64,000 bases of DNA from Acidimicrobium ferrooxidans. GTDB lineage: Bacteria > Actinomycetota > Geothermincolia > Fen-727 > Anoxymicrobiaceae. Location of the stretch: the NCBI GenBank assembly GCA_020723485.1, contig DYIU01000002.1, forward strand, positions 219,543-283,542, written 5' to 3'. The notes below the pieces were generated by a model. That model was given only the letters and a program-made list of their open reading frames with translations, was not told where the DNA came from and ran no database searches. Shown piece by piece: positions 1 to 64,000 of the stretch. Each line of letters begins with the position of its first letter. Position 1 is the stretch's first letter. The translations under genes and the position numbers were made by a program.

Positions 1-61
1 CGTGGCTTATCTCGGAGAGCGCCTCGAGCCGTTTCGTGCTTTTCCTGACCTTCTCTTCCAT
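1..61 (-). CDS. N-terminus of a truncated hypothetical protein
   Basis: An ATG on the minus strand at 61 opens a frame that runs off the window edge and encodes about 20 residues (MEEKVRKSTKRLEALSEISH). It begins 10 nt after the stop of the DUF4190 gene, and GAAAGCGAG upstream is a weak ribosome binding site. The short helical, charged start resembles the linker at the start of GAF- or sensor-type proteins, but this is too little to assign a function. It would be the last visible gene of the minus-strand run. Confidence 0.45.
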   Translation of the reverse strand, partial: MEEKVRKSTKRLEALSEISH

Positions 62-71
62 CGTCTCGCTT

Positions 72-719
72 TCAGTCGAAGAGGCCTTCGCTGCCGGGTT
101 CCTCCAGCCACCTGGCCGGCCCGTGCCAGTACCTGAACCCGTACCGCCACTCGTCTCCCCTGGCCGTGGCGGTGTACTTGTTGCCGCGCGTGGAATAGCA
201 GTACATCCTCACGCTCTGGTCTGTGACGCTGTCTATGTATACCGCGCCGGCGGTCCTCCCGGGTGACATCCGGAAATCGACCGACTCGTCTATCCTCTCG
301 AGGTCGATGTCGCGCATTCCCTGGTAGCTGTCGCCGTTCTCGAAGTAGTAGACCCTCGCGGCGGCCGCGCCGTCCAGCAGCCTCGTGGTCGCCTCGAGCT
401 CGGGCTTCACGAACACCACTCCGATGGGCACCAGCACCGCGACCAGGATGACCGGGATGGCGATGCCGATTATCCCAAGGGTGATACCGGCGGTGGCCAT
501 GCCGGACCCCTTCATGGGCGGGCTCGATCTCTTGATCTCGCTCCGAGCGACCAGCCCGAATATGAAGGCGAGTATCGGGCCTATCAGCGGGCAGACGAGG
601 AGGCCCGCTATGCCGAGGACCATGGACGCGACCGCCAGCCCGCTGGTCTTCGGGCCTTTCTCTCCCGCCTGCTGCTGCCCGGGGGGTGAAGGAAGTTCTT
701 TCTCGGGTGACTCGTCCAT
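72..719 (-). CDS. DUF4190 membrane protein with pilin-like C-terminal domain
   Basis: This is a 215-residue protein. A proline-rich cytoplasmic start is followed by two hydrophobic segments (about residues 27-58 and 75-105) with the GLAVASMVLGIAGLL pattern typical of DUF4190 proteins. The second segment runs into an extracytoplasmic domain of about 110 residues containing RVYYFENGDSYQGM and a late aromatic region. That layout recalls the hydrophobic helix plus globular head of type IV pilin-like proteins, so a minor-pilin or surface role is possible, but no prepilin peptidase site is clear. Its ATG lies 3 nt after the stop of the DUF2804 gene, so the two are probably co-translated. Function is unknown. 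Confidence 0.7.
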   Translation of the reverse strand: MDESPEKELPSPPGQQQAGEKGPKTSGLAVASMVLGIAGLLVCPLIGPILAFIFGLVARSEIKRSSPPMKGSGMATAGITLGIIGIAIPVILVAVLVPIGVVFVKPELEATTRLLDGAAAARVYYFENGDSYQGMRDIDLERIDESVDFRMSPGRTAGAVYIDSVTDQSVRMYCYSTRGNKYTATARGDEWRYGFRYWHGPARWLEEPGSEGLFD

Positions 720-721
720 GA

Positions 722-1774
722 CTAAAACCTCGCCAGGTGGTGCTCGCAGAGCCCGAAAGGACCTTCGACCTGCACGGTGGAGCCTTCGGGCCCGGCCATC
801 CTGCCTTCGAAGGTCCCGAACGGCTGGTGGAAGTCGGACATGACGACCCCGATGGAGATCTTTCCCGCCCTCTCGCCCTGGGGCCTGAAGGTGAGGTCCA
901 TCTCGCCGCCCGTCGTGGACAGCTTCCAGGGCTCGAGAAGCGAGTTCTCGTCGTACAGGAACCTCGCGGCCGATAGCAGGGTTATCTCACCGTCCACCCA
1001 GGTGCAGTTCTCGTTGTAGTTCTCGTCGTCCGTTATGAAGTTCTGGCAGGCGTTCATGCCGATGAGCCTGCCGCCCGCGTCCCTGCCCCCGAAGGTGGTC
1101 CACTTCCAGAACGTCCTGTACGGGTAGTACGTCTTCTGGACGTCCATCAACGCGACGTCAGTCTCCGGGTCCAGCACGACCTCCCGCGAGCCCATGGTCA
1201 CCCTGCCCTCCACGGGCACCGCGGCCTTGTGGGTATAGAGGGGCCTGTTGGGCGCCACCGGGCTCACCTGCACCAGCGGCTTGTATCGCTCTATGTCCTC
1301 CAGCACGAACACCTCCGCCTGGATGGAAGGCTTGCTCCGCTTTGCCTTTATCTCGGCCCGGAGCCTGTGCATGCCGCTGTCCAGCCGGTTCTCGAACTCC
1401 ATCGAATATCCGATGTTGCGGTAATAGCACTCGCCGTGCCACAGCTCTCGCGCCACCCTGAGCGGGCCCGCGACGGACGTCCTCTCGTGCTCGAAGAACT
1501 CGCCTGTCCTGCGGTTGAAAGCGTAGAAGAAGGAAGTCCCCATGAACTTGGCGTCGAATATGACCATCCCGAAGTACCACTCGGAGCTGATTATGCCGAA
1601 ATGCTCCCACTCCTTGAGCCTGTATTCACGCAGCGCCCGCGGGACCTTCCTGCCGCCGACCTCGAGCTCGACGTCCAGCAGGTTTACCTCGCGGAACGGG
1701 TCCTTGAATGCCCCGAACTCCGCCACCTGGCCGTCTACGACCATCCTGGGCGGCGTCTCCTTCAGCTCTCTCAT
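722..1774 (-). CDS. DUF2804 family protein
   Basis: This 350-residue soluble protein has the DUF2804 signature KEWEHFGIISSEWYFGMVIFDA-like segment near residue 55 and a conserved aromatic-rich middle (TFWKWTTFGG, then NACQNFITDDENYNENC). DUF2804 proteins are beta-rich, have no established biochemical role and often resemble lipocalin/hydroxyneurosporene-synthase-like folds. The gene sits 135 nt downstream of nadE on the same strand and is tightly followed by the DUF4190 gene. The intervening gap holds a GGGGTCAGAC repeat motif at 1889-1898. Length is in the normal family range. Confidence 0.8.
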   Translation of the reverse strand: MRELKETPPRMVVDGQVAEFGAFKDPFREVNLLDVELEVGGRKVPRALREYRLKEWEHFGIISSEWYFGMVIFDAKFMGTSFFYAFNRRTGEFFEHERTSVAGPLRVARELWHGECYYRNIGYSMEFENRLDSGMHRLRAEIKAKRSKPSIQAEVFVLEDIERYKPLVQVSPVAPNRPLYTHKAAVPVEGRVTMGSREVVLDPETDVALMDVQKTYYPYRTFWKWTTFGGRDAGGRLIGMNACQNFITDDENYNENCTWVDGEITLLSAARFLYDENSLLEPWKLSTTGGEMDLTFRPQGERAGKISIGVVMSDFHQPFGTFEGRMAGPEGSTVQVEGPFGLCEHHLARF

Positions 1775-1909
1775 GTCTTTCCCTCCGGCAAGCCTTCGTC
1801 ATGTATGTTTACTGCGCCCCCTCGGGCGCTCCTTCCATATCATAATAGCGGGGGGTCTCACTTTCCAGCGCGGAGGGTGGTGCCCAGAGGGGTCAGACGC
1901 ACAGAGCGG

Positions 1910-3640
1910 TCAACGCCGGGGGTTCTTCATGGAGATGGGCATGCGCCAGTCGCGCCCGAAGGCGCGCGGGGTTATCTTGACCCCGACCGGCGCCTGCCTG
2001 CGCTTGTACTCGTTCGAATCGACAACGGCTACCACCCGCTCGACCAGCTCAGGCGCCCGGCCCTGCGCAATTATCTCCGAGGCGCTCATGCCCTGCTCGA
2101 CGTAGGCCTCGAGTATGGGGTCCAGCTCCTCGTAGGGGGGCAGCGAGTCGGTGTCGAGCTGTCCTTCCCTGAGCTCGGCGGTGGGCGGCCTCTCGATGAT
2201 GTCTCTCGGGATGATTTCTTTCCCGGCTCTCGCGTTTATGTGCTCGGACAGCTCGTACACCTGTGACTTCAACAGGTCTTTTATCAACGCGAAGCCTCCG
2301 GCCATGTCCCCGTAGAGGGTGCAGTAGCCCATCGAGAGCTCGCTCTTGTTCCCTGTGGCCAGGACCAGCCACCCGAACCTGTTAGAGAGCGCCATCAGGA
2401 GGTTCCCCCTGATGCGCGCCTGGATGTTCTCGAACGTCTCCCCCTGCTCCCCCTCGCCCAGCTCACCCCGCAGCGCCTCCCGGTAGGCCCCGTAGACGTC
2501 ACCTATCGGCATCTCCAGCAGCTTCACCTCGAGGTTCCGCGCCAGCTCGCGGGCCGCGGCGCCGCTCTGCCCGGACGTGTACTTGGAGGGAAGGAAAACA
2601 CATGTGACGTTCTCGGGACCAAGGGCCGTCACGGCAAGCGCCGCGGTGAGCGCAGAATCTATGCCCCCGCTCAAGCCCAGGACCACCTTCTCGAAACCGT
2701 TCTTGACCACGTACTCGCGGAGCCCCATCGTCAGTGCCAGGAGTATCTCCTCCGGGGCCGAGAGCTCCTCGGGCCCAGGCGTCCTCTCGACCGCCGGGGA
2801 GGCCCTGTGCGCCGGCCTTTCGACCTCGCATACCTCTACATCGTGGGGGCAGCCCGCGCTGCTGTACCGGAACCGGGGCTCTAGCATCCTCGAGCCCTTG
2901 AGCGTTCCGAGCTCGATCGGGCAGAGTACAAGCTCCTCGGTGAACCTCGGTGCCTGGGCCACGAAACCGTCCTGCGGGTGGTAGACGCAGGAACCCCCGT
3001 CGAAAACCAGCTCGTCCTGGGCTCCGACGGTGTTCACGTACACCACGACCACGGGCCCGTCCATCGACCGGGAGGCAATGAGCTGCCGCCTGTAGGCGTA
3101 TTTCCCCCGGTTGAACGGCGAGGCCGACAGGTTGAGCAGCACCTGCGCCCCGCCCCTGGCCACCTGGTCCTCGACCGGTCCCCCGGGGAACCAGATGTCC
3201 TCGCATATCGTTATCCCCAGCCTGACTCCCCCGACGTCGAGCACCACGCTCGCGGTACCGGCACCGAAGTACCGCTTCTCGTCGAAGACGCCGTAGTTGG
3301 GCAGGAAGGTCTTCCGGTAGCTGCACAGGAGCCGGCCGCGGGACATCACCGCTGCCGAGTTGAACGTGTCGTAATCGCTCTCGACAAAACCAACCACCGC
3401 TATGACGTCTCCTATGCGGCCCGCGAGCCTTCCAACCGCTTTCATGCTGGCGGCGGCGAACTCGGACTTGAGGAGCAGGTCCTCGGGGGGATAGCCGGTC
3501 AGGCATAGCTCCGGGAACACGACGATGTCCGCGCCGGCCGCGGCCGCCCGGTCGGCGTAATCGGCGATCCTGGCGGAATTTCCTTCCAGGTCGCCAACCG
3601 TGGTGCCTATCTGTGCAAGGGCAACTACGATTTCCGCCAT
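1910..3640 (-). CDS. nadE: Glutamine-dependent NAD+ synthetase
   Basis: NadE catalyses the last step of NAD synthesis, amidating deamido-NAD using ammonia released from glutamine. The 576-residue protein has the two expected parts. An N-terminal nitrilase-type glutaminase (about 1-260) carries the Glu-Lys-Cys triad in FPELCLTGYPPEDLL, the YRKTFLPNYG segment and ITICEDIWFP. A C-terminal synthetase domain (about 290-560) has the pyrophosphate loop LGLSGGIDS and TGNKSELSMGYCTLYGD. It lies 38 nt after the PII gene, downstream of amtB. PII control of glutamine-dependent NadE has been reported in proteobacteria, so the linkage may be functional (inference). A second, ammonia-type synthetase is encoded at 34590-35363. 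Confidence 0.95.
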   Translation of the reverse strand: MAEIVVALAQIGTTVGDLEGNSARIADYADRAAAAGADIVVFPELCLTGYPPEDLLLKSEFAAASMKAVGRLAGRIGDVIAVVGFVESDYDTFNSAAVMSRGRLLCSYRKTFLPNYGVFDEKRYFGAGTASVVLDVGGVRLGITICEDIWFPGGPVEDQVARGGAQVLLNLSASPFNRGKYAYRRQLIASRSMDGPVVVVYVNTVGAQDELVFDGGSCVYHPQDGFVAQAPRFTEELVLCPIELGTLKGSRMLEPRFRYSSAGCPHDVEVCEVERPAHRASPAVERTPGPEELSAPEEILLALTMGLREYVVKNGFEKVVLGLSGGIDSALTAALAVTALGPENVTCVFLPSKYTSGQSGAAARELARNLEVKLLEMPIGDVYGAYREALRGELGEGEQGETFENIQARIRGNLLMALSNRFGWLVLATGNKSELSMGYCTLYGDMAGGFALIKDLLKSQVYELSEHINARAGKEIIPRDIIERPPTAELREGQLDTDSLPPYEELDPILEAYVEQGMSASEIIAQGRAPELVERVVAVVDSNEYKRRQAPVGVKITPRAFGRDWRMPISMKNPRR

Positions 3641-3678
3641 CGAACTCTCGCTTTCGGCGCGGGGACGCTAACTCATGA

Positions 3679-4017
3679 TTATATCGCTTTGATGCCCTCG
3701 TCTCCGGTCCTGACCCTCACCGCGTCCTCCACGTCGAGCACGAACAGCTTGCCGTCTCCTATCTGCCCGGTGCGGCACTTCCTTACGAAGACGTCCAGGG
3801 TCTTGCCCACGTCCTCGTCGAGTACGACAACCTCAACCCTGGCTTTCGGTATGAAGGTGACCGTGTACTCGTTGCCTCTCCAACGGTGAGTGACGCCCTT
3901 CTGCTTGCCGTGGCCCTTTACCTCGGTCACCGTGAGGCCCGGGTACCCAATCTCCGTGAGCGCCTCCAGCACGGCGTCGAGCTTCTCAGGCTTTATTATC
4001 GCCACGATCATCTTCAT
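3679..4017 (-). CDS. glnK: PII nitrogen regulatory protein (GlnB/GlnK)
   Basis: This is a 112-residue trimeric PII signal protein that senses 2-oxoglutarate and ATP/ADP and typically gates the Amt channel. It starts with the standard MKMIVAIIKPEKLDAV and has an intact T-loop whose tip contains RGNEY with Tyr51, the residue that is uridylylated or adenylylated in other bacteria. The C-terminal signature region (KLFVLDVEDAVRVRTGDEG) is present. It lies 21 nt after amtB and before nadE, so it is named GlnK for its context. Co-transcription from the amtB promoter with its GlnR-like operator is likely. Confidence 0.95.
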   Translation of the reverse strand: MKMIVAIIKPEKLDAVLEALTEIGYPGLTVTEVKGHGKQKGVTHRWRGNEYTVTFIPKARVEVVVLDEDVGKTLDVFVRKCRTGQIGDGKLFVLDVEDAVRVRTGDEGIKAI

Positions 4018-4038
4018 CGTTCTGACTCCCCCGGTTTC

Positions 4039-5601
4039 TCAGGCTGCCCCGTCGTAGAGGTCCGTATGTTCCGTGTAGGCCGGGACGCCCATCTCAGCGT
4101 CTACCCCGTCAAGCTCGATCTCGGGCGCGACCCTTATGCCCATCAACCTGTCCTGCACCTTGAAGAAAGAGTACGCCAACCCGCACACGAACACTATGCA
4201 TGCGGCCATGCCGATGAGCTGCGCGAGCAGCTGGCTCCAGCCGCCGTACAGGGCCCCCCTGACAGCGTGCTCAACGCCGTTCAGGCCGGCTCCATAGGTG
4301 CCGTCGGCGAAGATCCCGAGGGCGAGGACACCCCACAGGCCGTTCATGCCGTGGACGGCGACCGCGCCCACCGGGTCATCGATCTTGAACCGCCGTTCGA
4401 GGAGGAAGACCGCCACGCATACCCAGACCCCCGCCACCGTCCCGATTATCGCCGCCGCCCAGCTTGGTACGAACGCACACGGCGCGGTAATCGCCACCAG
4501 ACCCGCCAGGCAGCCGTTCGCGCTCATCGACGGGTCGGGGTAGCCGGTCTTCTTCCACATGTAGAGCATCGCGGCGACCGCGCCGAAGCACGACGCCAGG
4601 AGCGTGTTGGTGGCGACGACTGCCAGCCTGAAGTCCCCTCCGCTCAGGGTGCTGCCGGCGTTGAAACCGAACCACCCGAAGACCAGGATTATGGTACCGA
4701 CTATTGCCAGCGGGATGTTGTGGCCGGGGATCGCCCTCGGCCTGCCGTCTTTCGAGAACTTTCCGAAGCGCGGTCCTATCACCAGGATCCCCATCAGGCC
4801 CGTCAGGCCGCCGACCGCGTGCACCACCGACGAGCCGGCGAAATCGACGAAGCCGTTGCCAAGCCCGGCTTTCACGCCCAGCTGCGAGAGCCATCCTCCG
4901 CCCCACACCCAGTTGCCGAAGACCGGGTAGAGTATCGCCCCCATGAACAGGCCGTATATCGCAAATGCCGAGAACTTCCAGCGCTCAGCCATCGCCCCGG
5001 TGGGGATTGTCGCGGCCGTGTCCATGAATACCACCTGGAACAGGAAGAACAGGAATATGCTCGTGTCATACGCGGGGCCCGAGAGGGCGAAGCCTTTCGC
5101 CCCCAGCAGCCCCCACCCTGCGACGGTCACCTCATGGGTGAGGATGGGCGCCCCGCCAAGGGTCTTGAGGGCGCCGACTCCGCCGAACATCAGCGCGAAG
5201 CCGACGAAATAGAACGCGACCACAGCGATCCCGAATATCATGAAGTTGGTCATCATCACGTGCAGCGCGTTCTTCCTCTGGCAGAAGCCGGTCTCCAGAA
5301 GGGCGAACCCCGCTTGCATGAAGAACACAAGTATTCCGCCCAGGAACACCCACACGTAGTTGATGGCTATCTTGTTGTGGCCCACCTCGTCGAGGACCGC
5401 TTCTTCCGAGGCCGTTTTCGCGTCTCCCGCCGATTCGGAGAGGTCCGTCCTGTTCCCGGTCTTCTCTCCGGTGGAATCGCCCGAGACGGCGAGGTTCCCG
5501 AATATGAAGATGGTCGCCATCACAAGGAGGGTCACGATGACAGAGCGGACGAGGTGCATCCGCCTCCGCCTTCCGGATTCGTGCATCTGACGACTGGTCA
5601 T
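4039..5601 (-). CDS. amtB: Ammonium transporter (Amt family)
   Basis: This 520-residue ammonium channel has about 11-12 transmembrane helices. The twin pore histidines are visible in SSVVHAVGGLTG and AVHGMNGLWGV. An N-terminal hydrophobic segment followed by an acidic linker (SGDSTGEKTGNRTD) precedes the first core helix, so a cleaved signal or extra helix is likely. ATG at 5601 was chosen because a strong Shine-Dalgarno run (GAGAGGTGAAGGGG) lies just upstream; a TTG 21 nt further upstream falls before that site. It heads the amtB-glnK-nadE cluster. A four-box GlnR-like operator lies at 5658-5695, which suggests nitrogen control. Confidence 0.95.
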   Translation of the reverse strand: MTSRQMHESGRRRRMHLVRSVIVTLLVMATIFIFGNLAVSGDSTGEKTGNRTDLSESAGDAKTASEEAVLDEVGHNKIAINYVWVFLGGILVFFMQAGFALLETGFCQRKNALHVMMTNFMIFGIAVVAFYFVGFALMFGGVGALKTLGGAPILTHEVTVAGWGLLGAKGFALSGPAYDTSIFLFFLFQVVFMDTAATIPTGAMAERWKFSAFAIYGLFMGAILYPVFGNWVWGGGWLSQLGVKAGLGNGFVDFAGSSVVHAVGGLTGLMGILVIGPRFGKFSKDGRPRAIPGHNIPLAIVGTIILVFGWFGFNAGSTLSGGDFRLAVVATNTLLASCFGAVAAMLYMWKKTGYPDPSMSANGCLAGLVAITAPCAFVPSWAAAIIGTVAGVWVCVAVFLLERRFKIDDPVGAVAVHGMNGLWGVLALGIFADGTYGAGLNGVEHAVRGALYGGWSQLLAQLIGMAACIVFVCGLAYSFFKVQDRLMGIRVAPEIELDGVDAEMGVPAYTEHTDLYDGAA

Positions 5602-5657
5602 GTGAACCCCTTCACCTCTCAACGCGAGTTCTTACGGTTCAAAGGTAAACGGGCGTT

Positions 5658-5695
5658 GTTTCGCGGTGATTTCCCGCATGTAAACTAATTGTTAA
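5658..5695 (-). promoter_or_regulatory. GlnR-like four-box operator upstream of amtB
   Basis: Read on the minus strand, four pentamers repeat with an exact 11-bp period: TTAAC, TTTAC, GAAAT and GAAAC, each separated by 6 nt. This matches the architecture of actinobacterial GlnR boxes (GTnAC-n6-GAAAC repeated). The last box continues as GAAACAACGCC, identical to the corresponding position at glnA. The operator lies 57 nt upstream of the amtB start codon. The binding protein is inferred to be the OmpR-type regulator at 33928-34593. Confidence 0.65.
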
Positions 5696-5696
5696 G

Positions 5697-5764
5697 TGCG
5701 GTACGCGGCGCGAAGTGACCCCGGCGCCGGTTCTCGCCCGGCCTCCCCCTCAATGCGGGGAGGC
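5697..5764. repeat. Diverged flank repeat and hairpin upstream of the transposase
   Basis: Positions 5697-5722 match 6778-6803, just beyond the 3' end of the transposase unit, at 21 of 26 bases, both ending in GTGACCCC. Positions 5741-5748 (GCCTCCCC) and 5757-5764 (GGGGAGGC) form a perfect 8-bp inverted repeat with an 8-nt loop. This hairpin-plus-repeat arrangement just upstream of a REP-associated transposase could be a substrate or end of the element (inference). Confidence 0.45.
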
Positions 5765-5830
5765 AGTGACTCTTTCGCATTGCTTGTATTGCTGTTATTA
5801 TGGAGAGTGACCTCTTCGATTGGAAGCGCG

Positions 5831-6637
5831 ATGCTGGAAAGCCCTCTTGAATCCGCCCAGGGCCTCTATCATGTCTTCCCACGCGGCCGGGGCGGGAACA
5901 TAGTCTTCTTCGACGACCTCGACAGGTCGGTGTTTCTCGGACTGCTCGAGTGTACCGTCTACCGCTTTCGCTGGATCCTGTGCGCGTACTGCCTCATGGG
6001 CACCCACTATCACCTGCTCGTCGATACTAGCCGGGAGGCCCTGTCGTCCGGCGTGCGGTCGCTGCATTCGACCTACTCCAGGCGGTTCAAACGAAGGCAC
6101 GGACACCCGTGCGATGCCGGGGGTCGCCTGTTCTCCGACCATCTCGCCCATGATCGCGTCGACGAGGAATACAGGATGCTGAACGCGGTGAGATACATGG
6201 CCTTGAACCCGGTGGAGGCGAACCTCTGCCGCCACCCGGGAGAGTGGGCCTGGAGCAGTTACAACGCGACGGCGGGAATACTCGCCCCCCTGCCGTTCCT
6301 GAGCGTTCAGCCGGTGCTGGAGCGCTTCTCCCACGACACGAGGCGAGCGCGCAACCTGTTCATCGATTTCATCGACGGTTCCTCGCTCGAGCTCGAAAGA
6401 GATGTGAAGTCGAGGTACTACCTGCAGGAGCCGGTGCGAACGATCAAGGCCAGGCCGCGCACGCGGCCCGTTCTCTCCGAGATCTTCGAGGGTTGCGACT
6501 CGCGGGAGTCGAGGGACGATGCCATCGGGCGGGCGTTCAACCGCTGGGGCTACACGCTGGACGAGATAGGCGAGCACCTGGGCCTGCATCTATCGACCAT
6601 CTCCAAAATAGCCAGGGAGTACCGCAGGTTTGAATAA
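5831..6637 (+). CDS. REP-associated tyrosine transposase (Y1/HUH family) with C-terminal HTH
   Basis: This 268-residue IS200-like single-strand transposase has the HUH metal-binding motif as GTHYHLLVD (His59, His61). The probable nucleophile is Tyr122 in RYMALNPVEANL, the counterpart of the family's Y-x-x-x-NPVRA motif. After residue 210 a helix-turn-helix segment (YTLDEIGEHLGLHLSTISKI) resembles the DnaA/HTH-like tail seen in many RAYTs. ATG at 5831 was chosen because family homology begins there (YHVFPRGRGGN follows). The last codons and stop lie inside the left arm of a 15-bp inverted repeat, with GTGACCCC-type repeats on both sides. RAYTs are thought to mobilise short palindromic repeats, several of which occur in this window. 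Confidence 0.9.
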   Translation: MLESPLESAQGLYHVFPRGRGGNIVFFDDLDRSVFLGLLECTVYRFRWILCAYCLMGTHYHLLVDTSREALSSGVRSLHSTYSRRFKRRHGHPCDAGGRLFSDHLAHDRVDEEYRMLNAVRYMALNPVEANLCRHPGEWAWSSYNATAGILAPLPFLSVQPVLERFSHDTRRARNLFIDFIDGSSLELERDVKSRYYLQEPVRTIKARPRTRPVLSEIFEGCDSRESRDDAIGRAFNRWGYTLDEIGEHLGLHLSTISKIAREYRRFE

Positions 6638-6783
6638 CGATAATTAACAATCTTATTCACTACTATTACCTATTTAACACCAACCCCAGCCTCTTGGTGA
6701 ATACCAGGCTCGACTGCGTAATTATTGAGGTTAACAGATAATTTTGTTATATATTGATTATTATTGTGATTCAAACCTGCGGT
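6621..6783. repeat. Inverted-repeat element A, fused to the transposase 3' end
   Basis: ACCGCAGGTTTGAAT at 6621-6635 is exactly inverted at 6769-6783. The 133 nt between the arms are markedly AT-rich compared with the surrounding DNA. The left arm encodes the final residues of the transposase and includes its TAA stop. A second element with the same arms and nearly the same length is at 53504-53663. Confidence 0.75.
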
Positions 6784-6810
6784 GCGCGTTGCGTGGTGAC
6801 CCCAGCCTAC

Positions 6811-6878
6811 AAAAGCGAGCGTTCATACTCAAACAGACTGATTGTCGTGGTGCGCGTTGCGTGGTGACCCCATCGAGG
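6811..6878 (+). repeat. 68-bp direct repeat, copy 1
   Basis: This matches 7066-7133 at 67 of 68 bases; the only difference is A at 6841 against C at 7096. The unit begins AAAAGCGAGCGTTCATACTC and ends GACCCCATCGAGG. Its 3' half (GGTGCGCGTTGCGTGGTGAC) is also present at 6781-6800, so that part occurs three times in 350 bp. Confidence 0.85.
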
Positions 6879-6973
6879 TCATTCTTCTTCCCCTTAACAC
6901 AATCTGGGTTTTGCGGTAAGGCAGCCACTGGACGCCGGGAGCTATCCAAATGAGTAGGGTAAGATCGACCTGA

Positions 6974-6999
6974 GTGGTGGAGCTGGAGGGATTTGAACC
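6974..6999 (-). pseudogene. 26-bp copy of the tRNA-Ala 3' end
   Basis: Positions 6974-6999 are identical to 7174-7199, which cover the encoded CCA, the acceptor 3' strand and the T-arm entry of tRNA-Ala. The rest of a tRNA is absent beyond 7000. Such a fragment is what remains after integration of an element into a tRNA 3' end or after a tRNA duplication has decayed. No integrase gene is nearby, so an active attachment site is not supported. Confidence 0.6.
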
Positions 7000-7065
7000 A
7001 CCCCACGCACCGCCCGGCAGGATACATTCAGACCTCTTTGTTCCTTTTCAATGCCGATTATCTCT

Positions 7066-7133
7066 AAAAGCGAGCGTTCATACTCAAACAGACTGCTTGT
7101 CGTGGTGCGCGTTGCGTGGTGACCCCATCGAGG
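7066..7133 (+). repeat. 68-bp direct repeat, copy 2
   Basis: Second copy of the unit at 6811-6878. It ends just before a short inverted copy of the tRNA 3' sequence: ATCCCTCCAGCT at 7141-7152 is complementary to AGCTGGAGGGAT at 7181-7192. A hairpin could therefore form across the tRNA 3' boundary. Confidence 0.85.
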
Positions 7134-7174
7134 GTTCTGCATCCCTCCAGCTATAGGGTGGTGGGTTGGTGTGG

Positions 7175-7249
7175 TGGTGGAGCTGGAGGGATTTGAACCC
7201 TCGACCTCCTCCCTGCCAAGGAGGCGCTCTCCCCCTGAGCTACAGCCCC
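7175..7249 (-). tRNA. tRNA-Ala (anticodon GGC)
   Basis: On the minus strand the acceptor GGGGCTG pairs with CAGCTCC (one G-U pair), with discriminator A and an encoded CCA at 7177-7175. The anticodon stem CCTCC/GGAGG encloses the loop TTGGCAG, giving anticodon GGC, which reads GCC alanine codons. The D-arm (GCTCAGGGGGAGAGC) and T-arm (GGTTCAAATCC) are canonical. It lies 45 nt after rsfS behind its own good promoter. A 26-bp copy of its 3' end lies 200 bp further on. Confidence 0.95.
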
Positions 7250-7269
7250 GTGTCTACTGACGCCTGCCT

Positions 7270-7298
7270 ATGATAGCGGTAAGGGCCCGGCCGCTCAA
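7270..7298 (-). promoter_or_regulatory. Sigma-70-type promoter of tRNA-Ala
   Basis: On the minus strand, TTGAGC (7298-7293), a 17-nt spacer and TATCAT (7275-7270) lie 20 nt before the mature tRNA 5' end. The -35 box overlaps the stop codon of rsfS. Confidence 0.6.
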
Positions 7299-7648
7299 GT
7301 GGCCGCGGTCTCGCGCCACTCGACGAGCTGCACCTTCCAGAGGTGCTCCAGGTCGTAGAACGACCGGTCCTCCTCGAGAAAGATGTGGACCACGAAATCG
7401 AGGTAATCGAGCAGTATCCACCGGCCGTACCGCTCGCCCTCTCTCCGGTACGGCCGCGCCCCGAACTCCCTCAGCCGCTCCTCGACCGCGTCCTTCACGC
7501 GCTTCACCTGGCGGTCGCTGCGCCCGCTCGCGATCACGAAGAAGTCGGTGATATCGAGGGTCTCGCGCATGTCCATCACGCGTACGTCGACCGCCTTCTT
7601 GTCGTCGGCGGCCCTGGCTGCCTCTATCGCTAGCTCTTCGGGCGTCAT
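7295..7648 (-). CDS. rsfS: Ribosome silencing factor RsfS
   Basis: This 117-residue Iojap/RsfS protein binds ribosomal protein L14 and blocks 30S-50S joining under nutrient limitation. The fold is recognisable throughout: DITDFFVIASGRSDRQVKRVKDAVEE, then GRWILLDYLDFVVHIF, ending with the aromatic FYDLEHLW motif. Length is typical. Its ATG overlaps the stop of the upstream LCP gene (TAATG), indicating translational coupling. The nadD-LCP-rsfS order resembles the common nadD-rsfS neighbourhood of Gram-positive bacteria. Confidence 0.95.
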   Translation of the reverse strand: MTPEELAIEAARAADDKKAVDVRVMDMRETLDITDFFVIASGRSDRQVKRVKDAVEERLREFGARPYRREGERYGRWILLDYLDFVVHIFLEEDRSFYDLEHLWKVQLVEWRETAAT

Positions 7649-8931
7649 TATTTCTGGGCGTAGTCCTTTCCCACGATTATCGTTATCTCGGCAATGTCCT
7701 GGGTCATCGGCCGGAACTCTATCCTGCCGGTCTCGAGCTCCCTCTTTATCTCCTCCGCCGCGTCCGCCACGTCCGGGTCGCTCGAGTAGATGAGTATCAC
7801 GGTGTCCGCGTGGTCGAAGTTATCGGCGTTGGCGCTGTTCACGACCTGGAACTGCTTCATGTCCAACTTGGAGGCGACGTCCTCCCCTATCCCCGGGACC
7901 CCGTTGCCGTTCAGCACCTCAACCTTGAACCTCCTGGCCTGCTTCCTGGGAGAGTCTGTCTTCAGGTACTTCTTGAGGAATGCGCTTAGGGCTTCCTGGT
8001 CTACCCTGTGCACCACTGTCTGCTCGAACTTGAACTCCTTCACCGGGATGGTCCCCTGCTGCAGGCGGTCACCCAGGGCGGCGTACGACTGCCATATGCC
8101 GGCGAGCTCCTTGTCGCTCGCGTCCGTGTCGAGCAGGCTCGCGTTCTTCGAGACGAGCTGCCCGATGTCATCCGAGGCGTCGAGGAACGTCGGGACGAAA
8201 GCCTGCATGCGCTTGCAGAGCGCTATCTCCTGGCCGGCCGGCGCGTAGGTGAGATACGAGGCGAGCGTCGCCGGCGACATGTTCTGCTTGCCGGCCGAGA
8301 GGTTCACCTCCAGGTCGAGGCTCGGGTCCTTGTAGGAAACCTTCGCCGGGACCACCACGGTCCAGGTGGTACTCATCTGGTTGAGGATGATGCGCAGGTC
8401 GCGGTCGGTGCCCAGCACGTACCGGTCGATCTCTATCCCGAGGAGGTTCTCCACCGTGACCAGGGTCTTGCCTATGCGGCCTTCGTCCAGGTCGACAAGG
8501 TTGTTGAGCTGGTCGAGCCCCAGCCCGGGCACGTTCACCAGCAGGTCGTTGGGAAGGTAGATGAGGCTCCCGGTCCCGGTCTCTGAGTCGTACGACGCCA
8601 CGATCGTGACCGTCATGACCGGGGCACCGCTTATCTGCTTCGTCACCGCGAAGAGGTAGTTGGTGCTCTTCTTGCCCTCCGGAAGCCAGGCGGCCGCGGG
8701 GGCGGGCTCATTCCCGTCGAACGGCCACGCGGCCTTTATCTTCCTGCCCATCCAGACGAGCCCGTCGTACGTCTCGTTCCAGGCCGTGTCGAACGGGGGG
8801 ACCTTGAAAGCCGCGCCCAGCACCACGAATATCGCGATGAGCACCAGCAGCGCTACCAGCCACCGCCACCACGTCTTCTTCTTTTTCTTCTCCTGCCTGT
8901 GCTGGGTCCGGTATCCTACGTAATCCTGCAC
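7648..8931 (-). CDS. LytR-CpsA-Psr (LCP) family envelope protein with LytR_C domain
   Basis: LCP proteins transfer glycopolymers from lipid carriers to peptidoglycan. This 427-residue protein has a lysine-rich cytoplasmic start, one transmembrane helix (about 22-44, WWRWLVALLVLIAIFVVLGA) and an extracytoplasmic LCP domain (about 80-240) with SLIYLPNDLLVNVPGLGLDQLNNL. A LytR_C domain follows (about 325-415, FKVEVLNGNGVPGIGEDVASKL). The LCP core is less conserved than in classical family members, and the usual arginine-rich pyrophosphate-binding residues are hard to see, so enzymatic activity is uncertain. The start is GTG with AAGGAG upstream. Confidence 0.8.
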   Translation of the reverse strand: MQDYVGYRTQHRQEKKKKKTWWRWLVALLVLIAIFVVLGAAFKVPPFDTAWNETYDGLVWMGRKIKAAWPFDGNEPAPAAAWLPEGKKSTNYLFAVTKQISGAPVMTVTIVASYDSETGTGSLIYLPNDLLVNVPGLGLDQLNNLVDLDEGRIGKTLVTVENLLGIEIDRYVLGTDRDLRIILNQMSTTWTVVVPAKVSYKDPSLDLEVNLSAGKQNMSPATLASYLTYAPAGQEIALCKRMQAFVPTFLDASDDIGQLVSKNASLLDTDASDKELAGIWQSYAALGDRLQQGTIPVKEFKFEQTVVHRVDQEALSAFLKKYLKTDSPRKQARRFKVEVLNGNGVPGIGEDVASKLDMKQFQVVNSANADNFDHADTVILIYSSDPDVADAAEEIKRELETGRIEFRPMTQDIAEITIIVGKDYAQK

Positions 8932-9022
8932 TTCGCTCCTTGTCGGCGGGATTCCCGCGGGTCGCCCCGGGCGCCCTTAAAGCCCGCCAGTATATATTTA
9001 AGGAAGGGCCGTCCCATCACCT

Positions 9023-9634
9023 TCAGCGGTACAGCCCGTTCTCCCTTATGTACGACCACACGGCGTCGCAGACCAGGTACCTGAACGGGCGTCCCTCCGA
9101 GGCCCTCCTGCGGATGTCGGTCGAGGAGATCGCGAGCGCCGGTATCTCCATGGCGCTGACGCTGCGGAGCGCCGCCTCGCCCGCGCTGTTCGAATCGGGA
9201 AGCGCCTCGGCCAGCTTCTCGAGCGGATAACCCGGCCTCGTCGCGGCGATGAACCTGCTCTCCGCCAGGAGTTCCTCTGGGTCCTTCCAGGTGAGTATCT
9301 CGAGTATCGCGTCGGCGCCGGTAATGAAATAAAGGTCGGTCCCCTTTCCGCGCTCGGCGTGTATCTGCCTCAGGGTGTCGATGGTGTAGGAGAGCCCTTC
9401 CCGCTCGAGCTCCATTGCGGAGACGGACAGGGAGGGGTCGGCCTCTATCGACAGCTCGACCATGCGAAGCCGGTGCCGGGCGTCGGACTGCCGCGAGTCG
9501 GTCTTGTGAGGGGGGCGGGCGGACGGCACGAAGAGCACCTCGTCGAGCTCGAACTGGTACAGCGCCTCTTCGGCGGTTACCAGGTGACCGATGTGAATGG
9601 GGTCGAACGTCCCCCCCATTACACCAAGCCTCAA
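9023..9634 (-). CDS. nadD: Nicotinate-nucleotide adenylyltransferase
   Basis: NadD joins nicotinate mononucleotide and ATP to give deamido-NAD, the substrate of the NAD synthetases encoded elsewhere in this window. The 203-residue protein has the nucleotidyltransferase motif GGTFDPIHIGHL at its start, VPSARPPHK and the late ISSTDIRRRASEG motif. The start codon is TTG, sharing the TTGA overlap with the pheT stop and preceded by GGAGGGTGAGG. It is transcribed with pheT, LCP and rsfS. Confidence 0.95.
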   Translation of the reverse strand: MRLGVMGGTFDPIHIGHLVTAEEALYQFELDEVLFVPSARPPHKTDSRQSDARHRLRMVELSIEADPSLSVSAMELEREGLSYTIDTLRQIHAERGKGTDLYFITGADAILEILTWKDPEELLAESRFIAATRPGYPLEKLAEALPDSNSAGEAALRSVSAMEIPALAISSTDIRRRASEGRPFRYLVCDAVWSYIRENGLYR

Positions 9635-12060
9635 GTTGCCTCACCCTCCACTGAATCCCTGCCCCTTATGGCCGCCCCGAACCTGCGTTTGAGGGCGTCT
9701 ATGACCATGTCCATACGGGCGTGGGCCATCTCGTCGGTCAGGGTTCCCTCGGCCGAACCGAACTCCAGGGCATACGCGAGGCTCTTTCTCCCGTCGGGCA
9801 CCTGCGGGCCCCGGTAGACGTCGAACAGCCGCACGGACCTCAGGAGGTCCCCAGCTTCCGCGGCTATCTCTTTTTCGACAAGGCGCGCCTCCACCGGCTC
9901 GTCCACCACCACGGCGATGTCCACCTTCACGTTCGGGAAGCGCCCGACCGGGACGTACGCTCGCTCGGGGTCGGCCCGCCCTATGACCGGGTCCGAGTCG
10001 AACTCGCAGACGAACACCTCCTGGTCAAGCCCGAAATCAGAGGCGACGGAGGGATGGAGAAGGCCGAGGAAGCCTGCCTCGCTCTCCCCGAGTACGACCG
10101 CGGCAGAGCGGCCGGGGGCGAGAAACGGCCTTTGCGCCGGCACGAAATCAAGCCCCTCCACGCCCAAGGCTTCCACCGCGTCCTCGACGATGCCCTTGAG
10201 GTCGAAATAGTCGGCGTCCCTCTCCGGGGCGGACCAGCCCGCGGGCGCCGCCAGGCCGCAGAGCAGTATCCCCACCCGTTCGATCTCGCGCGGCAGGCCT
10301 TCACCCTGCTCGATGAAGACCCGTCCCGCCTCGAAGAGGGCCAGGTCGCGGTTTCCCCTGTTGATGTTGGCCGCGGCCGCCCGGAGGAGCCCGGGAAGCA
10401 TCGTGGTGCGCATCGCCTCCCCGGTCTCGGCCAGGGGGTTGATGATGGTGAGGGTACCACGCGCCTCGTCACCCTCCGCGAGCCTCAGCAGGTCCAGGTC
10501 GCCCGGCCGCATGAAGCTGTAAGTGATGACCTGGCAGAGGCCCAGGGAGACCAGCAGTTCGCCGAGGCGTTCCCTGAGCGAATCTTCCAGCGTCGCGCCC
10601 GCGGAGACGCCCCCGCCCCCGGGCAGGCCCGCCGGGATGCGGTCGTATCCAAAGACCCTCGCTATCTCCTCGATGAGGTCGACCTCCCGCTCCAGGTCGG
10701 GGCGGAACGTGGGCGGTTCGACGACAAGGGGCTCGCCCTCGCGGACACCGGCCTGGAGGCGCTCCAGTATCCCGACCATCTCGGACTTCGGGATGTCGGT
10801 GCCGAGCAGCCTGTTGACCCTGGCCGGCCGCAGCTCTATCTCTACGGGTGTGACCTTCGCGGGGTACTCGTCCACCACTCCTGACGCCACGGAGCCCTCC
10901 GCCAGTTCTGCCATGAGCTTCGCCGCGCGATCCGCGGCGGCGCGTGTCCCACCAGGGTCGCTTCCGCGCTCGAACCTCCCCGAGGCTTCCGTCCGGATGC
11001 CGAGCCGGTTCGAGGTCAGAAGTATCGAGGTAGGGTTGAAGTACGCGGATTCGATGAGGATGTTCGTCGTCTCTTCCCGCACCTCGGAGTCCTCGCCTCC
11101 GATTATCCCGGCAAGGGCCACCGGCCTGGTGCTGTCCGCTATCACCAGGGACAGCTCGTCGAGCTGGCGGTCCACGCCGTCGAGCGTGGTGATGGGCTCT
11201 CCCCTCCCCGCCCTTCGTACTATGATCGTCCTGTCGCCCAGGAGGTCCATGTCGAAAGCGTGCAGGGGCTGCCCCGTCTCCAGGAGCACGTAGTTCGTGA
11301 TGTCCACCACGTTGCTTATCGGCCTCAGGCCTGCCGCGACGAGCCGCCTCTGCATCCACGGGGGCGATGGCGCAATAGCCACGCCGGTCACGGCGCGCGC
11401 GGTGTACCTGGGGCAACCCTCGGTGTCTTCTATGCGGATGGTGATGAGGTCGCCGACGGGCCCGCCCGTCTCGTCGAGCGAGAGGTCGGGCATGCGCAGA
11501 GGGGCGCCGGTCACCGCGGAGACCTCACGAGCGATGCCGACCATGGACATGCAGTCCGGCCGGTTCGGGGTGATCTCAAGGTCGAGCACGGCGTCATCCA
11601 GGGGCAGGACGTCGTGGATGTCGAGGCCCGCCTGTGTGCCGGGCTCCAGCTCGAGGATGCCCGAGTGGTCATCGCTTATCCCAAGCTCGGCCGCGCTGAG
11701 GAGCATGCCGTCGCTCTTCACTCCCCTGATGGTGGCGCTCTTGAACTCCCCGCTGGTGACCTCGGGTAGCCGCGCCCCGGCCACGGCGAGCGCCGAGACC
11801 ATCCCTTCCCTCAGGTTTGGGGCCCCGCACACCACGGTCCGCTCTACGGTGCCGTCGTCCACCACAGCGAGCAGGAGCTTGTCCGCGTTCGGGTGCGGCT
11901 TTACCTCGGCCACGCGCGCCACAACCACGCCGCTGACCCCCGAGCCGAGTCTGGTGAGCCGCTCGACCTCGGTCCCGGACATGGAGAGGAGGTCGGAGAG
12001 TTCCTCGGGGGACAACTCCGTGTCCACGTATTCTCTGAGCCACTCGTAAGATACCTTCAA
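9631..12060 (-). CDS. pheT: Phenylalanine--tRNA ligase beta subunit
   Basis: This 809-residue beta subunit of the alpha2-beta2 PheRS charges tRNA-Phe. Domains in order are an N-terminal B1 domain, an EMAP/tRNA-binding-like domain (GVVVARVAEVKPHPNADKLLLAVVD, about 45-150), B3/B4 editing domain, B5, a catalytic-like core (about 480-690) and a C-terminal FDX-ACB anticodon-binding domain (GRFPNVKVDIAVVVDEPV). Length is normal for bacteria. The start is TTG (MKVSYEWLREYV). It lies 21 nt downstream of pheS. Confidence 0.97.
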   Translation of the reverse strand: MKVSYEWLREYVDTELSPEELSDLLSMSGTEVERLTRLGSGVSGVVVARVAEVKPHPNADKLLLAVVDDGTVERTVVCGAPNLREGMVSALAVAGARLPEVTSGEFKSATIRGVKSDGMLLSAAELGISDDHSGILELEPGTQAGLDIHDVLPLDDAVLDLEITPNRPDCMSMVGIAREVSAVTGAPLRMPDLSLDETGGPVGDLITIRIEDTEGCPRYTARAVTGVAIAPSPPWMQRRLVAAGLRPISNVVDITNYVLLETGQPLHAFDMDLLGDRTIIVRRAGRGEPITTLDGVDRQLDELSLVIADSTRPVALAGIIGGEDSEVREETTNILIESAYFNPTSILLTSNRLGIRTEASGRFERGSDPGGTRAAADRAAKLMAELAEGSVASGVVDEYPAKVTPVEIELRPARVNRLLGTDIPKSEMVGILERLQAGVREGEPLVVEPPTFRPDLEREVDLIEEIARVFGYDRIPAGLPGGGGVSAGATLEDSLRERLGELLVSLGLCQVITYSFMRPGDLDLLRLAEGDEARGTLTIINPLAETGEAMRTTMLPGLLRAAAANINRGNRDLALFEAGRVFIEQGEGLPREIERVGILLCGLAAPAGWSAPERDADYFDLKGIVEDAVEALGVEGLDFVPAQRPFLAPGRSAAVVLGESEAGFLGLLHPSVASDFGLDQEVFVCEFDSDPVIGRADPERAYVPVGRFPNVKVDIAVVVDEPVEARLVEKEIAAEAGDLLRSVRLFDVYRGPQVPDGRKSLAYALEFGSAEGTLTDEMAHARMDMVIDALKRRFGAAIRGRDSVEGEAT

Positions 12061-12081
12061 AACGGCCTCTTTCGTGAACCT

Positions 12082-13170
12082 CTAGAACTGGCGCAGGAAC
12101 CTCGCGTCGTTCTCGAAGAACACCCTGATGTCATCGATTCCGTACTTGAGCATGGCGACGCGCTCTATGCCGACCCCGAACGCGAACCCCGTATACTCCT
12201 CCGGGTCGTAACCGACGTATCCGAAGACGTTGGGGTCGATCATCCCGGAGCCGAGTATCTCCAGCCAGCCGCTGCCCTTGCACAGGCCGCACCCGGCGCC
12301 GTCGCAGACGTAGCAGGAGATATCGACCTCCGCGCTGGGCTCGGTGAACGGGAAGAAGTGCGGCCTGAACCGCACCTTCCGGTCGGTCCCGAAGAGCTTC
12401 CTAACGAACACCTCCAGCGTGCCTTTGAGGTGCCCCATATTTATGTCGCGGCCCACCGCGAAACCTTCCACCTGGTGGAACATCGCGGAGTGCGTCGCGT
12501 CCATCTCGTCCTTCCGGTAAGCCTTCCCGGGACTGACGATGTAGAGCGGGGGCTTCCTGGACTCCATCACCCGCACCTGCACGGGGGAGGTATGCGTGCG
12601 CAGCAGCACGTCCTCCGGGCTCTCCCGCTCCAGGTTCTCCCGGCGTACATAGAGGGTGTCGTGGAGGGACCTGGCCGGGTGATGCGCCGGCTGGTTCAGA
12701 GCCTCGAAGTTGTAGTAGTCGAACTCGACCTCTGGCCCCGAGACGATCTCGTAACCGAGGCTCACGAATATCGAGGTTATCTCATCGGCGACGGAGGCCA
12801 GCAGGTGCCTGTGGCCCAGGCGCGAGCGCCTTCCGGGAAGGGACACGTCGAGCGCACCCTCATCGATGAGGCTGGTCTCCTCGAGCTCGGAAAGCTCGCG
12901 CGCCCTGTCCTGCAGGCGCTCCTCGACGAGCCCCCTGAGGAGGTTCCCGATCTGGCCCACCGCGGGCTTCTCCTCCCGGGGTAGCACGGCAAGGCCCTTG
13001 AAGATCCCGGTCACAAGGCCTTTCTTCCCGAGCAGCTTTACCCGGGCCTCTTCGAGCTCGGCGAGGGTGCCGCAGGAGGCTACCGCCTCGAGCGCGTCAT
13101 CCACCAGGGCCGCCATCTCAGGCCTGTCGCCGGTAAGCTCGTCCAGTCTCCTGGCTGATTCACTGTCCAA
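12082..13170 (-). CDS. pheS: Phenylalanine--tRNA ligase alpha subunit
   Basis: This is the catalytic alpha subunit of PheRS. An N-terminal coiled coil precedes the class II core, with motif 2 around FHQVEGFAVG and motif 3 GFAFGVGIERVAMLKYG. TTG at 13170 is the earliest start because a TGA stop lies two codons upstream in frame. ATG at residue 18 (MAALVDDALEAVASC) matches the usual N-terminus better and is a real alternative. It sits 6 nt after the methyltransferase gene, at a junction that appears reshaped by a repeat at 13209-13232. No T-box is visible. Confidence 0.95.
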   Translation of the reverse strand: MDSESARRLDELTGDRPEMAALVDDALEAVASCGTLAELEEARVKLLGKKGLVTGIFKGLAVLPREEKPAVGQIGNLLRGLVEERLQDRARELSELEETSLIDEGALDVSLPGRRSRLGHRHLLASVADEITSIFVSLGYEIVSGPEVEFDYYNFEALNQPAHHPARSLHDTLYVRRENLERESPEDVLLRTHTSPVQVRVMESRKPPLYIVSPGKAYRKDEMDATHSAMFHQVEGFAVGRDINMGHLKGTLEVFVRKLFGTDRKVRFRPHFFPFTEPSAEVDISCYVCDGAGCGLCKGSGWLEILGSGMIDPNVFGYVGYDPEEYTGFAFGVGIERVAMLKYGIDDIRVFFENDARFLRQF

Positions 13171-13176
13171 TGCGCA

Positions 13177-14013
13177 TCAACACCCGTCCGACGCCCTTCT
13201 GCTACACGGGACTTGACCCCTTGTTGCGTTCCGCTGGCGCAGCGCCTCGAAGAGGACCACCGCGGCGGCGCTGGCCACGTTCAGCGATTCGGCCCGCCCC
13301 GGCATCGCAATCGAGACCAGGCCGTCCAGCTGGTCGACGTCCTCGTCGACGATGCCGAAGGCCTCGTTTCCCACGACCAGTCCCACCGGGCCGGTCATGT
13401 CCGCGGCCAGGTAATCGGTCTCGCCGCGGGGGTCGAGCCCAAGCAGCGAGAACCTCCCGGCGCAGTCGCTCTTGAGCCTGCCTATCTCCACCCCGCGCGA
13501 CATCCTTACGTGGAAATGGGCCCCCGCGGCGGAGCGAACCACCTTCGGGTTGTACGGGTCGGCGCACCCGGCGGTCATGACGAACGCGTCGACTCCCGCG
13601 GCGTCAGCTATCCTGAGAAGCGAGCCCAGGTTCCCCGGGTCCCGCACCTGGTCTGCCACCAGCAGCAGGGTCGCCTCATCCAGCGGCACGTCCCCGTAGT
13701 CCGTGTCAACCTGGTCGACAACCCCGATGATCCCCTGGGAGGTAACGACATCTGAGATCCAGTCCATAAGCGGCTGGCTCAACTCGTGCGACTGGACGGG
13801 CCGGTCGCTGCGCTGCCTGAGGAACGCCGCCTCCTCCGCGCGCGGCTCGACGTACACTATCTCCCGCAGGGTGGCCCCGGAGCTGACAGCTTCCTGGAGA
13901 AGGTTCAGCCCCTCCACGAGGAAGGTCCCGCTACGGTCCCTGTAAGTGCGCCTGCCCAGCTTCCTGAAACGCTTGACCACGTCATGGTTTCGGCTGGTTA
14001 TCGGGGCAAGCAT
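13177..14013 (-). CDS. SpoU-family RNA 2'-O-methyltransferase (TrmH/RlmB-like)
   Basis: This 278-residue SAM-dependent RNA ribose methyltransferase has an N-terminal substrate-binding domain (SRNHDVVKRFRKLGRRTYRDRSGTFLVEG region) and a C-terminal SPOUT domain. The SPOUT motifs are DQVRDPGNLGSLLRIADAAG, VGNEAFGI and IAMPGRAESLNVASAAAVVLFEALRQR. ATG at 14013 was chosen because upstream extensions overlap rplT. The location beside rplT and pheS is common for this family. The last residues after LRQRN appear encoded by a GGGGTCAAGTCC-type repeat (13209-13232). The exact rRNA or tRNA target cannot be told. Confidence 0.9.
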   Translation of the reverse strand: MLAPITSRNHDVVKRFRKLGRRTYRDRSGTFLVEGLNLLQEAVSSGATLREIVYVEPRAEEAAFLRQRSDRPVQSHELSQPLMDWISDVVTSQGIIGVVDQVDTDYGDVPLDEATLLLVADQVRDPGNLGSLLRIADAAGVDAFVMTAGCADPYNPKVVRSAAGAHFHVRMSRGVEIGRLKSDCAGRFSLLGLDPRGETDYLAADMTGPVGLVVGNEAFGIVDEDVDQLDGLVSIAMPGRAESLNVASAAAVVLFEALRQRNATRGQVPCSRRASDGC

Positions 14014-14038
14014 CAGTCCGGCACCCGCGTCAGGGAGG

Positions 14039-14512
14039 TCACTGGCCGGCCGCCTCGCCGGCCTCGGGCGGCTCGGCCGCTTCGGCTGCCTGCTCCCCTT
14101 CGGCTTTCGCGGCGGCCGTCTTCCTAGTCCGGCCGCTTTCGGCCGAGTCGCGGCCGTCACCCGCCGCCACCTCGACCAGCTGGGCGAACGCCTGCGGGTC
14201 GTCCACGGCGAGCTCGGCCAGTATCTTCCTGTCGACCTCGATACCCGCTTCCCTCAGGCCGCTGATGAATTTGTTATAGGACATGCCGTGCTCGCGGGCT
14301 GCAGCGTTGATGCGTGTTATCCACAGCCTCCGGAAGTCGGACTTCCTGGCCCGGCGGTCGCGGTAGGCGTACTGCATCGAGTGCAGCACCTGCTCGTTCG
14401 CGGGCCTGTAGCACTTGCTCTTGGGCCCGCGATAGCCCTTCGCCGTCTCGAGCACTTTCTTCCGGCGTCGCCTCGTGGCTACGCTGTTCTTGGCCCTGGG
14501 CATTCTAACCAA
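14039..14512 (-). CDS. rplT: 50S ribosomal protein L20, with C-terminal extension
   Basis: The first 117 or so residues are canonical L20 ([19 protein letters not shown], then [37 protein letters not shown]). The protein is 157 residues, about 40 longer than usual; the extra tail is Ala/Glu/Lys-rich and low in complexity ([20 protein letters not shown]). L20 binds 23S rRNA early in 50S assembly and, in several bacteria, represses its own operon through the infC leader. It is third in the infC-rpmI-rplT set. Confidence 0.95.
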
Positions 14513-14563
14513 CCCCTCTATCAGTGATAATCAATGAGTTCAAAATCGTACGGCCGGGGAGCC

Positions 14564-14773
14564 CTATCCCTTGCGGTTCTTTATCCCAAGCACCTTGCGG
14601 ACGTTCCTGTCGTCAGCCGGCGCGACCTCCTGGGTCGCCTCGAGGCTGCGCAGCCTCTTGGAGCTCTTCTCGACGAAGAGATGGCTGTTGTAGGCCTTCT
14701 TCCTCACTATTTTGCCCTTACCGGTTACGCGGAACCGCTTCGCCGCGCCCCGGTGGGTCTTCATCTTCGGCAT
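14564..14773 (-). CDS. rpmI: 50S ribosomal protein L35
   Basis: This 69-residue basic protein begins with the standard [21 protein letters not shown] and has the RNVRKVLG ending. It sits 4 nt after infC and 51 nt before rplT, the universal bacterial order. Length and composition are normal. Confidence 0.97.
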
Positions 14774-14777
14774 TCGA

Positions 14778-15317
14778 TCACTGCTCCTTCGGGTTATCCT
14801 CCTTGTGCTCCACGATCGGGTTGAGCACCATGGTCATGTTCCTCCCGTCGAGCCGCGGCCGCGCTTCGACGGTTGCGATGTCGCTCAGCTCGTCAGCGAG
14901 GCGGTTGAGCAGGTTCAGCCCTAGCTCGGTGTGGGTCATCTCCCTGCCCCTGAACATTATTGTCATCTTGACCTTGTTGCCCTGGTTCAGAAACCGCATG
15001 ACATGCTTCTTCTTGGTCTCGTAGTCATGGATATCGATCTTGGGCCGCATCTTCATCTCTTTGACCACGATGATGTTCTGTTTCTTGCGCGCGGCCTTGG
15101 CCTTCTGCTCCTGCTCGTAACAGAACTTGCTGTAATCCATGATCTTGCATACCGGAGGACTTGCCTGAGGCGCGACCTCCACAAGATCCAGGTCCTGCTC
15201 CAACGCTATTCTCTGGGCTTCCTCGATGGGCGTGATACCCAGCTGCTCCCCCGTGGATGATATTAGCCTTACCTGCGGGCACCGTATCATCTCGTTGACC
15301 CTGAGCTTTCCGGTTAT
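14778..15317 (-). CDS. infC: Translation initiation factor IF-3, ATA start
   Basis: IF-3 keeps ribosomal subunits apart and checks start-codon pairing. The 179-residue protein has the N domain ([22 protein letters not shown]), linker and C domain ([28 protein letters not shown]). The first ATG, at 15290, would delete the conserved RVNE residues. Reading upstream in frame gives ITGKLRVNE beginning at an ATA codon at 15317, 6 nt after AAGGAGGGG. IF-3 genes are known for rare AUU/AUC/AUA starts used in self-repression, so ATA is the likely start here. Confidence 0.9.
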
Positions 15318-15491
15318 GGCAACCCCTCCTTCGTCAAGGTGGACGCAAACAGGGGCGGCACGATGCCACCCCTGGATATCCTTTTATGGATAACCCTGCC
15401 AGGCAACCGGCCGGACTGCCTCCGGCTCTCGGCGCCGCAGGGTGAGGAGCGGCAATCCTCGCCCCTTCTTATCAAGTTGTCAAAGAGTATA
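15318..15491 (-). promoter_or_regulatory. infC operon leader with hairpin
   Basis: About 160 nt lie between the predicted promoter and the infC ribosome binding site, long for this compact genome. At 15351-15373 a 10-bp stem (AGGGGTGGCA paired with TGCCGCCCCT, loop TCG) ends about 18 nt before the AAGGAGGGG site. L20 leaders occupy this position in Firmicutes and other bacteria, so L20 or IF-3 autoregulation is plausible, but I could not fold a confident L20 consensus. Confidence 0.4.
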
Positions 15492-15515
15492 GCGAATGGC
15501 CGAACCGCTGTCCAA
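15486..15515 (-). promoter_or_regulatory. Sigma-70-type promoter for the infC operon
   Basis: On the minus strand TTGGAC (15515-15510), an 18-nt spacer and TATACT (15491-15486) precede the infC leader. The rest of the 358-bp gap up to the divergent response regulator gene at 15676 shows no coding potential and no other clear signal. Confidence 0.55.
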
Positions 15516-15675
15516 CGTATCGGTCAGGCGTAAAAGGATTACGCGGCGACCCTCTCGTATTGTCACTCAGAGGACGATTAGTAAGGTGTGAGCGCCGCCG
15601 CCGGCAAGTCCTGGTGCCTGCCGGAGGACCGGCGTGCCGACTTAAGTCCCGAACCGGTTCCTGAATGGAGTACGG

Positions 15676-16614
15676 ATGCTGCAGCCGAGGCCCAAGGTCC
15701 TCATAGCGGACGACGACCACAACCTGCGACAGCTGCTCATGGAGGCGTTCCCCAAGCACAAGTTCGAGGTGTACCAGGCCGCGGACGGGGACGAGACATG
15801 GGACACCGTGAGAGACCTCAGGCCTGACATCGTCCTCCTCGACATCATGATGCCCGGGAAGGACGGCCTCGAGATATGCCGCCTGATGCGCGAGAACCCG
15901 CAGACCAGGAACATCCCGGTGATAATGCTCACCGCCAAGGCCCAGCTCAAGGACAAGCTCGAGGGGATCGAATCGGGGGCCGACGACTACGTCACCAAGC
16001 CGTTCGACCCGCTGGAGCTCCAGGCCCGCATCGAGATGCACCTTCGAAGGTACCTGCGGGAGAGCGACATGAGCCCCATCACCGGGCTTCCGGGAAACCG
16101 GTCCATCGACAGGGCGCTCCTCGACCGCCTGGAATCCGGCGAGAAATTCGCGTTCCTCTACGTGGACCTGGACGACTTCAAGGCCTACAACGACTACTAC
16201 GGCTTTCACAGGGGGAGCGAGGTCATAAGCATGACCGGCCGCCTGCTCCAGGAAGCCGTCGCCGCGGAGGGGGGCGACGCGGATTTCATCGGGCACGTGG
16301 GCGGCGACGATTTCATCATCCTCACCTCGGTGGAGTGCGCCGAGCCGCTGTCCAGGGAGATAATCAGGCGTTTCGACGAAGCCATCCCTTCCTGCTACCA
16401 GCCGGAGGACCTGGAGAAGGGCTACATAGTCTCAGTCGACCGTCGAGGCTACGTGATGAAGTTCCCGGTGATGAGCATATCCATCTCCATCGTCCACAAT
16501 GAGTACAGGCAGCTCACCGACCCTGCCCAGGTCGGCAGGGTCGCCGCCGAGCTCAAGAAATACGCCAAGGACCTGGAGGGCAGCGTTTACGTCTTCGACC
16601 GGAGAAAGGCTTGA
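15676..16614 (+). CDS. Response regulator with receiver and GGDEF-like domains
   Basis: This is a 312-residue protein. A complete receiver domain (about 7-122) has the acidic DDDH pocket, phospho-Asp in VLLDIMMPGKDG, Thr in IMLTA and the conserved YVTKPFDP lysine. The C-terminal half is GGDEF-like (ITGLPGNRSID, FLYVDLDDFKAYND), but the signature reads GGDDF. It may make cyclic di-GMP weakly, or act as a sensor only. It is followed by a histidine kinase on the same strand and faces an HD-GYP gene, so a local c-di-GMP circuit is likely. ATG follows GGAG with normal spacing. Confidence 0.9.
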   Translation: MLQPRPKVLIADDDHNLRQLLMEAFPKHKFEVYQAADGDETWDTVRDLRPDIVLLDIMMPGKDGLEICRLMRENPQTRNIPVIMLTAKAQLKDKLEGIESGADDYVTKPFDPLELQARIEMHLRRYLRESDMSPITGLPGNRSIDRALLDRLESGEKFAFLYVDLDDFKAYNDYYGFHRGSEVISMTGRLLQEAVAAEGGDADFIGHVGGDDFIILTSVECAEPLSREIIRRFDEAIPSCYQPEDLEKGYIVSVDRRGYVMKFPVMSISISIVHNEYRQLTDPAQVGRVAAELKKYAKDLEGSVYVFDRRKA

Positions 16615-16670
16615 TCCTCCGGGCGGACGGGCGCGCTCACTCCCGAGGCGCATGACCGGGACTATGACAA

Positions 16671-18824
16671 ATGGACTACCGTTCCATCTTCTCCAGGAGA
16701 CGCTCAGCCGGGCAGGCCGGAGGTGAAGACGGCGGCGACATGGGCCGCATGCTTCTCGTTACGGCGCGCCCCGGGATCCAGGTCTTCTGGACTGTCGTCG
16801 TAGCCGCCACGCTCCTCTACACGCTGACGACGGGCGAGGCCGAGAGCCCCTGGGCCGTCGCTCTGACCGCGGTGTCCTACGCGGCGGTCATGACGGGCAA
16901 CCATTTCTTTCCTTACAGGAAGTACAGGCCGTTCGCCTTCTTCCTCCTTATGTGCTCCTGCCTGGTCCTCATCGCCTCCATCGTCTACCTGACCGGCAAC
17001 AGGGAAAGCATCCTCTCCTTCCTGTTCTTCGTGGTCCCCATATTCGCGGCGTCTTATTTCAGCTACCCGGGGACCGTGCTGGTGGCCGTGCTCACCGCCC
17101 TCGCCAGGTACGTCCCGTTCGTGACCTACGAGCCCGGCGGCATGGTCCAGTTCTCGCTCGCGCTCTCCGCCTTCTCCTACCTGGTCGTGGGCGTCCTCGC
17201 CTGTTATGTCTTCGAGGGCCAGAGGATGTACGCGCGGGAATCGGCGGAGTACCGCCACCTGCTCCAGCTCGCACTGGACAAGGAGAGGGACGTCTCGCTC
17301 ATCTACAACCTCAGCCGCAAGTTCAGCTATACGCTTGATCTCGACAACGTCCTCAAGACCACCGCGGCCCTCGCCCGCAGGATGCTGTCCGCCGACGGCT
17401 CGCTGGTGTTCCTGGTGGAGGACGGCGCGCCGAGGCTCAAGGCGGCGCTCGGCATGCCGCAGTCCTCGGACCTCTCGCAGGTCGCCCTCCCCGCCGACGA
17501 GAACTGGGTGACAAGGCTCGAGGGGGGCGAAAGCGTGACGGCCGAGGGGGTCTCGCTCTCGTGGCTCGGCATGCCGGCCGGCGCCGACCGCGGCTACGAC
17601 CTCTGGGCGGTGCCGCTCTTCGCCGGCGGTGAGACCGTCGGCTACCTGGTCTGCTACGCCGGCTCTTCCAGGGAGGCGGCGGAAGCCCACCTCGAGGTGC
17701 TGACGACGCTGGCTTCGCAGGCCGCGGCGGCCGTGGAGAAGGCGAGGCTGTACTCCAACACGCTCGATGAGAAGAGGAAGGTGGAGACCATACTCTTCGC
17801 CTTGAGGGACGGCCTGCTCGTCACGGACTCGAGCGGCGTCCTCGTGCAGGCGAACCCCGTGGCACTGCAGATGCTCGGAGCGGATTCAGAAGCCCTCGGG
17901 AGAGAGCTGCTCGATGTGCTCGGAGGGCCCCTCCTCGCGTCTGACCTGGGAGGCTACGGCCCCGCCGAGGCCGTGGCGGCGGTCCTGGAGGGCCACACCA
18001 TCTTCGGGGAGATGGAGCTCGCCGCGGATTCCAGGGTCCACGTGCAGGCCCAGTTCATTCCCCTCGAGGGCCAGATGGGCGAGGTCTCCGGTCTGGTCCT
18101 GTTCCTTCACGACATAACCGAACTCAAGCGGGTAGACGAGATGAAGTCGAATTTTGTCTCCAACGTGTCCCACGAGCTCAGGACCCCGCTGACCAGCATC
18201 TCCGGGTTTGTCCGCCTTATGCTCGCCGGGAGGGCCGGACAGCTCAACGCGCAGCAGAAGCAGTACCTCGAAGTGGTGAGCGAGCAGGCCGCGAACCTCA
18301 CGGGGATGATTGAGAGCCTTCTCGACCTTTCGCGCCTACAGGCAAGGAGCGTCAAGGCGGAGATGCAGGAGGTGGACATCGCGGGCGTCGTGGAGACAGC
18401 CGCGAGAGACCTCAGGGGGCCCGCCTCCGAGAAGGACGTCGAGATAAGGACGCGTGTGCCTGCCTCGCTCCCTAAAGCCCAGGCCGACCCCGGCCGGGTC
18501 CTTCAGGTGCTCGTGAACGTCATCGGCAACGCCGTCAAGTTCAGCGAGCCGGGCGGCCTCATAGAGGTCAGCGCCAGCCACAGCGGGCCGTTACTGCAGG
18601 TCAAGGTCAGCGACAACGGCCCGGGGATACCCCCGAGCGCGCTCCCTCATATATTCGACAGGTTCTTTCAGGCGCGGACCGGGGAAGTCCCGGAGCAGGG
18701 AGGGTTCGGGCTGGGCCTGGCCATATCACGCGAGATAGTCGAGATGCACGGCGGCAAGATCTGGGCCGAGAGCGACGTGGGACGGGGCAGCACCTTCTAC
18801 TTCACGCTCCCGGTACACGGCTAG
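16671..18824 (+). CDS. Membrane sensor histidine kinase with GAF and PAS domains
   Basis: This is a 717-residue hybrid-type sensor. About six transmembrane helices (roughly 35-190) are followed by a GAF domain (about 210-360), a PAS domain (about 370-480), HisKA with the phosphorylated His in NFVSNVSHELRTPLTSI, and HATPase_c with N (NVIGNAVKFSEPGG), G1 (DNGPGIP) and G2 (GFGLGLAIS) boxes. It follows the receiver-GGDEF gene and is its probable partner. The start is uncertain: ATG 16671 has little ribosome binding site, while ATG 16740 (residue 24) follows GGAGGTG at a longish distance. Its stop overlaps the convergent HD-GYP gene by 4 bp. Confidence 0.92.
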   Translation: MDYRSIFSRRRSAGQAGGEDGGDMGRMLLVTARPGIQVFWTVVVAATLLYTLTTGEAESPWAVALTAVSYAAVMTGNHFFPYRKYRPFAFFLLMCSCLVLIASIVYLTGNRESILSFLFFVVPIFAASYFSYPGTVLVAVLTALARYVPFVTYEPGGMVQFSLALSAFSYLVVGVLACYVFEGQRMYARESAEYRHLLQLALDKERDVSLIYNLSRKFSYTLDLDNVLKTTAALARRMLSADGSLVFLVEDGAPRLKAALGMPQSSDLSQVALPADENWVTRLEGGESVTAEGVSLSWLGMPAGADRGYDLWAVPLFAGGETVGYLVCYAGSSREAAEAHLEVLTTLASQAAAAVEKARLYSNTLDEKRKVETILFALRDGLLVTDSSGVLVQANPVALQMLGADSEALGRELLDVLGGPLLASDLGGYGPAEAVAAVLEGHTIFGEMELAADSRVHVQAQFIPLEGQMGEVSGLVLFLHDITELKRVDEMKSNFVSNVSHELRTPLTSISGFVRLMLAGRAGQLNAQQKQYLEVVSEQAANLTGMIESLLDLSRLQARSVKAEMQEVDIAGVVETAARDLRGPASEKDVEIRTRVPASLPKAQADPGRVLQVLVNVIGNAVKFSEPGGLIEVSASHSGPLLQVKVSDNGPGIPPSALPHIFDRFFQARTGEVPEQGGFGLGLAISREIVEMHGGKIWAESDVGRGSTFYFTLPVHG

Positions 18825-20914
18825 GTCGGCTGGGCGGGCCTCTCCTCCAGCGCCTCCTCCGGCTCGTACCCCGCGGCGGTCTCCCCCTCCACAATCACCT
18901 CGACGAAGATGCCGACCACGTCGGGGTCGAACTGGCTCCCCGCGTTGTCCTCGATCTCCTTAAGGGCGTCGTGCAGGTCCAGCGCCTTGCGGTACGGCCT
19001 GTCCGACATCATCGCCTCGAAGGAGTCGGCGACTGCGAGTATCCTGGCCCCGAGGGGAATCTCCTCGCCCTTGAGGCCGTCCGGGTACCCCTTGCCGTCC
19101 CACCTCTCGTGGTGGTGCAGAATGATGTCGCGCGGCTTCGCCAGGAAGCTGACGGGGGCCATGATCGAGTCGCCCATCTGCGGGTGGGTCTTGACGTGCA
19201 GGAACTCCTCCTCGGAGAGCCTCCCGGGCTTGTTCAGGATGTGCGCCGCGATTCCGAGCTTGCCGATGTCGTGCAGCGCGGCCGCGTATTTTATGGTCCG
19301 CATCTCCCATTCGGGGAGCCCCATCTTGCGCGCGATCACCATCGCGTACTCGGTGACCCGCTCGGAGTGGCCGTACGTGTAAGGGTCCTTGACCTCGATG
19401 GCCCTCGCGAGGGCCTTGACCGTCGAGAAGTAGCTCATCTCGAGGTCCTCGTAGAGGGTCGCGTTCTCCATCGCCACGGCCGCCTGGCCCGCTATCGCGG
19501 TGACCAGGTTCATGTCGTCGTTCTCTACCTCCTCGCGCTCCCGGTTGTAGAAGAGGACCATTATCCCCATCAGGCGCTCCCTCGAGAACACCGGCACCAG
19601 CAGCACCGACCTCACCCCGGTGTCCTCCAGCCTCTCCGGCGGTATGAACGGCGAGATCTCCGACTCGCACACGACCGGCTCGTGCCTCGCGAGCGCCGCC
19701 GCCTCCTCCGCCACCAGGTCGTCCGACAGCACCCCCTCGGACAGCGCGGTCTCCCACTCGGACTCCGGGAACATGCCGAACGTCGCCGTGGGATAGAACC
19801 GGTTGCTCTCCTCCAGCAGGACGTAGACGGTGCACTTGCCGACCTCGCACACGTCGGCCGTTATCTGCACCAGCCTCGAGAGGAGGACGTCGATGTCCAG
19901 GGTCGACGTCACCAGCCTGGAGACCTCGAGCAGCGCCATGGTCTCCTTCAGCTTCTGCTGCTCGCTCCCGTGCAGCCTGGCGTTCTCCATGGCCGCGGCC
20001 ACCTTGTTCGCGAACCTCTCGGCCAGGCTGACCGTCTCGGGCGTGAAGATCTGCGGGTTCTCGACGTTATCGACCAGCATGACCCCGACGTTCCTGTCCC
20101 TCACCATCAGCGGGACCAGGACCACGTGCTTGGTCTTGAGCTTCTTCATCAGCGCGGACAGGAGCGGCATGGTGCGCGGGTACCCCTGTACGCTCACCGA
20201 CCTGCCCTGGTGGACCAGCTTGTTCATGACGGTGGCGTCGAGCCTGGTGCCGTCCTCGCCGAAGATAGCGTCGTGGTCGAAGTTGGCCGCCTCCAGGTGC
20301 AGCTCGTTCGTGAGCAGGTCGCGGGTGAAGAACGCGCAGCGCTCCACGCCCACCAGGTCCCTGCACTTCTTCACCGCGGAGAGCATGAGGGTGCTGAAAT
20401 CCAGCGTCGCGGCCAGGTTGCTCGGAAAGCGGTCTATCTCCTCCTGGTAGGAGTGGTAGAAGCGGACCACCTCGTCGCGGGTCTGGGTGAACGACTCCGC
20501 GCGTATCCTCTCCGCCTGGCCGAGGATGTCGCCGACCAGCAGCGCCGCCTGGAGCGCGGTGCTCGGCTCGGCCTCGCCCCCCTGCACCATCTCGGATATC
20601 TGCTCGACGAGCGCCTGCTCCACGAGGTGCGGGATGCTCAGCACTTCCTTCATGGAGAACCCGTTCTTGGCGTGCGAGTAGCTCTGGAAAGTCTCGTTGC
20701 CCAGGAAGTCAGTGGTGTCGCCGGTCTCGACCGCCCCGGCCAGCAGCTCGAGGTAGGAGCCGAAGTACTTCCGCCGGGTCTGCTTGAGGTAGCCGTAGTA
20801 GGCGGAGCCCGGTGAACCTTCCTCGGGAATGCGCGCTATGACCTCTGCGCGCCGGGAACCCAGGAGTTCCAGCACCAGCCTCTCGCGACCGCCGGGGTCG
20901 GACTGACCTGCCAT
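18821..20914 (-). CDS. GAF-GAF-HD-GYP cyclic di-GMP phosphodiesterase
   Basis: This is a 697-residue soluble protein. An N-terminal helical region (about 1-150) precedes two GAF domains (about 165-315 and 330-490) and a C-terminal HD-GYP domain (about 505-690). The catalytic metal-binding set is intact: HDIGKLG, HPQMG, HHHERWDGKGYPDG and ADSFEAMMSDRPYR. HD-GYP enzymes hydrolyse c-di-GMP. Convergence with the kinase gene and nearness of a GGDEF-like regulator suggest joint control of c-di-GMP in response to cytoplasmic GAF ligands. Confidence 0.93.
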   Translation of the reverse strand: MAGQSDPGGRERLVLELLGSRRAEVIARIPEEGSPGSAYYGYLKQTRRKYFGSYLELLAGAVETGDTTDFLGNETFQSYSHAKNGFSMKEVLSIPHLVEQALVEQISEMVQGGEAEPSTALQAALLVGDILGQAERIRAESFTQTRDEVVRFYHSYQEEIDRFPSNLAATLDFSTLMLSAVKKCRDLVGVERCAFFTRDLLTNELHLEAANFDHDAIFGEDGTRLDATVMNKLVHQGRSVSVQGYPRTMPLLSALMKKLKTKHVVLVPLMVRDRNVGVMLVDNVENPQIFTPETVSLAERFANKVAAAMENARLHGSEQQKLKETMALLEVSRLVTSTLDIDVLLSRLVQITADVCEVGKCTVYVLLEESNRFYPTATFGMFPESEWETALSEGVLSDDLVAEEAAALARHEPVVCESEISPFIPPERLEDTGVRSVLLVPVFSRERLMGIMVLFYNREREEVENDDMNLVTAIAGQAAVAMENATLYEDLEMSYFSTVKALARAIEVKDPYTYGHSERVTEYAMVIARKMGLPEWEMRTIKYAAALHDIGKLGIAAHILNKPGRLSEEEFLHVKTHPQMGDSIMAPVSFLAKPRDIILHHHERWDGKGYPDGLKGEEIPLGARILAVADSFEAMMSDRPYRKALDLHDALKEIEDNAGSQFDPDVVGIFVEVIVEGETAAGYEPEEALEERPAQPT

Positions 20915-21003
20915 TCATCCCCCTACCACTACCACTATGCTTATAACGCGCCGACCCCCTTCCAGGGGCCGCACGAAACGGCGCTTTTTCCGCGGCGGCG
21001 CCG

Positions 21004-21468
21004 CTACTTGAGCGTCGACATCAGGTTCGCCATCTCTATGGCGGTCAGCGCCGCCTGCCAGCCCTTGTTCCCGGCCTTGGCTCCCGCCCGGTCCACGGCC
21101 TGCTCGAGCGTGTCGGCCGTTATGATGCCGAACGCCACCGGCACCCCGGTCTCCAGGCCCACCCTGGCGACTCCTTTTGAGACCTCCGCCGCCACGTAGT
21201 CGAAATGGGGCGTGTTCCCGCGGATGACGGCCCCGAGGCAGATGACCGCGTCGTACTTCCCGGAGGCGGCCATCCTGCTCGCCACCAGCGGTATCTCGAA
21301 CGAGCCGGGAACCCACGCTACATCGATGTTATCGTCGGACGCCTCGTGCCTCTTGAGCGAATCAAGCGCCCCGGAGAGCAGGTTCTTCCCGATGAACTCG
21401 TTGAAGCGGCTTATCACTATCCCGAACCTGTAATCCCTTGCTACGAGCCTTCCCTCGAACGTCGGCAT
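21004..21468 (-). CDS. ribH: 6,7-dimethyl-8-ribityllumazine synthase
   Basis: RibH condenses 5-amino-6-ribitylamino-uracil with dihydroxybutanone phosphate, the penultimate riboflavin step. The 154-residue protein has the family motifs [42 protein letters not shown] and [12 protein letters not shown]. Length is normal. It is the last gene of the ribD-ribE-ribBA-ribH operon, with TTAGGAGGGAGC before its ATG. Confidence 0.97.
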
Positions 21469-21492
21469 GCTCCCTCCTAATGTCTTCGGTGG

Positions 21493-22710
21493 TCAGTCCT
21501 TGACGTCCTCGAAATCGAGCAGGTGGTCCATCTTCTCCTTCTTGGCCTTGAGGTACCTCATGTTCTCCTCGCAGGGCTCGATCTGTATCGGCACGCGCTC
21601 CGTCACTGAGAGCCCGTAGCCCTCGAGGCCGACCCTCTTCGCGGGGTTGTTTGTGAGGAGCCTCATCGAGGTGATCCCGAGGTCCCTCAGTATCTGGGCC
21701 CCGGTGCCGTAGTCGCGGGCGTCCACCGGGAGCCCCAGCTCGAGGTTGGCCTCGACCGTGTCAAACCCCATGTCCTGCAGCTGGTAGGCCTGCAGCTTGT
21801 GGGCTAGCCCGATGCCGCGGCCCTCGTGCCCTATCATGTAGAGGAACACCCCCTCGCCGGCTTCCTCTATCCTGCTCAAGGCCGCCGCGACCTGCGAGCC
21901 GCAGTCGCATCTCAGAGACGCGAACACGTCCCCGGTGAGGCACTCGGAGTGGACCCTGACCAGCACGTCCTTCTTGCCGGAAACGTCGCCCTTCACCAGC
22001 GCCAGGTGGAAGGTGTCGTCGACGAGGCTCTGGTAGCCGATCGCCTTGAAATCGCCGAACGCGGTCGGCAGCCTGGCCTCGGAGACCCGCTCCACCAGCT
22101 GCTCCTTCTCAATGCGGTACCGTATCAGGTCCGCCACGGTCACCATCTGGAGGCCGAACTTCCCGGCGATCTTCTCCAGCTCCGGCACGCGGGCCATGGT
22201 GCCGTCCTCGTGCATGATCTCGCATATCACCCCCGCCGGAAAATGGCCCGCCAGGCGCGCCAGATCGACCGTGGCCTCGGTGTGACCGGCGCGCGTGAGC
22301 ACGCCTCCCTCCCTGGCCCTCAACGGGAAGACGTGACCCGGCTTGCTGATATCCTCCGGGGTGGTCGACGGGTTGATGACCGCCTGCACGGTGGCCGCAC
22401 GGTCGTAGGCCGAGATGCCGGTTGTAATCTTGCCCTTGGCGCCGATGGAAACGGTGAATGCGGTCCCCTGGGCGCTGGTGTTGTCCTCGACCATCGCCGG
22501 AATCTCCAGCTCGTCGAGGCGGGTCGCGACGCACGGCATGCATATCAGACCGCGCCCGTGCTTGCTCATGAAGTTGATCGTCTCCGGGGTGACCATCTGC
22601 GCCGAGCAGACAAAGTCGCCCTCGTTCTCCCTGTCCTCGTCGTCCACCACGATTATCAGGTGGCCGGCCTTCAGCTCATCCAGAGCTTCCTCGATGGTGC
22701 TGAAAGGCAT
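21493..22710 (-). CDS. ribBA: Bifunctional DHBP synthase / GTP cyclohydrolase II
   Basis: This 405-residue fusion supplies both riboflavin precursors. The N-terminal RibB half (about 1-200) has DDEDRENEGDFV and GHTEATVDLARLAG. The RibA half (about 205-400) has the zinc cysteines in HSECLTGDVFASLRCDCG and the catalytic GHEGRGIGLAHK region. It follows ribE by 15 nt and has GGGAGGTG upstream of its ATG. Confidence 0.97.
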   Translation of the reverse strand: MPFSTIEEALDELKAGHLIIVVDDEDRENEGDFVCSAQMVTPETINFMSKHGRGLICMPCVATRLDELEIPAMVEDNTSAQGTAFTVSIGAKGKITTGISAYDRAATVQAVINPSTTPEDISKPGHVFPLRAREGGVLTRAGHTEATVDLARLAGHFPAGVICEIMHEDGTMARVPELEKIAGKFGLQMVTVADLIRYRIEKEQLVERVSEARLPTAFGDFKAIGYQSLVDDTFHLALVKGDVSGKKDVLVRVHSECLTGDVFASLRCDCGSQVAAALSRIEEAGEGVFLYMIGHEGRGIGLAHKLQAYQLQDMGFDTVEANLELGLPVDARDYGTGAQILRDLGITSMRLLTNNPAKRVGLEGYGLSVTERVPIQIEPCEENMRYLKAKKEKMDHLLDFEDVKD

Positions 22711-22725
22711 GCTGACACCTCCCTT

Positions 22726-23373
22726 TCAGATGTCCTGTCCCGGCTCGAGGAACCCTCCGCGAGCCAGCGCTTCCTCTATCCCTGGACGTCCCTCGCGTCT
22801 CGAGAGGAACGCCTCCACGTACTTGGCGATTATGTCCACCTCTATGTTCGCCTCGCCGCCGCGCCTGGCCTCGGCCAGGGTCGTCTGCTCGAGGGTGTGC
22901 GGTATCACCGATACGGTGAAGCCCGTCGGCGAGGCGTCCACGACGGTAAGGCTTATGCCGTCGAGGGCGACCGAGCCCTTCGGGACAACATAACGGGCGA
23001 TCTCCTCTCCCGCGCCTATGTCAAAGACCACCGCGTTTTCCTCACGGCGCACGCCGCGCACGCTGCCCACTCCGTCGACGTGGCCGTTCACGATGTGGCC
23101 GGAGAACCGCCCTCCCGCTCCCATGGCCCGCTCGAGGTTCACCGGGGAGCCCGGGCGCATGCGGCCGAGGGTGCTGCTCCTGAGGGTCTCGGGCATCACG
23201 TCCACGGTGAACGCGGAATCCTGGAGTTCCACGACGGTCAGGCATACGCCGGACACGGCAATGGAATCGCCGACCCTCGTATCCTCGAGGACGCGCGACG
23301 CCGCCACCCTGAGCCTGCCGGGAGCCGCGAGCTCCAGCACGGTACCCTTCTCCTCCACTATCCCCGTGAACAC
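22726..23373 (-). CDS. ribE: Riboflavin synthase alpha chain
   Basis: RibE dismutates two lumazines into riboflavin and the RibH substrate. This 215-residue trimeric enzyme shows the internal duplication of two lumazine-binding barrels: MFTGIVEEKG and SIAVSGVCLTVV in the first, VALDGISLTVVDAS and IPHTLEQTTL in the second. The start codon is GTG, one base after the ribD stop. Confidence 0.97.
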   Translation of the reverse strand: MFTGIVEEKGTVLELAAPGRLRVAASRVLEDTRVGDSIAVSGVCLTVVELQDSAFTVDVMPETLRSSTLGRMRPGSPVNLERAMGAGGRFSGHIVNGHVDGVGSVRGVRREENAVVFDIGAGEEIARYVVPKGSVALDGISLTVVDASPTGFTVSVIPHTLEQTTLAEARRGGEANIEVDIIAKYVEAFLSRREGRPGIEEALARGGFLEPGQDI

Positions 23374-23374
23374 T

Positions 23375-24526
23375 TCAATCCACCTCCGGGTACGCGACGA
23401 CCTTGAAATCGGGCCCCATCTCGAAGACGGCGTCGATGCGCAGGGGCCGCGCGTCTTCCATCCGGGCGACGCCGGAGCCCCCTATCGGGCCGGGTGCGCC
23501 GCAGCCCGCTATGACCTTTGGAGCGTAGTAAAAGACCAGCTTGTCCACCAGGCCCGCCTCCCACATGGCGCGGGTGAGCTCGGGGCCCCCCTCGACCTGG
23601 AGCGATACGATCTCCCGTTCGCCGAGCAGCCGGAGCAGCGCCGCGAGGTCGACCTTGCCGCCGGCGTCCAGCCGCACGACCTCGACTCCCCGCTCCTGGA
23701 GCCGGCTCACCCTCTCCGGGGGAGCGGCACCGGACACGGCGAGAAGAGTCCTGGCCTCGGTGGTGTCGGCGACGTTGCTCTCCAGGGGAGTCCTCGCGAG
23801 GCTGTCCACGACGACCCTGAGGGGGCCCGGCCCGGCGGCCCCGGTCCGCACGGTCAGGCGGGGGTCGTCCTGCGTGACGGTGCCGATGCCCACCATCACG
23901 GCGTCGCTCGCGCGGCGCATCTCCTGGACGTCGGCCCTGGACCACTCCGAGGAGATCCATTTCGACTCGCCGGTCCGGGTGGCCACCTTACCGTCCAGGC
24001 TCATCGCCATCTTCAGGGTCACGAAGGGGGCCCCTGTGGTTATCCACTTGACGTATGCCTCGTTGAGCCTGAGGGCATAGTCGCCGTACGGCCCGACGGA
24101 CACGTCAACACCAGCGTCCGCCAGATAGCTCATGCCTGCGCCGCTCACCCGCGGGTTCGGGTCGAGCATGGCCATGACGACGCGGGCGACGCCCTTCTCC
24201 GCGAGCATCCCGGCGCACGGAGGGGTCCTTCCCTGGTGGGAGCACGGCTCCAGGGTCACGTAGACCGTCGCGCCTCCCGGGTCGACCCCGGCCTCTTCGA
24301 GGGCGACGACCTCCGCGTGGGGTCCGCCCGCCCGGGCGTGGAATCCTTCGCCGATGACCTCGTCACCTCGCGCCACGACGGCTCCCACCATCGGGTTCGG
24401 GGAGGTGAGCCCGCGGCCCCTCTCCGCCAGGTCGAGCGCCCTGAGCATCATGGTCTCATCGACGGTGACCGCCTCCGGCCTCCTCGTCCCCGCTACCATT
24501 TGAGTTCCTTCAGCTATGAAGTCCAT
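23375..24526 (-). CDS. ribD: Bifunctional diaminohydroxyphosphoribosylaminopyrimidine deaminase/reductase
   Basis: RibD carries out the second and third riboflavin steps. The 383-residue protein has an N-terminal deaminase (about 22-165) with the zinc motif HAEVVAL and LEPCSHQGRTPPC. A C-terminal NADPH reductase follows (from about 165) with TLKMAMSLDGKVATRTGESKWISS. ATG at 24526 has GGAG 9 nt upstream. It is the first gene behind the FMN riboswitch. Confidence 0.96.
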   Translation of the reverse strand: MDFIAEGTQMVAGTRRPEAVTVDETMMLRALDLAERGRGLTSPNPMVGAVVARGDEVIGEGFHARAGGPHAEVVALEEAGVDPGGATVYVTLEPCSHQGRTPPCAGMLAEKGVARVVMAMLDPNPRVSGAGMSYLADAGVDVSVGPYGDYALRLNEAYVKWITTGAPFVTLKMAMSLDGKVATRTGESKWISSEWSRADVQEMRRASDAVMVGIGTVTQDDPRLTVRTGAAGPGPLRVVVDSLARTPLESNVADTTEARTLLAVSGAAPPERVSRLQERGVEVVRLDAGGKVDLAALLRLLGEREIVSLQVEGGPELTRAMWEAGLVDKLVFYYAPKVIAGCGAPGPIGGSGVARMEDARPLRIDAVFEMGPDFKVVAYPEVD

Positions 24527-24556
24527 AAATCAAACTCCGGCACAGGGTCAACGGGA

Positions 24557-24584
24557 ATAAAAATGCGCCGGGAGAAGCCGGCGC
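24557..24584 (-). terminator. Rho-independent terminator of the FMN riboswitch
   Basis: On the minus strand GCGCCGG (24584-24578), a CTTCTC loop and CCGGCGC (24571-24565) form a 7-bp GC stem followed by ATTTTTATT. It lies between the aptamer and ribD, so it is the likely ligand-controlled expression platform. Confidence 0.8.
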
Positions 24585-24604
24585 GCTGACAGAAGCTGTC
24601 AGTT

Positions 24605-24711
24605 ATCTTCTCCCATCCGGACTTTACCGTCGGCCCCGGAATCTCACCGGGTCTGCTCCGAAGAGCTCGCGGGCTATACCGCCGGTCGGGAATCTCACCC
24701 TGTCCCGAAGA
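24605..24711 (-). promoter_or_regulatory. FMN riboswitch (RFN element)
   Basis: On the minus strand the aptamer starts TCTTCGGGACAGGGTG and contains the paired conserved blocks GATTCCCGACCGGCGGTATAG, split over two strands, and GGTGAGATTCCGG. It ends with GACGGTAAAGTCCGGATGGG and the closing GAGAAGATAA. It precedes ribD by about 80 nt and is followed by an intrinsic terminator, so FMN binding should stop transcription of the rib operon. Confidence 0.95.
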
Positions 24712-24725
24712 CCTATGTTTTTTCC

Positions 24726-24754
24726 ATGATAACAAATGCTCCCGCGCTGTTCAA
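24726..24754 (-). promoter_or_regulatory. Promoter of the rib operon
   Basis: On the minus strand TTGAAC (24754-24749), a 17-nt spacer and TATCAT (24731-24726) place a start site just before the aptamer. Confidence 0.65.
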
Positions 24755-24777
24755 TACGGACTCGGGGCCCCGCTCTG

Positions 24778-24806
24778 TTGCCCGTCCGCACCGCCGGGGA
24801 TAACAT
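24778..24806 (+). promoter_or_regulatory. Promoter of the lipoprotein gene at 24873
   Basis: TTGCCC (24778-24783), a 17-nt spacer and TAACAT (24801-24806) lie about 65 nt upstream of the TTG start. With the divergent rib promoter and riboswitch, this accounts for the 346-bp intergenic region. Confidence 0.5.
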
Positions 24807-24872
24807 TTAGGCGACGGGCCGTCCATCCGCCCGGAAGCTCGGGCGGCGGCTCCAGCTGATGAAGGTGATGCG

Positions 24873-25433
24873 TTGAGACCAGGCTTGCTGCGTGCAGTGG
24901 CGGTATTCGCCCTTGCCCTCGCCGTCGCGGCTGGCGCCGGGGGCTGCGGGAAGCAGGAACCGCCACAGACCGTGTTCGACAAGATCGACTACTTCGTCGA
25001 CCGCCTGGACACCGAGGTAGCCAGGCTTTCGGACACGGTCGACGCCCTCGCCACCGACATCGAGGAAGGGGTCGAGCTGACTGAGGACGTACTGGAGGAC
25101 GCCCGTGACGCCATCGAGGCTGACTCCCGAAAGGTCAGGGACCAACTGGACGCGGCCGTCGAGCAGGTATCCGTGGCCGCGTCCGGTAAGAGCGCCTCGG
25201 AATACCGCAGGTTACTGGATATTCAGGAGGAGATACTGGACAACGCCACCGCGCTCATGGAGACCGTCGCCGATGTCACGGCCGAGATAGCATCGGCCAT
25301 CGAGGCGGTGAGGACCGGAAAGGCCCCCGACAGCTCCGCGCTGTCGGGCTCCCTGGAGGAATGGAGCAACAACTTCCGCCAGGTGCGGCGACACACGCAG
25401 GAGCTTATCGACCAGGCGAAGAATTTAAGGTAA
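24873..25433 (+). CDS. Small helical lipoprotein, unknown function
   Basis: This is a 186-residue protein with a signal peptide and a lipobox-like AGAGGC (Cys about residue 25), followed by an almost wholly alpha-helical, acidic chain (VFDKIDYFVDRLDTEVARL onward) likely to form coiled coil. The start is TTG, with GAAGGTG upstream; the nearby ATG at 24868 is out of frame and meets a stop at once. It is first of three tandem lipoproteins and less similar to the other two. No catalytic motif is visible. It is probably envelope-anchored on the outer face of the membrane. Confidence 0.75.
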   Translation: MRPGLLRAVAVFALALAVAAGAGGCGKQEPPQTVFDKIDYFVDRLDTEVARLSDTVDALATDIEEGVELTEDVLEDARDAIEADSRKVRDQLDAAVEQVSVAASGKSASEYRRLLDIQEEILDNATALMETVADVTAEIASAIEAVRTGKAPDSSALSGSLEEWSNNFRQVRRHTQELIDQAKNLR

Positions 25434-25510
25434 GGAGAGGAGCCCGGCCGAGCCGGACCCGGTCAGGCTCCCTTAGATCAGACTGCAGTCCCTTCGCGAA
25501 AGGAGAGGAA

Positions 25511-26053
25511 ATGAGGAGATTCGTATCGCTGGTGCTGGTGGTCGTCCTTGCGCTGCTGGTCGTCGCGCTGCTGCCGGGATGCGGTGGAGACACCAAGCAG
25601 GCGCAGGAATACATGGAGAACGGCGATAAGCTCGTCGAGAGGCTCCAGAGCGAGGCCAACACCTGGCAGTCCGACGTTTCCGCTTCCATGGCCAACGTTA
25701 GCGACCCGGCCGCTTTCCAGGCCGCCATCGATAAGGCGAAGGCATCCGCGAACGAGCTGTCGAAGACGGCCGGCGAGGCAAAGGCGGAGTTCGAGAAGAT
25801 CCTCGATCTCGAGGGTGTAGAGGATTACGTGGAGTACGCGGAGCTGCAGATAGAGGCGCTGGATAAGTTCCAGGAGCTCATCACCAAGACCAACTCGTTC
25901 TTCGACCAGATGGCCGCGATGGTAAGCTCCGGCGACGTGACAGGCCTGACGGCGGCGCAGGAGCAGTACACCACCGAGGTAAACGCGCTCGGCGAGGAGA
26001 TAAACAAGCTCGACGAGGAGGCTCAGGAGCTCAAGTCCGAGAAGGACCTCTGA
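25511..26053 (+). CDS. Small helical lipoprotein, paralogue of the 26181 gene
   Basis: This is a 180-residue protein with a signal peptide ending in the lipobox LLPGC, then a GGD linker and a helical acidic domain containing DLEGVEDYVEYAELQIEALD. The next gene encodes a similar domain (TLEDVPGYVKYADLKIRIID), so the two are paralogues. ATG at 25511 follows the strong AAAGGAGAGG; longer upstream extensions are not needed. A perfect intrinsic terminator follows. No known domain is recognised. Confidence 0.8.
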   Translation: MRRFVSLVLVVVLALLVVALLPGCGGDTKQAQEYMENGDKLVERLQSEANTWQSDVSASMANVSDPAAFQAAIDKAKASANELSKTAGEAKAEFEKILDLEGVEDYVEYAELQIEALDKFQELITKTNSFFDQMAAMVSSGDVTGLTAAQEQYTTEVNALGEEINKLDEEAQELKSEKDL

Positions 26054-26073
26054 GCGGGCCTTCGCAAGGCAGG

Positions 26074-26105
26074 GGCCCCGCTGCGTACTGCGGCGGGGCC
26101 TTTTT
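26074..26105 (+). terminator. Rho-independent terminator
   Basis: GGCCCCGC (26074-26081) pairs with GCGGGGCC (26093-26100) and is followed directly by five T residues. It ends the lipoprotein transcript that stops at 26053. Confidence 0.85.
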
Positions 26106-26180
26106 ACTGCGGGGCTCAGACAGCCGCCTCTGTGTTAAGCTGGCGGTGCTATCGTCTGTACGGGACCCACTGGAGACTAT

Positions 26181-26762
26181 ATGAGCAGTATCAGGACCGG
26201 GACGCTCGCGCTCACGGCGGTCCTCGTCGTTGTGACTGCCCTGCTCGCGTCGGGCTGCGGCGGCGACGCCGGGAAGGCCCGCGGGTACGTCGAGCAGGGA
26301 AACGAGCTCATCGCGGCCGTCGAGAAACAGGGTGAGGAGCTCGGCGCCCTCATGGACTCGGCCTTCTCCGACCTCTACAAGGAGATATCGTCCGGGAGCA
26401 AGCCGGACGTGGTGAGCTTCGCCAGCGCCGCAGCCGACATGGAGTCGCTCGCCGACGACATGATAACGCGGGCACGGAAGGCGAAGGCGGCCTTCGAGCG
26501 GGTCGACACGCTCGAGGATGTCCCCGGCTACGTGAAATACGCCGACCTGAAGATCCGGATAATCGACAGCAACATCAAGGGACTCGAGGAGCTCAAGGCG
26601 TTCCTGAAGGAAGCCGGGGAGAAACTCGCCGCGTCGGATTTCGACCTCATGGCGTTCCAGAGCTTCGTGACCCAGTACGGGGAGTCCGTGAAGACGCTCG
26701 GTGAAGAGGGCGGCAAGCTCCAGGAGCAGGCCGAAGCGCTCTGGAAGAGCGAGAAGTTGTAG
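26181..26762 (+). CDS. Small helical lipoprotein, paralogue of the 25511 gene
   Basis: This is a 193-residue protein with a signal peptide and lipobox LASGC, then GGDAGKARGYVEQGNELI, matching GGDTKQAQEYMENGDKLV of the previous gene. Both proteins keep the central D/E-x-V-x-x-YV-x-YA-x-L motif and a C-terminal helix ending in K-S-E-K-x-L. It is separated from its paralogue by a terminator and so probably has its own promoter. Function is unknown; an envelope-anchored helical bundle is the most that can be said. Confidence 0.8.
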   Translation: MSSIRTGTLALTAVLVVVTALLASGCGGDAGKARGYVEQGNELIAAVEKQGEELGALMDSAFSDLYKEISSGSKPDVVSFASAAADMESLADDMITRARKAKAAFERVDTLEDVPGYVKYADLKIRIIDSNIKGLEELKAFLKEAGEKLAASDFDLMAFQSFVTQYGESVKTLGEEGGKLQEQAEALWKSEKL

Positions 26763-26772
26763 CCTTCACGTA

Positions 26773-26797
26773 CACACGGGGGTCAGACCCCGGTGTG
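26773..26797. repeat. GGGTCAGACC-centred palindrome at the rpe 3' end
   Basis: CACACGGGGGTC and GACCCCGGTGTG flank a single A and are complementary except at one position. The element supplies the last codons (LHTGV) and the stop of rpe and lies between two convergent genes, where it may also act as a terminator stem. Related GGGTCAGACC sequences occur at 1889, 63807 and 63911. Confidence 0.65.
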
Positions 26798-27460
26798 CAG
26801 CTTGTTGAGTAATGACTTGACGTCGGCGGCGGCTGCGGCGACGTCGTCGCTTCCGAATATCGACGAGCCGACGACCACGGTGTCCGTGCCGGCCTCGAGC
26901 ACCTGCTGAAGGTTCTCGGCCTTGACCCCGCCGTCCACCTCGACCTCGACGCTGGCGCCTATCTCGGCTGCGTCTCGCTTGACCGCGCCGACCCTGTTCA
27001 GCATCTCCGGCATCAGCTTCTGGCCGCCGAACCCGGGGTAGACGCACATCACCAGGACGAAGTCCACCATCCCCAGGAACGGCTTGAGCTCGAAGAGCGG
27101 CACCTCGGGGCTTATCGCCAGGCCCGGGGAGACGCCCAGCGTGCGTATGGCCCGAATGACGCTCTCGGCGTCCCTGCACGACCTTACGTGGAAGGATATC
27201 CTGTCGGCTCCGGCCTCAGCGAAAGTCTCCACCCACTCCGGGGGGTTATAGATCATCAGGTGGCAGTCGATCGGCACCTCGGTGACGCGCTTCACCGTCT
27301 CCACCACCATCGGCCCGAATGTGATGTTTGGAACGAAATGCCCGTCCATCACGTCGAGATGGATGTAGTCGGAATAAGGTTCGATGGCCTTTATCGCCCC
27401 GCCCAGGTCCGTGAAATCGGCGTTCAGGATCGAGGGGGCGAGCCTTACTTTTCCGTCCAT
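26783..27460 (-). CDS. rpe: Ribulose-phosphate 3-epimerase
   Basis: Rpe interconverts ribulose 5-phosphate and xylulose 5-phosphate. The 225-residue TIM barrel has APSILNADF, the metal-binding HLDVMDGHFVPNITFGP, DCHLMI, the phosphate-binding VEVDGGV and VVGSSIFGSDD. Length is normal. Its C-terminal residues overlap a palindromic repeat. It is the only pentose-phosphate gene in the window. Confidence 0.97.
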   Translation of the reverse strand: MDGKVRLAPSILNADFTDLGGAIKAIEPYSDYIHLDVMDGHFVPNITFGPMVVETVKRVTEVPIDCHLMIYNPPEWVETFAEAGADRISFHVRSCRDAESVIRAIRTLGVSPGLAISPEVPLFELKPFLGMVDFVLVMCVYPGFGGQKLMPEMLNRVGAVKRDAAEIGASVEVEVDGGVKAENLQQVLEAGTDTVVVGSSIFGSDDVAAAAADVKSLLNKLHTGV

Positions 27461-27557
27461 ACGGGTGCGCTCCCTTTCAGGGCCGCCTGGTGAAACACGT
27501 TCAAAAGATTATACTCCCCGCGCCTGGGGGTTCCTTCCGGCGCCGCCCGTCGGAGCG

Positions 27558-28331
27558 CTAGTAGCAGTACATGTTGCCGTAAGGCCTGTGCGAGAACGGC
27601 TGGAGCTTCACGAAGTCGTCCAGGGAGACTCCCGAGAGGTCGGCCCCGGTGTCCTCCGCGAACTCGGCGAGCAGGCCCTCGAGCTGGCAGCGGTCCTCCT
27701 CCTCCAGGGGGTAGACGCGCACCTCACTGCCGAGCTGGTGGTCACAGACCTCGCCGCGGAGGAAGATCGCGCCCCCGTGCATCCCGGTGCCGACGTAGCT
27801 GCCGACAAGCGGGGAGTCGCCCAGTTCCAGGCCGAGCAGCACCAGGACCCCTCCTGCCATGTACTCGCCGAAGAAGTCACCCGCGCGGCCGCCGGCGACT
27901 ATCACCGGCACCTGGTCCTTGAACGACTTCATGTGGATGCCGATACGGTAGCCGACGTCGCCGAGCACGAAGACCCGGCCTCCCCGCATCCCGTACCCCA
28001 GGACGTCCCCGGCGTGGCCCTTGACCACTATCTTCCCGCTGTTCATTGTGTTGCCTACGCCGTCCTGGGCGTTGTCGTTCACGATGACCGTCGGCCCGTC
28101 CATGAACGCCCCGAGGTCGTTTCCGGGGACCCCTTCGATGATTATCTTTACCTTCTGGGTGAGGCCGTCTCCGATGTAGCGCTGGCCGTTCACACCCTGG
28201 AGGACTATCTCCTCGTAACCCTCGTCTATAAGGCCCCTGACCTGGCTGTTGAGGTCCTTGTAGTAGACGCCCCCGGCGTCGAGCGTAATGCTCTTCAGCT
28301 CGGTCCTGTCGTTTGTCGCTGCTCTCGGCAT
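27558..28331 (-). CDS. Glutamate synthase GXGXG domain protein (GltB3)
   Basis: This is a 257-residue stand-alone version of the C-terminal beta-helix domain of glutamate synthase large subunits (FwdC/GXGXG family). It carries repeated G-rich turns (GNTMNSGKIVVKGHAGDVLGYGMRGG, split over successive coils). In one-chain GltB this domain holds the structure that links the two active sites. It is the last gene of the HdrBC-GltB operon, 13 nt after the FMN-domain gene. Split glutamate synthases of this kind are known in archaea and some anaerobic bacteria. Confidence 0.9.
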   Translation of the reverse strand: MPRAATNDRTELKSITLDAGGVYYKDLNSQVRGLIDEGYEEIVLQGVNGQRYIGDGLTQKVKIIIEGVPGNDLGAFMDGPTVIVNDNAQDGVGNTMNSGKIVVKGHAGDVLGYGMRGGRVFVLGDVGYRIGIHMKSFKDQVPVIVAGGRAGDFFGEYMAGGVLVLLGLELGDSPLVGSYVGTGMHGGAIFLRGEVCDHQLGSEVRVYPLEEEDRCQLEGLLAEFAEDTGADLSGVSLDDFVKLQPFSHRPYGNMYCY

Positions 28332-28344
28332 TCTCTCCTCGCTC

Positions 28345-29847
28345 TCACCTTCCGGCCGGTTTGACGTCGAGTATCTCGGTGGTCATCTCGTCGAGCCCGA
28401 GCGAGCGGAGCCTCTCCCGGTTGCCCCGCAGCGACTCCACGGCGTTCACGCCCAGGGCTCCGAGTATCTCCTTGAGCTCGAGTGACCACGCGTTGATGAG
28501 GTTGACGAGCCGCTCCGCCCCCCAGTCCGGGTCGAGCCTCCCGACAAGCTCCGGGCGCTGGGTGGCGATGCCCCACGAGCAGTTGCCCGTGTAGCACTTC
28601 TGGCACAGCCGGCACCCGAGCGCGATGAGCGCGGCGGTGCCTACCCCGACCGCGTCCGCACCCAGGGCTATCGCCTTTGCTACATCCGCGCTGGAGCGTA
28701 TCCCGCCCGCCGCTATGATGGAGACCCAGTTCCTTATCCCCTCGCTGCGGAGCTGCTGGTCCACCACCGCCAGCGCTATCTCGAGCGGGATACCCACGTG
28801 GTCGCGGACCACGGCGGGGCTCGCGCCGGTCCCGCCCCTGAAGCCGTCCAGGTATATGATGTCGGCCCCCGCACGCGCTATCCCGCTCGCTATGGCCGCC
28901 ACGTTGTGCACGGTGGCTATCTTGACCGATACCGGCTTGTACCCGGTCGCCTCCTTGAGCGCGTAGATGAGCTGGCGCAGGTCTTCGATGGAATAGATGT
29001 CGTGGTGCGGGGCCGGGGACAGCGCGTCCGTCCCGACCGGTATCATGCGCGTGCTCGAGACCTCCCTGCCTATCTTCTCGCCCGGGAGGTGCCCCCCGAT
29101 GCCCGGCTTGGCGCCCTGGCCCACCTTTATCTCGACTGCCACTCCCTTGTTCAGGTACTCGGAGTGGACCCCGAACCGGCCCGAGGCGCACTGCACGATT
29201 ATGTGGTCGCCGTACGGGTAGAGCTCCTCGTGGAGGCCGCCCTCGCCGGTGTTCATGACCGTGCCCAGCCGCTGCGCCGCCAGCGCGAGCGACTTGTGCA
29301 CGTTGATGCTCACCGAGCCGTAGGACATGCCGCTGAACATTATCGGGATGTCGAGCTTGATGATGTTTCCCACCTCTGTGTCGAGCTTGAAGCCCCCGTC
29401 GGAGCGTTCCACCTCGACGCGGTCCGGCCGGCGTCCCAGGTAGGTGCGCAGCTCCATCGGCTCCCGGAGGGGGTCGATGGATGGGTTCGTCACCTGGCAG
29501 GCGTCGATGAGCAGGTGGTCGAAGACGTTCAGCCACGGCAGGTCGTTGCCCATCCCTGTGAGCAGCATCCCCGAGTCCTGGGCCTGTTTCCAGATCGCCT
29601 TGCGGCGGTCCACGTCCCAGGAGGAGTGCTCGCGGAAAGCAAGCGGGTTACGGGCGACGGTGATGGCCTCCTCCGGGCAGAACACCACGCACCTGTGGCA
29701 CGCGACACACTTTGACGTATCGGCCGTGACGCGGTCCTTGAAGTCGAAGACGCCGAAGCCGCAGTTGAGGGTGCACCGCTTGCACTTGCGGCAGCGCTCG
29801 TGGTCGACCTGGACCAGGAACTCGCTCGTGACCATGTTACCAGCCAT
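28345..29847 (-). CDS. gltB: Glutamate synthase FMN domain with N-terminal ferredoxin domain (GltB2)
   Basis: This is a 500-residue archaeal-type glutamate synthase core. Residues about 10-60 form a two-cluster ferredoxin domain (CRKCKRCTLNCGFGVF and CVACHRCVVFCPEE). The FMN-binding TIM barrel follows, with IMFSGMSYGS, the GGHLPGEKI loop and IIYLDGFRGGTGASP. The cysteine set CRLCQKCYTGNC binds the 3Fe-4S cluster. It converts 2-oxoglutarate and ammonia to glutamate. No NADPH-oxidising GltD gene is in the window, so electrons probably come through ferredoxin or the HdrBC-like neighbour. Confidence 0.93.
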   Translation of the reverse strand: MAGNMVTSEFLVQVDHERCRKCKRCTLNCGFGVFDFKDRVTADTSKCVACHRCVVFCPEEAITVARNPLAFREHSSWDVDRRKAIWKQAQDSGMLLTGMGNDLPWLNVFDHLLIDACQVTNPSIDPLREPMELRTYLGRRPDRVEVERSDGGFKLDTEVGNIIKLDIPIMFSGMSYGSVSINVHKSLALAAQRLGTVMNTGEGGLHEELYPYGDHIIVQCASGRFGVHSEYLNKGVAVEIKVGQGAKPGIGGHLPGEKIGREVSSTRMIPVGTDALSPAPHHDIYSIEDLRQLIYALKEATGYKPVSVKIATVHNVAAIASGIARAGADIIYLDGFRGGTGASPAVVRDHVGIPLEIALAVVDQQLRSEGIRNWVSIIAAGGIRSSADVAKAIALGADAVGVGTAALIALGCRLCQKCYTGNCSWGIATQRPELVGRLDPDWGAERLVNLINAWSLELKEILGALGVNAVESLRGNRERLRSLGLDEMTTEILDVKPAGR

Positions 29848-30962
29848 CAGACATCACCTTTCAGCTCCCCGATCACCGGCTGGCCGGCGTTCGGGGCCCA
29901 CACCCTGTCGGGCCGGGGGCATATCTGCCTTATCGCGGACTCCTCGCTGGAGATGTAGAGCAGGTCGTCCTTGACCGCCGCGACCAGCGGCCTGAGCTTG
30001 ATGCGGTCGTTCAGGCCCACCATCCCGCGTGAGAAGCCCACTATTACCGCGAACGGCCCGTTCACCAGCGCACTCGAGTACACGACGCGGAGCGCCTCGT
30101 CCAGCGCGCGCGAGGCGGGGTCGTCCTCGATGTCTATGTCCTTCCAGAACGGGGCCGCCAGCACCCTGCATGCGACCTCGAGCGGCAGCCCGTGCTTTCG
30201 GACCAGCATGTCGAACAGGTACGCCATGACCTCCGTGTCGGTGAGGAGCGTGCACTCGTAGCCGAACATCTCAAGGTAGCGCTTGTTTATCCCGTAGGAG
30301 GATATTTCGCCGTTGTGAACGACGGCCCAGTCCAGGATGTTGAACGGGTGCGCGCCTCCCCACCAGCCCGGCGTGTTGGTGGGGAACCTGCCGTGGCCTA
30401 TCCAGCAGTACCCGGAATAGTCAGGCAGACGGTAGAACTCGCCTACGTCCTCCGCGAAACCAACCGCCTTGAAGACACCCATGTTCTTCCCGCTGGAGAA
30501 GACGAAGGTGCCAGGTACCGTGGTGTTTATCCGCATCACAAGCTGCACCATGAAATCGTCGGGTCCGATGGCCAGAGCGGCGAGCTTTTCCGGCCTGGGA
30601 ACCGCGAAGTACCTGCGCAGTTCCGGCGCGTCCTCAATGCCGGGGCCCGGCCTCGTCGGTATCTCCTCGGACTCCTGGACCTGGAGGTCCGCCTCGAGCA
30701 GCTCCTCGCAGGCGGCCCTGCCCCCCGGGTCCTCGAACATGATGTGAAGCGCGTAGTGGTCCCGGTAGCGCGGGTAGATGCCGTACCCGGCGAAGCCCCC
30801 ACCGAGGCCGTTGCCGCGGTCGTGTATCACTTTCATCGACTCGATTATCACGTCTCCGCCTATCATGGCGCCGTCCTCGCTGATAACCCCCGAAAGCCCG
30901 CACGCGGCGGGTACCCTGCTCCTGTCGACCCTCCACCTGGAGTACTGATCGCCGAATGCCAA
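29847..30962 (-). CDS. Glutamate synthase class II amidotransferase domain (GltB1)
   Basis: This 371-residue stand-alone glutaminase domain releases ammonia for the FMN subunit. The catalytic N-terminal-nucleophile Cys is Cys21 in AACGLSGVISEDG, so about 20 residues must be removed to expose it. Later motifs include GHGRFPTNTPGWWGGAHPFNILDWAVVHNGEIS, split over the substrate loops, and the TDTEVMAYLFD region. The start is TTG, overlapping the end of the HdrBC gene region. Its stop overlaps the gltB2 start (TGATG), so subunit levels are coupled. Confidence 0.9.
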   Translation of the reverse strand: MAFGDQYSRWRVDRSRVPAACGLSGVISEDGAMIGGDVIIESMKVIHDRGNGLGGGFAGYGIYPRYRDHYALHIMFEDPGGRAACEELLEADLQVQESEEIPTRPGPGIEDAPELRRYFAVPRPEKLAALAIGPDDFMVQLVMRINTTVPGTFVFSSGKNMGVFKAVGFAEDVGEFYRLPDYSGYCWIGHGRFPTNTPGWWGGAHPFNILDWAVVHNGEISSYGINKRYLEMFGYECTLLTDTEVMAYLFDMLVRKHGLPLEVACRVLAAPFWKDIDIEDDPASRALDEALRVVYSSALVNGPFAVIVGFSRGMVGLNDRIKLRPLVAAVKDDLLYISSEESAIRQICPRPDRVWAPNAGQPVIGELKGDV

Positions 30963-30967
30963 TATCC

Positions 30968-32305
30968 TCAGCCCTTCTTCTCTTTGAACGTATCCTCGAG
31001 CAGCCGCGCCAGCTCCTCCGATCCCGGCTGCGCCACGGGTCCCAGGCCCAGTTTCGCCCTCGCCCTCTCCCTGGTCTTGCCCAGCACGCCCGTGCTCTGG
31101 AACATCTCTATGCCCTGCAGCGTCTCAGCAGGCGCGATGCCCCTCTCCAGGGCCATTCTCTTGGCCTCCTTGAAGACCGTGGTCATCCCGAAGTTGTTGG
31201 GGCACATCTCCGTGCAGGTGCCGCACTCCAGGCACTTCCAGATGCCCTGGCCCGAGATGACCTCGTCCGCCCCGCCCTCGACTATCCTGGCCAAGAGCGC
31301 GTGCGGGTCGTACTCCTCGTCGACCTGGGCCACCGGGCAGTCGTTGGAGCACGACCCGCACTCGATGCACGTCAGCATCGCGCCGTAGTCGAACTCGTCC
31401 GGGATGCCGGCGCGTATCCGTTCGAGCTCCTCCCAGCGCCGGAGGAACGGGTCGACGTTGACCCTGTGCATGTCGAGGCCGAGCTCCGAGGGCTCGTGGC
31501 CCAGGGCGAGGGCCGCGAGCTCCGTATAGTAGAAGACCGGTATCGCCAGGCCTTCGACCTGCTTCCCGATGACCATCTGCTGGGTCTCGAACTGCCCGAA
31601 GCAGGCCGGACACGTCACCACCATGGCGTCGGCCTCTTCGGACTCGAGCTCGAGCAGCTTGAGCCGCGCGCTCTCCATGGACTCCTCGGGGCTTCCGGCC
31701 CTTGCCAGTGCCTCGCCGCAGCACAACAGCTTGGACTCGTAATCGATGCTGTCGGCGCCCAGGCATTCCACAAGCCGGTCCAGCTTCACCGGCTTCATGG
31801 GGTCGTCGATACGCACGGTGGGATAAGGCCTCAGGACCTGGCACCCCACGTGGACGCCTATCTTCATGCCGCCCATTGGGCGGCGTACACTGCGAGTGAT
31901 GACGTCAGGCCCTACCCTGTCGTGGAGTACTTCCACCAGGTGGTATACGGACGTCCTGAAGCCGTACTCGAGACCGACCTCGCGAAGCCGCCCTGCGACC
32001 GTCTCGCGCAGGTCCCGGGACGCGTTGAAGGCGCTTATAGCGGAACGGAAGGTGGCGTAACAGCCGTTGCAGGCGACCAGCAGGTCGCCGCCGGCCTTCT
32101 CGGCCAGGGCCAGGTTGCGCGCCGCCGTCAGATACCACGCCTCCTCGGACATGGTCTCGATGAGGAACTTCTCGGGGCAGCACGTGAACCCCTCGACCTC
32201 GCGGTACCTCACGTTGAGCTCTTCGAGCACGATACGCAGGGACTTCTCGAGGAAAGGATACCTGCCGGGTATGGTGCAACCCCAGAAGAAGATGTAGTCG
32301 CTCAC
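30968..32305 (-). CDS. Fused HdrB-HdrC-like iron-sulfur protein, first gene of the glutamate synthase operon
   Basis: This is a 445-residue fusion. The N-terminal part (about 1-285) is HdrB-like with two cysteine-rich CCG modules: WGCTIPGR, FTCCPEKF and CNGC; then HVGCQ, LLCCGEA and CPAC. The C-terminal part (about 315-420) is HdrC-like with two 4Fe-4S motifs, CIECGSCSNDCP and CLECGTCTEMCP. Such proteins reduce disulfides or pass electrons between ferredoxins and thiols. It leads the operon with split GltB and lies 5 nt before the amidotransferase gene, so a role as electron donor or redox sensor for glutamate synthase is inferred. The start is GTG with no clear ribosome binding site. A good promoter lies upstream. 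Confidence 0.88.
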   Translation of the reverse strand: MSDYIFFWGCTIPGRYPFLEKSLRIVLEELNVRYREVEGFTCCPEKFLIETMSEEAWYLTAARNLALAEKAGGDLLVACNGCYATFRSAISAFNASRDLRETVAGRLREVGLEYGFRTSVYHLVEVLHDRVGPDVITRSVRRPMGGMKIGVHVGCQVLRPYPTVRIDDPMKPVKLDRLVECLGADSIDYESKLLCCGEALARAGSPEESMESARLKLLELESEEADAMVVTCPACFGQFETQQMVIGKQVEGLAIPVFYYTELAALALGHEPSELGLDMHRVNVDPFLRRWEELERIRAGIPDEFDYGAMLTCIECGSCSNDCPVAQVDEEYDPHALLARIVEGGADEVISGQGIWKCLECGTCTEMCPNNFGMTTVFKEAKRMALERGIAPAETLQGIEMFQSTGVLGKTRERARAKLGLGPVAQPGSEELARLLEDTFKEKKG

Positions 32306-32350
32306 TCGAACAGATGCTTCCTAACGCGCGCTTGCTCTCGATTTCGTGCG

Positions 32351-32379
32351 ATTCTAGCACCCATGACATATACGTTCAA
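32351..32379 (-). promoter_or_regulatory. Promoter of the HdrBC-glutamate synthase operon
   Basis: On the minus strand TTGAAC (32379-32374), a 17-nt spacer and TAGAAT (32356-32351) lie about 45 nt before the GTG start. No full four-box GlnR-like operator is seen here, only an isolated GGTTAACC further upstream. Confidence 0.6.
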
Positions 32380-32430
32380 TGTCGCCGGTTAACCCCACGG
32401 GACCCCTCGCGGGAGCCCGGTGGTACGCAA

Positions 32431-32461
32431 GGACGCCCCACCGCGACCTGGCGGGGCGTCC
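32431..32461 (-). terminator. Terminator-like hairpin after glnA
   Basis: On the minus strand GGACGCCCCGCC and GGTGGGGCGTCC form a 12-bp stem (one G-U pair) with a 7-nt loop, followed by TTGCG. The stem is strong but the U-tract is poor. It lies 24 nt downstream of the glnA stop. Confidence 0.6.
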
Positions 32462-32484
32462 GGATTCGCTCTGCGCTTCGAGCC

Positions 32485-33822
32485 TCAGAGTATCGAGAGG
32501 TGGCTCTCCAGCTCGAACTCGGTCACCTGCGCCCTGTACTGCTCCCACTCTATCTTCTTGTCGCGGATGAGCGAGCTGAACACGTGCTCCCCGAGGCAGT
32601 CGTAGAGGAGGTCGCTGCCCTCGGCCAGGGTTATGGCCTCCCAGAGGTCGGACGGCAGCGCCTTTATGCCGAGCCTCTTGCGCTCTTCCTCGCCCATCTC
32701 GTAGATGTTCCGCTCGATGGGCTCGCCGGGGTCTATGTCCTCCTCGATGCCCTTCAGGCCGGCCGCGAGCATGGCCGCGAAAGCCAGGTACGGGTTGGCG
32801 GCGGGGTCAGGCGAGCGGAACTCTATCCTGGTGGCCTTCTCCTTGCCCGGCTTGTAGACCGGGACCCTTATCATGTCTGAGCGGTTGCGCTGGGCCCATG
32901 ACAGGTATACCGGGGCCTCGTAGCCCGGGACCAGCCGTTTGTATGAGTTCACCCACTGGTTGGTGACCAGGCAGATCTCGGGCGCGTACTTCATCAGACC
33001 GCCGATAAAGGCCTTCGCCTCGCCGGTCAGGAAGTACTTGTCCTTCGGGTCGAAGAAAGCGTTCGAGTCACCCTTGAAGAGCGACATGTGCGTGTGCATG
33101 CCGCTGCCGTTCTCTCCGAACAGGGGCTTGGGCATGAAGGTCGCATACGCACCGTGTTTCATGGCGACCTCCTTGATGACCAGCCTGTATGTCATCGCGT
33201 TGTCGGCCATCTGGAGGGCGTCCGTATACCTGAGGTCTATCTCGTGCTGGCTGGGGCCCACCTCGTGGTGAGAGTACTCCACCCCGATACCCATCTCCTC
33301 GAGGGTGAGCACCATGTCGCGCCTCATGTCGCTCGCGATGTCGAGGGGGGTAAGGTCGAAATAACCGCCGCGATCAATCACTTTGGGCGGCAGCTCGGAG
33401 TCGGCGAAGACGTAGAACTCGAGCTCCGGGCCCACATAGTAGGTGTAACCAAGGTCTTGTGCCTTTGACAGGATGCGCTTGAGGACGAACCGCGGGTCTC
33501 CAGCGTGCGGCCTGCGGTCCGGCTCTATGATGTCGCAGAACATGCGCGCGACGGCGCTGTGCCCGCTGGGGCGCCACGGCAACAGCGCGAACGTGGACGG
33601 GTCGGGCTGCGCGATCATGTCGCTCTCGTCTATCCTGGCAAAGCCCTGGATGGACGAACCGTCAAATCCCATCCCGCTCTCCATGGCCTCGGCGAGCTCT
33701 TCCCTGGTGATTGCGAAGCTCTTCAGGAAGCCCAGTATGTCGGTGAACCAGAGCCTGATGAACTTTACGTCGTGCTCCCTGACCGCCTCGAGCACGTATT
33801 CCTTGTCCGGTGTACCTGTCAT
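32485..33822 (-). CDS. glnA: Glutamine synthetase type I (alpha-like)
   Basis: GlnA makes glutamine from glutamate, ammonia and ATP. The 445-residue protein has MGFDGSSIQGF near residue 50, KPLFGENGSGMHTHMS and the NRSDMIRVP substrate region. Length and the segment NIYEMGEEERKRLGI fit the GSI-alpha group, which lacks the adenylylation loop, so control is probably transcriptional or by feedback. ATG at 33822 follows GGAGGAG. Upstream are a TATCAT -10 box at 33863-33858 and a four-box GlnR-like operator. The gene directly upstream encodes the probable regulator. Confidence 0.96.
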   Translation of the reverse strand: MTGTPDKEYVLEAVREHDVKFIRLWFTDILGFLKSFAITREELAEAMESGMGFDGSSIQGFARIDESDMIAQPDPSTFALLPWRPSGHSAVARMFCDIIEPDRRPHAGDPRFVLKRILSKAQDLGYTYYVGPELEFYVFADSELPPKVIDRGGYFDLTPLDIASDMRRDMVLTLEEMGIGVEYSHHEVGPSQHEIDLRYTDALQMADNAMTYRLVIKEVAMKHGAYATFMPKPLFGENGSGMHTHMSLFKGDSNAFFDPKDKYFLTGEAKAFIGGLMKYAPEICLVTNQWVNSYKRLVPGYEAPVYLSWAQRNRSDMIRVPVYKPGKEKATRIEFRSPDPAANPYLAFAAMLAAGLKGIEEDIDPGEPIERNIYEMGEEERKRLGIKALPSDLWEAITLAEGSDLLYDCLGEHVFSSLIRDKKIEWEQYRAQVTEFELESHLSIL

Positions 33823-33857
33823 GACTCCTCCTTGCTGCTGACCTGCATCACATCCCG

Positions 33858-33911
33858 ATGATACGGCGGCGTTGTTTCGGAAATGTTTCAAGCGGGTGAA
33901 AAGGTTGTTAA
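33858..33911 (-). promoter_or_regulatory. GlnR-like four-box operator and promoter of glnA
   Basis: On the minus strand the pentamers TTAAC (33911-33907), TTCAC (33900-33896), GAAAC (33889-33885) and GAAAC (33878-33874) repeat every 11 bp. This is the spacing of actinobacterial GlnR boxes. A TATCAT -10 box (33863-33858) follows 10 nt later with no good -35, as expected for an activator-dependent promoter. The GAAACAACGCC ending is identical at the amtB operator (5658-5695). Confidence 0.7.
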
Positions 33912-33927
33912 CAGGCCTCCCGGCCGC

Positions 33928-34593
33928 TCAGGAGGTGACGAAACGGTAGCCGACGCCGTGTACGGTCTCGATGTACTGCCTGGAGCCTTCGATCTTCGCC
34001 CGCACCCGTCTCACGTGTACGTCAACGGTGCGGGTCCCCCCGTAGTAGTCATATCCCCAGATGCCGCGGAGGAGCTCTTCACGAGAGAAGGCCTTGCCCG
34101 GCGATGAAGCGAGCTTCCGGAGCAACTCGAACTCCTTGTAGGTGAGGTCCACCGCTCCACCCTCCATGAACACCTGGTGCGCTTCCAGGTTGATGACGAG
34201 GTCACCGATGACTATCGCCTCGCCTTCGCCGCCCCGCTTGACCTCCACGGTCCTGACCCTGTAGACGAGCTCGCCGGCGCCTCCCGGCGAGACCAGGAAG
34301 TCATCCACGGCCCTCAGGGTATCGGTATCCTGGAGCCTGTCCATCGCGTCGAGCGCCGCAATCATCGGGATCCTCGATATCCTGCCGCCCGCCCCGTTCA
34401 TTATCGACCGTAGCTCCCTTGCGAGCCTGGCCGACGGGTTTACCAGCACCACGGCGGCGGGCACCCGTGTCCCCGGCTCGGCGACGCCTGCAGGGCCGTC
34501 CAGGCTGACGACCGTCACGCCCAGCAGGTCGAGCCCCTCGGCCAGGGAATCCGCGTATCCCGAACCGTCACCAAGGAACGCGTACGTGGTCAC
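33928..34593 (-). CDS. OmpR-family orphan regulator with degenerate receiver, GlnR-like
   Basis: This is a 221-residue DNA-binding regulator. The C-terminal winged helix (about 125-220) is canonical: LTYKEFELLRKLASSPGKAFSREELL, then RTVDVHVRRVRAKIEG and TVHGVGYRF. The N-terminal receiver has lost the acidic pocket, and the phospho-acceptor position reads VVLVNPSA with Asn instead of Asp. Actinobacterial GlnR is likewise a phosphorylation-independent OmpR protein. The start is GTG, overlapping the nadE stop by 4 bp (GTGA). It lies just before glnA, whose promoter has GlnR-like boxes. No histidine kinase is adjacent. GlnR identity is inferred from context. Confidence 0.85.
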   Translation of the reverse strand: MTTYAFLGDGSGYADSLAEGLDLLGVTVVSLDGPAGVAEPGTRVPAAVVLVNPSARLARELRSIMNGAGGRISRIPMIAALDAMDRLQDTDTLRAVDDFLVSPGGAGELVYRVRTVEVKRGGEGEAIVIGDLVINLEAHQVFMEGGAVDLTYKEFELLRKLASSPGKAFSREELLRGIWGYDYYGGTRTVDVHVRRVRAKIEGSRQYIETVHGVGYRFVTS

Positions 34594-35363
34594 ATCGCTT
34601 CGCCTCCCGGCGAGGTCTCGCCGCCCGGTCCGGCAGGCTCGAATACGGGAATGGCCGACCTCTTGTGCTCGCTCGCGCGCACCATCATCCGTACCTTGTC
34701 GACCGCGCCCGGGTCCCCCGAAGGTACCTCCCCACTCTCCAGCGCCTTCAGTATCGCGTCCAGCTCCGTGTAGGTGATGCCCATCTCGCCCTCGTCCGTC
34801 TGTCCGTCCCACAGGCCCGCGCTTGGGGGCTTGTCCAGGATGGCCCGCGGGACCCCCAGCCGCTCGGCCAGCCCGTACAGGTCGGTCTTGTAGATGCCGG
34901 CCAGGGGGCATATATCGGCCCCGCCGTCGCCGTACTTCGTGAAGTAGCCGACGCTGCGCTCGCTCTTATTGGAGGTGCCCACCACCAGCATCCCGCGGTC
35001 GTTCGCCACGAAGTACAGCGCCGCCATTCTCAACCTCGGTTTGAGGTTGGAGACCGCGGCGTCGCACCCCGGAGGCAGCGCTGCCAGCATGCTCTCGAGT
35101 GCCGGGGTGAGGTCGACGGTGATGGTCGCGACCCCGGCCGCCTTCGCGGCCAGGAGCGCGTCGTCCGCGTCGCAGCTCTGGCTCATGCAGGGCATTATGA
35201 CCCCGAGGGCATCATCACCGAACGCGCGCCCGCACAAGGCGGCTACCGCCGCCGAGTCCAGGCCGCCGCTCATCCCGAAGACGGCCCCTCGGGCGCCGGC
35301 CGAATCCACCTGCCTCCTCATCCACTCGACAATCTCGTCAACCATCTTCCGTCCCTTTTCCAT
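34590..35363 (-). CDS. nadE: NAD+ synthetase, ammonia-dependent type
   Basis: This 257-residue stand-alone synthetase lacks the glutaminase domain of the first NadE. The PP-loop FGMSGGLDSAAVAALC, VVGTSNKSERSVGYFTKYGDGG and DKPPSAGLWDGQTDEGEMG identify the family. It uses free ammonia directly. It is translated with the GlnR-like regulator (4-bp overlap), which ties NAD synthesis to nitrogen control. The start may be ATG 35363 or ATG 35345; the latter has the better GGGACGG site. Confidence 0.92.
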   Translation of the reverse strand: MEKGRKMVDEIVEWMRRQVDSAGARGAVFGMSGGLDSAAVAALCGRAFGDDALGVIMPCMSQSCDADDALLAAKAAGVATITVDLTPALESMLAALPPGCDAAVSNLKPRLRMAALYFVANDRGMLVVGTSNKSERSVGYFTKYGDGGADICPLAGIYKTDLYGLAERLGVPRAILDKPPSAGLWDGQTDEGEMGITYTELDAILKALESGEVPSGDPGAVDKVRMMVRASEHKRSAIPVFEPAGPGGETSPGGEAM

Positions 35364-35402
35364 ATGACTCGAAGCCTTTACGGCCCTCCTGAGAAAATGA
35401 TA

Positions 35403-36770
35403 CTAGACCGTGGCGCCGGAGGCACCCGGGGCCGCACCGGACCGGCGGAGCACCGCGGCGAACATGCCGTCGCACGGCTCCGGCGAGAGGTACAGCTCCA
35501 GGTACTTCCCGGTTCCCGAGGGCACGACCTCGAAGCCAGGGCTCCTTGCGAGAAAAGCCTCCACGACCCCCTGGTTCTCCCGCCTCGATACCGTGCACGT
35601 TGAATAGACCAGCAGTCCGCCTGGCCCCAGCATCCGGGCAGCCTCCAGCACGAGCTCGAGCTGGAGGGCGGCGAGCCGTTCCACGTCCTCGGGCCTCTTC
35701 CGCCAACGGGCGTCCGGCCTTCGGGCCAGCGTCCCGAGCCCCGTGCACGGGGCATCGACCAGCACCCGGTCGAAACACCCCTCGACACCGTCCCTCACCC
35801 GCCTAGCATCCATGGCGACGGTCCTCACTATGCTGTTGCCGAGCCTCGCGGCGGCCTCCTTCACCTTCTCGAGCCGGGAGGGGTCGAGGTCCACGGCGAG
35901 TACCCGGCCCTCGTTGTGCATCATCTCGGCCAGGTGGTTGGCCTTGCCGCCGGGCGCCGCGCACAGGTCGAGGGCTCCAGCGCCCGGCTCGGGTGACACG
36001 AGGCGCCCTACCGCGATGGCGCCCTGGTCCTGTACCGAGAAGAGGCCCCGCCTGTATTCTTCCATCTCGGCTACGGGGCCGCTGCCCTTCACCAGCAGCG
36101 CCTCGGGAGCGAGCTTCCCGTTCTCCACTCGCGCCCCGGCGGCCTCCAGCCCGGACTGCAGCTCCGCCCGTGTCGTCCTCAACAGGTTGCAGCGCAACGA
36201 GAGCGGCGGCTGTCCGGCGGAGGCGGCGCACACCTTCTCGGCTGCTTCCGCGCCAAGCTCCTCGAGCCACATCTCCACTATCCAGCGCGGCAGCGAGTAC
36301 CTCGCTTCGAGGAAGGCGACCGGGTCTTCGGGCCGCGGCCACTGGAAGGTCGGCAGTCCGCGGACCAGCGCGCGCATGACTCCGTTCACGAACCCGACCG
36401 TGCGCTCACCTTCCCGCACACGCGCAAGGTCGGCCGCGAGGTCGCATGCCGCATAGTCGGGAATGTCGGTGTACATCACCTGGTACGCGGCGAGCCTCAG
36501 TATCCACATGACGCCGGGATCGATGTCGGCGAGCTCCCTCGTGGAGAACCGGGCGAGCACCCGGTCGAGGGCTCCCATCATTCGAACGGTCCCCTGCACC
36601 AGCTCGGTGACCAGGGCCCTGTCCCGCCTGTCCAGGGAACAGCCCGACAGGTGCGAGAAGAGCAGCCCGTTGAGGTACGCCCCGGTCCTGCCGTACTCCG
36701 TCAGGACTTCCACCGCGCATAGGCGGGCGCCGTGGCCCGGGGCGGGATCGCCATCCTGGGAACGGCTCAA
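35403..36770 (-). CDS. rsmB: 16S rRNA (cytosine-C5)-methyltransferase RsmB
   Basis: RsmB methylates C967 of 16S rRNA. The 455-residue protein has an N-terminal NusB-like domain (ARLCAVEVLTEYGRTGAYLN onward, about 15-150) and a SAM-binding domain with DLCAAPGGKANHLAEMM. The catalytic cysteines are in DAPCTGLG and YSTCTVSRREN. The start is TTG at 36770, 2 nt after the fmt stop, chosen because family similarity begins at once and extension would enter fmt. The def-fmt-rsmB order is widespread. Confidence 0.93.
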   Translation of the reverse strand: MSRSQDGDPAPGHGARLCAVEVLTEYGRTGAYLNGLLFSHLSGCSLDRRDRALVTELVQGTVRMMGALDRVLARFSTRELADIDPGVMWILRLAAYQVMYTDIPDYAACDLAADLARVREGERTVGFVNGVMRALVRGLPTFQWPRPEDPVAFLEARYSLPRWIVEMWLEELGAEAAEKVCAASAGQPPLSLRCNLLRTTRAELQSGLEAAGARVENGKLAPEALLVKGSGPVAEMEEYRRGLFSVQDQGAIAVGRLVSPEPGAGALDLCAAPGGKANHLAEMMHNEGRVLAVDLDPSRLEKVKEAAARLGNSIVRTVAMDARRVRDGVEGCFDRVLVDAPCTGLGTLARRPDARWRKRPEDVERLAALQLELVLEAARMLGPGGLLVYSTCTVSRRENQGVVEAFLARSPGFEVVPSGTGKYLELYLSPEPCDGMFAAVLRRSGAAPGASGATV

Positions 36771-36772
36771 CT

Positions 36773-37711
36773 CTACTGCCCGTCCGTGAAGCGCTCCGAG
36801 ACCAGGAGCCTCTGGCCGCGCGAGAACTCTCCGGCCCCCATGCGCTGTCTGCCTTCCGGCTGCAGCGACAGGACGGCCAGGCAGCTCGTGCCGGTATTCA
36901 CCAGGAAACCTTCTTTGCCCATGTTCATCAGGGTACCGGGCTCGTCCTCGGGAGGAACGTCCGTCACCTGGACGGACCATATTTTCAGGCGCCTGCCGCG
37001 GAAGAAGGTGTAGGCGCCGGGTGCGGGATTGAGCGCCCGGACGAGCCTGTCGATGTTCTCCGCGGGCATCGACCAGTCGATGTTCCCCTCTTCGCTCCTC
37101 ACCGGCGGCGCGAAGGTGGCCTTCTCCTCCTCCTGCGCGACCGGCTCCAGCGTACCTGCCTGGAGGCCGTCCAGGGTCTCCACCAGCAGGCGCGCTCCCG
37201 CGTGCGCCAGCTTCTCGGCCAGCGTCCCCGCCGTGTCGTCGTCGTTTATCGGGGCTTCCACGTGCATGAGGATGTCCCCCGAATCGAGCCCCTCGTCCAT
37301 CCGGATGGTAGTGACACCGGTTATGCTGGCCCCGTTCATCAGCGCACGCTCGATTGGCGCGGCGCCGCGGTAACGGGGAAGGAGCGAGGGGTGAAGGTTC
37401 ACGAAGCCCAGCGGCGGCACCGCGAGCAGCCATGGTGGGACCAGGACACCGTAGGCGACAACCACGCCCGCGTCCCACTGCGCAGTGTCGAGTATTCCGG
37501 ACAGCTCTGCCGGGGTGAGCGATTCCGGCGCCTGGACCTCCAGCCCCAGCTCGCGTGCCTGGGAGACAACGGGGGTCTGGCTCTGTCGCAGTCCCCGTCC
37601 GGCCGGCCTCTCGGGCCTGCCGATGACGCAGGCGACATCGTGGCTGCTGGCGACGAGATGCTCCAGCGGCTCGAGCGCGAAGCTGTCGCTGCCGAAAAAT
37701 ACTACTCTCAA
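36773..37711 (-). CDS. fmt: Methionyl-tRNA formyltransferase
   Basis: Fmt formylates initiator Met-tRNA using 10-formyltetrahydrofolate. The 312-residue protein has VVFFGSDSFALEPLE at the start, the catalytic HPSLLPRYRGAAPIERAL (with upstream N-L-H) and EGLDSGDIL. The C-terminal OB-like domain is complete. The start is TTG. It is co-transcribed with def (10 nt upstream) and rsmB. Confidence 0.96.
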   Translation of the reverse strand: MRVVFFGSDSFALEPLEHLVASSHDVACVIGRPERPAGRGLRQSQTPVVSQARELGLEVQAPESLTPAELSGILDTAQWDAGVVVAYGVLVPPWLLAVPPLGFVNLHPSLLPRYRGAAPIERALMNGASITGVTTIRMDEGLDSGDILMHVEAPINDDDTAGTLAEKLAHAGARLLVETLDGLQAGTLEPVAQEEEKATFAPPVRSEEGNIDWSMPAENIDRLVRALNPAPGAYTFFRGRRLKIWSVQVTDVPPEDEPGTLMNMGKEGFLVNTGTSCLAVLSLQPEGRQRMGAGEFSRGQRLLVSERFTDGQ

Positions 37712-37721
37712 GCGGGTGCCC

Positions 37722-38228
37722 CTATGCGGTTGCCTGCTCCCTCTGGATGGCCAGCTGCTGGTACTCTTCGAGCGCCCTTTTCTTCTCCTCGGGGTCGCAC
37801 CTGTCTATTATCAGCACGCCCTCGAGGTGGTCGCACTCGTGCTGAAGCAACTGGGCGGCGAAACCCTCGGCTTCTATCGCGATCCTATGCCCCGAAGGAG
37901 TCATGCACCTGACCTTGACCCGTCCGAACCTGGGAATGGAGACGTATACCCCGGGCAGGCTCAGGCAGCCCTCCTCGCACATCGTCTCGTCGGCGGTCTC
38001 CACTATCTCGGGGTTGATCAGGCAACGCAATCCGGAGCCCGTATCGAACACGAACAGCCGCTTGAGCACTCCGACCTGGGAAGCCGCGAGACCGACCCTT
38101 CCCGGCGAAGCCTTGAGGGTCTCCCCCATCGCCTCGATCAGCTCGTCGATCTCCCGGTCCACGGCTTCCACGTCACGGCATTCCTCGCGGAGAACCGGGT
38201 CGCCAAGGGTCTTGATCTCCAGCGCCAC
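37722..38228 (-). CDS. def: Peptide deformylase
   Basis: Def removes the N-formyl group from nascent proteins. The 168-residue metalloenzyme has all three motifs: GLAASQVGV, EEGCLSLPGV with the metal Cys, and LLQHECDHLEGVL with the HExxH metal and catalytic residues. The start is GTG with GGAGGTAAC upstream. It is first of the def-fmt-rsmB set and 31 nt after metK. Confidence 0.96.
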   Translation of the reverse strand: MALEIKTLGDPVLREECRDVEAVDREIDELIEAMGETLKASPGRVGLAASQVGVLKRLFVFDTGSGLRCLINPEIVETADETMCEEGCLSLPGVYVSIPRFGRVKVRCMTPSGHRIAIEAEGFAAQLLQHECDHLEGVLIIDRCDPEEKKRALEEYQQLAIQREQATA

Positions 38229-38259
38229 GTTACCTCCGTGGAAACCAGGTCACAGTGCT

Positions 38260-39453
38260 CTAGAGTCCCGCTTCGCTCTTAAGTATATCCGCTTTATCGG
38301 TCTTCTCCCACGTGAAACCCTCTTCGTGGCGGCCGAAATGGCCGTAAGCGGCGGTCTTCTTGTAGACAGGATTGAGCAGCTTCAGGTCTCTTATTATCGC
38401 GGCGGGCCTGAGGTCGAAGGTGCCGCTGATGATCTCAGCTATCTTATTGACGTCGACCTTCTCGGTCCCGAAAGCGTCGCACCTTATCGACACCGGGTGC
38501 GCCACTCCGATGACATACGCGAGCTGTACTTCGAAGCGGTCCGCGAGCCCCGCCGCCACCACGTTCTTGGCGACCCAGCGCGCAGCGTAGGAAGCCGAGC
38601 GGTCCACCTTGGTCGGGTCCTTGCCGGAGAACGCGCCGCCGCCGTGGCGGGCCATGCCGCCGTAGGTATCCACGATTATCTTGCGGCCTGTCAGGCCCGT
38701 GTCGGCCTTGGGTCCGCCCTGTTCGAACCTGCCGGTGCAGTTGATGAGCACCTCGGTGTCATTGTCCATGAGCTCGGGAGGCACTATAGGCTTGATGACA
38801 TGCTCGCGGAGGTCGGGGTCGAGCAGCGCCTCTATGTCGACATCGGGCCCGTGCTGGGCGGCTATCACGACCTTCGAGATCCGCACGGGACGGTCGTCCT
38901 CGTATTCGACCGTGACCTGCGTCTTTCCATCGGGCCGCAGGTAAGGCAGGACCTCGGCCTTCCTGACGTCCGCGAGCCTCCGGGCCAGCTTGTGCGCGAG
39001 TATTATGGGAAGCGGCATGAGCTCCTCGGTCTCCGTGCAGGCGTAACCGAACATCATGCCCTGGTCGCCCGCTCCGAGCTTGTCCAGCTCGTCGTCACTT
39101 CCCTGCACCCGCTCCTCCCTGGCGTCGTCCACACCCTGGGCTATGTCCGCCGACTGCGGGTCTATAGATGTCAGGACCGCGCAGGTCTCGAAGTCGAACC
39201 CGTACTTGGCCCTCGTGTAGCCGATGCCCTCGATGGTCTTGCGGACCGTTCCAGGGATGTCGACGTAGGTGCTGGTGGTGATCTCCCCGGAGACTACGAC
39301 CAGCCCGGTTGTTACGAGCGTCTCGCACGCGACGTGCGCCGATTTGTCCTCGGCGATTATCTCGTCCAGTATGGCGTCGCTGATCTGGTCAGCGACCTTG
39401 TCCGGGTGGCCTTCGGTCACCGACTCAGAGGTGAACAGCCTCTTCTGCGACAT
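38260..39453 (-). CDS. metK: S-adenosylmethionine synthetase
   Basis: MetK makes SAM from methionine and ATP. The 397-residue protein has [20 protein letters not shown] at its start, [12 protein letters not shown] and [19 protein letters not shown]-like motif (here with one substitution, RSAS). It supplies the SAM used by several methyltransferases in the window. ATG follows GGGAGGAAACC. The upstream 200 bp show no SAM riboswitch that I can recognise. Confidence 0.97.
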
Positions 39454-39540
39454 GGTTTCCTCCCAAATTCGTTCTCACACCGCGCGGACTTTCACGGCCG
39501 CCGGAGCGGCCGCGCATCACCCGGTCGCGGCGCCATCCAT

Positions 39541-39575
39541 AATTAAACAGCCCCCTCCTCGAGCTCGGGAGAGGG
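39541..39575 (-). terminator. Possible terminator between the lipoprotein gene and metK
   Basis: On the minus strand CCCTCTCC pairs with GGAGGGGG (one G-U pair) around a 9-nt loop, followed by GCTGTTTAATT. It would end the transcript of the lipoprotein gene that stops at 39656. The T-run is interrupted, so efficiency is doubtful. Confidence 0.45.
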
Positions 39576-39655
39576 CAGGAACCCCCGGTCCTTCGACCTC
39601 AAATACAATAGCATATATGGGCGCTTCGGGCACGGCCCGCGGTCAACCCTGTTAC

Positions 39656-40342
39656 CTAAGGCTGATTCGTGGTCTCCTTGCTGATGTAATCGCCGTTCAT
39701 CCCGTCGACGAACACGTGCAGCTCCTCGGATCCCGCGGCCGGCTCGCGGTAGGTCACGTCCCAGATCCACTTATACTTGGGCGCCGGCATCGCCTCGCCC
39801 ACGGCATCGTAGTCCGCCCTGCAGCGCAGGGTGACGTGCACCTGCGAGTCCGGGTGGTCTTTCTGGAACTGGGAGCCTCCGTTCCTCAGGCTGACCCCGT
39901 ACGCCTCGCCGGAATCCACGCGGAAATCCTCCGGCTTGAGCTTCTCGAATATCTTCTTGCCCTCGTCCCCCCCCTTGTTGACGGTGGGAACGCTGGGCCA
40001 GACCCTGCCCCTGTTGTAGATGACCAGGAACTGGCAGTCCTCCTCGGGAGTGGGAGAGAAGTAATACACCTCCCAGATGCGGGCCCGCCCTTCGCGGTCT
40101 ATGCCGTCAGGGTCGCCGTCGCGCACCTGTATCATCCAGTTCTTGTCCTGCCACTTGTCAGCGGCCGGCCGGGTGTACTGCACGGCCTCGTAGGCTGTGA
40201 CCTTCTCGGGGCGGCCCTCAGTGTCGTCGGGCAGCGTAGCGGAGCCGTCCCCGCCGCAGCCCGCGGCGAGGAGTGCCAGGCCCAGCGAGAGCACGACCAG
40301 TAGCGCGAGCGGCGCCGCGATCCTCTTTACAAGCATTCTCAT
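39656..40342 (-). CDS. Secreted lipoprotein, unknown function
   Basis: This is a 228-residue protein. A signal peptide ends in the lipobox LAAGC (Cys about 29), followed by a GGDGS linker and a mixed alpha/beta domain rich in Trp and Tyr (DKWQDKNWMIQVRDGD, ARIWEVYYFSPTPEEDCQFLVIYN). It ends with LHVFVDGMNGDYIS. No family is recognised. It is unlike the helical lipoproteins at 24.9-26.8 kb. Two adjacent ATGs (residues 1 and 3) are possible starts. Confidence 0.75.
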   Translation of the reverse strand: MRMLVKRIAAPLALLVVLSLGLALLAAGCGGDGSATLPDDTEGRPEKVTAYEAVQYTRPAADKWQDKNWMIQVRDGDPDGIDREGRARIWEVYYFSPTPEEDCQFLVIYNRGRVWPSVPTVNKGGDEGKKIFEKLKPEDFRVDSGEAYGVSLRNGGSQFQKDHPDSQVHVTLRCRADYDAVGEAMPAPKYKWIWDVTYREPAAGSEELHVFVDGMNGDYISKETTNQP

Positions 40343-40478
40343 CTCCAGGGCGTCTGTCGTCAGGTTACCCTACGGGCCGGCCCCCGAAGGCATTCGATGT
40401 CGACATTCTATATCAACACCTGTATAACGGCACCGCGCGCCGCGGGGTACCGTGTACAGTTTAGACCGGCCAGGGCGC

Positions 40479-42077
40479 TCAGGGGTTCGCGGGCTGCCCC
40501 GCTGCCCGGGCAAGCTCCCGCCAGTCGAACACCCACACCCCGTCTATCTCGACCGGCCTGCTCACCGAAGCGAACTCGAGCGCCGGGTCGGAGCCGTCCG
40601 CGGACGAGAACCCGGGCCTTACGGCCAGGAAATCGGAACGTGTGAACGTGGCATGGGTGAAAAGCGACGCCGCGTCCGCGCCGGTGGGTACCACCAGGAC
40701 CGTGTAGCCGGCGTCGAGCCCCTCCTCCGTCGAGGCGGGCTCCTCGTCCAGGACATACACCGAGTCCGGGCGGTAGCTGTTCAGGTAGAAAAGGAGGTTG
40801 GGCCCGAGGTCGTTGATGCGGAGAATGGTCCTCCCGCTCTGCGGCATCCTCTGGTTCAGGTAGTCGGCGACCTCCTTGTATGCCAGTGACTTCTCGTACG
40901 TCCTGTCAGCGCCCTTCATGAAGGAGTAGAAGCCAACCGGGAGGCTCAGCGCGAGCGCGCCCGCCAGCGCAGCCACCACCAGCGCGCGCCCGAGCGCCGG
41001 GTGCGGCGCGAGCAGCCGAACCGTCTCGCGGAGGCCCCATCCCGCGAGGAGCGCGAACGCCGGGAGCGCCGAGTACATGAGCCACGGCGACTTGCCGACC
41101 GAGAACGAGATGAACGCGTAGAGGGACAGTATCCAGATGAGGAGGAAGAGCGCCATCTCCCACTGCGGCCTCGCGGAGCCGGGAGGCCGCACTTTTCTGT
41201 CGCTCGAGGCCTGGGCCCTTGAAGGCCCCCCCGGCCACCCGTGCCTGTGGACGTACGCCAGCAGGAAACCGGCCCCTATCGCGCAGAGCCCCAGTATCAC
41301 CCACCCCGCATCGGCGGGCAGCCGGCCCGCGAAGAAGTGCCACGGCTCGCGCCAGTTCCTGGACACCTCGCTCCTGCCGAGGTAGAAGCGCACGAACTCG
41401 CCGGAGCTCGTACTGACGAAAGCGTACCACCAGAAGGATAAGAACACCCCGATGCCCAGGCTCGCGAAGTACCCCCTGAGCGTGTCAAACCTCCGCGTCA
41501 GGAGGATGAAGACGAACAGGGCGGCCAGCGGAAAGACGAATATCTCCTTGGTCAGCATCGCCAGGCCCAGCATGACCCCCGACACCAGGTACCTGCCCCT
41601 GAAGAAGAAGAGCAGGAAGAGCATGACAAAGAGCAACGTGAGCGTTTCCTGCTTGGCGAGGCTGTCGTAGACACGCGCCGCAGGCATCACCGCGAAAAAG
41701 AAAGCCGCCGCGAGCCCGACCCGGTGGTCGAACCAGTCCCTCCCGCAGAGGAAGATGACGAGCGCGAGCGCGACCGAGGCCAGGAGCGAGATGAGCTCCA
41801 TCGCCATCACCGCCCCCGACCTTCCCGCCCCGGCTGCCGCGACGAAGAGCGCTCCAAGGCCGGTGTAAAGGGGCGGGTGCCTCAGGAAATTGCTGTAGAA
41901 GAGGTCCTCGGTGTGCCCGGCCGCCGCGTCTACCACGGAATGAGCGTTCCACGCTTCGTCATACATGACCACGTGGCCCAGGTTGAACACGCGCAGCAGT
42001 ATCACCAGCGCCACGATGGCCACCAGCGCGAATGTCACCAGCCTCCGGTCACTCCTGCTCATCTGAGGCCTCTTCAT
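40479..42077 (-). CDS. GT-C-fold membrane glycosyltransferase (PMT/ArnT-like)
   Basis: This is a 532-residue integral membrane protein with about 10-12 helices. The first extracytoplasmic loop contains the acidic metal-binding signature MYDEAWNAHS, and RHPPLYTGLGALF follows, as in ArnT/PMT-type enzymes that take sugars from polyprenyl phosphate. The C-terminal part (about 420-532) is a soluble extracytoplasmic domain ending with VWVFDWRELA. It overlaps the phosphoesterase gene by 4 bp. The acceptor is unknown; an envelope glycan or surface protein is likely. Confidence 0.82.
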   Translation of the reverse strand: MKRPQMSRSDRRLVTFALVAIVALVILLRVFNLGHVVMYDEAWNAHSVVDAAAGHTEDLFYSNFLRHPPLYTGLGALFVAAAGAGRSGAVMAMELISLLASVALALVIFLCGRDWFDHRVGLAAAFFFAVMPAARVYDSLAKQETLTLLFVMLFLLFFFRGRYLVSGVMLGLAMLTKEIFVFPLAALFVFILLTRRFDTLRGYFASLGIGVFLSFWWYAFVSTSSGEFVRFYLGRSEVSRNWREPWHFFAGRLPADAGWVILGLCAIGAGFLLAYVHRHGWPGGPSRAQASSDRKVRPPGSARPQWEMALFLLIWILSLYAFISFSVGKSPWLMYSALPAFALLAGWGLRETVRLLAPHPALGRALVVAALAGALALSLPVGFYSFMKGADRTYEKSLAYKEVADYLNQRMPQSGRTILRINDLGPNLLFYLNSYRPDSVYVLDEEPASTEEGLDAGYTVLVVPTGADAASLFTHATFTRSDFLAVRPGFSSADGSDPALEFASVSRPVEIDGVWVFDWRELARAAGQPANP

Positions 42078-42829
42078 CTCCCGACTGACAGGCGCTCGAT
42101 GAGGAAGCGCGGCAGGCCGGCTTCCTCCATGCTCTCCTGCACGTCGCGGACGGGGTACTCGACGCGCCGGTAGGTGACGGTTCCTGCGCCCGCGTCGTAC
42201 TCGACGAAGCAGGCGCGCGGGTCGCCGTCCCTGGGCTGTCCGACGCTGCCGACGTTCACCATGAGGCGGCTGCCCTCCTCGAGCTCCACAACCTCACCGT
42301 CCGCGGGCTGCAGCGCTTCGGGGACCGGAGCCTCACCCGGCCCGGGCCGGGAGGTCCGAAGGCGGAACACGGCGGGCACGTGCGAGTGCCCGTGCAGGCA
42401 GGTTTCCTCGGCGAACTCGGTGAAACACGCTCGAGCGCTCGCGGGGGAAAGGACGTATTCCCACACCGGGTCCCGGGGGCTCCCGTGAACGACGAGCAGG
42501 TCCTCGAACGAGGCCCGTTCCGGGAGCGAACTCAGGTAGGCGGAGCCGTCAGGCTCCAGGACCCGCGCCGTCCACTCGCACGCCATGCGCGCCTCGGGAT
42601 TGAACCGCGCCAGGTCTATCGCGCCCAGCGAGCCGAGGTCGTGGTTGCCCACCACCGCCCGCGCTTCCAGGCTGCGGACCAGCGACAGGCACTCGTTGGG
42701 AAAGGGGCCGTACCCTACCGTGTCGCCGATGCATATCCAGCCTTCCGCCCCGCCGCCAGCCGCCGCTATGACGGCCTGCAGCGCCGGAAGGTTTCCGTGC
42801 ACGTCTCCTATGACAGCCCTGAACGCCAA
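42074..42829 (-). CDS. Calcineurin-like metallophosphoesterase (YfcE/ApaH type)
   Basis: This 251-residue phosphoesterase has the full metal-binding set: GDVHGNLPAL, GDTVGYGP, VVGNHD, VHGSP and HGHSHVPAVF, followed by NVGSVGQPRDGDPRA. This pattern is common to MJ0936/YfcE-like phosphodiesterases. Substrate cannot be deduced. The start is TTG after GAGGGAAGGC. It is translationally coupled to the GT-C protein. Confidence 0.9.
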   Translation of the reverse strand: MAFRAVIGDVHGNLPALQAVIAAAGGGAEGWICIGDTVGYGPFPNECLSLVRSLEARAVVGNHDLGSLGAIDLARFNPEARMACEWTARVLEPDGSAYLSSLPERASFEDLLVVHGSPRDPVWEYVLSPASARACFTEFAEETCLHGHSHVPAVFRLRTSRPGPGEAPVPEALQPADGEVVELEEGSRLMVNVGSVGQPRDGDPRACFVEYDAGAGTVTYRRVEYPVRDVQESMEEAGLPRFLIERLSVGR

Positions 42830-42910
42830 GCCTTCCCTCGGAGGATGTCACGTTGCCGGCGCCGTCCCATGCCGGGCGAAAGAGTCCCGGCGCGGGTCGG
42901 TAGCCGGACC

Positions 42911-43192
42911 TCAGGTCGCGATGTGACCGTGGACCGCAATGATGTTGCTCCACGGGATGAAGTAATGATGAATGCCGAGCTTGCCGGTGGCGGCAAGCGT
43001 TATGCCCTCGTCCTGCACCTCTACCACGGCGTAGAACTCGACGTCCGGTATCTCGTATCGCAGGAATATCTCGAGTGATTGGCACGCGGAGTCCCAGCCG
43101 AACATCTTCTTGCAGAGATCGACCGGGAGGTGCTTCACGTCGCTTTCGGGCTCCTGCACGTAGCACGGCTCCCTCAGCCTGATGACTTGCAT
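42911..43192 (-). CDS. Hypothetical protein, 93 residues
   Basis: A small soluble protein with the core LREPCYVQEPESDVKHLPV near the start and a later beta-rich region (DVEFYAVVEVQDEGITLAATGKLGIHHYFIPWSNIIAVHG). The latter could be a small beta-barrel resembling hypothetical housekeeping proteins with an IPW-S-x-I-V-H ending. ATG at 43192 has the strong GAGGAGGTAAGG. It stands alone, 81 nt before the phosphoesterase gene. I do not recognise a family. Confidence 0.75.
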   Translation of the reverse strand: MQVIRLREPCYVQEPESDVKHLPVDLCKKMFGWDSACQSLEIFLRYEIPDVEFYAVVEVQDEGITLAATGKLGIHHYFIPWSNIIAVHGHIAT

Positions 43193-43268
43193 CCTTACCT
43201 CCTCGAGGTATTTAGATGTCCCGCCCAAGAATATTCCATCGGCCCCGGCCGTTCAAACTCGACGACTG

Positions 43269-45173
43269 TCACGCGCCCGGCCCGACGCGGACCGCGGACG
43301 AGGGCGCCCTCAAGCTCTGGCTGTAGGAGCCGTCCTTCTTCCTTTCAATGCGCGCTTCTATGAAACCTCCCGGGACCGGCACCCTTCCCTCGACCCACTC
43401 CAGCCCGCACGGCCTCGGGTCAAGGACGAACCTGCCGTACCCCGGCGCCGCCGGCCTTATCCCGAGCACGAACTTCGACAGAAGCGGCACCACCCCGGCC
43501 GACCAGCCGTGGCACAGGGACGTGGAGCGGCCGGGGACCTCCCCCCTGCGCCCCTTCCACTCCCAGAACGTCCCGCTTCCTCCCTCCAGCATCGGGCACC
43601 AGCACCGCCGGATGAGCTCCATCGCCGACTCGTCGTCGCTCGCTATGAAGCGGGCCAGGGCCTCGTAGTTGTTCATGAACGGGACGACCCGCTTGTTGTG
43701 CCAGGGGATGCCGGGCGTCAACCTGTAGTAGGGGACGTCGACATTGGTCGAGCCCCACTGCTCCCAGTTGTGCTCTCTCAGGTACGCGAGGGCGCGCGAG
43801 GCGTCATCCGGCTCCGACAGCATGCCTGAGACTATCGCTATGGAGTTGGCGTCCTGCGGCACTCTCTTCCGGTCGGCGGTTGTGTCGACGAACGCACCCC
43901 TGCCGGCGTCCCATAGCCTGCTCTCGAGCGCCTCACCGAGCCTGAAAGCCCGGGAGACGTACCCGGCGCTCACTGCGTCCTCCCCTATCTCGTTCGCCAG
44001 GTACGCGGCGCTGTTCAGCGCCCAGTAGTACAGAGCGTTGGTGTACGAGGGACGGCCGCGCCTGAGGACCGTGAAGCACCACTCCATCATGTTGAGTGGG
44101 GTCTGGCGGAACAACCCGCCCCTGCACTGGGAGTGCAGGTAATGGAGCGCCCGCTTGACCGTGCTGAATGAGTCCTTCACGGTCCGCGCGTCCCCTGTGT
44201 GTATGTAGTACTGGAACAGGCATACCACCCACCAGGCTACGTACTCGCCGAACAGCCCGCTCGCGACCCTTAGCGGCAGCGGCCCCGGACTGCACGCGGG
44301 GATGTACCCGTTCTTCTGCTGGTGTGCGGCGAGCGAAAGAAGGGAGTCCCTGACCGCCCCGGTGTTGTTGTCTCCGACGCAGACTGCGGGGCCCATGGGG
44401 CCGAGGTCGCCGGTCCATATCAACCTGTCCCTCTTGGCGCCGTCGACCAGCACCCACTTTCCCTCACCGATGCTGTGCCTGCCCGCCACGCCGCCCATTT
44501 CCGGGTCGATGGTACACATCTCGACGGTGTGCAGACCGGCGAACCACGCCCTGTTCAACTCGTCGTCGCTAGAGAGGAAATAGCCGCATGATGCCGGGTC
44601 GGGAGCGCGGTACGGGGTATAGTCGAGCGACGCCTCCCGGAGCGTCACCCGGCCGGGGCACAGGCTATATATCCAGAGGTAGCGGAACCCGCCCGCATGG
44701 GGCAGCCTGGCCCCGGGACCCGGGACAGCCTTGAAAGTGTGGCTGTAGATGCCGGGCTCGGCGATTGAAGCGGGCTCCACCGCCAGTGGCTTGACCAGAT
44801 GGCCGAGCGACTCCACCGCCTGGACCCCGACCCTGCGGCAGGCGCCCGGACCGAACGACAGACGCGGAAAGCCGCCGACCTCGATGCCGAAATCTATCAG
44901 GATGCCCCCGCGCGCCGAGGGCGTGGCGCTCAGTTCGAGGCCCGCGTCCGGCTCATACGGCACGCTCCTCGAGGCATGCCCGGAGAGGTCGGTCTCCGCC
45001 AGGGTCAAAGGCGAGACCTCGCTGGATGCCGGCTCCAGCCAGTAACTCCCTATCGAGCCGGACTCCTTCAATACCCTGGCCAAGATAGACTCCCGTGATC
45101 CGTGAAACGCAACAAAGTGACCTGACCCCGTTTGTGCACTTTCCACCCGGGGTTTTCGGACAACCGGGGCCAT
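43269..45173 (-). CDS. Alpha-L-rhamnosidase-like (GH78) six-hairpin glycosidase
   Basis: This is a 634-residue protein. The N-terminal half (about 1-215) is beta-sandwich-like, and the catalytic alpha/alpha-barrel follows, with DGAKRDRLIWTGDLGPMG holding the acidic residues typical of GH78. A C-terminal beta domain begins near VLGIRPAAPGYGRFVLDPRP. There is no signal peptide, so it may be cytoplasmic. ATG at 45173 was chosen because earlier starts overlap the methyltransferase gene. Bases 45104-45130, inside the N-terminal coding region, match the dispersed GGGTCAG-type repeat and encode SGHFVAFHG-like residues. Confidence 0.75.
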   Translation of the reverse strand: MAPVVRKPRVESAQTGSGHFVAFHGSRESILARVLKESGSIGSYWLEPASSEVSPLTLAETDLSGHASRSVPYEPDAGLELSATPSARGGILIDFGIEVGGFPRLSFGPGACRRVGVQAVESLGHLVKPLAVEPASIAEPGIYSHTFKAVPGPGARLPHAGGFRYLWIYSLCPGRVTLREASLDYTPYRAPDPASCGYFLSSDDELNRAWFAGLHTVEMCTIDPEMGGVAGRHSIGEGKWVLVDGAKRDRLIWTGDLGPMGPAVCVGDNNTGAVRDSLLSLAAHQQKNGYIPACSPGPLPLRVASGLFGEYVAWWVVCLFQYYIHTGDARTVKDSFSTVKRALHYLHSQCRGGLFRQTPLNMMEWCFTVLRRGRPSYTNALYYWALNSAAYLANEIGEDAVSAGYVSRAFRLGEALESRLWDAGRGAFVDTTADRKRVPQDANSIAIVSGMLSEPDDASRALAYLREHNWEQWGSTNVDVPYYRLTPGIPWHNKRVVPFMNNYEALARFIASDDESAMELIRRCWCPMLEGGSGTFWEWKGRRGEVPGRSTSLCHGWSAGVVPLLSKFVLGIRPAAPGYGRFVLDPRPCGLEWVEGRVPVPGGFIEARIERKKDGSYSQSLRAPSSAVRVGPGA

Positions 45174-45186
45174 ACCTTGAGCCCGC

Positions 45187-45981
45187 TCACGCGCCGCGGC
45201 GGGCCACGAACTGCACCCGCCTGGTCTCGGGGGTGAGCCCCGCGAGGTCCCTGGCATCGAAGGCGTCTGCGCGGTCGAAGCCCGCCCGGGTCAGAAGCTC
45301 CAGGACCAGCCCGGTATCGTAAGCCCTCTCTCGATGGACCTCTTCGCTCATCCTGTAGAGCCCGTCGTCCTGCAGTATGAAGTTGGTCATCATGAGCGTG
45401 TTGATCCTGGCTTCCGGGTCCCACTCGAACTCCCAGATACCTATACCGGAAGATAACCTGTGCACGAGGACCGTCGTCCCCCACTCCTGCTCGAGCTCCC
45501 GGGTGGTGTTCATGTCGAAGATGCAGTAGCCGCCCCGCCCGACGGACCGGCCGAACCTGGAGACGGCTTCCGCCAGCTCCGCCTCCGTGAGCACGTAGTT
45601 GAGCGAGTCGAAGTTACAGGTGAGCAGGTCTACCTGCTCGGGCAGCTCCAGCCCGGTGAAGCTCTGCTCGAGCAGTATCACCTCCCCTTCCTCCGTCCTC
45701 CGTGCAGCCCGTTCCAGCATGCTGGGCGAGGCGTCGACCCCGTACACCCGCTCGCACCTGCCGGAGAGGTACTCCAGTGCGTGGCCGGTGCCGCACGCGA
45801 CGTCGGCCGCCACGCGGAACTCGAGCTCGTACCTGGACACCAGCTGCTCGAAGTTGGCACGCCAGCAGTCGAACGCCGCGTCCCCCACCAGCTCGTCGTA
45901 CATCCGGGCCAGCTCACCATAGGGTCTCGCGGTCTCCCGGCCGTCTCCCCTGCTTCGCTCCGGCCGTCCGGATCTCGGCAT
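45187..45981 (-). CDS. Class I SAM-dependent methyltransferase
   Basis: This is a 264-residue methyltransferase with YDELVGDAAFDCWRANFEQL, motif I VAADVACGTGHALEYLSGR, motif II YGVDASPSMLERAARR and LLTCNFDSLNYVL. The pattern is that of small-molecule or ubiquinone/SAM-type methyltransferases (Methyltransf_25/11). The substrate is unknown. ATG follows GGGAGAGGTAG. It lies just upstream of the rhamnosidase-like gene, so a role in sugar or glycolipid modification is possible. Confidence 0.88.
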   Translation of the reverse strand: MPRSGRPERSRGDGRETARPYGELARMYDELVGDAAFDCWRANFEQLVSRYELEFRVAADVACGTGHALEYLSGRCERVYGVDASPSMLERAARRTEEGEVILLEQSFTGLELPEQVDLLTCNFDSLNYVLTEAELAEAVSRFGRSVGRGGYCIFDMNTTRELEQEWGTTVLVHRLSSGIGIWEFEWDPEARINTLMMTNFILQDDGLYRMSEEVHRERAYDTGLVLELLTRAGFDRADAFDARDLAGLTPETRRVQFVARRGA

Positions 45982-46004
45982 CTACCTCTCCCTGTTACGG
46001 CTAC

Positions 46005-46034
46005 ATGACAATCCTACCCACATATGGTTATGAT
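46005..46034 (+). promoter_or_regulatory. Possible promoter of the lysine-rich protein gene
   Basis: ATGACA (46005-46010), an 18-nt spacer and TATGAT (46029-46034) lie 67 nt upstream of the ATG at 46101. Confidence 0.4.
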
Positions 46035-46100
46035 ATGGAACTGGGTAACTGTTCAAGCGAACCTGCCCGATGAGCACGGTACCGCGGAAGGGAGCAGAAC

Positions 46101-46253
46101 ATGAGGGCCAGGAAGGTCAAGAAGCTCGAGAAGAAGGCCAAGAAGCTCGGGAAGAAAGCGGGCAAGGCGACCAAGAAGACCGACAAGATAGTGAAGGTCG
46201 CCGACAAGGCCGCCAAGAAAGCGGACAAGGCCAAAGCGAAGCTGGGCGACTGA
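46101..46253 (+). CDS. Lysine/alanine-rich 50-residue basic protein, histone-tail-like
   Basis: An ATG with a good GGAAGGGAG site opens a 50-codon frame of striking composition. About 22 residues are Lys and roughly a quarter Ala, arranged as KK-x-x-KK and AKKA units (KKLEKKAKKLGKKAGKATKK), ending LGD. It resembles the C-terminal tails of histone H1, HU-like actinobacterial proteins and AlgP-like proteins, which bind DNA or RNA non-specifically. A nucleoid- or RNA-associated role is inferred from composition alone. The codon use matches neighbouring genes. Confidence 0.7.
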   Translation: MRARKVKKLEKKAKKLGKKAGKATKKTDKIVKVADKAAKKADKAKAKLGD

Positions 46254-46350
46254 TACCGGGTCCGACCAACCTTTCCGTATCCGGACCGGGGTGACGAGAT
46301 AGCGTGCCCGCAGGGGAGCGTGGCGCGGCTGTCGCTGCCGTGGAGGTAGG

Positions 46351-47451
46351 ATGAGGGAGTGCCGGCAGTGCGGCTTTCCCCGCAAGTTCGCCACTTATTT
46401 CGACTGGCGCGAGGACGGCACCATCATAAGCACCGACCGTTCGGGCACGCGCGCGCAGATCGCCCTTCTGAACGCCGGAGAGTTCGAGAGCATATTCAAT
46501 GACCTCTCGCACACCATCGGCCTCAACGTGGACCCCTTCCTCGTAAAGGCATACAAGGGCATCGGCAAGGCGATCTACGGCCACACACCGATCCGTCACG
46601 TGGCCTTCCTTCCCAACAACAGGTTCTTCCGCCCGCAGTTCCTGGCAAGAGCGCTCCTGAAGCTGACCGCCGCGGACGTGGCGACACTGGGGACCGGCAG
46701 GGTAAGCCTGGACAGATATGCCCCGGGCGCCTCGGCGGTGGTTAGGTTCACTTATCCATGCCTGTACCCGCTGCTGGCCGGCAGCGCCGCGGCGATGTAC
46801 GAATCCGTCGAGGGCATAAGCGACTCAGACGTCGAGTTCGAGCTGGACGCCGGGGACCTGGTGGTGCGCCTCCGTCCGGCCGCGGAGCGCGCGCTCTCGA
46901 CCGAGCTCGAGGAGAGGCTCCACTACGAGGAGGCGGTCCCGATAGAGGGACCGGTAAGGTACAGCAGGTGCCGGGAGTGCGGCGCCCCGGCCCTGGCGGG
47001 CCTCACCTTCCAGTGGGACACGAACAGGGGCGTCATCAAGAACAGGCTCACCGGCGAAAGGGAGGTCGTGGTGGCCGTGCAGGCGGTGAACGCCATCCTC
47101 CGGGAGCTGGAGCTCGAGCTGGGTGAAGGGATACCCGGGATAATCTACGGCCACCAGAAGGCTCTGACCAGGGAGCGCCTGGAGAGTCGGTCCGAGCGTG
47201 ACGCCGAACGCTTCTGGGACGAGTACCTGGCGGACATGGCCCTGCGCGGCATGGGTTACCCCATGTCGATCGCCAGGACCGCGTCCTCGGTCCGCGTCGA
47301 GATCGCCAACGCATACAACCTCGTGCTCTACGCGGCCAAGACGGCTGCCGCGTTCGAGGTCTCCTCGGGACAGGCGAGCGAGATACAGTGGGAAAGGCGG
47401 GAAGGCAACCTGGGGACGTTTACTCTCACGCCCGTGGCAGGCGCCGCGTAA
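46351..47451 (+). CDS. Duplicated zinc-ribbon protein, unknown function
   Basis: This is a 366-residue protein made of two related halves. Each begins with a C-x2-C knuckle (CRQCGFPRKFATYFDWREDGTI and, near residue 208, CRECGAPALAGLTFQWDTNRG). Each continues with a segment on a D-R/T-G-R/E turn and a stretch ending in a Y-G-H motif (KAIYGHTPI; IIYGHQKAL). Only one C-x2-C is seen per half, so a metal site might form between the halves. The last 80 residues (ARTASSVRVEIANAYNLVLYA) are unlike the first half. ATG has GGAGGTAGG. I do not recognise a family. Confidence 0.8.
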   Translation: MRECRQCGFPRKFATYFDWREDGTIISTDRSGTRAQIALLNAGEFESIFNDLSHTIGLNVDPFLVKAYKGIGKAIYGHTPIRHVAFLPNNRFFRPQFLARALLKLTAADVATLGTGRVSLDRYAPGASAVVRFTYPCLYPLLAGSAAAMYESVEGISDSDVEFELDAGDLVVRLRPAAERALSTELEERLHYEEAVPIEGPVRYSRCRECGAPALAGLTFQWDTNRGVIKNRLTGEREVVVAVQAVNAILRELELELGEGIPGIIYGHQKALTRERLESRSERDAERFWDEYLADMALRGMGYPMSIARTASSVRVEIANAYNLVLYAAKTAAAFEVSSGQASEIQWERREGNLGTFTLTPVAGAA

Positions 47452-47534
47452 TGACTTACGCGTACCTCCCGGAAGGACGGGGAGCGTGATTCTCGATTCT
47501 CAGAGTGCCCCGACCGGGGTCAGCCGCGGGGCCC

Positions 47535-47732
47535 TCACGTGTAGCGGCTAGCTCCAGGCGGAGAGCACGATCGGCTCACGGCAGTACCGGGGGTACCGAA
47601 CACCGAAAAGACCTTCCTGATGACCCCCGTCTCGCAGCTGAGGCACCTCTTCCCGCTCGAGTCCTCGCCCACTTCCTGGAGCCTCTGGGTCCTCTCATTG
47701 CATTCGCTGCACTGGTACTCGTAAACCGGCAC
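47535..47732 (-). CDS. FmdB-family zinc ribbon protein
   Basis: This is a 65-residue protein starting MPVYEYQCSECNERTQRLQ with a second knuckle CLSCETG, the FmdB/CxxC_CxxC_SSSS pattern. The C-terminus is short and Ser/Pro-rich. Such proteins are proposed regulators of amidase or C1 genes, but most are uncharacterised. The start is GTG after AGGAGGAG. It follows the ferredoxin-type gene by 27 nt. Confidence 0.85.
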   Translation of the reverse strand: MPVYEYQCSECNERTQRLQEVGEDSSGKRCLSCETGVIRKVFSVFGTPGTAVSRSCSPPGASRYT

Positions 47733-47759
47733 TTGCTCTCCTCCTGTCGTGGCGTCGCG

Positions 47760-48752
47760 TCAGGTCGGGATGTAGTCCACTTCTCTTACTGTCACCAGGC
47801 TGAGGGCCCCCGCGGGGCATACCACCTGGCACAGCCCGCAGCCCATGCACTCCTCCTGCTCCACCGCGACCACCCCGCCTTCGGCCTCGGCCAGCGCGCC
47901 GAAGTAACAGCGCTCCAGGCACTCACCACAGCCGTCGCAGAGCTCGGCGTCCACGACCGCGGCGTACCTGCTGGGGTCGCACAGCTTCAACCGTTTCTCG
48001 ATGAGCATGGGGAAGGTGATGCAGCAGTCGTCGCAGCAGTTGCATATGAAGTGAAACCCGCTGGTCTTGTTCATGGTCACGTGGATGAGGCCGGCCTCCT
48101 CCGCCTGGCGGAGAAGCCTCAGGGCTTCCTCCTTGTCGATCTCCCGCCCGCTGCCCCTGTCTATCGTGTACGCTCCGGCCTTGCCGACCTGGAGGCATAT
48201 CTCGACCGGCCTGTCGCACTTGTGCGCGGTCAACCGGCAGGTGCAGTTCACGACCGCAATAGGGGACTCTTTCTCCACTATCTCGCGGACGTCTTCGAAC
48301 GCGAGTATCTGCTGGCGCGCGTCGACCGACTCGGCCACGGGCACGACTCTCGCCACCGGCTTGGGAAGGAGCTTGTCGACTATCTCCGCGAATGCGGGCC
48401 ATTCGGTCTCCATGTACTCCTGCCAGAGGTCGAGGTACTCCCGGGGTGCCTCCGGCCACAGGATGGACGCGTCGTGGAACTGCATGAAATCCCTGCAGAA
48501 GCGGTACTCGACGCCCTCGGGCTTCGACTTCTTGAAGACCAGCCCCTTCCGGAAGAGCGTGTCGAGCATCTCCTGCGCCGCCGGCTCGTCAATGCCCAGC
48601 TTTTCGGCGGCCTGTCCGGCGGTGGCCGGCAGCGCGAGAAGGAGGTCGGCCTCCCTGTCAGGCGCTATCATCTCCAGGAGCCGGGGGATTATCTTGGAGT
48701 TCCCCATCATGATCTTCTCGGCAAGCTTCTGGTAACGCTCGTCTTCCGGCAT
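47760..48752 (-). CDS. Winged-helix-like protein with cysteine-rich core and ferredoxin domain
   Basis: This is a 330-residue protein. An N-terminal helical region of winged-helix character (ATAGQAAEKLGIDEPAAQEMLDTLFRKGLV) is followed by a core with VNCTCRLTAHKCDRPVEICLQVG and FICNCCDDCCITF. The C-terminus has two 4Fe-4S motifs (CDGCGECLERC and CMGCGLCQVVC). The same layout is seen in uncharacterised 4Fe-4S proteins of anaerobes. A redox-sensing or electron-transfer role is likely, but no partner is known. ATG at 48752 was chosen for its AGGTGAG site and because the family starts there. Confidence 0.8.
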   Translation of the reverse strand: MPEDERYQKLAEKIMMGNSKIIPRLLEMIAPDREADLLLALPATAGQAAEKLGIDEPAAQEMLDTLFRKGLVFKKSKPEGVEYRFCRDFMQFHDASILWPEAPREYLDLWQEYMETEWPAFAEIVDKLLPKPVARVVPVAESVDARQQILAFEDVREIVEKESPIAVVNCTCRLTAHKCDRPVEICLQVGKAGAYTIDRGSGREIDKEEALRLLRQAEEAGLIHVTMNKTSGFHFICNCCDDCCITFPMLIEKRLKLCDPSRYAAVVDAELCDGCGECLERCYFGALAEAEGGVVAVEQEECMGCGLCQVVCPAGALSLVTVREVDYIPT

Positions 48753-48862
48753 CTCACCTGCACCCCCTCGCGGAGCCGGTTTACTGCATGTTAGCAGCAA
48801 CCCGGCCATCCGCCTCTGATATTTATCAATTGTTGTTCATCAACCGCCGGTGCGTCCGCGAC

Positions 48863-49390
48863 TCAACCGAGCAGCTCGGAAGCAACCCTCGTGTAGACCT
48901 CGTAATCCTTACGGCCGAACGTGCAGCATATGACCCTTTCGATCGCGTCGGCACCGGCCAGGAACTCCTTTATCTCTCCCAGAGCTATCCTCGTGGCGCG
49001 CTCCATGGGAAAGCCGTAGACCCCCGTGCTTATCGAAGGAAAGGCAATCGTCTTCACGCCGTTCTCGACCGCGAGCGCGAGGCTGTTCCTGTAGCAGTCG
49101 GCGAGCAGCCTGTCCTCGTCGCTCCTCCCCCCGTGCCAGACCGGCCCGACTGTATGGATGACGTGCCCGGCCGGCAGGTCGTAGCCGGCGGTTATCTTGG
49201 CCTCGCCGGTCTCGCAGCCGCCCAGCGCCCTGGTCTCCTCGAGCAGGCGGGGGCCTGCGGCCCTGTGGATGGCGCCGTCCACCCCGCCGCCGCCCAGCAG
49301 GCTCCTGTTGGCGGCGTTCACGATAGCGTCGACTTCAAGCTTGGTTATGTCGCCCTCGATTATCTCCAGGCGACCCTCGAGGTACTCCAT
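48863..49390 (-). CDS. Macrodomain protein (O-acetyl-ADP-ribose/ADP-ribosyl hydrolase type)
   Basis: This is a 175-residue macrodomain. The ligand-binding motifs are clear: [34 protein letters not shown], split between the first loops, HTVGPVW, and the GVYGFP loop ([15 protein letters not shown]). Family members remove ADP-ribose from proteins or deacetylate O-acetyl-ADP-ribose. ATG at 49390 follows GGGAAGGGAGCC. It is a single-gene unit. Confidence 0.93.
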
Positions 49391-49543
49391 GGCAGGCTCC
49401 CTTCCCGGCGGGTACGCGCTCACGGAAAGTATATCAAACGGCGCAGGTATGCCCGGGCACTCATCGAAATCCACTCTAAGTCCGGTGTCAGTCCGGTCTT
49501 GAGTCCGTGTCGCGGTTTCGCTTCGGACCTTGGAGGTGGGGCA

Positions 49544-49684
49544 ATGGAGAACCCCGAGCTCGAATTCCTGCAGTGGCTGCTCAGGCGCTTCATCGACATG
49601 AGCGAGATCGATGCCGATTCGGCCACGGTGAAGGAACTCCTTAAAAGGCTGAACGAAGAGCTGACGCCCATAGGCGGGGGTTAG
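49544..49684 (+). CDS. Hypothetical 46-residue protein
   Basis: A small frame ([20 protein letters not shown] at its start) is preceded by an ideal GGAGGTGGGG site, 7 nt before the ATG. The predicted protein is helical and acidic, with a second helix [16 protein letters not shown]. It is divergent from the macrodomain gene and convergent with the kinase gene, stopping 5 nt before that gene's stop. No homologue is recognised. Confidence 0.6.
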
Positions 49685-49689
49685 GGGCA

Positions 49690-51279
49690 CTAAGGCGCCG
49701 AGCCGGCGGGGACCGGGAGTGTCTTATCCCCCTCTTTCTTCGGAACGGCGTCCTTCGGAACCCCCGAGTTCACCACCAGTATCACCTCGAACCCGCGGTC
49801 CTTCAGGGTTCCCGGCGCGGGGCGCTGCTCGAAGACCGTGCCGACGGCGAGGCCCTCCTTGAACGCGTCGTCCTTCCGTACCTCGAAGCCGAAGTTCTCC
49901 AGGACCTGTTTCGCCTCCGGGAACGGCTTGTTCAGGACGTCGGGGACCTGCACGACGTCCTGCCCCAGGCTGACCACGAAGTCGACCGAGCTGTCCTTCT
50001 TGACGCTCGTCCCGGCGCCCGGCATCTGTCTCATGACCTTGCCTTTCCAGATATCGTAGGAGAACCCCTCCGTGACCTCTCCGACCTCGAGCCCCGCGTC
50101 CGCAAGCGCCTCCCTGGCCTTCTTGCTCGTCAGGTTTATGAGGTTCGGCACGTCGGCCTGGGAGCTCCCGCCGCCCAGGAAAACGACCAGCAGGACCGCC
50201 GCCGCTCCCAGCAGCAGAAGCGCCGCTGCGGCGCCCGCGAGCCACCATCTCCGGCGGCCGCCGGCGCTGTCCCTGCCCCCGGGACTCTCCTTCTCCCAGC
50301 CTTCGACAACCGATTCGGTGACGGGCGCGGGTCCGGCGGCGGGAGCGCCCTCCTGTACGAGCGTCCCGGAGGTCCCGAAGTCCGTGGTGGGAGAGGGACC
50401 GGCCGGCGCCCTTGCCGCGGCGCGTTCAACTCCGGGAGCCTGCGTCCCGTCGCCGAGCGCGGAGGCCAGGGCGGCACGGAGCTCTCCGACGTCCCCGAAG
50501 CGCATGCCGGGGTCCTTAGCCAGGCACCGCGCTACGACGGCGTCGAGGGCCGCCGGCACTTCGTCGTTGAGCGATGAGGGCGGCGCGGGGTCCTCGGACA
50601 TTATCCGGTAGATGACGTGTATGAAAGACTCGAAGGGGGTCATGGGCCCGAACGGCCTCGCACCGGTGAGCATCTCGTATAGGACGACGCCGAACGAGAA
50701 TATGTCGGTCCGGGCGTCCGCCTGCCTGCCTTCGACGACCTCGGGCGCTATGTAACCGGGTGAGCCCATGACGGTCCCGGTCCTGGTTATCGTTGACGTC
50801 GCCTGCACCCGTGCCAGCCCGAAATCCACCAGCTTCACGCTGTCGCCCGGCAGGATGAAGATGTTGTCCGGCTTTATGTCCCTGTGCACGATATTTCGCG
50901 AGTGAGCGTATTCCAGTGCGGCGAGTACCTCGTCGGCGATCCTCCCTGCGCGCTCCAGCGGCATCGGCGAGCCCCCGATGACCTCCGAGAGAGGCTGGCC
51001 CTCCAGGAACTCCATCGAGATGAAGTGTCGCCCGCCGGCTCTCGAGATGTCGTGGATGATGACGATGTTCGGGTGGGACAACCCCGCGGCAGCCCGCGCC
51101 TCCCGGTGGAACCTCTCCACGAGGTGCTCGCTCTCCTCGGGTGACAGCCCCTCGGGCAGGGACATTACCTTGAGGGCCACCGTACGGCGGAGCAGGTTGT
51201 CTCTTGCCCTGTATACCACGCCGAACGCTCCCCTGCCCACCTCTCCCTCCACCTTGTACCGGGGCCCTTTCTCCTGCAA
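49690..51279 (-). CDS. PASTA-domain serine/threonine protein kinase (PknB-like)
   Basis: This is a 529-residue receptor kinase. The N-terminal kinase domain (about 8-270) has the glycine loop [11 protein letters not shown], the HRDIKPDN catalytic loop, DFGLA and [10 protein letters not shown] Ser/Pro-rich linker, one transmembrane helix (about 345-370) and two PASTA domains ([20 protein letters not shown] and [20 protein letters not shown]) follow. PASTA domains bind peptidoglycan fragments, so it probably senses wall status. The start is TTG with GGAGGGGG. The PfkB gene lies 18 nt upstream. Confidence 0.95.
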
Positions 51280-51297
51280 CTCCGCCCCCTCCGGTCC

Positions 51298-52230
51298 TCA
51301 GGCCGTGATCCGCTCGATACGGACCAGCGGCAGCGCCTGTGCAAAAGTCTTCTCATCCACCAGGCCCGGGCCCTCGTTCATAACAGCTGATACCGCGCAG
51401 GCGAGGCCGGTCCGGAATACCTCGCCCAGGGGCCTGGACTGCGACAGGCCCATCACCATGCCCGCGACCATGGAGTCCCCCGCGCCCACCGTGTCCTCCG
51501 AGACGGCGGGCACCCGCCCTCTCAGCGCGTCGTCCCGTGTGACCAGGAGTGCCCCCTCTCTCCCGAGCGAGACGACCACGACCTCCACGCCATGGTCGTT
51601 CAGCTCGCGGGCGAAACCGAGTATCTCCGCTTCGCTCTTGAGCGCGCGCCCGGCAAGGCCTTCGAACTCGAGGAGGTTGGGCTTGATCATGAAAGGTCCG
51701 GCCTCCACCCCCGACGCGAGCGGCGGCCCTTTTGAGTCGAGCACAACCCTTGATCCCCTCGACTTTCCCTCGCGGACCAGCGACCCGTAGATGGAGGGTT
51801 CCAGGCCAGGCGGCAGCGAACCGGATATGACCAGTACCTCGGGCGCCTCGGCCAGCTGGAACAGGAGGCGCGTTATCATCTCGGCCTCCTCCACGTCCAC
51901 CGGCGGGCCCGCCGCCCTTATCACCAGCTCGCGCCCGTCGCGCTCTCCGAGCACGACCACGTTGGTGCGAGTCTCGCTCTTTATCTTCACTATCTGGAGG
52001 ATGAGTCCCTCGTGGTGCAGCAGGTCCAGCACCTCATCACCGGCGTGTCCGCCGAGCAGGGCCATGGCGACCGAGTCGGTCCCCATCGCCCGCAGCGCCC
52101 TGGACACGTTGACCCCCTTGCCGCCGGGCGTCTTCATGACCTCGAGCGCGCTCACCGGCTCGCCGAACGTGACCTCCTCTATGACGTACGTTATGTCCAG
52201 TGTCGGGTTCAGCGTGACCGTGTATATCAT
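51298..52230 (-). CDS. PfkB-family sugar kinase (1-phosphofructokinase/tagatose-6-P kinase-like)
   Basis: This is a 310-residue carbohydrate kinase with MIYTVTLNPTLDITY at its start, the sugar-binding PGGKGVNVSRALRAMG and the catalytic C-terminal motif DTVGAGDSMVAGM, where Asp is the base. The N-terminus points to the FruK/LacC subgroup, which phosphorylates hexose phosphates. No PTS or fructose gene is nearby. It may be co-transcribed with the PASTA kinase. Confidence 0.92.
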   Translation of the reverse strand: MIYTVTLNPTLDITYVIEEVTFGEPVSALEVMKTPGGKGVNVSRALRAMGTDSVAMALLGGHAGDEVLDLLHHEGLILQIVKIKSETRTNVVVLGERDGRELVIRAAGPPVDVEEAEMITRLLFQLAEAPEVLVISGSLPPGLEPSIYGSLVREGKSRGSRVVLDSKGPPLASGVEAGPFMIKPNLLEFEGLAGRALKSEAEILGFARELNDHGVEVVVVSLGREGALLVTRDDALRGRVPAVSEDTVGAGDSMVAGMVMGLSQSRPLGEVFRTGLACAVSAVMNEGPGLVDEKTFAQALPLVRIERITA

Positions 52231-52444
52231 TCGTCCTCCGTCGAAGGCGGTCCGCCTGGGCTGTCCCTGTGAATGATACCACCCCGGCGGGCCGGTACGA
52301 CAAAGCCGCCGCCGGCGCCCTCTCGGGTTCGCCAGCAGAACAGGCTGGTATCCATTACGGCGCGAAGGCGTTTATACTCAAGAGGCGCCCGGCGGGAGCC
52401 GGGCCGGCCGGCATCGTGGCGGGATCTCGAGAGGAGTGTCGGAA

Positions 52445-53320
52445 ATGGCGATAGAAGGTGGACGCTCGTCCTGGAGCAGGGGGAAGGTCCTGGCGGTGGT
52501 CATCCCTCTCTGCGTCCTGCTGGTGGCCGCGGCGGTCGTGGTCACGGTCCTCGTCGTCGGGGGTGGTTCCGACGACAAGGGCGGGGCTTCAGGAAGATCT
52601 CCGACCGAGGAGGAACTGGTTAACGAGTACGAGGCGGTCAAGCAGCAGGCCGACGCTACGGCCCAGGAGCTCGATGACCTCGAAAGCCAGCAGGCAGCGG
52701 ACCAGGCCGCTTACGAGCAGCAGGTCGCGGAGGCGGACGCCGCCGTCGCCGCCCTCGAGCAGGACGTCGAGGACGCCCTCGTCCTGGTCGAGCAGGCGTC
52801 AGCGGACGTCTCCGGCGCAGCGGACGAGTACGTCCAGCTCATAAACGAGATCGAGGCTTACTACGACTACCTCACGCAGGTCACCACAGAGGCCGTGGAG
52901 ATGATCGAGTACCTCCAGTCGGTGGCCCCCGCGCTCGACGACCTCCAGGGCTGGCAGCAGCTGGCCGGGCGCCTGGGGCAGGCCCCGACCCCGGCGGTTC
53001 AGCGCCAGCTGTCCTCGCAGCTCGTCTCCCGGGCGCAGAAAGCCCTCTCCGAGTTCAGCTCCGCCGCCGCGAGCGCCCCTGAATCACTCTCCGGGTACGC
53101 CGGGAGCATCCAGTCCCTGACCGGCCAGCTCGCCTCCATCTCGGAGCAGATGTCGGCGGCCTTGGCGTCCGGGGACCGGGCGACCTTCGAGTCCCTGTCG
53201 AGCCAGATGTCCGGGCTCCTGGGCCAGGCCCAGCAGCAGCTCTCCGCGACGTTCGACTCTCTTACCTCCGGGATGGCTTCAGCGTCGCAGAAGGTGGAAG
53301 CGGCGATACCAGAGAAATAA
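52445..53320 (+). CDS. Membrane-anchored coiled-coil protein
   Basis: This is a 291-residue protein. One transmembrane helix (about 15-40, VLAVVIPLCVLLVAAAVVV) is followed by an acidic Gln/Ala-rich extracytoplasmic coiled coil (LVNEYEAVKQQADATAQELD and beyond) and a Ser/Gln-rich second helical region. ATG at 52445 has GAGGAG 8 nt upstream; a GTG 9 nt earlier overlaps that site. The composition recalls the helical lipoproteins at 25-26.7 kb, but anchoring is by a helix. Function is unknown. Confidence 0.75.
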   Translation: MAIEGGRSSWSRGKVLAVVIPLCVLLVAAAVVVTVLVVGGGSDDKGGASGRSPTEEELVNEYEAVKQQADATAQELDDLESQQAADQAAYEQQVAEADAAVAALEQDVEDALVLVEQASADVSGAADEYVQLINEIEAYYDYLTQVTTEAVEMIEYLQSVAPALDDLQGWQQLAGRLGQAPTPAVQRQLSSQLVSRAQKALSEFSSAAASAPESLSGYAGSIQSLTGQLASISEQMSAALASGDRATFESLSSQMSGLLGQAQQQLSATFDSLTSGMASASQKVEAAIPEK

Positions 53321-53372
53321 GTGCTCCTCTCAGGAATCCCTGGGGACCGCACATCAGGGCTTTCCCTCAGCA

Positions 53373-53467
53373 GGAGGCGTTCCCGGCGGGGCAGTGTGGT
53401 CAACGGGGATACAGCGGCCCCCGTGGGAGGCGTTCCCAGCGAGGCACAGCGGTCGACCTGGATACAG
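53373..53467 (+). repeat. Degenerate 42-bp tandem repeat, two units
   Basis: Units 53373-53414 and 53426-53467 share 34 of 42 bases. Both begin GGAGGCGTTCCC and end GGATACAG, with an 11-bp separator (53-bp period). They lie between the coiled-coil gene and element B. Confidence 0.6.
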
Positions 53468-53503
53468 TAATCCCCCATGCCGGGCCCGGGCTTCAGGGAG
53501 ATG

Positions 53504-53663
53504 ACCGCAGGTTTGAATCTCAAAAGCTAACAGTAATTATCAACTGTTATTCAGAACAACAGGAGTAACGCCCGTTGCGGCTTTCGTGCCCCGGTTTGGG
53601 TGAATTCCGTGGTCAGGGACCACTTCTGTTAACGACTGTTGTCAGTGTGATTCAAACCTGCGG
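53504..53663. repeat. Inverted-repeat element B, no transposase
   Basis: ACCGCAGGTTTGAAT at 53504-53518 is matched by its inverse (14 bp) at 53650-53663, with a 131-bp interior. This repeats the arms and size of element A beside the RAYT gene (6621-6783). Upstream CAGGGAG also matches the transposase tail. It is probably a non-autonomous derivative. Confidence 0.7.
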
Positions 53664-53743
53664 CGTCACACAGAAGTTGCGGTTTCTACGCCCATAAACG
53701 TAAGATGAGCCGTCCGGCGCGTTCACGGGAGGAGAACATCAGC

Positions 53744-55540
53744 TTGAGCCGCAGAAGCAAGGCGTTCCTGATATTCGGGCTGGTCCTGCTCCTGTTCATC
53801 GGCATGACCCTATTCTACACCAGGCCACTGGTCCTCAAGGCCGACGACCACACGATGCGGGAGAACTCGGGCGACACCCTCTTCCATATCTACGTGCTCA
53901 GCTGGACGGCCCACTCGCTCAGGACCAATCCTTTCAACCTCTTCAACGCCACCATCTTCTACCCCAACAGGTATACGCTCGCCTACTCCGACCACGATTT
54001 CATGAGCTCGCTCATCGCCCTGCCGGTCATGGCGCTCACCCACAACGGGATACTGGGTTTCAACTTCGTCATACTGATCAGCTTTATCATCAGCGCACTG
54101 GGGGCTTACCTCCTCGTCTACCACCTGACGCGCGACCACCTGGCCGGCTTCGCGGGCGGCATCATGTTCGGCTTCCCGATGTACAAGCTCGCGCACATAA
54201 CGCACATGCAGCTTGTGTCCACCGGGTTCCTCCCACTGTCCATGCTCTGCCTGCACCTCTTCACCGAAAGGAAGAAGCCGGTCTACGCGCTGCTCTTCAG
54301 CGCGTCCACCGTAGCGCTGTTCTGGACGGTCTGGAGCTACGGGTTCTTCCTTGCATTCGCGATCCTCATCTACCTCGTGGTACTGGCTTTCTTCCATCGC
54401 AGGAAGATTCTCGCAATCCTCAGGCGTAGAGCTCCCCAAGCGGAGCGCAGGCAGGCTTACCGGTGGGTGGCGACGCTCGTGGGTTCGTTCGTGCTCATCG
54501 GCCTGGTGCTGCTGCCTTTCATCCTCCCCTACCTGAGAGCCAGCAAGCTCAACCCGAACTTCCAGCGCGACATCTCCGAGGTATACAGCTATTCAGCGGA
54601 CGTGAGCGATTTCCTGGTCGCTCCTCCACAGAGCCTGGTGTGGGGCGAGGCGACCGACGTGCTGCGCCCCGACCCGTACACCCGTGGGAACGGCGCGGAG
54701 AGGTCTCTCTTCGCGGGCCTGGTGCCCTACCTGCTTGCGGCCGCCGGGATAGTCTACCTGCACGGAAGGGGCCGCTCGAAGCGTTTCCTGCTCTGGTTCT
54801 ACGTCATCCTGGGGGTGCTGGCCGGGGTGATGTGCCTGGGGGTCGCCCTGTACGTGTTCGGGAGGCACGCGGGCATCTGGATGCCCTACCGGCTTCTCTA
54901 CCGCTTCTTCCCCGGCTTCAAGGCGATACGCACTCCCTCCCGGATGTTCGTGCTCGTACTACTGTCCCTGACCGTCCTGGGCGGCTTCGGCGTGAAGTGG
55001 CTGCGGAAGAAGCTGGAGGGCCGCCTCGACAGGATAGCGGCGGCCGCCCTGGTGATCGCCCTGCTCGTCGTGATGGCCGTCGAGGTCATGCCGACCGGCA
55101 TCGAGATGAAGAGGATGGAGACCCGCGACGAGTTCCCGACGGTCTACAGCTGGCTGGCCGGACGCCGCGGGGACGCCCCCACGGCGTTCTTCCCCCTGGC
55201 CCCGTACAATCCCGAGGCTCCTTCGGGGATGGACGACCTCGCGTACGTGGGGATGGAGCCGCAGAGGGACTACCACAACATCGCCAACTGGAAGAAGATG
55301 CTCAACGGGTATTCCGGCTACACGCCGGTCTCTTACAAGGACGCGGTCAGGTACACGCGCGCTTTCCCGTCCGCGAGGTCTCTTTCTTTCCTGCGCGGCC
55401 TCGGGATAGAGTACGTCGTCATCGAGGGGCCGCGCTACGAAAAGGGGGCGCTCGGGGAAATGCTCCGCCGGGCCGCAAGCTCGCCGGGCCTGGCCCTGGA
55501 GTACAGCGACGACGGTTACTACGCTTACCGCCTGCGGTGA
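53744..55540 (+). CDS. GT-C-like polytopic membrane protein (glycosyltransferase/YfhO-like)
   Basis: This is a 598-residue protein with about 12 transmembrane helices. Early features are YTRPLVLKADD and a periplasmic loop with NSGDTLFHIYVLSWTAHSL, as in GT-C enzymes, then FNATIFYPNRYTLAYSDHDF. A soluble C-terminal domain (about 470-598) ends with YVVIEGPRYEKGALGEML. TTG at 53744 has GGGAGGAG 9 nt upstream; an in-frame ATG at 53705 lacks a ribosome binding site and would add 13 residues. It is likely a polyprenyl-phosphate sugar transferase or lipid-linked glycan enzyme; the substrate is unknown. Confidence 0.78.
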   Translation: MSRRSKAFLIFGLVLLLFIGMTLFYTRPLVLKADDHTMRENSGDTLFHIYVLSWTAHSLRTNPFNLFNATIFYPNRYTLAYSDHDFMSSLIALPVMALTHNGILGFNFVILISFIISALGAYLLVYHLTRDHLAGFAGGIMFGFPMYKLAHITHMQLVSTGFLPLSMLCLHLFTERKKPVYALLFSASTVALFWTVWSYGFFLAFAILIYLVVLAFFHRRKILAILRRRAPQAERRQAYRWVATLVGSFVLIGLVLLPFILPYLRASKLNPNFQRDISEVYSYSADVSDFLVAPPQSLVWGEATDVLRPDPYTRGNGAERSLFAGLVPYLLAAAGIVYLHGRGRSKRFLLWFYVILGVLAGVMCLGVALYVFGRHAGIWMPYRLLYRFFPGFKAIRTPSRMFVLVLLSLTVLGGFGVKWLRKKLEGRLDRIAAAALVIALLVVMAVEVMPTGIEMKRMETRDEFPTVYSWLAGRRGDAPTAFFPLAPYNPEAPSGMDDLAYVGMEPQRDYHNIANWKKMLNGYSGYTPVSYKDAVRYTRAFPSARSLSFLRGLGIEYVVIEGPRYEKGALGEMLRRAASSPGLALEYSDDGYYAYRLR

Positions 55541-55544
55541 GCCA

Positions 55545-56324
55545 TCAGCCCAGTGAGGCCTCGTACCCCGGGTCCACCAGGCACCTCGCTCCCAGCAATT
55601 CGCTCAGCGGGTCGGCGCCCTCGCGGCAGAAACCGATGTGCGAGTGCCGGCGGAAGCCCTCGGCATACGTGAAGCGCCCCGACAGGCGGCCGACCTCGTG
55701 CGCCATCGCCTCCATGGAAGACAGGTAAAACCCTGTCCCCTGGCTCCGCGACAGCCATTGCTCCTGGCTCCGGTGCGCGGCCAGCATGTCGCGCTTCCTC
55801 TCCATGACCCCCTCGACGTCGACGAACCACCCGGGGAGCACGAGCCTGGCGAGGGGGTCGCGCAGACCGTAGGGCTGGGCGTGGTATATGACGACCTCCC
55901 CCTCCCACGGGAGCGAGGCAGGCTCGGTGGCGAAGTTGGGTATCCCCCGCGCGAAAGCGGCTGTCACCGCGAGGCGCGAGGTGTTGACGTGATCCTCCGT
56001 GTAGTCATCTGGCGCCGGCACGAGCATGATATCCGGCTTCACCGTCCGCAATAAGCCGGCGGCCCTGGAAAGGAGGGACGCCTCGAAGAACACCGCCATG
56101 TCGCGCGCTATCGGCGGGTGGAGCACCGCCCCTGCGACATCCGCCGACTCGCGCGCCTCGGCGGCTCGCAGCAGGGCGAGATCTTCCGGAGCGTGCGCGG
56201 CGGAACCGCACGAACCGTCAGTGACGTTCCACATGTGCACCTCGGCGCCTGCTCGAGCGAGCAGGAGCAGCGTGCCCGCCATCATGAACTCGATGTCGTC
56301 CGGGTGCGCCCCGACCGCGAGCAC
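55545..56324 (-). CDS. PIG-L family deacetylase
   Basis: This is a 259-residue zinc-dependent N-acetyl-sugar deacetylase with the hallmark AHPDD near residue 7, IMLVPAPDDYTEDHVNTSRL holding the second histidine, and VVIYHAQPYGLRD. Members include GlcNAc-PI, mycothiol (MshB) and bacillithiol deacetylases. The substrate is unclear. The start is GTG. It is convergent with the GT-C-like gene, ending 4 nt after it. Confidence 0.9.
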   Translation of the reverse strand: MLAVGAHPDDIEFMMAGTLLLLARAGAEVHMWNVTDGSCGSAAHAPEDLALLRAAEARESADVAGAVLHPPIARDMAVFFEASLLSRAAGLLRTVKPDIMLVPAPDDYTEDHVNTSRLAVTAAFARGIPNFATEPASLPWEGEVVIYHAQPYGLRDPLARLVLPGWFVDVEGVMERKRDMLAAHRSQEQWLSRSQGTGFYLSSMEAMAHEVGRLSGRFTYAEGFRRHSHIGFCREGADPLSELLGARCLVDPGYEASLG

Positions 56325-56537
56325 TGTTACCGCGCCGCTTCTCTCCGGTTCCGTGGCCTGTCTCCTTCATCCTTAGAACGCGGGGCCGTAGAAAAAGGCC
56401 CGTCACGATTCTATCATTCGCCCGCGGGCCGGCCCGCGCCGGCAACAGCCTTCAACCGACGGCTCCATCGACAGGAAAACAGCCCCCTCGGTAGAATGTG
56501 TGCTGATGCGGAAGAATCGAGAGGAAGGAGCGGTGAG

Positions 56538-56882
56538 ATGAGCCTGATATTGGAACGCTTGAAGCAGGCCCCCGGCGCCATGGTACACCTGGTTGCCGAC
56601 CGTATCAGTAAGGCTGATACAACGGATGCCATGGGTGTTTCGAAGGGCGATGGAGCGCTCGTTCAGGTGAACGGCAGGAAGCTGGCGGTGTACCGCGATG
56701 AGGAAGGCAACCTGCACGCCATGTCGCCGGTCTGCAGACACATGAAGTGCATCGTCGACTGGAACGCGGCCGAGAAGACCTGGGACTGCCCGTGCCACGG
56801 CTCGAGGTACGACCCTCTGGGCCATGTCATACACGGCCCCGCCAAGAAGAACCTCATCCACGAGGCGCTGGACGACCTCTAG
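56538..56882 (+). CDS. Stand-alone Rieske 2Fe-2S protein
   Basis: This 114-residue protein consists mainly of a Rieske domain. The cluster ligands are Cys66-x-His68 (CRH) and Cys84-x2-His87 (CPCH), with VDWNAAEKTWDCPCHGSRYD as the core. This form usually sits at the C-terminus of FAD-dependent oxidoreductases; here it is alone, with a helical start (about 1-35). It is preceded by GGAAGGAG and overlaps the convergent activase gene by 4 bp. Its role beside a glycyl radical system is unknown. Confidence 0.9.
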   Translation: MSLILERLKQAPGAMVHLVADRISKADTTDAMGVSKGDGALVQVNGRKLAVYRDEEGNLHAMSPVCRHMKCIVDWNAAEKTWDCPCHGSRYDPLGHVIHGPAKKNLIHEALDDL

Positions 56883-57820
56883 ACGATCTCCAGGCCTGCG
56901 AACGCGTCCCTGCACCGGCGGACTGCTTCGCGTTCCATCCAGGAGTCCCAGGCGCGGCCCGCCGGGCGCTCTCCGCCGATCTTCAGGTTCTTTTCCACCC
57001 AGAGCGGGTTGTACTCGAGAACCGCCACCTTCGTCGCCCCCTGCTCCCTCAGGAATGAGGCGACAGCCGCGAGGTTCGCACCGGTCGCCGTGATGCCCGG
57101 GATGAGCGGTACTCTCGGCAGCAGCTCGAGTCCGCCGTCCAGCGACCTTTCGAACAACCGCGTAAAGTTCTCGAGGATGACATCGTTGCGAGTCCCGCAC
57201 TGCTCCCGGTGCGCGGCCGGGTCGACAATCTTGAGGTCGAAGTAGACCGTATCGACGTGCGGCAGGAGCTTGCTGTCGAACTCGTCGATGTCGAACAGCC
57301 CGCAGGTCTCGATGAGCGTGTGGACTCCCTCGGACTTGAGTCCCTCGAGCAGGCTCGAGCAGTAATCCATGAAGAGCGCAGGCTCTCCCCCGGAGAGCGT
57401 CACTCCACCGCCGGACGTACTGAAGAACGGGAGGTCTTTCAGCACTGCCGAGACGACCTCCGGCACCTCCATGAAGCGCCCGACCCTGCTCAGTGCGCCG
57501 GAAGGGCAGGCATCGACGCACTCGAAGCAGAGCGTACACCTGTCACGGTCGACGTACGCTGGATTCGAGCGGTTGAGCGCTCCTTCGCGGCATGCCTCCA
57601 GGCAGCGGTCGCAACCCACGCAGGCTCTTGCGTCAAAAGATATCTCGGGGCCCGGCCTCTTGCTCTCGGGATTGTGGCACCAGACGCAGGAGAGGGGGCA
57701 CCCCTTGAAGAAGACCACGGTCCTTATCCCCGGGCCGTCGTCCAGCGAATTGCCCTTTATCTCCAGTATCAGGGGGCGCCGCTTCTCGACTTCGGCGCCG
57801 TGCCTTTCCGAGTCAGCCAA
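56879..57820 (-). CDS. Glycyl radical enzyme activating protein (radical SAM)
   Basis: This 313-residue radical-SAM activase installs the glycyl radical. The cluster motif is KGCPLSCVWCHNPES (C-x3-C-x2-C), preceded by DGPGIRTVVFF. A ferredoxin-like insert with two 4Fe-4S motifs (CVGCDRCLEAC, CTLCFECVDAC) follows, as in activases of glycerol/choline-type enzymes. GGGVTLSGGEP binds SAM. The start is TTG, 2 nt after the stop of the glycyl radical enzyme, so the pair is coupled. Confidence 0.95.
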   Translation of the reverse strand: MADSERHGAEVEKRRPLILEIKGNSLDDGPGIRTVVFFKGCPLSCVWCHNPESKRPGPEISFDARACVGCDRCLEACREGALNRSNPAYVDRDRCTLCFECVDACPSGALSRVGRFMEVPEVVSAVLKDLPFFSTSGGGVTLSGGEPALFMDYCSSLLEGLKSEGVHTLIETCGLFDIDEFDSKLLPHVDTVYFDLKIVDPAAHREQCGTRNDVILENFTRLFERSLDGGLELLPRVPLIPGITATGANLAAVASFLREQGATKVAVLEYNPLWVEKNLKIGGERPAGRAWDSWMEREAVRRCRDAFAGLEIV

Positions 57821-57821
57821 T

Positions 57822-60791
57822 TTATATACCGTACTCGGCCCGCTCGATGAGCTCTATCTGCATCTCGCGGTAAAGGGTCACGAAATAAGCGTTGTAACCG
57901 GAGATGCGGACCAGCAGGTTGCGGTAATTCTCCGGGTGGGCCATGGCATCTCGGAGCATGTCGCTCGTCACGACGTTCATCTGCATCTGCATTCCGCCCA
58001 GGTCGAAGTATGTCTTCGCGTACGAGAACATGTTGTCCACCACTTTTTCGTGGGACTCGCTCGCGCCCGGCACGACCTTCACGTTAAAGGCGATGTTGTT
58101 GTTCATGTTGTGCGGGTCGAGGCTCGCCACGTCCCGGATGTTGTCGAGCAGGTTCCTGCTCGCGCTGGGCTCCGGGGTCAGGCCGGGCGTAAAAGCCTTG
58201 CCGGCAAGCTTCCCGGACGGCAGTGCTCCTGAGAGCATCCCGAAGGCCACGTGGTTGGACATCGACCAGAACCCGGAAGTGTATGGGCCCCCCCGGAAGT
58301 TCCGGTGGGCCCCAAACGAGTCGTGGGCGAACTTCGCCACACGGCCGGCCATCGCGACCGCCTCCTCGCTCCCCGAGCCGAAGAACGGCACCTTGTTCGT
58401 GACCGTGGCGTGGAGCGCGGGGTCGCTCTCGAAGTTGGTGTCAACGGCCCTTTTGAGGTCCGAGAAGGAGACCTTTCCCTCATCAAAGACCAGTTTCTTA
58501 ATCACCATGAGCGAATCGGTGACGTCGGCCAGGCCGATGCACGCTGCCCCCGAAGAGTTGTACCTGGCCCCGCCGACTGTCACATCTCTTCCTCTAGTGA
58601 TCGAATCGCTTATCAGAGAAGACAGGAGCGGGGTCGGCCTGATGTAGGCGTGCGCCTCGCCGAGCATGTTGTTGTACTCGACCGAGTTGTCGATGAGGAA
58701 CCCGAACTGCTTCTCGAACGCGCCGTAGAACTCCTCGAACGTCTCGAAGGCGCCCGCTTCGACGCTACCGGTCTTCGGGCCCACCTCCCAGTTCATCAGA
58801 GGGTGCTTGCCGTTGTTCATCGCCATCTCGAGAGCGGCGACCATGTTCATCATCATGCAGTTTGTATGCCCGATATGTTTGCCGGAGAGAGTCGGCTCGA
58901 CGCATCCCACAGCGGCCCAGTCGCGCAGGTCCTCCGTCAGGTAGCCGAACTCGCGGAGCGACTCCATCACCACCGAGTCGTTGTGCATGGAAGGGGTGGC
59001 CGCGGTTATCAGGTTGACCTCGCAGAGCCTCTTGAGGTAGGTGTCCGAGTTCTTCTCCCGGTTGAAGCGCGCGTTAACGTTGGGGTCGCGGATGTTGAGC
59101 ATCTCCGTTACCTTCAGGAAGATGTACGTCATGTCGTTGACGGCGTCATCCCCCTCCGGGGTGACCCCGCCGAGCGTTATCGCCTGGTCGGAAGAGCTGC
59201 CGCCGAAAAGGTAGTTGCCTATGTCCGGCGCGAGAGGCAGGTGGTCGGTGCACCTCATATAGAAGCAGCCGACCAGCTCGATAGCCCGGCGGACGAACTC
59301 CTCCTTCTCCTCAGAAGTCGAGAGCTTCGAGATGTCGGACTCGAAGTACGGCTGGAACCACTGGTCCATTCGACCGAGCGAGAGACCCATGTTGGAGTTC
59401 TCCATGTGCAGTGCCACCCAGCCGATCCAGCACGCGTTGACCGCCTCGTCCAGCGTGTCGCACGGGTTCTCGGGCACCTTCGCGCATATCTCGGCCAGGC
59501 GTCCGAGCTCCGCGGCCCGGACAGGGTCGCCCTCCGTCTCGGACTCCAGCGCCGCCCGCTCGCTCAGGTGCCGCGCGTATGCGTTGATCCCCTCAAGGCA
59601 CAGCTTCATCGCCTCCAGCTCGTCCCTCTTCCCACTGTCGATGTCCGCCGAGGCGAGCTCCCCGTCTATCTCGCGGATGATGCCGCCTGTCCCCAGGCGC
59701 ATCAGTTTCGGGAAGTCCGCGATGGTGTGCGATAGCGCGGCGGTCTTCCACATGAAGTAGACCGCGAACCGTTCGTCCAGCTTCTGGCTCAGGGGGGCAT
59801 CGCAGTTCTCCCTTACCCACTCGCGAGTGTTCCGGTGTGCCCAGAACGGGAACACGTAGTGGTGCAGGACCTTCGCTGTCTCCTCCGAGACCTCGTAGGG
59901 GTTGAGCAGCCTCTCAGGAAGGGAGCCCAGTTCGTTCCAGACCATTGTGCCCGCAGTGTCGGGGTAGACGACAACGCCGATCTCCTTTGTGGTGGTCGTG
60001 CCGGCTATGAGGTCGTCCTTCCGGATGATGGGTCTGCGGTTCTCCATCAGGTGCTTGAAGGCGTTGGCCTGGCGGAGGGCCGGGGCCCACGGCCTGCCCT
60101 CGGAGTCGCTCTCGAACCCGTTCTCCATGAACCACTCAGTGAGGAGCCTGGGGCGCTCAGGGCAGAGCTCGGGCTTGACCGTGAAGTGGATGTCCACGAA
60201 CCGTTTCAGTCTCGGGAAGTCGTCGATGTCGTACCTGGATAGGTACGGGTCATCGAGGTGCTTGACTCCCGAATCGATGGACGGCGCGGGCATCCTCTGC
60301 TTGTGACGCTTCGCCATCTCGGAGCGCATGGACGGGTCGACCTCGATAGCCTCCTTCTGGCGCTCCGCAACGTCTGCCGCCTTTATCTTGGCGTTACGCT
60401 TGCTGTTCTGCCTGGCCAGCAGCACCGATATGTAGTAGTTCATCAACGTCATGTAGCTGAGATTGCCCTCTAACCTTATTCTGCTCTTCAGCAACATGTT
60501 GAGTATCTCGTTCGGGGTGGCGCTGAGGATGTCCATGAGGACGCGGTCGTCCGCCAGTATCATCTGGACATCGACGTCGGGAGGGATATCGCCTATCACT
60601 TTGACCCGCCCGTCCCTGAAACGGATCGCCTGGCGGACCGAATCGGTCTCGGTGCGGATTCCTACGGTGAAGTCGATCCAGCTACCGTTGCTCCGCATGT
60701 AGTCCCTGATCGACGGCCTCAGGTTGAAGTTCGCGGCCATGAGGCGCAGGACAGACCCGCCAACGAGATTGGCCATCGACTTACCGCTCAT
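57822..60791 (-). CDS. Glycyl radical enzyme with N-terminal SCP2-like domain
   Basis: This is a 989-residue protein, about 150 residues longer than typical family members. Residues about 30-120 look like an SCP2 lipid-binding domain (FRDGRVKVIGDIPPDVDVQM, IRLEGNLSYMTLMNYY). From about 190 it is a PFL/glycyl-radical barrel. The thiyl residue is Cys630 in GCVEP with Glu632 next but one, the C-x-E pair of eliminases and arylacetate decarboxylases rather than the Cys-Cys of PFL. The glycyl radical is Gly965 in RISGYNAY. Its activase follows, and a superoxide reductase lies upstream on the same strand. The substrate is unknown; the SCP2 domain hints at a hydrophobic one (inference). GGGGGGTAGCT precedes the ATG. 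Confidence 0.93.
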   Translation of the reverse strand: MSGKSMANLVGGSVLRLMAANFNLRPSIRDYMRSNGSWIDFTVGIRTETDSVRQAIRFRDGRVKVIGDIPPDVDVQMILADDRVLMDILSATPNEILNMLLKSRIRLEGNLSYMTLMNYYISVLLARQNSKRNAKIKAADVAERQKEAIEVDPSMRSEMAKRHKQRMPAPSIDSGVKHLDDPYLSRYDIDDFPRLKRFVDIHFTVKPELCPERPRLLTEWFMENGFESDSEGRPWAPALRQANAFKHLMENRRPIIRKDDLIAGTTTTKEIGVVVYPDTAGTMVWNELGSLPERLLNPYEVSEETAKVLHHYVFPFWAHRNTREWVRENCDAPLSQKLDERFAVYFMWKTAALSHTIADFPKLMRLGTGGIIREIDGELASADIDSGKRDELEAMKLCLEGINAYARHLSERAALESETEGDPVRAAELGRLAEICAKVPENPCDTLDEAVNACWIGWVALHMENSNMGLSLGRMDQWFQPYFESDISKLSTSEEKEEFVRRAIELVGCFYMRCTDHLPLAPDIGNYLFGGSSSDQAITLGGVTPEGDDAVNDMTYIFLKVTEMLNIRDPNVNARFNREKNSDTYLKRLCEVNLITAATPSMHNDSVVMESLREFGYLTEDLRDWAAVGCVEPTLSGKHIGHTNCMMMNMVAALEMAMNNGKHPLMNWEVGPKTGSVEAGAFETFEEFYGAFEKQFGFLIDNSVEYNNMLGEAHAYIRPTPLLSSLISDSITRGRDVTVGGARYNSSGAACIGLADVTDSLMVIKKLVFDEGKVSFSDLKRAVDTNFESDPALHATVTNKVPFFGSGSEEAVAMAGRVAKFAHDSFGAHRNFRGGPYTSGFWSMSNHVAFGMLSGALPSGKLAGKAFTPGLTPEPSASRNLLDNIRDVASLDPHNMNNNIAFNVKVVPGASESHEKVVDNMFSYAKTYFDLGGMQMQMNVVTSDMLRDAMAHPENYRNLLVRISGYNAYFVTLYREMQIELIERAEYGI

Positions 60792-60982
60792 AGCTACCCC
60801 CCAGGTAACATGCAGGTGACATGCGTACTTTTTACGCCCGGTATGACGGGCAAGTCAATGATATTACGCAGGCCTGGCCGGCACCACCCGCGCCTGGGGG
60901 CACGGTGCCGAGGGTCATCATGGCACAGGTCGTTAGCGTCCGCTCGCCGGGCGCTCTTACGTAATGGCCGGCTCGCGCCGGT

Positions 60983-61375
60983 TCAGCCGACCTTGATCTC
61001 CGTTGACGACTCCCAGAGGCCGTGTATGTTGCAGAAGCTGCTCGCGTAGAGGACGCCCGGGGTAGAAGTCGTCATCCAGGCCGAGACCTGGTGGTGCGTG
61101 TACACTGGGCCCTTGTTGGGGCCGTCGACGGACTCTCCGTGGGCGTTGAACTCGAAGGTGCCCACCTCGCAGGGGTACTTCGCTCCGTCCGGCATGAAGA
61201 CCAGGCATATCCACCGTATGTGGTGCTCGGTCGTGTTCGGATGAGATATCTCCTTGCCGATGCTGACATCGACCTTGAACGTCTCCCCCGCCTTGACCTG
61301 GCCGGGTACTTCCATGACCGGTACGTGCTTTTCGGCCTTCCAGTCGGCAGTCTGGTACATGTCTCCCAGCGGCAT
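60983..61375 (-). CDS. Superoxide reductase (class II, neelaredoxin-like)
   Basis: This 130-residue protein reduces superoxide to peroxide without making O2. The iron ligands are visible: EKHVP (Glu and His), TEHHIRW (two His) and CNIHGLW (Cys and His). There is no desulforedoxin domain. ATG at 61375 was chosen because GGGGGTG lies 6 nt upstream and the usual N-terminus (QTADWKAEKHVP) follows soon after; two earlier ATGs (61390, 61381) are possible. It is 191 bp upstream of the glycyl radical enzyme on the same strand. The gap shows no gene or clear terminator. Confidence 0.92.
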   Translation of the reverse strand: MPLGDMYQTADWKAEKHVPVMEVPGQVKAGETFKVDVSIGKEISHPNTTEHHIRWICLVFMPDGAKYPCEVGTFEFNAHGESVDGPNKGPVYTHHQVSAWMTTSTPGVLYASSFCNIHGLWESSTEIKVG

Positions 61376-61474
61376 CGCCATCACCCCCATGGTGCGTATG
61401 TTTGTCGGCTCGCCGGTTGTATTCGTCGCAGGCCTGCCCGTTCCTGTGCGCGCGGGCCTGCACCCACGGAGACC

Positions 61475-61504
61475 TTGCACCGGTTCGAGTCTGGGACATA
61501 TGCT
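61475..61504 (+). promoter_or_regulatory. Possible promoter of the DUF6206-aminotransferase pair
   Basis: TTGCAC (61475-61480), an 18-nt spacer and TATGCT (61499-61504) lie 62 nt before the ATG at 61567. The match is weak. Confidence 0.35.
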
Positions 61505-61566
61505 GTTGATGCACGGCGCAGGAGGCCGCGTCCGCGGTGGCAGCGCCCGGAGTCCACGGGGGGAGC

Positions 61567-62535
61567 ATGGCCCTTGAGATCGACCTTGAGCTCCTGAAGG
61601 AGTTCGAGAAGTACCTCGACCCTCGCAGGCCGGAGCAGAGCCGGATACCTGCCAGGGTCCTCGGCTACGGCGAGATAAGCACCGTCTTCGAGATAGGCGA
61701 CGAGAGGCAGCGGGACCTCGCCTACAAGCGGATGCCGATATTCGAGAAAGCGGAAGAACTCGAGCATTACGAGGCGACCTTCAACGAGTACTGCAGAGTG
61801 CTCATCGAGGAGATAGGGCTCGAGCTGCCGCAGTACGGTTATGCGAGCCTGTCGGCCGACGAAGGGCGGCCGGTCATGTTCCTGGCCCAGCGCAAACTCC
61901 CGCCGGAATCCATCGGCAACAAGGCCATACACCTGCTTGACCGCGACGACACCGTCAGGCTGATAAGGCAGGTGCTCCGCGAGCTCAAGAAGCTCTGGTC
62001 GTTCAACGTGCGGTCGGGACGCCTCGAGCTGGGCATCGACGGGCAGATCTCGAACTGGTCCATCAAGGATTACACCGGCGGGTCGTGCCTGGGCTCCGAG
62101 ATAGAGCTCATCTACTTCGACACTAGCACCCCTTTCCTGCGCATAGACGGCGCCGAGCAGCTCGACCCGGAGCTGTTCCTGAGGAGCGCGCCGTCTTTCC
62201 TGGTCTGGGTATTGCGGCTGCTTTTTCTCGAGGACGTGATGACCCGATACTACGATTTTCACCTGGTAGCCACCGATCTCGTCGCCAACTTCTACAAGGA
62301 GCAGCTGCCCGACTACATACCCGCGCTCGTCGCCGAGGCGAACGACTTCTTCGCGACTGAAGCCGCCGAGCTGGGTATCGAGCCGCTTTCCGAGAAGGAG
62401 GTCCGCTCCTATTACCGGGAGGACGCGGTGATCTGGAGCCTGTACCTGAACGCGAGACGCATAGACCGCTTCCTCCGGACGCGGCTGCTGCGCAGGGAAT
62501 ACCCATACATCCTACCCGGCAAGATAAAGAGGTGA
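61567..62535 (+). CDS. DUF6206-like protein with a protein-kinase-like fold
   Basis: This is a 322-residue protein. The order of elements resembles aminoglycoside-phosphotransferase-type kinases: a glycine-containing loop (RVLGYGEISTVFEI), a candidate Lys (LAYKRMPIF), a catalytic-loop-like GIDGQISNWSI and a metal-binding-like IYFDTSTPF. The C-terminal helices contain DFHLVATDL. It is a member of, or close to, DUF6206, whose substrate is unknown. ATG at 61567 has GGGGGGAGC. It precedes the aminotransferase by 8 nt, so the two probably act in one pathway. Confidence 0.75.
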   Translation: MALEIDLELLKEFEKYLDPRRPEQSRIPARVLGYGEISTVFEIGDERQRDLAYKRMPIFEKAEELEHYEATFNEYCRVLIEEIGLELPQYGYASLSADEGRPVMFLAQRKLPPESIGNKAIHLLDRDDTVRLIRQVLRELKKLWSFNVRSGRLELGIDGQISNWSIKDYTGGSCLGSEIELIYFDTSTPFLRIDGAEQLDPELFLRSAPSFLVWVLRLLFLEDVMTRYYDFHLVATDLVANFYKEQLPDYIPALVAEANDFFATEAAELGIEPLSEKEVRSYYREDAVIWSLYLNARRIDRFLRTRLLRREYPYILPGKIKR

Positions 62536-62543
62536 TCGGCCAG

Positions 62544-63806
62544 ATGAGCGTAGTTGGACAGGAATCGATCGAGAAGATAACCGAGCTCTTCTCCAGGCAC
62601 GTCTCCAGCGGCAAGGTTGAGTTCTTCACCAACGCCGGCGTCAACTTCATCCTCGGCAGGCGCGAGGGGATCCACATGTACGACCTGGAGGGGAACCGCT
62701 ACATAAACTGCAACTGCAACGGCGGGGTGTTCAACCTGGGTCACCGGAACGCCGAGGTCATAGGGGCCCTGGAGGAAGGGCTGGCCGAGCTCGACATAGG
62801 AACGCACCACACCGTGAGCGAGCAGCGGGCATTACTGGGCGAGGAGCTCGCCTCCGTCTGCCCCGGCGATATAAACCGGGTCATATACGGCGTGAGCGGC
62901 GGCGAGGTCATAGACGCCGCCATCAAGCTCGCCCGTGGCCACACGGGCCGCCCCGGGGTCGTCTCGGCCGTAGGCGGGTACCACGGCCACACCGGGTTCG
63001 CCCTGCCTGCTGGGCACGAACAGTATTCCGAGCCGTTCAAGCCCCTTGTCCCCGGTTACACCCAGGTGCCTTTCGGCGACCTGGCCGCCCTCGACGCAGC
63101 GGTCGACGAGAACACGGCCTGCGTGCTCTTCGAGACCATACCCGCCACGCTCGGAATCGTCCTGCCGCCGGAGGATTTCTACGCGGGCGTCCGCAGGATA
63201 TGCGACGAGCGCGGCGCGGTCATGGTGATGGACGAGGTGCAGACCGGACTAGGCCGCTGCGGCGCGTACTGGGGTATAGAAACGTACGGCGTGGTCCCGG
63301 ACGTCTTGGTGAGCGCGAAGGGGCTCTCGGGCGGCATCTACCCGCTGAGCGCCGTCCTGTTCAGTGACCGCATGAACCAGTTCTGGCACGACAACCCGTT
63401 CATCCACATCTCCACGTTCGGCGGGCCCGAGCTCGGGTGCCGTGTCACCCTGAAGGTGCTCGAGATACTCAAGCGCCCCGGGTTCCTGGAGCATGTCAGG
63501 GAGATGGCCTCCGTCTTCGAGAAGGGATACGTGGAGCTCAAGACCTCTCACTCGGACCTGCTTCTCGAGACCAGGCAGCGCGGCCTGTTCACAGGGCTCA
63601 AGATGAAGAACGAGATGTGCGGGCCGCTGATGACCGTCGCCGGCATGCGCAACGGCATATTCACCGTCTACGCCAACAACGACAACTCGGTGAGCCAGAT
63701 AATCCCGCCCCTCATCATCCAGGAGAAGGAAGCGCTCGAGGTACTCGAGCGCCTCGACGCGATGATGTCCTGGGTCGAGAAGACCATGGGCGAGTTCGAA
63801 GCATAG
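62544..63806 (+). CDS. Class III PLP-dependent aminotransferase
   Basis: This 420-residue enzyme has GNRYINCNCNGGVFNLGHRN, GVSGGEVIDAAIKLARGHTG (PLP phosphate site), GGYHGHTGFAL, DEVQTGLGR and the PLP lysine in SAKGLSGGIYPLSA. The pattern is that of omega-amino-acid aminotransferases. The amino donor is unknown. ATG at 62544 has AGAGGTGAT upstream; a GTG at 62532 overlaps the previous stop. It is coupled to the DUF6206-like gene. Confidence 0.93.
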   Translation: MSVVGQESIEKITELFSRHVSSGKVEFFTNAGVNFILGRREGIHMYDLEGNRYINCNCNGGVFNLGHRNAEVIGALEEGLAELDIGTHHTVSEQRALLGEELASVCPGDINRVIYGVSGGEVIDAAIKLARGHTGRPGVVSAVGGYHGHTGFALPAGHEQYSEPFKPLVPGYTQVPFGDLAALDAAVDENTACVLFETIPATLGIVLPPEDFYAGVRRICDERGAVMVMDEVQTGLGRCGAYWGIETYGVVPDVLVSAKGLSGGIYPLSAVLFSDRMNQFWHDNPFIHISTFGGPELGCRVTLKVLEILKRPGFLEHVREMASVFEKGYVELKTSHSDLLLETRQRGLFTGLKMKNEMCGPLMTVAGMRNGIFTVYANNDNSVSQIIPPLIIQEKEALEVLERLDAMMSWVEKTMGEFEA

Positions 63807-63911
63807 GGGTCAGACCACTTTCGTTCCATTGACAACAGCAGATAACAACAGCCACAGACTGCTGTTGCTGCTGTTGTTGATGTGGCTGACGGAACGAAAG
63901 TGGTCTGACCC
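63807..63911. repeat. 105-bp palindromic element (GGGTCAGACC family)
   Basis: The 21 bp at 63807-63827 (starting GGGTCAGACCACTTTCGTTC) are exactly inverted at 63891-63911. The interior adds CAACAGC/GCTGTTG and AGCCACA/TGTGGCT complementary pairs, so nearly the whole element can fold. It begins 1 nt after the aminotransferase stop and ends in the stop codon of the convergent gene. Confidence 0.85.
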
Positions 63912-64000
63912 TAATCGGACCAGGTGTACTGGCCCTCGAGTGAGTAGGCCTCCGCGAGCACCTTCTCGAACCGCGCCTGGTCCGCGACCGGCTTGCGTAT
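63911..64000 (-). CDS. C-terminus of a truncated hypothetical protein
   Basis: An open frame on the minus strand enters from the window edge and ends with TAG at 63913-63911. Its 29 visible residues end SLEGQYTWSD. The codon use fits the neighbours and the frame is open to the edge. The stop is part of the right arm of the 105-bp palindrome. The family cannot be recognised. Confidence 0.65.
   Translation of the reverse strand: MRKPVADQARFEKVLAEAYSLEGQYTWSD

Follow-up and report, generated by a model that had tools for sequence, protein, structure and literature searches.

Four-box sites before glnA and amtB suggest a GlnR-type nitrogen regulon in an uncultured actinobacterial class

Nitrogen genes and four-box sites of the window

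The window analyzed here is a 64-kb stretch (C5:219543-283542) of a genome, G000, that comprises 3,356,122 bases in 11 contigs. It contains an ammonium transporter gene followed by a PII gene, and a glutamine synthetase gene preceded by a gene for an OmpR-type regulator. A preliminary description of this DNA had assigned glnA, amtB and the regulator by reading alone and had placed one four-box site before each of the two metabolic genes. These gene identities were confirmed by Pfam and NCBIfam, and both sites proved exact to the base in coordinates, strand and sequence. The features are listed below by position in the window.

3679..4017, (-) strand: PII signal protein gene (PF00543), directly downstream of amtB
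4039..5601, (-) strand: amtB, ammonium transporter (PF00909)
5642..5647, (-) strand: amtB -10-like hexamer TACCTT, exactly 10 nt after box 4; no -35
5658..5695, (-) strand: putative four-box operator of amtB, TTAACAATTAGTTTACATGCGGGAAATCACCGCGAAAC, located by pattern search; boxes TTAAC (5691-5695), TTTAC (5680-5684), GAAAT (5669-5673) and GAAAC (5658-5662), 11-bp period
32485..33822, (-) strand: glnA, encoding a type I glutamine synthetase; TIGR00653 scores 529.9 bits, above its cut-off of 429
33858..33863, (-) strand: glnA -10-like hexamer TATCAT, exactly 10 nt after box 4; no -35
33874..33911, (-) strand: putative four-box operator of glnA, TTAACAACCTTTTCACCCGCTTGAAACATTTCCGAAAC, between the regulator gene and glnA; boxes TTAAC (33907-33911), TTCAC (33896-33900), GAAAC (33885-33889) and GAAAC (33874-33878), 11-bp period
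33928..34593, (-) strand: GlnR-type OmpR-family regulator of 222 residues, with a pseudo-receiver and a winged-helix domain, recognition helix GGTRTVDVHVRRVRAK

When up to three mismatches were allowed, the amtB and glnA sites were the sole matches to the four-box pattern within the window, and 100 dinucleotide-preserving shuffles of the window gave none. The two sites had also been described as sharing a continuation, GAAACAACGCC. This continuation is present, but its first A is the only base kept in a set of 29 homologous sites, so the remainder is probably a coincidence, and the AACGCC tail was rejected as an additional motif.

The GTG start of the regulator gene overlaps the end of a NAD synthase gene (34590-35363), which lies directly before it and lacks a carbon-nitrogen hydrolase domain. 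Another NAD synthase gene, which does include this domain, lies behind amtB-PII (1910-3640). The two enzymes flanking the nitrogen genes are probably the glutamine-dependent and ammonia-dependent forms. The open reading frame divergent from amtB (5696-6637) resembles, by eye, a REP-associated (Y1) transposase.

The lineage was placed through a genome of the same order, G012, which shares a 2180-bp stretch at 100% identity with a contig of Candidatus Geohydrothermomicrobium daggyaiense, an organism assigned by NCBI to Actinomycetota, Ca. Geothermincolia, Ca. Geothermincolales, Ca. Anoxymicrobiaceae. From this identity we infer that the window genome belongs to another family of that order, within an uncultured, deep-branching actinobacterial lineage. 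The taxonomy of the relatives used below follows kinship labels and this one identified relative, and several of these genomes are incomplete.

The regulator encoded beside glnA

The protein encoded at 33928-34593, which the preliminary description had singled out as the regulator, matches PF00486 in its DNA-binding domain, and a Pfam search gave no receiver match. The AlphaFold2 model (mean pLDDT 92) consists of a receiver-like fold and a winged helix, and this predicted fold matches OmpR-family structures, including M. tuberculosis GlnR (8hih). The best PDB matches by sequence are three GlnR entries (8hig, 8hih and 8hml). With an actinomycete GlnR as the query, the regulator was the best match in the genome and a reciprocal best hit. 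Five lower-scoring matches are all canonical response regulators with canonical receivers, the highest of them being an MtrA-like paralogue (C11:237411).

We constructed a phylogenetic tree of 53 proteins, sampled by their similarity to the query and rooted against a small outgroup. GlnR and GlnR-like proteins separated from the canonical regulators (support 100/99), and the window regulator grouped with others of its order in a clade of its own (100/100), beside the classical GlnR clade (100/99) and not inside it. For this reason we file the protein as GlnR-type rather than as GlnR sensu stricto, and the branching order among the GlnR-like clades is provisional, given the sampling by query similarity and the small outgroup. 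Together, the PDB matches, the reciprocal best hit and the tree identify the regulator as a GlnR homologue.

The recognition helix is essentially invariant in the alignment, GG(T/S/A)RTVDVH(V/I)RR, and reads TRTVDVHVRR in the regulator, as in GlnR, versus TRTVDVYIRH in the MtrA-like paralogue. The protein combines an OmpR-family winged helix bearing this GlnR helix with an atypical orphan receiver without canonical phosphorylation residues. At the receiver Asp position it has Asn (VNPS), and hence departs from the Asp-50/Arg-52 arrangement of homodimerization. All seven regulators examined from its order carry Asn or Ser at this position, while Asp is retained in family f5 of the class. In M. 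smegmatis GlnR, replacement of that Asp by Ala abolishes activity (PMC10704036).

Distribution of the sites and promoter geometry

A whole-genome scan, proposed in the preliminary description, gave five matches at four places with up to three mismatches (amtB, glnA, C2:162973-163021 and C3:485839), and the pattern read backwards gave none. The three best sites are those before glnA, amtB and a second amt gene, amt2; the pattern is thus concentrated before nitrogen genes and nearly absent elsewhere. The amt2 site lies outside the window, about 55 bp upstream of the start codon, and has five boxes (TTAAC-TTTAC-TTAAC-GAAAC-GAAAC) with TATAAA as its -10-like hexamer; a PII gene follows amt2, as one does amtB. 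The genome holds two amt and two GS-family genes, and the divergent second GS gene is the only one of these with no site before it.

The remaining candidates in the genome were set aside. The match at C3:485839 (TTAAC-TTTAC-GCAAC-TTAAC) is followed by an open reading frame that belongs to no Pfam family; the match has no -10 at the fixed place and is doubtful. A looser search (KHHAC four times, at most one mismatch) added a few T-rich sites, near the control background; of its matches, C11:42616, C2:279968 and C5:847557 were excluded as GlnR-type because they have no GAAAC boxes, and C3:541718 is unlike the operator site.

Conservation was examined with the same pattern and threshold in 39 genomes from family to phylum. 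In most genomes of the class the best site, and likewise several further fetched sites, lies directly before glnA or amt; such sites are present in most regulator-bearing relatives, and the regulator gene is the immediate neighbor of glnA in several families. Neither a regulator match nor a site was found in G006 (99% complete), G007 and G008, three members of the window genome's own family. Sites occur with no regulator match in G005 (77% complete), as does a glnA site in G019 (no regulator match at E <= 1e-30), and regulator-bearing G017, G026 and G027 have no site at up to three mismatches. At L014 (order f4), no more than two boxes are clear in the regulator-glnA spacer, though another place in that genome (L128) carries a clear site for glnA.

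Two further matches in the class were rejected: a one-mismatch site of G004 (L159), with no recognizable nitrogen gene downstream before the contig end, and a two-mismatch site of G005 (L162) before a gene resembling, by eye, that of a phosphate-binding protein, which is probably a Pho-type or chance match. The amt leader of G018 (L132) apparently contains six boxes in register (TTAAC, TTTAC, GAAAT, GAAAC, GAAAC, GAAAC), and two of its spacers are identical (GGTTCG).

In 26 of 29 glnA/amt sites, a -10-like hexamer, with A in its second and T in its sixth position, begins exactly 10 nt past box 4, against 0-6 sites at each other offset, and nothing resembling a -35 element was found at spacers of 16-18. 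In PhoB/PhoP-type promoters, 11-bp direct repeats replace the -35 element and lie about 10 bp upstream of the -10. The best explanation of the present geometry would be an activator of class II whose own contact takes the place of the one at the -35.

The boxes of the window match the published GlnR type, gTnAc/GaAAc, with 6-bp spacers and an 11-bp period, and their targets are nitrogen assimilation genes (glnA, amtB-glnK type); published boxes include GTnAC, TTAAC, TTCAC and GAAAC with 6-nt spacers (PMC10704036, PMC3087709). Their order is a-a-b-b in the window genome and across the class, in place of the textbook a-b-a-b. Published GlnR sites are mostly a-b-a-b, with accepted deviations (PMC10704036, PMC3087709, PMC5826061), and since a-a-b-b also occurs before glnA/amt elsewhere in the phylum and published variants indicate that no one order is obligatory, we did not treat the order as excluding. 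Two phylum-wide searches of 149 genomes, made with no -10 requirement, gave nitrogen-gene sites with the -10 at offset 10 in 27 of 35 cases (17/22 for a-b-a-b and 10/13 for a-a-b-b; 0-3 at other offsets). Because both orders share this offset, a-a-b-b is not peculiar to the lineage and the spacing is general to GlnR-type promoters.

Some Chloroflexota and Armatimonadota also carry GlnR-like regulators in the neighborhood of a glutamine synthetase gene. In 16 such genomes, a search for four boxes plus a -10 gave 25 matches, with controls near zero, and nearly all lie before amt, a glutaminase gene or a gene for glutamine synthetase of type I or III. Among 81 Armatimonadota genomes, fetched sites with at least two GAAAC-type boxes were almost all before amt, glnA or PII, whereas fetched all-TTAAY sites of the same spacing were before prepilin-like and other genes, never amt or glnA, a contrast that serves as an internal control and suggests a second, perhaps Pho-like, regulon of equal spacing. 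A match was found in only 15 of 121 Chloroflexota genomes, about half of these before amt or glnA. The choice of genomes from these phyla was guided in part by the regulator. An incomplete literature search found no paper linking GlnR with Armatimonadetes or Dehalococcoidia. It is probable, judging from these matches, that GlnR-type control (a pseudo-receiver OmpR regulator, four 11-bp boxes and a fixed 10 nt to the -10) also operates in at least part of both phyla, that it predates the phyla or has moved between them, and that GAAAC boxes set it apart from the Pho-like regulon of equal spacing.

Several individual sites in these phyla deserve mention. Armatimonadota loci L251-L257 and L260-L266 have four TTAAY boxes with an 11-bp period and TAnnnT after 10 nt, many at prepilin-like genes (FTLIELLVVIAIIAILAAILFPVF), and the site at L269 precedes a canonical response regulator, so that this regulon is possibly of the Pho type. 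In Chloroflexota genome G176 (L224), a GlnR-type site lies directly before the gene of a glutaminase-STAS protein, a possible extra nitrogen target. Homologous proteins of about 240 residues without a Pfam family follow GlnR-type sites in Armatimonadota G180 and G181 (L233 and L239); they appear porin-like by eye and are candidates for a new regulon member.

A candidate nitrogen regulon, its alternatives and known systems

Together, these observations make it very probable that the two sites serve as activator operators, close to their promoters, in a nitrogen regulon of the GlnR type, although binding, activation and the nitrogen signal are read here from sequence. The preliminary description had arrived at such a regulon from two sites; gene specificity and regulator homology now support it, whereas the box order is not the textbook one and the regulator does not fall inside the classical clade. 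The Asn in the receiver and the genomes in which sites and regulator do not coincide also weigh against it. The protein encoded at 33928-34593 is most likely the GlnR-type protein that binds these boxes. It would contact the four direct 5-bp boxes with one subunit per 11-bp turn, on one face of the DNA, and the four subunits would substitute for the missing -35 element. The bound regulator would recruit sigma-A RNA polymerase to the -10 hexamer 10 nt downstream of box 4, and nitrogen limitation would then switch on glnA and the amtB-PII and amt2-PII units.

We weighed three other readings of the sites. Direct repeats with an 11-bp period are frequent among OmpR-family proteins, and the boxes might be bound mainly by another member of that family, either the MtrA-like paralogue (C11:237411) or a PhoB/PhoP-type protein, with the GlnR-like protein secondary or absent. 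That paralogue is the second-best GlnR match in the genome, MtrA of Streptomyces competes with GlnR at nitrogen genes (PMC10704036), and the all-TTAAY sites of Armatimonadota point to a second regulator acting with equal spacing before non-nitrogen genes. It is the sites with GAAAC boxes, however, and not the all-TTAAY ones, that stand before nitrogen genes; in several families the gene for the regulator lies right beside glnA, the regulator has the GlnR-type helix where the paralogue deviates, and the three same-family genomes without the regulator are also without sites. We therefore regard binding mainly by another regulator as unlikely.

Less likely still is that the same regulator binds and represses glnA and amtB by occluding RNA polymerase. 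The repeats do overlap the place of the -35, and GlnR is described as repressing some targets, such as ald in Amycolatopsis (PMC4140684); yet these promoters have no -35 for transcription without an activator, a distance to the -10 so precise and so well conserved is typical of activators in contact with the polymerase, and Streptomyces amtB is activated by GlnR (PMC5826061). Two sites by themselves could in principle share a period by chance or as a functionless repeat, an outcome already called unlikely in the preliminary description. Conservation has refuted it, and its probability is now negligible: the shuffles and the reversed pattern gave no match, a third site precedes a nitrogen gene, and the sites are kept across the class with a fixed -10.

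On the activator reading, a resemblance between two sites becomes a regulon open to test, in an actinobacterial class that is uncultured and branches deeply. GlnR-type nitrogen control is known already; the lineage and a regulator forming a sister group beside classical GlnR are new. The present analysis adds to the preliminary description a third target, conservation throughout the class, a constant distance to the -10, a receiver that has lost its Asp and a probable reach into other phyla. A known type of control would thereby extend well past the well-studied soil actinomycetes, and nitrogen promoters could be predicted by a simple rule: four boxes, an 11-bp period and TAnnnT 10 nt after the last box. 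The receiver Asp is regarded as important for GlnR dimerization, and a whole order appears to tolerate its loss. If the Armatimonadota and Chloroflexota sites are what they seem, GlnR-type control would be far more ancient, or far more mobile, than the name implies.

Among known systems, GlnR of Bacillus and other Firmicutes, a MerR-family protein, shares only the name and physiological role, its protein family and operator being unrelated. PhoB/PhoP-type promoters are alike in the place of their repeats and the distance to the -10 but differ in box sequence and regulon, and in having a phosphorylated canonical receiver. The M. tuberculosis GlnR activation complex (8hih; Shi et al. 2023, as reported in PMC10704036) is described there as having four DNA-binding domains head to tail on four boxes; its receiver and winged-helix fold and its four boxes per promoter are matched here, although the present protein is known from its sequence and a predicted monomer. 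The closest system is the actinobacterial GlnR regulon of Streptomyces, Mycobacterium and Amycolatopsis. There, too, glnA and amtB are preceded by 5-bp boxes in tandem with spacers of 6 bp, and the regulator is an atypical orphan of the OmpR family whose recognition helix is the same. Here the order is a-a-b-b, the receiver has Asn for Asp, the regulator gene adjoins glnA, and the clade lies outside classical GlnR in the uncultured class Ca. Geothermincolia; other actinobacterial sites, those with a-b-a-b order included, likewise stand 10 nt from the -10.
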